Shown: positions 1-13,948 of the stretch, in pieces
Numbering within the stretch: the first letter of the stretch is position 1
How the letters are laid out: every line of letters starts with the position of its first letter
Origin: Flavobacterium psychrophilum
GTDB taxonomy: Bacteria > Bacteroidota > Bacteroidia > Flavobacteriales > Flavobacteriaceae
Assembly (NCBI GenBank): GCA_945897545.1
Contig: CAMDGJ010000049.1
Coordinates: 1 to 13,948 of the forward strand
Direction of reading: 5' to 3'
Length of the DNA stretch: 13,948 bases
Notes under the pieces: model-generated
What the model saw: only the letters and a program-made list of their open reading frames with translations
Databases searched by the model: none
Told to the model about the DNA's origin: nothing
Program-made: the position numbers and the translations under genes

Positions 1-52
1 GTCAAAAACCGACTCATACAACCTACAATAAAAAACAGTTATAAAAATAAAA

Positions 53-96
53 ACGCTTATAACGGATGTGTAAAATCCTGTTATAAGCGTCTTTTT
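53..96 (+). terminator. Rho-independent terminator hairpin
   Basis: An 11-bp perfect stem (ACGCTTATAAC at 53-63 pairs with GTTATAAGCGT at 80-90) is followed by five T residues. The loop contains a further short GGAT/ATCC pairing. The left side is A-rich (41-53), so it could also work for leftward transcription. It would end a transcript entering from the left edge. The broken caspase gene opens directly after it, so whatever transcribes that gene must start in 97-150 or read through. Confidence 0.8.
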
Positions 97-105
97 ATTC
101 TTTAG

Positions 106-1376
106 AAAACCGCGCTGATCAAAACAAGAGAGGTTTTTCAGTGCCCTCCGAAATTGATGGGTGTTAAACAAAAAGAACCCAAGAATAAATTTAAATTGTA
201 TGCCATTAGAGCCGAGGCTTATGTAGGATTAGGCGATTTGATTGTAGCCAAAAAAGACTTTGAAGCGGCTTTAGCATTCAATGCCGATTATGCTCCCGCT
301 CTGGAAGGTCTTGCGAAACTGGAAGGCAAGATAATTACAGATCGCCAAACTGATAAAACCCCACCAGAAATAGTTATATCAGAACCTGCTAATACTCGCG
401 GAATTAAAGTACTGTCCATTGCCGATGATGTTATGGTAAAAGGAACTGCGATTGATGCATCGGGTTTAAGATCAGTAACCATTAACGGAATAAAAGTTTA
501 TTCGAAAGAAACCGGAGATTTTTGGGGCAACGTGAATCTAGCCGAAGGACAAAATAAGATTTTGATAGTTGCGACGGATATGTCAGGTAACAAAACGGAA
601 AAAACGTTCGAAATCGAGAAAAATAATACTTCTAAAGCGGATGAAATTATAGCTGTTGCGAAAAAGGAAGGCAAAAATTACACCTTGCTGATTGCTAGTC
701 AGAATTATTCAGACATAAGTATTCCCTCGCTGGAGGAACCCATTCCAGATGCTGTCCGATTAAAGTTGGTGCTCAAAAATGTTTATAATTTTACAGACGA
801 AAACATTATCACTCTTTTCAATCCCGAAAGATCCGAATTACGACAAAAATTCCTTTTACTCAATGAAATATTGCAGCCTGAAGACAACTTAATAATCTTT
901 TACGCAGGTCATGGAATCTGGGTAGATAAGGAGAAAAAAATGGGTATTGGCTTCTGACTGATGCAAAGAGGAATGATGTCAATACTTGGGTTTCTAATAA
1001 AGAAGTCCTAGAAATGATTGCTGCGGTTCCTTCGAGACACACTTTACTGATCACCGATGCCTGTTTTTCGGGATCTGTTTTTAAAACCCGAAGCATCGGA
1101 GCTGATGCACCTTTAGCCATAAAAGAAATGGAAGAAAAAATTAGTCGAGTAGCTATTACATCTGGAAATGATACCGAAGTACCCGATGAAAGTGTTTTTA
1201 TGAAATACTTGGTGAAAGCATTAACAGAAAACAAGGATACGTATCTTACTGCTCAAAAACTATTTGTTACGCAAATCATTGAAGCCGTAATGACTGAGAG
1301 CAAAACTGAACCAAGGTACGGGACGCTGGAATTGGCAGGTCATGTTGGGGGCGACTTCATCTTTGCAAAAAAATAA
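106..1376 (+). pseudogene. 5'-truncated, frameshifted caspase-like (peptidase C14) gene, paralogue of the next gene
   Basis: This is a remnant of a second copy of the exported caspase-like gene that follows. Frame 1 is open from 106 (after a TAG at 103-105) and has TTG/ATG codons at 154/157. It encodes the end of a TPR-like region, an Ig-like segment and the first half of a C14 domain, including the His motif YAGHGIW. At an A7 run (934-940) the frame breaks and a TGA follows at 955-957. The -1 frame then continues through AKRNDVNTW and the Cys motif TDACFSG to the stop at 1374-1376. One more A would restore a continuous reading EKKNGYWLL, matching EKKGYWLM in the intact copy. About 330 N-terminal residues, including the signal peptide, are missing compared with the 723-aa paralogue, so even with frame repair the product would not be exported. 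The last ~95 residues are nearly identical to the paralogue; the upstream part is more diverged. The frameshift alone could be an assembly error, -1 ribosomal slippage or transcriptional slippage, but the missing 5' half makes pseudogene the best call. Confidence 0.85.
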
Positions 1377-1458
1377 ATTGTTTGTCAACTGTTCCAACTG
1401 AAGAAGAAATAAAAACAGTAAACACTAATACTAACAAAAATCAAAAATTCTAAATAAA

Positions 1459-3630
1459 ATGGATAAATTATACAGCTTGGTTTTAGTACTCCTTGTATTA
1501 TTTTCGGTTCATTCCACCGCACAAAAAACGCAATTGAGCAACAAAGAAAAGGCTATAATCTGGCCTTTACAAAAACAAGCGATGTTTTTATCGAGCAACG
1601 CAACATATGCACTTCAGGCTGGCAATACGGCGATTGCAGATTCGCTGATCAGAAAGTCCATTGAAGTGTATCCAACATTAGGCGTTTTTAGTTATGCTGA
1701 GTTACTTATGAGCCTTTCTGACATAACTGGCAGTAATGAAATACTAAAACTGGCCTACGCAAGAATTAAAAATGAACCGCAAAAACGTTTTATCATGCCG
1801 CTAGGTTTGATTAATGATTTCAGAAAAGTTACTGTTGCTCATATATTTTCGATGCAGGGAGCTAAGTTAAACCGGTCATTTGGAGACCTGAAAAGCACTT
1901 TGGAGGCCTACGAACATTTGTTCGAAAATAAGCTAGATTATAATGATGGATTCATCCGATTGCCTACTGGTAGCTCCACTGGCCCTAGTGATGACTATGT
2001 CCGTCCGCTAATTAAGGAAGAATTTTACAATCGTTTTGAATATTGGATCATAACAGAAAAATATGATGAGGCCTTAAACTTCATCGCTAAAAGGCCACAG
2101 AAGGGTTTTATCAAAAAGGAGGATTATGCAATGTATGAAACAGAAATTTACCTGCTTAAGAAAGACTTTACAAATGCCCGAAAAGCAGCAGAAGGGATTG
2201 ACCCTAAATTTAAGTTATACTACGACATGAAGATTAAACTCGAAGAAGGAGATCTTGCCACTACAAAAGATTTTTTTCAACAATATTATGCTTCAGCAAA
2301 AACAAATCCGGCGAATTCTTCCAGATTTTTATTTCAGGGAGCAGAATGTGAGTTTAAGCTGAAAAATTACACCGAAACGTTGTCATTGCTCGAGAAATCA
2401 ATAGCTCGTCGCGGCAAGTCCAATTTCAGTGGTGAAAGAGACCCCTTCCAATGGAAAATTTACACCTTGAAGGCAGATGCTTATGCGAGTTTAGGGGAAA
2501 AGGAAAAAGCCCGCACCAATTATGATATTGCCTTGCTGTATCATCCTACCTATAAACCGGCGATTGACGGAATCACTGCATTGGAAATCAAGTCAGAGAC
2601 AGACAAACTAACTGATAAAAGCGGCCCTGAAATCCTAATCCTAGTTCCGGCCACGAGAGGCTTTGACATTGTAGCTAAAAATGACATGCTGATAAAAGGA
2701 ATAGCGAAAGATCTTTCCGGCTTAAAGGAAGTATATATCAATGGTACGAAAATATATTCGCAAACAGATGGCAACTTTTGGGGCAATGCTGTAATAGGTG
2801 CTACTGATGAAAAGGTAATGATTAAAGCAATAGATATTATAGGAAACGTCACTGAAATGAGTCTGACTATCAAGCGTCCCGATAAGGTAAATAAACCCGA
2901 AATTGTTGCGCCAGTTACAACCGAAGGCAAAAATTACTGTCTTCTTGTTGCTGCTCAAAATTATGCGGACGAATCAATTCCCTCATTAGAAAATCCAATT
3001 GCCGATGCTATAAGGCTTAAAATGATTTTAAAATCGGATTACAATTTTGCTGATTCCAACGTAATCAATCTTTTCAATCCATCAAACGATGACCTCAAAA
3101 GACAGCTTCTGGAGATGACTAACACCATACAACCAGAAGACAACATCATCATTTTTTATGCCGGACACGGTATCTGGAAGGATAGCGAAAAGAAAGGATA
3201 TTGGCTGATGGCCAATGCCAAAAGAAACGATGTCAATACTTGGCTCCCCAACAAAGATGTCCTTAATCTCATTGCAAAAATCCCATCACGTCACACGCTA
3301 CTAATTACCGATGCCTGCTTTTCCGGCGGCGTTTTCAAGACAAGATCGATTGGAAAGAATGCACCCGCTGCTATTCAGTCCATGAATGAAAAAATTAGCC
3401 GTGTCGCTATAACATCAGGAAATGATACCGAAGTGCCCGACGAAAGCGTATTCATGAAATACCTAATAAAGGCCCTATCTGAAAACAAAGACAAATATCT
3501 TACTGCTCAAAAACTATTTGTTACAAATATCATTGAAGCTGTAATGACTGAGACCAAAACGGAACCTCGATATGGAACGCTGGAATTAGCGGGACATATT
3601 GGTGGGGATTATATATTTATTAAAAAATAG
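1459..3630 (+). CDS. Exported TPR / Ig-like / caspase-family (peptidase C14) protein
   Basis: A predicted secreted cysteine protease of the caspase/metacaspase clan, 723 aa. Residues 1-21 form a signal peptide (MDKLYSLVLVLLVLFSVHST followed by AQ, a plausible signal peptidase I site), which also supports the ATG at 1459. Residues ~25-385 are mainly helical with TPR-like pairs; the clearest is at ~290-385. Residues ~390-475 form a bacterial Ig-like beta domain (PEILILVPATRGFD, then DLSGLKEVYING). Residues ~490-723 are the caspase fold, opening GKNYCLLVAAQNY. The catalytic dyad is visible as His570 in FYAGHGIW and Cys620 in ITDACFSGG, with normal family spacing. Known: such dyads cleave after specific residues and are often activated by processing or by ligand-bound partner domains. 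Inferred: the protein acts in the periplasm or outside the cell, with TPR and Ig modules for partner binding. It leads a three-gene cassette (3-base and 11-base gaps) with a CHASE2 protein and a FecR-like protein. No TAnnTTTG box was found in the 82 bases upstream, so it may be transcribed with the preceding remnant. Substrate unknown. Confidence 0.9.
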   Translation: MDKLYSLVLVLLVLFSVHSTAQKTQLSNKEKAIIWPLQKQAMFLSSNATYALQAGNTAIADSLIRKSIEVYPTLGVFSYAELLMSLSDITGSNEILKLAYARIKNEPQKRFIMPLGLINDFRKVTVAHIFSMQGAKLNRSFGDLKSTLEAYEHLFENKLDYNDGFIRLPTGSSTGPSDDYVRPLIKEEFYNRFEYWIITEKYDEALNFIAKRPQKGFIKKEDYAMYETEIYLLKKDFTNARKAAEGIDPKFKLYYDMKIKLEEGDLATTKDFFQQYYASAKTNPANSSRFLFQGAECEFKLKNYTETLSLLEKSIARRGKSNFSGERDPFQWKIYTLKADAYASLGEKEKARTNYDIALLYHPTYKPAIDGITALEIKSETDKLTDKSGPEILILVPATRGFDIVAKNDMLIKGIAKDLSGLKEVYINGTKIYSQTDGNFWGNAVIGATDEKVMIKAIDIIGNVTEMSLTIKRPDKVNKPEIVAPVTTEGKNYCLLVAAQNYADESIPSLENPIADAIRLKMILKSDYNFADSNVINLFNPSNDDLKRQLLEMTNTIQPEDNIIIFYAGHGIWKDSEKKGYWLMANAKRNDVNTWLPNKDVLNLIAKIPSRHTLLITDACFSGGVFKTRSIGKNAPAAIQSMNEKISRVAITSGNDTEVPDESVFMKYLIKALSENKDKYLTAQKLFVTNIIEAVMTETKTEPRYGTLELAGHIGGDYIFIKK

Positions 3631-3633
3631 GGA

Positions 3634-4800
3634 ATGAGAATTAGAAATAAATGGTTCATCAGTTTTTTGCATGCATTTGTTTTGCTAATTTTAAGCCTGA
3701 TTTGGCTTCACACACCATTTACTTATGGTGACGAAAAGTTTCTCATTAAATGGACTTCTGTTGCAAAACGGATGGTGTTTCAACTGGATGATACTCTTCC
3801 GAAAGACAATTTTATCTTCATCAACCTTGCCTATGAGAAGGCTCTAATTCCTCTCGAAGACCATCTAGGCAATGAGGTAATCACGGATAGGGCAGCATTA
3901 GCTAAATTTTTTAAAATTCTGCAACAACACCCCTCAGCAGCAAAATTTACGATTTGTGATGTCTTTCTGAAGGGTACATCACCCTCTGACAGCTTACTTT
4001 CTAAAAGCATTACAGGAGTTCCTAATATTGTTTTTCCAACGCATCCTGATGATAACGATAAACCCGAAAAACTTGAAATCAAAGTCCCTTATGCCATGTC
4101 TAGCTATAAAAGTGCTGACGAAGGATTTGTGAAATTTACTTTATTATTGGAAGATGACTATAAGACCATACCCCTATATATGTATGAAAAACTGCAGCAA
4201 AGAAATTATAGTCATCATTGGGGTTTGTACTGGGATAATGGCGATCCCTGCTTAAATTCTGTTATTATTGACTATAAAATTAGCAATGACGAAGTGTTCC
4301 AAAATGATACCTACCCAGTTGTCAATCTGTCGGAGTTAATGCTGCTACCTGAGGAGTTAATCGTAAAAGAATTTTTACAAGACAGAATTATCGTTATGGG
4401 CGATTTTGTAAACGATAAACATAAAACTTCCTTTGGTGTTATGCCAGGAAGCCTCATTCTACTCAACGTATATCTCTCCCTGATGGATGGGGCTCATTTA
4501 ATCAGCCTTGGCTGGCTGTTGTTTATGATTGTCGCATTTACCCTTTATTCACGGATTATTATTTTTAGCTGGAAAATGGCTGGTTTAAGAAAATCTACAA
4601 AGTGGTTTCTAAATTTGTTGAAGAGTGCTACTTTTCTTGCGATAATTTCAGTTTGTTCCTATTTTTTATTTAATATTGGTATCCAAGTATTGTTTTTAAC
4701 CATTTATACCGGAATTTTACTATTTATCATCAGATTATGGAAAGAAAAAGCGCCCATACACAAAATGAACTATTGGCTCACTTATTTATCAGAAAAATAA
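3634..4800 (+). CDS. CHASE2-type sensor-like membrane protein without output domain
   Basis: A 388-aa inner-membrane protein with the layout of CHASE2 sensors. There is one N-terminal membrane segment (~8-26), a periplasmic domain (~27-287) and three membrane helices (~288-306, 329-345, 346-366). The periplasmic part shows CHASE2-like elements: a strand DNFIFINLAYE near the start, the helix TDRAALAKFFKILQQ, a TICDVFLKG strand, and a C-terminal block at ~237-287 (VVNLSELML, then DRIIVMGDF, DKHKTSFG, MPGSLILLN). Known: CHASE2 is an extracytoplasmic sensory domain usually followed by three helices and a cytoplasmic kinase, cyclase or diguanylate cyclase. Here only a ~22-residue basic/aromatic tail follows the last helix, so no enzyme output is encoded. 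The start lies 3 bases after the caspase stop, so the two are very probably co-translated. Inferred role: membrane anchor or signal receptor for the caspase-like and FecR-like partners. The CHASE2 assignment rests on reading motifs by eye. Confidence 0.75.
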   Translation: MRIRNKWFISFLHAFVLLILSLIWLHTPFTYGDEKFLIKWTSVAKRMVFQLDDTLPKDNFIFINLAYEKALIPLEDHLGNEVITDRAALAKFFKILQQHPSAAKFTICDVFLKGTSPSDSLLSKSITGVPNIVFPTHPDDNDKPEKLEIKVPYAMSSYKSADEGFVKFTLLLEDDYKTIPLYMYEKLQQRNYSHHWGLYWDNGDPCLNSVIIDYKISNDEVFQNDTYPVVNLSELMLLPEELIVKEFLQDRIIVMGDFVNDKHKTSFGVMPGSLILLNVYLSLMDGAHLISLGWLLFMIVAFTLYSRIIIFSWKMAGLRKSTKWFLNLLKSATFLAIISVCSYFLFNIGIQVLFLTIYTGILLFIIRLWKEKAPIHKMNYWLTYLSEK

Positions 4801-4811
4801 ATCCTAACGAT

Positions 4812-5612
4812 ATGAAATACTTTTTTACAATTTTTGTTTTTATATTTTGCATTTCTGCAACAGTTTTAAAAACTGAAAAATACTATGTAACTTTTGTAAA
4901 AGGAAAAGTGGTATTTGCCATGACAAAAAAACAATTGAAGGTCGGTGATGTACTTTTATCAGAGGACCGTCTGGTTTTTGTTGAAAAAACAGCTAAAGTT
5001 TCATGTATAAATCCAACAAAAGGGAGGTTTGACATCAATCCGAACCTAATAAAAGAGAAAAGTAGTGAGCTCTTTACCCTCTTAAAGTCTAGCTTAGTTC
5101 CTTCAATCAATACTTATAAACTTAGTACCCGTTCGGTATTTTTTGAGGGTAATGATCCCTATTCCTATTTTGCCAGTCCAGAAACGCAGCACAGGATTCT
5201 GATAGTTGAACAAAAACCCCTATTGATAAAATCTACTTTCAAAATGGATGAAAGTAATTTTTTCTTTGTCCAATTTATGGCAGAAGAAAAACTTCAGACA
5301 CGAAAAATTCAACATAATGGGCAGCAACTTCTATTTTCAAAATCAAATTTCCTAAATGATTCTGGCCAGATTCAGGAAAAGGTTTCAATTTGTTATCAAA
5401 CTAGTGAAAATGGTAAAGCCAAATCATCAATAATCACAGAGTTTTCGCCAGTATTAGCAACATCCGAAGAGATTACTGATCAAGTTAATTTGATAAAAAG
5501 TATTTCACAACAAAAAGACAGCAAAAAACTAAAATTAGAAATTTTCAATCATTTATTTGTTAATTACGGAAAAATTGGAGCAGAAGAATTGTCGATTTAT
5601 ACAGGTTTTTAA
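4812..5612 (+). CDS. Exported protein with FecR-like N-terminal segment
   Basis: A 266-aa protein beginning with a hydrophobic signal sequence (MKYFFTIFVFIFCISATVL). The frame is open back to 4737, but that stretch overlaps the CHASE2 gene; the ATG at 4812, 11 bases after the CHASE2 stop, puts the signal peptide at the N-terminus and is the likely start. Residues ~24-78 look like a FecR-type beta module: YYVTFVKGKV, then LKVGDVLLSEDRLVF, and a later G-x-F-x-I-x-PN. FecR domains are periplasmic modules best known from anti-sigma regulators, but also found next to CHASE2 proteins. Residues ~85-266 are not recognised; the section ~115-215 is beta-rich and the end is helical. There is no DNA-binding or sigma-factor-binding region. 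As third gene of the cassette it probably interacts with the periplasmic CHASE2 domain or the caspase-like protein. The FecR link is tentative. Confidence 0.65.
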   Translation: MKYFFTIFVFIFCISATVLKTEKYYVTFVKGKVVFAMTKKQLKVGDVLLSEDRLVFVEKTAKVSCINPTKGRFDINPNLIKEKSSELFTLLKSSLVPSINTYKLSTRSVFFEGNDPYSYFASPETQHRILIVEQKPLLIKSTFKMDESNFFFVQFMAEEKLQTRKIQHNGQQLLFSKSNFLNDSGQIQEKVSICYQTSENGKAKSSIITEFSPVLATSEEITDQVNLIKSISQQKDSKKLKLEIFNHLFVNYGKIGAEELSIYTGF

Positions 5613-5801
5613 TTATTGAGTTTCACAAATCATATTACTTTGATAATTGTAAAGTTTTCTTAGGCAAAAGAAGTTAAGGGAGATTAAAAAAAAATGAAAT
5701 ACATACAACAAACCTAAGTCTTAATACTAATTTTAAATTTTGATAATAAAGCATTTATCCGACTAATCCGTGTTATCCAATTTCCATAGAATTTAATTGA
5801 G
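5613..5801. other. Intergenic region without recognised gene
   Basis: AT-rich sequence after the caspase/CHASE2/FecR-like cassette. Only a 7-codon ATG reading frame at 5694, preceded by a GGGAGA-like sequence, stands out, and it is too short to call. No typical terminator with a T-run follows the last gene; the first strong hairpin is the perfect inverted repeat at 5802-5851. Confidence 0.6.
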
Positions 5802-5851
5802 AATTGACTAGTCCTAAATAATCTGTATCGATTATTTAGGACTAGTCAATT
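5802..5851. repeat. Perfect 22-bp inverted repeat, 6-base loop
   Basis: The left arm 5802-5823 (AATTGACTAGTCCTAAATAA plus TC) pairs without mismatch to 5830-5851, around the loop TGTATC. As RNA it would be a very stable hairpin, but only TTTAAT follows, so it is a poor intrinsic terminator by U-tract standards. It may still end the cassette transcript, or it may be the end or scar of a small mobile element, since it lies 3 bases before a copy of the tRNA-Tyr 3' end. Confidence 0.9.
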
Positions 5852-5854
5852 TAA

Positions 5855-5873
5855 TCGTGGGGAGAGCAGGATT
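5855..5873. repeat. 19-bp copy of the tRNA-Tyr 3' end (att-like direct repeat)
   Basis: TCGTGGGGAGAGCAGGATT is identical to 5967-5985, which covers the 3' terminus of the tRNA-Tyr gene plus 3 flanking bases. The copies are 112 bp apart and in the same orientation, and similarity stops sharply after GGATT. Duplicated tRNA 3' ends are typical of attachment sites of tyrosine-recombinase elements, but no integrase gene is present in the window, so integration is an inference; a partial tRNA duplication is the alternative. Confidence 0.75.
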
Positions 5874-5889
5874 GACTTCGTCCTTCCAG

Positions 5890-5904
5890 CAAAGCTAAGC
5901 TTTG
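5890..5904. repeat. Short palindrome between the two tRNA-end copies
   Basis: CAAAGCT-A-AGCTTTG forms a 7-bp inverted repeat with a one-base centre. It could be a protein-binding site or chance. It lies between the att-like repeat and the tRNA-Tyr terminator. Confidence 0.4.
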
Positions 5905-5918
5905 AAAATAGATCAAAC

Positions 5919-5947
5919 AAAAAACGCTCAAGTGAACTTGGCGTTTT
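5919..5947 (-). terminator. Terminator of the tRNA-Tyr transcript
   Basis: The stem pairs AACGC with GCGTT and CAAGT with ACTTG, with one bulged T. On the - strand it is followed by a T-rich run (complement of the A-rich 5914-5924). It lies 23 bases past the 3' end of tRNA-Tyr. The + strand side also has a T5 run, so it may act in both directions. Confidence 0.75.
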
Positions 5948-5969
5948 TCTTTATTGAACTATTTATTCG

Positions 5970-6050
5970 TGGGGAGAGCAGGATTCGAACCTGCGAAGTT
6001 CACACAGCAGATTTACAGTCTGCCCTCGTTGGCCGCTTGAGTATCTCCCC
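5970..6050 (-). tRNA. tRNA-Tyr (anticodon GTA)
   Basis: Read on the - strand, the acceptor stem GGGGAGA (5' end at 6050) pairs with TCTCCCC, with discriminator A at 5970. The anticodon arm is GCAGA-CTGTAAA-TCTGC, with GTA at 6014-6016. The T arm is GCAGG-TTCGAAT-CCTGC. The extended variable arm and 81-base length fit the class II structure of bacterial tRNA-Tyr. CCA is not encoded (the next bases are CGA) and must be added after transcription. A Bacteroidetes-type promoter lies upstream and a terminator downstream, so it appears to be a single-gene unit. Confidence 0.97.
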
Positions 6051-6090
6051 GAAGGCCATTAACGCACATATTATTTGTAACAAGCGGTTG

Positions 6091-6120
6091 CAAATATAAA
6101 AACTGTTTTCAGGTTTCCAA
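6091..6120 (-). promoter_or_regulatory. Promoter for tRNA-Tyr (Bacteroidetes-type)
   Basis: On the - strand, TTG (6118-6120) is followed by a 19-base spacer and TATATTTG (6091-6098). This matches the TTG-N17-20-TAnnTTTG promoter used by the main sigma factor of Bacteroidetes. The box ends 40 bases before the mature tRNA 5' end, leaving room for a short leader removed by RNase P. Confidence 0.8.
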
Positions 6121-6176
6121 AGAATATAAACACTTAATTTTAATATAAAATGCAATGCGTTGGTGCTGAATGCTAT

Positions 6177-6205
6177 AAAAAAATCTCCACTAGGGAGATT
6201 TTTTT
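6177..6205 (-). terminator. Terminator of the thioredoxin-like gene
   Basis: TCTCC/GGAGA around the loop ACTAG is flanked by seven A and seven T residues, giving a 12-bp stem. On the - strand it lies about 18 bases after the gene's stop at 6224-6226, with a T7 run on the exit side. The symmetry allows function in both directions. Confidence 0.85.
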
Positions 6206-6223
6206 ATTGTATAAACAAGAATA

Positions 6224-7393
6224 TTATTTTGATAAGAGTTCCAGTATTTTAGCTCTAAGTTCATCACCTCTTAAATCTTTTGCAACTACTTTTCCTGAGG
6301 CATCAAGTATAAAAGTTGCAGGAATAGATTTCACTTCATATTGAATCGCAATGGGTTCTTCCCAATATTTTAAATGTGAAACTTGAGTCCAAGACAACTT
6401 ATCTTTTGCAATAGCTTCTTTCCATTTTTTACGGTCCTTATCTAAAGATACGCCTACAATATTTAACCCTTTCGAATGAAACTCATTGTAAATAGCAACT
6501 ACGTTTGGGTTTTCGGCTCTACAAGGACCACACCATGAAGCCCAAAAATCAACAATTGTTACTTTTCCTAGACTTTCCTTTAAGGAAATTATTTTTCCTT
6601 CAGGGTTTGGAGCTGAAAAATCTGAACTTCAGTTCGCGTTACCAGGAGCTGGTGCCGCACCTGCTGGTGGAGTGGTGCCAACTGAAGGCATCTTAGATTC
6701 TTTAATTTTTAATTCTATAGCTTTTCCAGGTTTTGAACTTTTTAATGAAGCGTCAAGACTAGCAAATAATTTTTCTACTTTTTTAGAATCAACAGCTGGG
6801 TCATTCATCATTCCTTGAATAATTAGGGCACTTATAAATGATTTAGGATGAGTTTCTGCGTAGGTTGTGTACTTAGTTTTTGTAGTTTCTCCAACATTTT
6901 TTTGAATTTCACCAAATTCTCTCATTAATCTATTGATTACAACAGTGTCTTTGGTTTGTTGTGCAGTATTCATCAACGGAGTATTTTTTGTTTGAAAATC
7001 AACTAAACTCTTTTGAATTTTTTCTAGTTCTTCATTAAATTTTACAAATTCGTCATTATTGTAAGTCCCAGAAATTTTAGACTTATTGATGCTATCTTTG
7101 TTAATTTCTATATTGATATCACCGTTTTCTAAAATAAATGGTATTTTTCCTTGTACTCCTTCTATTTGCAACATATGAAACGATGGCTCTACAGTTTTTC
7201 CTTTAATTTCGAATTTACCATTCTCAACTTTTACTGTATCAACAGCAACCAATCCGCCCATGGCATCTTGTGTTTCCATAATTATGGTCTTACCATTATC
7301 AACTCCTTTAGCAGTTCCTGAAATAGTGTATTTGTCTTTGGTACATGAAACTAAAAATACAGTAGCAGTAAGTAATAAAATTATTTTTTTCAT
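6224..7393 (-). pseudogene. DUF4369-TlpA/thioredoxin lipoprotein, split by in-frame TGA
   Basis: The full reading frame is 389 codons on the - strand with one internal stop, TGA at 6629-6631 (codon 255). The first 254 codons encode a lipoprotein signal (MKKIILLLTATVFLVSC, lipobox LVSC), a beta-rich DUF4369-like domain (~20-110: YTISGTAKGVDNGKTIIME, then GKFEIKGK), a helical section (~115-235) and a Pro/Ala linker. After the stop, in the same frame, 134 codons encode a complete TlpA-like thioredoxin domain with VDFWASWCGPC and the cis-Pro segment KSIPATFI. Known: intact relatives are membrane-anchored periplasmic disulfide reductases. As it stands, only an N-terminal lipoprotein without redox site is made; the second part contains no Met codon, so restart is unlikely. 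A change of GGA to TGA would explain the stop, because Gly-Ser before DF is common at this domain boundary. A sequencing error is possible, and selenocysteine is unlikely. Promoter and terminator are intact, suggesting a recent mutation. Confidence 0.85.
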
Positions 7394-7421
7394 TATAAAT
7401 TTGTTAATTGTTATAGAAGTG

Positions 7422-7450
7422 CAAAAATATCTAAATTTATAAAACTACAA
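7422..7450 (-). promoter_or_regulatory. Promoter for the thioredoxin-like lipoprotein gene
   Basis: On the - strand, TTG (7448-7450), an 18-base spacer and TATTTTTG (7422-7429) match the Bacteroidetes TTG / TAnnTTTG pattern. The -7 box ends 28 bases before the ATG at 7391-7393. Confidence 0.7.
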
Positions 7451-7932
7451 TGCTTTTGAAACTTAAAATTTTGTTATTTTTCGTGTTTTTTTTTTGGTGT
7501 AGTAATAAAAAACGATTGCACTTTTGTAAAAACCTTTGCAATGTAAAGCGAAATACTATGTTTAAGCAAAACAAGAACCGTATCTAACTGAATTATAGAC
7601 TCATGGCTTAAGTTGTTCTAAGGTGGAGAAGAATTGTATTTTAATTCATATTCTTAAAAACAGGATTCGGCATGCTCCATTTTGTTTTGGGTAATCCCGA
7701 TATCCATAATTATAGTTCTTAAACCTGTTATGCAAAGATGCGCTCTAAAAATTAGATTCAAGTTTGAGATCTATATATGCTTTCTGGATAAGCAAGGTAT
7801 CAAGGGTTTTTTTGGCTACTTAATATCGGGCTTTAAAAATGTCGCAAGAATTATTCATTTTTTTTTGGTAATTAAATAGTTCGTCGCTAAATTCAAATTG
7901 CGGTACAATTCTTATTGTATTTTATAGATATA
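7451..7932. other. Long gap without recognised gene
   Basis: About 480 bases between the thioredoxin-like gene's promoter and the J-domain gene's terminator. Reading frames are short, are full of stops and start at arbitrary places; none gives a recognisable protein. There is a T-rich stretch near 7478-7495 and scattered homopolymers. No tRNA, strong hairpin or terminal inverted repeat was seen. It may be decayed coding sequence, but the parent gene cannot be named. Confidence 0.5.
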
Positions 7933-7965
7933 AAACAAAAAAAAAACACCCCTGAAAGGAGTGTT
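7933..7965 (-). terminator. Terminator of the J-domain/KTSC gene
   Basis: AACACCCCT (7945-7953) pairs with AGGAGTGTT (7957-7965) with one C-A mismatch and a GAA loop. On the - strand the exit side is a long T-rich run (complement of 7933-7946). It lies 22 bases past the stop of the gene. Confidence 0.8.
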
Positions 7966-7986
7966 CTTATATTTAAGTCCAAAAAT

Positions 7987-8427
7987 CTAATCCTGGTTAA
8001 TTGTTTTTCTCCAAGTAAAAGAATTAAGTATGTGTCTTTTTGCAAATCTAGTTGGCGAATCAGCATTGACCATTTTTACGTAAGTAGCTTTAGGAACGCT
8101 AATGTATTCGTAAACACTGCCGTTTGAGAAATTGATAATTAATCTTCCTTCTACAAATTTATAATCAGCAATGGTTGAAGTTGAAATAGTTTCAGAGTAC
8201 TCCGGTAAGTTTGATTTTGTAGTTTCAGGATTAATGCTTACTAAAAAGTGGTACGCTTCAATAATTTTTTTACTGTTTTCTTCAGCTTCTTTCAAACCTG
8301 TATCATCACCTTGAAATTTATCAGGGTGCGCATCTTTCATCGCGTTGCGATAAATGGTTTTTAAATCTTTTAATTCTACTGTTTTGTCTACGTTTAGTAG
8401 CTTTCGAAATTCAACTATTTTTTTCAT
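7987..8427 (-). CDS. J-domain / KTSC-domain fusion protein
   Basis: A 146-aa cytoplasmic protein. Residues ~3-65 form a DnaJ-type J-domain: helix II is LKDLKTIYRNAMKDA, the invariant HPD is at 34-36, and helix III is LKEAEENSKKIIEAYHFL. The HPD loop of J-domains stimulates ATP hydrolysis by DnaK. Residues ~85-140 form a KTSC domain: GRLIINFSNGSVYEYISVP, then NADSPTRFAKRHI. KTSC is a short domain of unsettled function named for C-terminal Lys-Thr residues in lysyl-tRNA synthetases. There is no G/F-rich linker, zinc-binding region or client-binding domain, so it is not a canonical DnaJ. The gene stands alone, with its own -7 box 70 bases upstream and its own terminator. Likely a specialised DnaK co-chaperone that uses the KTSC domain to find its target; the target is unknown. 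Confidence 0.85.
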   Translation of the reverse strand: MKKIVEFRKLLNVDKTVELKDLKTIYRNAMKDAHPDKFQGDDTGLKEAEENSKKIIEAYHFLVSINPETTKSNLPEYSETISTSTIADYKFVEGRLIINFSNGSVYEYISVPKATYVKMVNADSPTRFAKRHILNSFTWRKTINQD

Positions 8428-8496
8428 AAATAAGGTAACTACTTGTCTTGTAATAAGAAACTAATTATATTTAGTTTTAAAATCGACAATTTTTTG

Positions 8497-8504
8497 CAAA
8501 GGTA
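8497..8504 (-). promoter_or_regulatory. -7 box for the J-domain/KTSC gene
   Basis: TACCTTTG on the - strand matches TAnnTTTG. No TTG was found at the expected -33 spacing. It leaves a leader of about 65 bases before the ATG at 8427 and sits just after the upstream gene's terminator, as expected for an independent unit. Confidence 0.55.
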
Positions 8505-8533
8505 CACTTTTTTTTAACTTTTTAGTTTATGTC

Positions 8534-8572
8534 AAAAAAAAAATCAAAATTCAATCTTGAATTTCGATTTTT
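8534..8572 (-). terminator. Terminator of the 82-aa hypothetical gene
   Basis: A 16-bp AT-rich stem (8539-8554 with 8557-8572, one A-C mismatch, two-base centre) is followed on the - strand by a run of ten T residues (complement of 8534-8543). It lies 29 bases past the stop codon. Confidence 0.8.
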
Positions 8573-8601
8573 ATATCTGCTGCTACAGTCTGTATATAAG
8601 G

Positions 8602-8850
8602 CTATTGTTGCGGCTTATTATTGGCTTTGTCAAAGTTTTTTGACTTTTTTGGATATTTGTTGTAGTTGATATCACTTGGATTTTCAATAACTGATTTAAT
8701 GGTAATCCAATCACCAAGTTGATGATTAGCTATCGCCATTTTATAATCTAGTAAATATTCGCCACAAAAAAAATTGTTGTTTTCGTCTTGTTCCATAATG
8801 CCGGTGTAAACTCCTTTTTGCAGCATTTTTTCGTGTGAGGGGGTAGTCAT
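8602..8850 (-). CDS. Small hypothetical protein, 82 aa
   Basis: The product is not recognised. The start is set at the ATG complementary to 8848-8850 (MTTPSHEKML). A longer frame reaches an ATG at 8883, but that codon lies inside the -7 box TAACTTTG (8881-8888), upstream of any possible transcript start. The middle of the protein (KGVYTGIMEQ, FFCGEYLLDYKMAIANHQLGDW) looks like a small beta fold; the C-terminus (YPKKSKNFDKANNKPQQ) is basic, polar and probably disordered. There is no signal peptide or membrane segment. It is transcribed alone, divergent from the 180-aa gene. The ordered core and proper promoter/terminator context favour a real gene. Confidence 0.7.
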   Translation of the reverse strand: MTTPSHEKMLQKGVYTGIMEQDENNNFFCGEYLLDYKMAIANHQLGDWITIKSVIENPSDINYNKYPKKSKNFDKANNKPQQ

Positions 8851-8880
8851 AATTTTATGATTTAAATAAATTTGTGTTTG

Positions 8881-8888
8881 CAAAGTTA
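8881..8888 (-). promoter_or_regulatory. -7 box for the 82-aa gene
   Basis: TAACTTTG on the - strand matches TAnnTTTG and ends 30 bases before the chosen ATG. No clear TTG lies at -33. It faces away from the divergent box at 8929-8936, with 40 bases between them. Confidence 0.6.
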
Positions 8889-8928
8889 ATGAAATAGTAG
8901 TTGTTTACTATGTTCTTTTGTTTCTGAT

Positions 8929-8936
8929 TATCTTTG
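8929..8936 (+). promoter_or_regulatory. -7 box just ahead of the three-gene operon
   Basis: TATCTTTG fits TAnnTTTG and ends only 4 bases before the ATG at 8941. A transcript starting a few bases downstream would carry almost no leader, so translation would be leaderless or nearly so. No TTG at the usual -33 distance was found. Confidence 0.55.
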
Positions 8937-8940
8937 CGCC

Positions 8941-9483
8941 ATGGAAAAAATTTTTCGACCAAGTCCTAACGCTTTCAAAAACACCTTTTGTGTTTTTCAA
9001 GAAGTGCTGTCGGACGAGATTGAACATTTAAAAATTCAATACGATAGTAAATCGGGAAGTAAATACTTTTATACGGAAAAGGGGATGTATCGATTGTCGA
9101 ATCATTGGGGTAGATTGGCCAACAGCAAATGGCGATTGGAACCATTAGAACCACAGACCGAGTCAAAATTTAAAATAGGATTTGCAGCTTGGGATTCTTT
9201 TTATCCGGATAATTCGGAGGATGAATTGTACTATTTAGAAGCGAATTATGTTTCATATACTGTAAATTATCAGCATAAAAATAATCCGGATTACAATTCA
9301 AAATCCATATTGAGAACGAGTTTTGAAACTGCAAAAAAAATAAAACAAATCAGGAATTTATTAGCGCTGACATCTTGGGCAAAATATTTTGATTATGATG
9401 ATATTGATGAATTGAGAAAGCTAATAATAGAACAGCTAATTTATACGAATAAGACATTAGATGAAATTAAAAGAGAACTATAA
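8941..9483 (+). CDS. Conserved-type hypothetical protein, 180 aa
   Basis: Not recognised. It is a soluble protein with no signal peptide or membrane segment. The N-terminal two thirds (~1-115) alternate short aromatic strands: KYFYTEKGMYRLSNHWGRLA, then KWRLEPL, FKIGFAAWDSFYP and YYLEANYVSYTVNY. The last third (~128-180) is helical and charged (SFETAKKIKQIRNLLAL, YDDIDELRKLIIEQLIY), ending LDEIKREL. The many Trp and Tyr residues suggest a compact binding domain. The ATG at 8941 is taken because it follows a -7 box and the first residues continue the fold. The stop overlaps the next gene's start (TAATG), so it is the first gene of a coupled operon. Confidence 0.8.
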   Translation: MEKIFRPSPNAFKNTFCVFQEVLSDEIEHLKIQYDSKSGSKYFYTEKGMYRLSNHWGRLANSKWRLEPLEPQTESKFKIGFAAWDSFYPDNSEDELYYLEANYVSYTVNYQHKNNPDYNSKSILRTSFETAKKIKQIRNLLALTSWAKYFDYDDIDELRKLIIEQLIYTNKTLDEIKREL

Positions 9484-9635
9484 TGGGACGGAATTACGAA
9501 AGAAATATTAAAAAACACAACGATAAACTCCACAAAGAACAAGACAAGGTTAAAGCCGCCAAAGTCCTTCGAAAAGAAAAGTTGAAGTTAATCGTGAAAA
9601 AATTCAATGAGGATAAAGCTACTGAAAATAACTAA
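9483..9635 (+). CDS. Very basic small protein, 50 aa
   Basis: The ATG at 9483-9485 shares its A with the stop codon of the 180-aa gene (TAATG), which favours coupled translation. The 50 residues begin MGRNYERNIKKHNDKLHKEQ and contain about 13 Lys and 3 Arg against 8 acidic residues; most of the chain is predicted as one long helix. It may bind nucleic acid or its acidic neighbour. The function is unknown. Exact overlap upstream and a 2-base gap to the next gene argue that this is a real gene despite its size. Confidence 0.65.
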   Translation: MGRNYERNIKKHNDKLHKEQDKVKAAKVLRKEKLKLIVKKFNEDKATENN

Positions 9636-9637
9636 TT

Positions 9638-9862
9638 ATGGAAAAAAGTCAATTTGAAGAATTAAAAAATGGAGTTCAGGAAATTATTGATTTAATTGCC
9701 AATAAAGATGATAAATCGGCTAACAATAAATTATTGGAAATGAGCGATACATTAGATGATCTATTAGATCATACTGACGAAGATGAAGACTTAAGAGAAA
9801 TCAGTAAATATCAAGTATTGCTCAATCAATTGTTTCAAAAGATAAATCTCATTGGCGAATAA
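9638..9862 (+). CDS. Small acidic helical protein, 74 aa
   Basis: The third gene of the operon, 2 bases after the 50-aa gene. The product is strongly acidic (TLDDLLDHTDEDEDLREI) and looks like two or three amphipathic helices (~4-22, 28-43, 50-72). It has no cysteines, signal or membrane segment. The pairing with a very basic 50-aa protein suggests a complex, but that is inference. The family is not recognised. Confidence 0.75.
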   Translation: MEKSQFEELKNGVQEIIDLIANKDDKSANNKLLEMSDTLDDLLDHTDEDEDLREISKYQVLLNQLFQKINLIGE

Positions 9863-9965
9863 TTTGAAGTTTTGTCGATTAGTATCGATAGATTTCAACT
9901 TAACACCTATTTGACGCTAACCCGAAACACTATTTTTATATAAAACTTTCACTTTTATAAAACTT

Positions 9966-9996
9966 AAAAAGCCGAAACAACTTCTTTCGGCTTTTT
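9966..9996. terminator. Bidirectional terminator between convergent genes
   Basis: AAAAAGCCGAAA (9966-9977) pairs perfectly with TTTCGGCTTTTT (9985-9996) around a 7-base loop. T-runs occur on the exit side on both strands. It ends the three-gene operon from the left and the exported NTF2-like gene from the right. Confidence 0.92.
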
Positions 9997-10018
9997 ACTT
10001 TTCTATAGAAAAAAATGT

Positions 10019-10966
10019 TTATTTTACTTCCAAAGATTTTCCATTGTAATATGCATTCTCCGAAATTATTTTCCCTTTATCATTAAAGTTGTCAATAAAA
10101 AATACGGGTAAAACAACAGCCTTTTTATCCGATTTTCTCACTAGTCTATAATTCCACCAGGACATAACGACTCTTGCATCTCCCATTTCATAATGCAAAT
10201 AATCTGGATATCCAACTTGATCAATGCTGCCTATATCAAATGCGTCCAAAAACTTTTTATCGTTGGCTTTTTGCTCCGCTAGAGTGAATTCTTTATTTAT
10301 TTCGAGTGAATTTACATCGGAAAACATTGCTTTTTCGTCATAAAAACTATAAGCCTTTTCGAGATCCATATTTTCAAATGCATGAATCATTTTTCGAACA
10401 GAATTGATGTTTTCATGATGATTGTATATTTCACCGTTTTTCCTATCAGCATAACTGTCACCTATTTCATCACCGATTTTGCTAGTAGAATAGCTAATCA
10501 TTGTTTTTATTTTGTTGCTTTTTTTGTCAACTGTATACAACCGGTGCATAGGCATATCAATTTTCACACCTGTTTTGTTATGCATCCCTTTTATATCGTC
10601 CCAAGTCTGTACCCAAACCACATCTTTTGAATTTTCATCTGTGTATTCTAAAGCGTCTGGATAAGCACCTTGTGATCTTTTTATGCTGAAATAATCAATG
10701 TTGTCTTTCCAAGATATTACACTTTTTAAATATGCTGTTTTATCTTGTCCCATATCATCTTTATTGATACTCGTTCCATTAAACGATTTAAAATCATCAG
10801 CTAGATAACTGGCTACTTTTTTTTCATCTCCATTAACAAAGGCTTGAGTCATTGCCTCTACAGCTGTAATCGCTGGATGCTCTAAATATATAGTCCCGTT
10901 CGTTTTCTTTTGTGCATAAATGCTGCAAGTAAAAATAAACAATGCAATTAAAATACTTTTTTTCAT
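10019..10966 (-). CDS. Exported protein with two NTF2/SnoaL-like domains
   Basis: A 315-aa protein with a signal peptide (MKKSILIALFIFTCSIYAQ, cleavage likely after YA). Two similar halves follow. Residues ~33-160 begin AITAVEAMTQAFVNGDEKKV and contain ASYLADDFKSF and a WVQTWDD strand. Residues ~187-310 begin NINSVRKMIHAFENMDLEKA and contain YSFYDEKAMFSD and a MSWWNYRLVRK strand. Each half has the order of an NTF2/SnoaL-like cone fold: helix, then a D-x-x-K-A or D-E-K-K-V turn, an FYDEKA-like segment, then long strands. Such folds are small-molecule enzymes or binding scaffolds; no catalytic residues can be assigned. It is predicted to be periplasmic or secreted and stands as a single gene. 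No convincing TAnnTTTG box was found; weaker AT-rich variants lie within 60 bases upstream. Confidence 0.75.
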   Translation of the reverse strand: MKKSILIALFIFTCSIYAQKKTNGTIYLEHPAITAVEAMTQAFVNGDEKKVASYLADDFKSFNGTSINKDDMGQDKTAYLKSVISWKDNIDYFSIKRSQGAYPDALEYTDENSKDVVWVQTWDDIKGMHNKTGVKIDMPMHRLYTVDKKSNKIKTMISYSTSKIGDEIGDSYADRKNGEIYNHHENINSVRKMIHAFENMDLEKAYSFYDEKAMFSDVNSLEINKEFTLAEQKANDKKFLDAFDIGSIDQVGYPDYLHYEMGDARVVMSWWNYRLVRKSDKKAVVLPVFFIDNFNDKGKIISENAYYNGKSLEVK

Positions 10967-11018
10967 AATTAATTAATTTATTGGTTAATATTAGATTAAA
11001 TATAGTAAAAATACTCAA

Positions 11019-11048
11019 TATCAGCACTTTGTGTTGATAACTTTTTTT
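11019..11048 (+). other. Hairpin with T-run upstream of the NTF2-like gene
   Basis: TATCAGCAC (11019-11027) pairs with GTGTTGATA (11031-11039), with one G-T wobble and a TTT loop; seven T residues follow two bases later. It looks like a terminator for + strand transcription, but no gene precedes it on that strand. It might limit antisense transcription, or be an operator for the leftward gene. The rest of 10967-11237 holds only AT-rich DNA with no recognised gene. Confidence 0.4.
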
Positions 11049-11237
11049 ATTCTGTCTAAGTTTAATAACAAAATGTACATAAATTATTTATTTTAACATC
11101 AGACAATTTCAAAGTTTCTTCTTTTTATATAATGAATTTTTGAGTTTTACCTAGCATTAAACCTAAAGCTGTATTTAACGAAAAATTAATATATGTTTTG
11201 CAGCTCATCTTTTTAAAATAATGTAATTTTAAAAAAT

Positions 11238-12356
11238 ATGAAGAACACCATCAAAAAAGGCTTTTATTTCAAGACTTACGAAGCGCCATTTCAGTCTCCG
11301 TTTGAAAAACTATTCGCAATTTTCAAGGAATTAATCACGCATACTTCTGGCGACTTTGACGAAGCCATTGATTGGTTGCGGGAACTGGACAAAGAATACA
11401 AACTCACAGATGCGGCTTACACCATCGATGATTTTATCGAAGATTTAAAGAAAAAAGGATACATTCGAGAAGAACTAAAAGACGATGGAACCTCAGGAAT
11501 TGGCATTACTGCCAAAACCGAAAGAGCCATCCGTCAACAAGCATTAGACAATATTTTTGGTAACTTAAAGCGTTCTGGAACCGGAAATCACAAAACCAAA
11601 CAAGCTGGAAATGGTGACGAACATACAGGAGAATTTCGCGAATTTCATTTTGGCGACGGATTGGAACGCATTTCCCTGACCGAGAGTTTACGCAACGCCC
11701 AAATCAATAATGGTGTAGCCGATTTTATGCTCACTGAAAATGATCTGGTCGTCGAAGAAACCCAATACAAATCCCAAATGAGCACGGTTTTGATGATTGA
11801 CATCAGCCACAGTATGATTTTGTATGGCGAAGACAGAATAACACCCGCTAAAAAAGTGGCAATGGCGCTTGCTGAACTCATTACCACTCGTTATCCAAAA
11901 GACACCTTGGATATTTTAGTTTTCGGAAATGATGCTTGGACAATTGCTATTCGGGATTTACCCTATTTAAAAGTGGGTCCGTATCATACTAATACTGTAG
12001 CAGGTTTGCAATTAGCAATGGATTTATTACGCAGAAAGCGAAATACCAACAAGCAGATTTTTATGATTACCGACGGCAAACCGAGTTGTGTTCGCGAAAA
12101 AGATGGTAACTATTATATGAATAGCAACGGTCTCGACGAATATATTGTCGATAAATGTTACAGCGAGGCCCAGCAAGCAAGAAAATTACACATTCCGATT
12201 ACTACATTTATGATTGCCAAAGATCCGTATTTGCAGCAATTCGTCAATAAATTTACTGAAGCAAATCAAGGAAAAGCGTTCTACACTGGTTTAAAAGGTT
12301 TGGGCGAAATGATTTTCGAGGATTATGAAACCAATCGCAAGAAGAGGATTAAATAA
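11238..12356 (+). CDS. VWA-domain protein, partner of MoxR/ChlI-like ATPase
   Basis: A 372-aa soluble protein. Residues ~1-140 are helical and charged (YEAPFQSPFEKLFAIFKELI, DEAIDWLRELDKEYKLTDAA), with a flexible stretch at ~110-135. Residues ~180-365 form a von Willebrand A domain. The metal site (MIDAS) is visible as D188-I-S190-H-S192 (VLMIDISHSM), the Thr loop near HTNTVAG, and D279 in MITDGKPS. Known: VWA proteins of this type work with AAA+ ATPases encoded alongside, as in magnesium-chelatase D/I and MoxR-VWA pairs that insert metals or remodel proteins. The matching ATPase gene starts 188 bases downstream on the same strand. No signal peptide, so cytoplasmic. The target of the pair is unknown. 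Confidence 0.85.
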   Translation: MKNTIKKGFYFKTYEAPFQSPFEKLFAIFKELITHTSGDFDEAIDWLRELDKEYKLTDAAYTIDDFIEDLKKKGYIREELKDDGTSGIGITAKTERAIRQQALDNIFGNLKRSGTGNHKTKQAGNGDEHTGEFREFHFGDGLERISLTESLRNAQINNGVADFMLTENDLVVEETQYKSQMSTVLMIDISHSMILYGEDRITPAKKVAMALAELITTRYPKDTLDILVFGNDAWTIAIRDLPYLKVGPYHTNTVAGLQLAMDLLRRKRNTNKQIFMITDGKPSCVREKDGNYYMNSNGLDEYIVDKCYSEAQQARKLHIPITTFMIAKDPYLQQFVNKFTEANQGKAFYTGLKGLGEMIFEDYETNRKKRIK

Positions 12357-12449
12357 GACTTTGTCATTTCGACCAGCGGGAGAAATCTCATAAATTGCTC
12401 ACATTATGTGATTTCTTCTTCGTCGAAATGACAAAACAGTGTCTTTTTT
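12355..12449. repeat. Intergenic palindromic repeat (REP/MITE-like), possible terminator
   Basis: TTTGTCATTTCGAC (12360-12373) pairs perfectly with GTCGAAATGACAAA (12422-12435). Inside, GAGAAATCTCA and TGTGATTTCTTC form a second, imperfect stem; outside, AAGAC (12355-12359) can pair with GTCTT (12441-12445). A T-run follows. The GTCATTTCGAC...GAGAAATC pattern resembles short non-coding repeats scattered between genes in flavobacterial chromosomes; that is recall, not a search. Here it begins at the last codons of the VWA gene and can also fold as a terminator, which may lower read-through into the ATPase gene. Confidence 0.8.
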
Positions 12450-12544
12450 TCTTAATTATTAAAATAAGTTAGACAAATAATAACAACAACTTAATGAGAC
12501 TTAATTTCTTAATGGTTTAAAAATAGAATTAATTAGTAAAAAAG

Positions 12545-13948
12545 ATGAAAATAGAAAACATAAAAACACTAGGCGAATTAAAAAAATCAGGATACCAAAA
12601 CAAAAGTATCAAAGACGAATTGCGTCAAAATTTGCGAGAGAAAATCAAATCAGGACAACCGACTTTCGAAGGCGTTCACGGTTTTGAAAACACCGTAATT
12701 CCGGAGTTGGAACGCGCTATTTTATCGCGTCACAACATCAATTTATTGGGTCTTCGTGGTCAAGCCAAAACGAGGTTAGCGAGAAAAATGATTGAATTAC
12801 TAGATGAATACATTCCGTTTGTAAGCGGTTCAGAAATTAATGACGACCCGTTGAATCCAATTTCTCGATTTGCCAAAGATTTGATTGCTGAGAAAGGCGA
12901 TGATACCCCAATTTCTTGGTTGCACCGAAACGAACGTTTCTCCGAAAAACTAGCAACGCCCGATGTTACTGTTGCTGATTTGATAGGTGATGTTGATCCG
13001 ATAAAAGCGGCTAATTTAAAACTTTCTTATGCTGATGACAGAGTAATTCATTTTGGGATGATTCCAAGAGCGAATCGTTGCATTTTTGTCATCAACGAAT
13101 TACCCGATTTACAAGCTAGAATCCAAGTAGCACTGTTCAATATTTTGCAAGAAGGTGACATTCAGATACGTGGATTCAAATTACGAATGCCACTTGATAT
13201 GCAGTTTATTTTCACCGCAAATCCAGAAGATTATACCAATCGTGGCAGTATTGTAACACCATTAAAAGATAGAATAGGTTCGCAAATCCTGACGCATTAC
13301 CCTGATACCATCAAAATTGCCCGAACCATTACGGAGCAAGAAGCAAAATTAGATGTTACTCAAAGTGATTTAGTGTACGTGCCTTCAATAGCCAGAGATT
13401 TATTAGAGCAAATTAGTTTTGAAGCTCGCGAAAGTGAATACATTGACAATAAAAGCGGCGTGAGCGCGAGATTGAGCATTACAGCTTTTGAGAATTTATT
13501 AAGTACTGCTGAACGCCGTGCCCTGAAATCAGGTGCCGATAAGACTACTTTGCGACTGTCCGACTTTATGGGAATCATTCCTTCCATTACCGGTAAAGTC
13601 GAATTGGTTTACGAAGGAGAGCAGGAGGGAGCCGCTATCGTGGCCCAACATTTAATTGGTGATGCGATTCATACTTTCTTTCCGGGGTATTTTCCAAAAA
13701 TCGAAAAACTCGAAAAGCAAGACGAGAAAAATCCTTATTCTGATACCTTGGAATGGTTTTTTGCCGAAAGTGGCTTCGAATTATTGGACGATTGTTCAGA
13801 TGAGGAATATCAAACTATATTGGATGGTATCGCGCCATTAGATATTTTGATCAAAAAACACCAACCACAATTAGCAAAAGAAGATAGTAATTTTATGAAG
13901 GAATTCATTCTCTGGGGATTGGTTGAATACAAAAAGTTGAGCAAAGAC
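12545..13948 (+). CDS. MoxR/ChlI-like AAA+ ATPase (partial, cut by window end)
   Basis: The frame is open for 468 codons from the ATG at 12545 to the window edge with no stop, so the C-terminus is missing. A short helical N-terminus comes first (IKTLGELKKSGYQNKSIKDE). A P-loop at 69-76 reads GLRGQAKT, with Ala where classical Walker A has Gly. The Walker B-like segment at 179-185 reads CIFVINE, with Asn184 where Asp is usual. Next come DLQARIQVALFNILQEGD and FIFTANPEDYTNRG (sensor 1 and nearby), which are typical of magnesium-chelatase I/MoxR ATPases. A lid domain (~300-380) contains SGVSARLSI and the arginine-containing TAERRALKSG. The two substitutions look family-typical rather than damage, because everything around them is well kept. 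It presumably works with the VWA protein upstream as a chelatase-like or chaperone-like machine. No clear -7 box was found in 12450-12544. Confidence 0.88.
   Translation, partial: MKIENIKTLGELKKSGYQNKSIKDELRQNLREKIKSGQPTFEGVHGFENTVIPELERAILSRHNINLLGLRGQAKTRLARKMIELLDEYIPFVSGSEINDDPLNPISRFAKDLIAEKGDDTPISWLHRNERFSEKLATPDVTVADLIGDVDPIKAANLKLSYADDRVIHFGMIPRANRCIFVINELPDLQARIQVALFNILQEGDIQIRGFKLRMPLDMQFIFTANPEDYTNRGSIVTPLKDRIGSQILTHYPDTIKIARTITEQEAKLDVTQSDLVYVPSIARDLLEQISFEARESEYIDNKSGVSARLSITAFENLLSTAERRALKSGADKTTLRLSDFMGIIPSITGKVELVYEGEQEGAAIVAQHLIGDAIHTFFPGYFPKIEKLEKQDEKNPYSDTLEWFFAESGFELLDDCSDEEYQTILDGIAPLDILIKKHQPQLAKEDSNFMKEFILWGLVEYKKLSKD

What the first reader, a model, noticed from the sequence alone, without database searches (positions are those of the whole stretch)
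1459..5612. Periplasmic caspase - CHASE2 - FecR-like cassette
Three tightly spaced genes (gaps of 3 and 11 bases) encode an exported caspase-like protease with both catalytic residues (His570, Cys620), a CHASE2-type membrane protein and an exported FecR-like protein. All sensing and proteolytic parts appear to face the periplasm. CHASE2 and FecR modules are known to occur together with cytoplasmic cyclases or kinases; here the only enzyme is a periplasmic caspase-like protease. That would be a signalling or stress-response system with a proteolytic output outside the cytoplasm. I am not aware of a characterised system of this form.
Basis: partly seen in the sequence, partly recalled or inferred. 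Interest (0 to 1): 0.75.

Follow-up and report, generated by a model that had tools for sequence, protein, structure and literature searches.

The report
Exported caspase–CHASE2 operon in Bacteroidota
Some Bacteroidota carry a small operon that appears to send caspase-type proteases out of the cytoplasm beside a membrane sensor protein with no inner signalling part, which suggests proteolytic signalling or execution in the cell envelope; what it cuts and why is unknown.

Summary
Three packed genes (gaps 3 and 11 bp) encode an exported TPR–Ig-like–caspase protein with His570/Cys620 (Peptidase_C14), a CHASE2 membrane protein with a ~22-residue cytoplasmic tail, and an exported ~266-aa protein. 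FecR fails: 0 of 22 family members match Pfam FecR; profile comparison with true FecR proteins gives 1%. The cassette recurs: 8 of 8 loci with the close CHASE2 subfamily have the caspase directly upstream and the third gene directly downstream. In sampled Bacteroidia, 9 of 48 CHASE2 loci have a caspase within 5 kb; by one detection method 6 against 0.34 expected. New here: relatives carry 1–9 tandem caspase genes; their TPR halves diverge (mean 21% identity in one array) while protease halves stay alike (68%); in 6 of 6 loci with upstream flank the array starts with an exported papain-family (C1) protein. Best reading: an envelope-facing caspase module with variable recognition and constant protease parts, docked to or gated by CHASE2. 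Trigger, substrate and interaction are inferred. Not found in the papers searched.

The parts
1459..3630 (+). Exported caspase-family protein, 723 aa: signal peptide (about 1-22), TPR-type helical region (about 24-384), Ig-like beta domain (about 386-480), caspase domain (about 485-723) with His570 and Cys620
   Evidence: Pfam C14 1.3e-12; dyad invariant in A3; signal-peptide heuristic; AlphaFold model helical 28-384, beta 392-470, alpha/beta after 490, low confidence near and after Cys620; Foldseek to TPR proteins and MALT1 caspase domain
3634..4800 (+). CHASE2 membrane protein, 388 aa: TM at about 7-25, outward domain of about 240-265 residues, three TM helices, C-tail of 22 residues; no cytoplasmic domain
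   Evidence: PF05226 29.8 bits over cut-off 26.3; hydropathy and charges
4812..5612 (+). ORF3: exported 266-aa protein, N-terminal small beta domain, second beta domain, C-terminal helices; no Pfam family
   Evidence: AlphaFold pLDDT 83; directly downstream of CHASE2 in 8 of 8 close loci
154..1376 (+). Second, broken caspase copy: 5'-truncated, two frames (154-957 and 1014-1376)
   Evidence: A3 profile hits 1e-106 and 6.8e-82 on the two pieces taken separately

Best explanation
An envelope caspase cassette. SHOWN by sequence: a protease of the caspase fold with intact dyad and a signal-peptide-like start, a CHASE2 membrane protein with a large outward domain and no cytoplasmic output domain, and an exported partner, encoded as one tight unit that recurs in the same order; in relatives with tandem caspase copies whose TPR halves diverge while the protease halves stay alike, headed by an exported C1-family protein. 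INFERRED: the TPR half of each caspase recognises a partner, substrate or damage signal; the CHASE2 outward domain together with ORF3 forms an inner-membrane platform that binds and gates the caspases; once triggered, the caspases cut envelope proteins (possibly ORF3, CHASE2 or each other), so that the output is proteolysis outside the cytoplasm. The C1 protein may mature or inactivate the caspases. Which event triggers it and what is cut are not known.
For: C14 and CHASE2 matches over curated cut-offs. Eight of eight loci with the close CHASE2 subfamily (window; G001, G146, G421, G435, G635, G657, G686, all with profile E 1.6e-180 or lower) are caspase-CHASE2-ORF3 with gaps of about -4 to +14 bases. 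Of all 18 genomes with any match to the CHASE2 subfamily profile, 14 have a caspase ORF within four genes. In the 395-genome Bacteroidia sample the two genomes with a caspase closer than E 1e-100 to the window's (G001, G146, at most two candidates scored per genome) are the two with the close CHASE2. Caspase within 5 kb of 9 of 48 CHASE2 loci in that sample; with one detection method 6 against 0.34 expected, Poisson 1.5e-6. CHASE2 C-tail 22 residues in the window; median 26 over 59 CHASE2 ORFs. Arrays of 9, 4, 3, 2, 2 and 1 caspase genes; mean identity 21% in the TPR region, 49% Ig-like, 68% caspase over 21 pairs of seven G146 paralogues. The dyad is kept in 27 of 30 family ORFs; the three others are two ORFs cut by a fetched stretch and the first piece of the window's broken copy. 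C1 protein at the head of the array in 6 of 6 close loci with flank.
Against: No test of activity, interaction, trigger or substrate was possible. Gene proximity shows linked function, not which protein acts on which. Exported caspases are common in Bacteroidia, and 39 of 48 sampled CHASE2 loci have no caspase within 5 kb, so CHASE2 does not need one; four genomes with matches to the subfamily profile (G150, G348, G683, G701) lack a caspase beside that gene. The caspase model is of low confidence at the active site (mean pLDDT 58 for residues 611-620, 30 for 621-630), so catalytic geometry is not shown. Low TPR identity could be relaxed drift after duplication.
Confidence: 0.5

Rival explanations
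1. CHASE2 plus its exported partner is a general Bacteroidota envelope receptor that signals inward through a separately encoded cytoplasmic partner; caspases are upstream regulatory (site-1-like) proteases that cut the partner or CHASE2, so the real output is cytoplasmic.
For: 34 of 48 sampled Bacteroidia CHASE2 loci have an adjacent exported partner, only 9 have a caspase within 5 kb; CHASE2/FecR pairs elsewhere feed kinases or cyclases (PMC5192318, PMC9239204, passages read).
Against: The cassette itself encodes no kinase or cyclase and the CHASE2 tail is ~22 residues. Genes further out were listed but not searched for signalling families, so a nearby partner is not excluded.
Confidence: 0.25
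2. A conflict or self/non-self system: tandem exported caspases with diversified TPR receptors recognise foreign envelope threats (phage, toxins, competitors) and kill or damage the cell.
For: Variable-TPR/constant-caspase tandem arrays of up to nine genes; patchy spread (7 of 395, 5 of 251 and 12 of 350 genomes with any match to the CHASE2 subfamily; overlapping samples).
Against: Of the three window proteins only the caspase matches PADLOC, weakly (generic caspase model, 23.8 bits); flanking genes were not scanned for defence genes. No match of the window's CHASE2 protein in plasmid records. Positive selection was not tested.
Confidence: 0.15
3. Envelope housekeeping: exported TPR-proteases for protein turnover or maturation, with CHASE2 as a plain anchor.
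For: Signal-peptide-like caspases are common in Bacteroidia and weaker C1-family relatives occur elsewhere in some of the genomes.
Against: Constant gene order with overlapping genes in several loci beside a sensor-type protein; amplification with divergent N-termini.
Confidence: 0.1

Closest known systems
Cyanobacterial metacaspase-CHASE2 fusion (Trichodesmium erythraeum IMS101; PMC3501461 and PMC2853523, passages read)
   Same: Caspase-family domain joined to a CHASE2 receptor with one TM before and three after it
   Different: One fused protein with the caspase predicted in the cytoplasm (PMC3501461); here separate genes and a caspase with a signal-peptide-like start; no third gene, array or C1 protein in the passages read
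CHASE2 histidine kinase with LysM-FecR protein, BiofilmReg operon (PMC5192318, passages read)
   Same: CHASE2 protein with the same TM plan next to an exported partner gene
   Different: Cytoplasmic kinase and response regulator are the output; partner is a FecR-domain protein; no caspase in the passages read
Campylobacterota CHASE2 adenylate cyclase - FecR - TPR - phosphodiesterase cluster (PMC9239204, passages read)
   Same: CHASE2, FecR-type and TPR proteins in one cluster
   Different: cAMP output in the cytoplasm; no caspase in the passages read
Bacterial metacaspase operons and exported caspase homologues in general (PMC3501461 and PMC6426788, passages read)
   Same: N-terminal TM or signal peptide in some metacaspases, TPR as a common partner domain, and multi-metacaspase operons including Bacteroidetes are on record
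   Different: At most three metacaspases per operon in that survey; no CHASE2 partner gene mentioned in the passages read
LapD-LapG (PMC3032553, outline with short abstract seen; details recalled)
   Same: Principle: an inner-membrane receptor controls a periplasmic cysteine protease
   Different: Unrelated proteins; LapD is driven by c-di-GMP from inside; the CHASE2 protein here has no cytoplasmic domain
EACC1-type and TRADD-N caspase systems (PMC8195603, passages read; NCBIfam NF047832)
   Same: Best NCBIfam match of the caspase domain (E 1.8e-17)
   Different: Score 63.5 far below cut-off 140; an EACC1 partner was not searched for

Membership tests
Peptidase C14 (caspase) family | Profile match over curated cut-off | tested here: met
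   48.3 bits against 21.4
Peptidase C14 (caspase) family | His-Cys dyad in GHG and DxCxSG-type motifs | tested here: met
   H570, C620 invariant in A3; kept in 27 of 30 family ORFs, the other three cut or broken across it (two genes are in that list twice)
Peptidase C14 (caspase) family | Proteolytic activity | not testable with these tools
   No assay
CHASE2 | Profile match over curated cut-off | tested here: met
   29.8 bits against 26.3 for the window's protein; the match is modest: the close relatives in G001 and G146 did not reach E 1e-5 in the genome search with PF05226
CHASE2 | One TM before and three after the outward domain | tested here: met
   TM 7-25, 292-310, 328-346, 348-366, plus a hydrophobic stretch 266-284 at the domain's end
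CHASE2 receptors with enzymatic output | C-terminal cytoplasmic kinase, cyclase or similar | tested here: not met
   C-tail of 22 residues, no output domain in Pfam
FecR (PF04773) | Profile match over curated cut-off | tested here: not met
   0 of 22 members at E up to 10; hhalign to 20 proteins from PF04773 places 1%
FecR (PF04773) | Same fold as FecR | tested here: inconclusive
   No significant structural match of any kind for ORF3
CHASE2-adjacent exported partner family of Bacteroidota (A4/F profile) | Sequence homology of the mature protein | tested here: inconclusive
   hhalign 90% with signal peptides but 21% without; beyond the eight close loci the mature profile reaches only two diverged CHASE2 neighbours, 3e-7 and 2e-4
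EACC1-associated caspase (NF047832) | Score over curated cut-off | tested here: not met
   63.5 against 140

The most novel reading that the evidence does not exclude
A periplasmic counterpart of receptor-caspase systems: tandem exported caspases with diversified TPR recognition halves and a constant protease half, tethered to a CHASE2 membrane platform and headed by a second exported cysteine protease, giving a modular proteolytic surveillance and execution system that works wholly outside the cytoplasm.
Probability: 0.25. Interest if true: 0.85.

Novelty: new variant of a known kind. Interest (0 to 1): 0.6.

Why it matters
Bacterial caspase homologues with N-terminal membrane or signal segments are on record (PMC3501461, passages), but I found no described system that says what such outward-facing caspases work with. 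A conserved operon that pairs them with a sensor-type membrane protein lacking any inner output, and that multiplies them with diversified recognition halves, would be a new place and wiring for caspase action. It also makes the open question of what stand-alone CHASE2 proteins do testable, because here a candidate enzyme is encoded next to them.

Tried and rejected
FecR identity of ORF3: rejected on Pfam and on profile comparison with 20 proteins from PF04773 places in the same genomes. None of the 36 PF04773 places in 45 genomes lies within 60 kb of a CHASE2 place (compared by eye). Of 17 other CHASE2-adjacent exported proteins, FecR is not among the 25 of 32 Pfam families shown.

Chance neighbourhood: rejected by the counts. 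Export as a special mark of this cassette: rejected.

Mobile element: no match of the window's CHASE2 protein in 72,556 plasmid records; viral contigs and phage records were not searched.

Whole-genome search of the window's own assembly: none is held. The single genome-contig scan was made with one protein and reached one close relative. Paper searches gave nothing on the point beyond PMC6426788 (passages) and PMC3032553.
Full report
WHAT IS THERE. Three ORFs on the + strand at 1459-3630, 3634-4800 and 4812-5612 are separated by 3 and 11 bases. Gene 1 (723 aa) matches Peptidase_C14 (E 1.3e-12, over cut-off) at residues 492-691, with sub-threshold TPR matches. Its best NCBIfam match is the EACC1-type caspase domain, far below cut-off. 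In the PDB by sequence the best match is metacaspase-4 (6w8s, E 0.029, motifs with the His and Cys aligned); the other rows are at E 0.27 or worse. The first piece of the broken upstream copy matches Glucodextran_B (E 4.1e-11) in the domain between TPR and caspase; I call it Ig-like. The AlphaFold model (7-row alignment, mean pLDDT 67) shows a long helical N-terminal part, a beta domain and an alpha/beta domain; it is poor from about Cys620 on (mean 58 for 611-620, 30 for 621-630), so it shows architecture and not catalytic geometry. Foldseek with it finds TPR superhelices and human MALT1 caspase domain (3v4o, E 8.8e-5, TM-score 0.60 by target length).

Gene 2 (388 aa) matches CHASE2 over its cut-off. 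Hydropathy gives a first TM at 7-25, an outward stretch of 240 residues, a hydrophobic stretch at 266-284 that I read as the end of the CHASE2 domain, TMs at 292-310, 328-346 and 348-366 and a positively charged 22-residue tail. I read this as N-in, C-in with four TMs, the plan described for CHASE2. No output domain follows. The Pfam match is modest: its close relatives in G001 and G146 did not reach E 1e-5 with PF05226 in the genome search.

Gene 3 (266 aa from 4812) has a signal-peptide-like start by eye and no Pfam match; none of 22 family members matches FecR. The model is good (pLDDT 83) but has no significant match among solved structures.

RECURRENCE. Relatives of the CHASE2 protein were sought with the subfamily profile in 395 Bacteroidia genomes (7 matched), 251 genomes of the family of G146 (5 matched) and 350 of its order (12 matched); these samples overlap, and 18 distinct genomes matched. 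Of the 18, 14 have a caspase ORF within four genes of the match; G150, G348, G683 and G701 do not. Seven genomes match at E 1.6e-180 or lower: G001, G146, G421, G435, G635, G657, G686. With the window these are eight loci, and all eight have a caspase directly upstream and an ORF3 homologue directly downstream, with gaps from -4 to about +14 bases (some starts adjusted to the profile). A more diverged locus, G655, has the same order. By equal contig length, G146 is probably Flavihumibacter sp. R14, G435 Solitalea sp. MAHUQ-68 and G635 Pedobacter ginsengisoli; this is an inference. In the other direction, caspases closer than E 1e-100 to the window's were found in 2 of 395 genomes, G001 and G146, the two that carry the close CHASE2; 54 further genomes gave weaker matches, most of them to the caspase domain alone. 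That search scored at most two candidates per genome.

WIDER CONTEXT. Pfam CHASE2 finds 41 places in 39 of the same 395 genomes; seven more places come from the subfamily profile, giving 48 loci, all fetched with flanks. Of these 48, 34 have an adjacent gene of one of the exported-partner profiles, 9 have a caspase-domain ORF within 5 kb, 6 have both and 11 have neither. The partner profiles were built from such neighbours, but they found no ORF more than two genes from a CHASE2 gene in these loci. Of 59 CHASE2 ORFs the median tail after the last predicted TM is 26 residues and four exceed 60. For chance, Pfam C14 gives 82 places in the 45 genomes searched. Six CHASE2 loci (G038, G079, G288, G291, G330, G362) have such a place within 5 kb by the listed coordinates, against 0.34 expected (Poisson 1.5e-6). 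With the more sensitive profile it is 9 against 0.35 (1.5e-10), but there the background was mostly counted with the less sensitive method, so the first figure is the fairer one. Kinship among genomes is not corrected for. So a stand-alone CHASE2 protein with an exported partner is the common unit in this sample, and caspases join it in a minority.

IS GENE 3 FecR-LIKE? Only by position and a short motif (G-x-V ... L-x-x-x-D, read by eye). Profile comparison of its family with other CHASE2 partners gives 90% with signal peptides but 21% without them; with 20 proteins from PF04773 places it gives 1%. Among 752 ORFs the mature-protein profile finds the eight close loci, two diverged CHASE2 neighbours (G655, 3e-7; G537, 2e-4) and nothing else. 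I call it a CHASE2 partner of unknown family.

The caspase gene is amplified: nine tandem genes in G146, four in G421, three in G686, two each in G635 and G657, one in G435 (G001's contig ends inside its caspase gene). Among seven full-length G146 paralogues (two of the nine left out: a 1018-aa variant and one split between two fetched stretches), mean identity over 21 pairs is 21% (14-47) in the TPR region, 49% (37-61) in the Ig-like domain and 68% (42-84) in the caspase domain. Over 17 proteins (136 pairs) from six loci and the window the means are 28%, 54% and 76%. The dyad is kept in 27 of 30 family ORFs, in which two genes are listed twice; the three others are two ORFs cut by a fetched stretch and the first piece of the window's broken copy. 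At the head of the array lies an exported 474-480-aa protein with Peptidase_C1 and DUF4384 domains in 6 of 6 close loci with upstream flank; four of the six were run against Pfam, the other two found by profile. No such protein is found in the 2.4-Mb assembly G001, nor in the diverged G655 and G537; the window starts too late to tell. The window's own upstream region, 154-1376, is a broken second caspase copy, 5'-truncated and shifted between frames.

EXPORT. A rough heuristic gives a signal-peptide-like start in 31 of 32 caspase ORFs within four genes of a CHASE2 gene and not cut at their 5' end; the exception is the broken copy in the window. For caspases picked elsewhere (31 places, mostly one per genome) it is 27 of 36 ORFs, or 21 of 30 without the G146 array, which was in that set. 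So outward caspases are usual in Bacteroidia, and the cassette is special for its gene company.

MECHANISM. Shown: domains, topology by hydropathy, gene order, recurrence, copy-number and divergence pattern. Inferred: that the TPR halves recognise something, that CHASE2 with ORF3 holds or gates the caspases, and that envelope proteins are cut. LapD-LapG is a precedent for a membrane receptor controlling a periplasmic cysteine protease (PMC3032553; outline with short abstract seen, details recalled), without any homology. The strongest rival is that CHASE2 and its partner signal inward through a protein encoded elsewhere and the caspase is a regulatory protease; flanking genes were not searched for signalling or defence families.

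LITERATURE. No paper in the held library has CHASE2, caspase and FecR together. Six have CHASE2 and metacaspase; passages of three were read. Three have CHASE2 and FecR; passages of two were read. CHASE2 with periplasmic, protease and Bacteroidetes: none. Metacaspase with Pedobacter: none. DUF4384 with caspase: three, by title and abstract orthocaspase or cyanobacterial surveys. The closest known case, the Trichodesmium fusion, has the caspase predicted in the cytoplasm. PMC3501461 already reports metacaspases with N-terminal TM helices that may be signal peptides and operons with up to three metacaspases, Bacteroidetes among them, so neither export nor tandem caspases as such are new. The library lacks most subscription journals, so 'not in print' is limited to these searches.

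On recounting I changed the dyad count to 27 of 30, the loci in the 17-protein comparison to six, the E-value limit of the close subfamily to 1.6e-180, and the observation verdict to 'partly confirmed' for the FecR label; I added the four genomes without a caspase.

Noticed in passing
window 154-1376: Broken second caspase copy, 5'-truncated and in two frames, directly upstream; fits the tandem arrays of relatives.
   Followed up: partly
window 5857-5873 and 5969-5985: Exact 17-base repeat of the tRNA-Tyr 3' end, starts 112 bases apart (mean expected by chance 0.01); looks like a leftover attachment site beside the cassette.
   Followed up: partly
window about 53-98: Inverted repeat followed by a T run just before the broken caspase copy, terminator-like by eye; not reported by the scan, whose loop limit is 8.
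   Followed up: no
window 6200-7393, minus strand: A lipoprotein-like ORF (6629-7393) is followed by a stretch that reads like a thioredoxin (TlpA-type) domain outside that ORF; possible disrupted gene. Seen by eye only.
   Followed up: no
L158, L161, L015 (G146): Nine tandem caspase genes headed by a C1-family protein.
   Followed up: yes
L058 3840-4745: Thioredoxin-like protein (Pfam) between caspases and a CHASE2-partner pair in G038.
   Followed up: no
L021, L022, L023, L024, L129: A second, diverged CHASE2 type (457-485 aa) has a caspase nearby in all five and a different short gene (252-288 aa) directly upstream in four; in L023 that gene was not resolved.
   Followed up: partly
L066, L067, L070, L071, L075, L081, L084, L091: In small (1.5-2.3 Mb) genomes a 237-238-aa protein overlaps the start of CHASE2 by 4 bases, a constant but different neighbour.
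   Followed up: no
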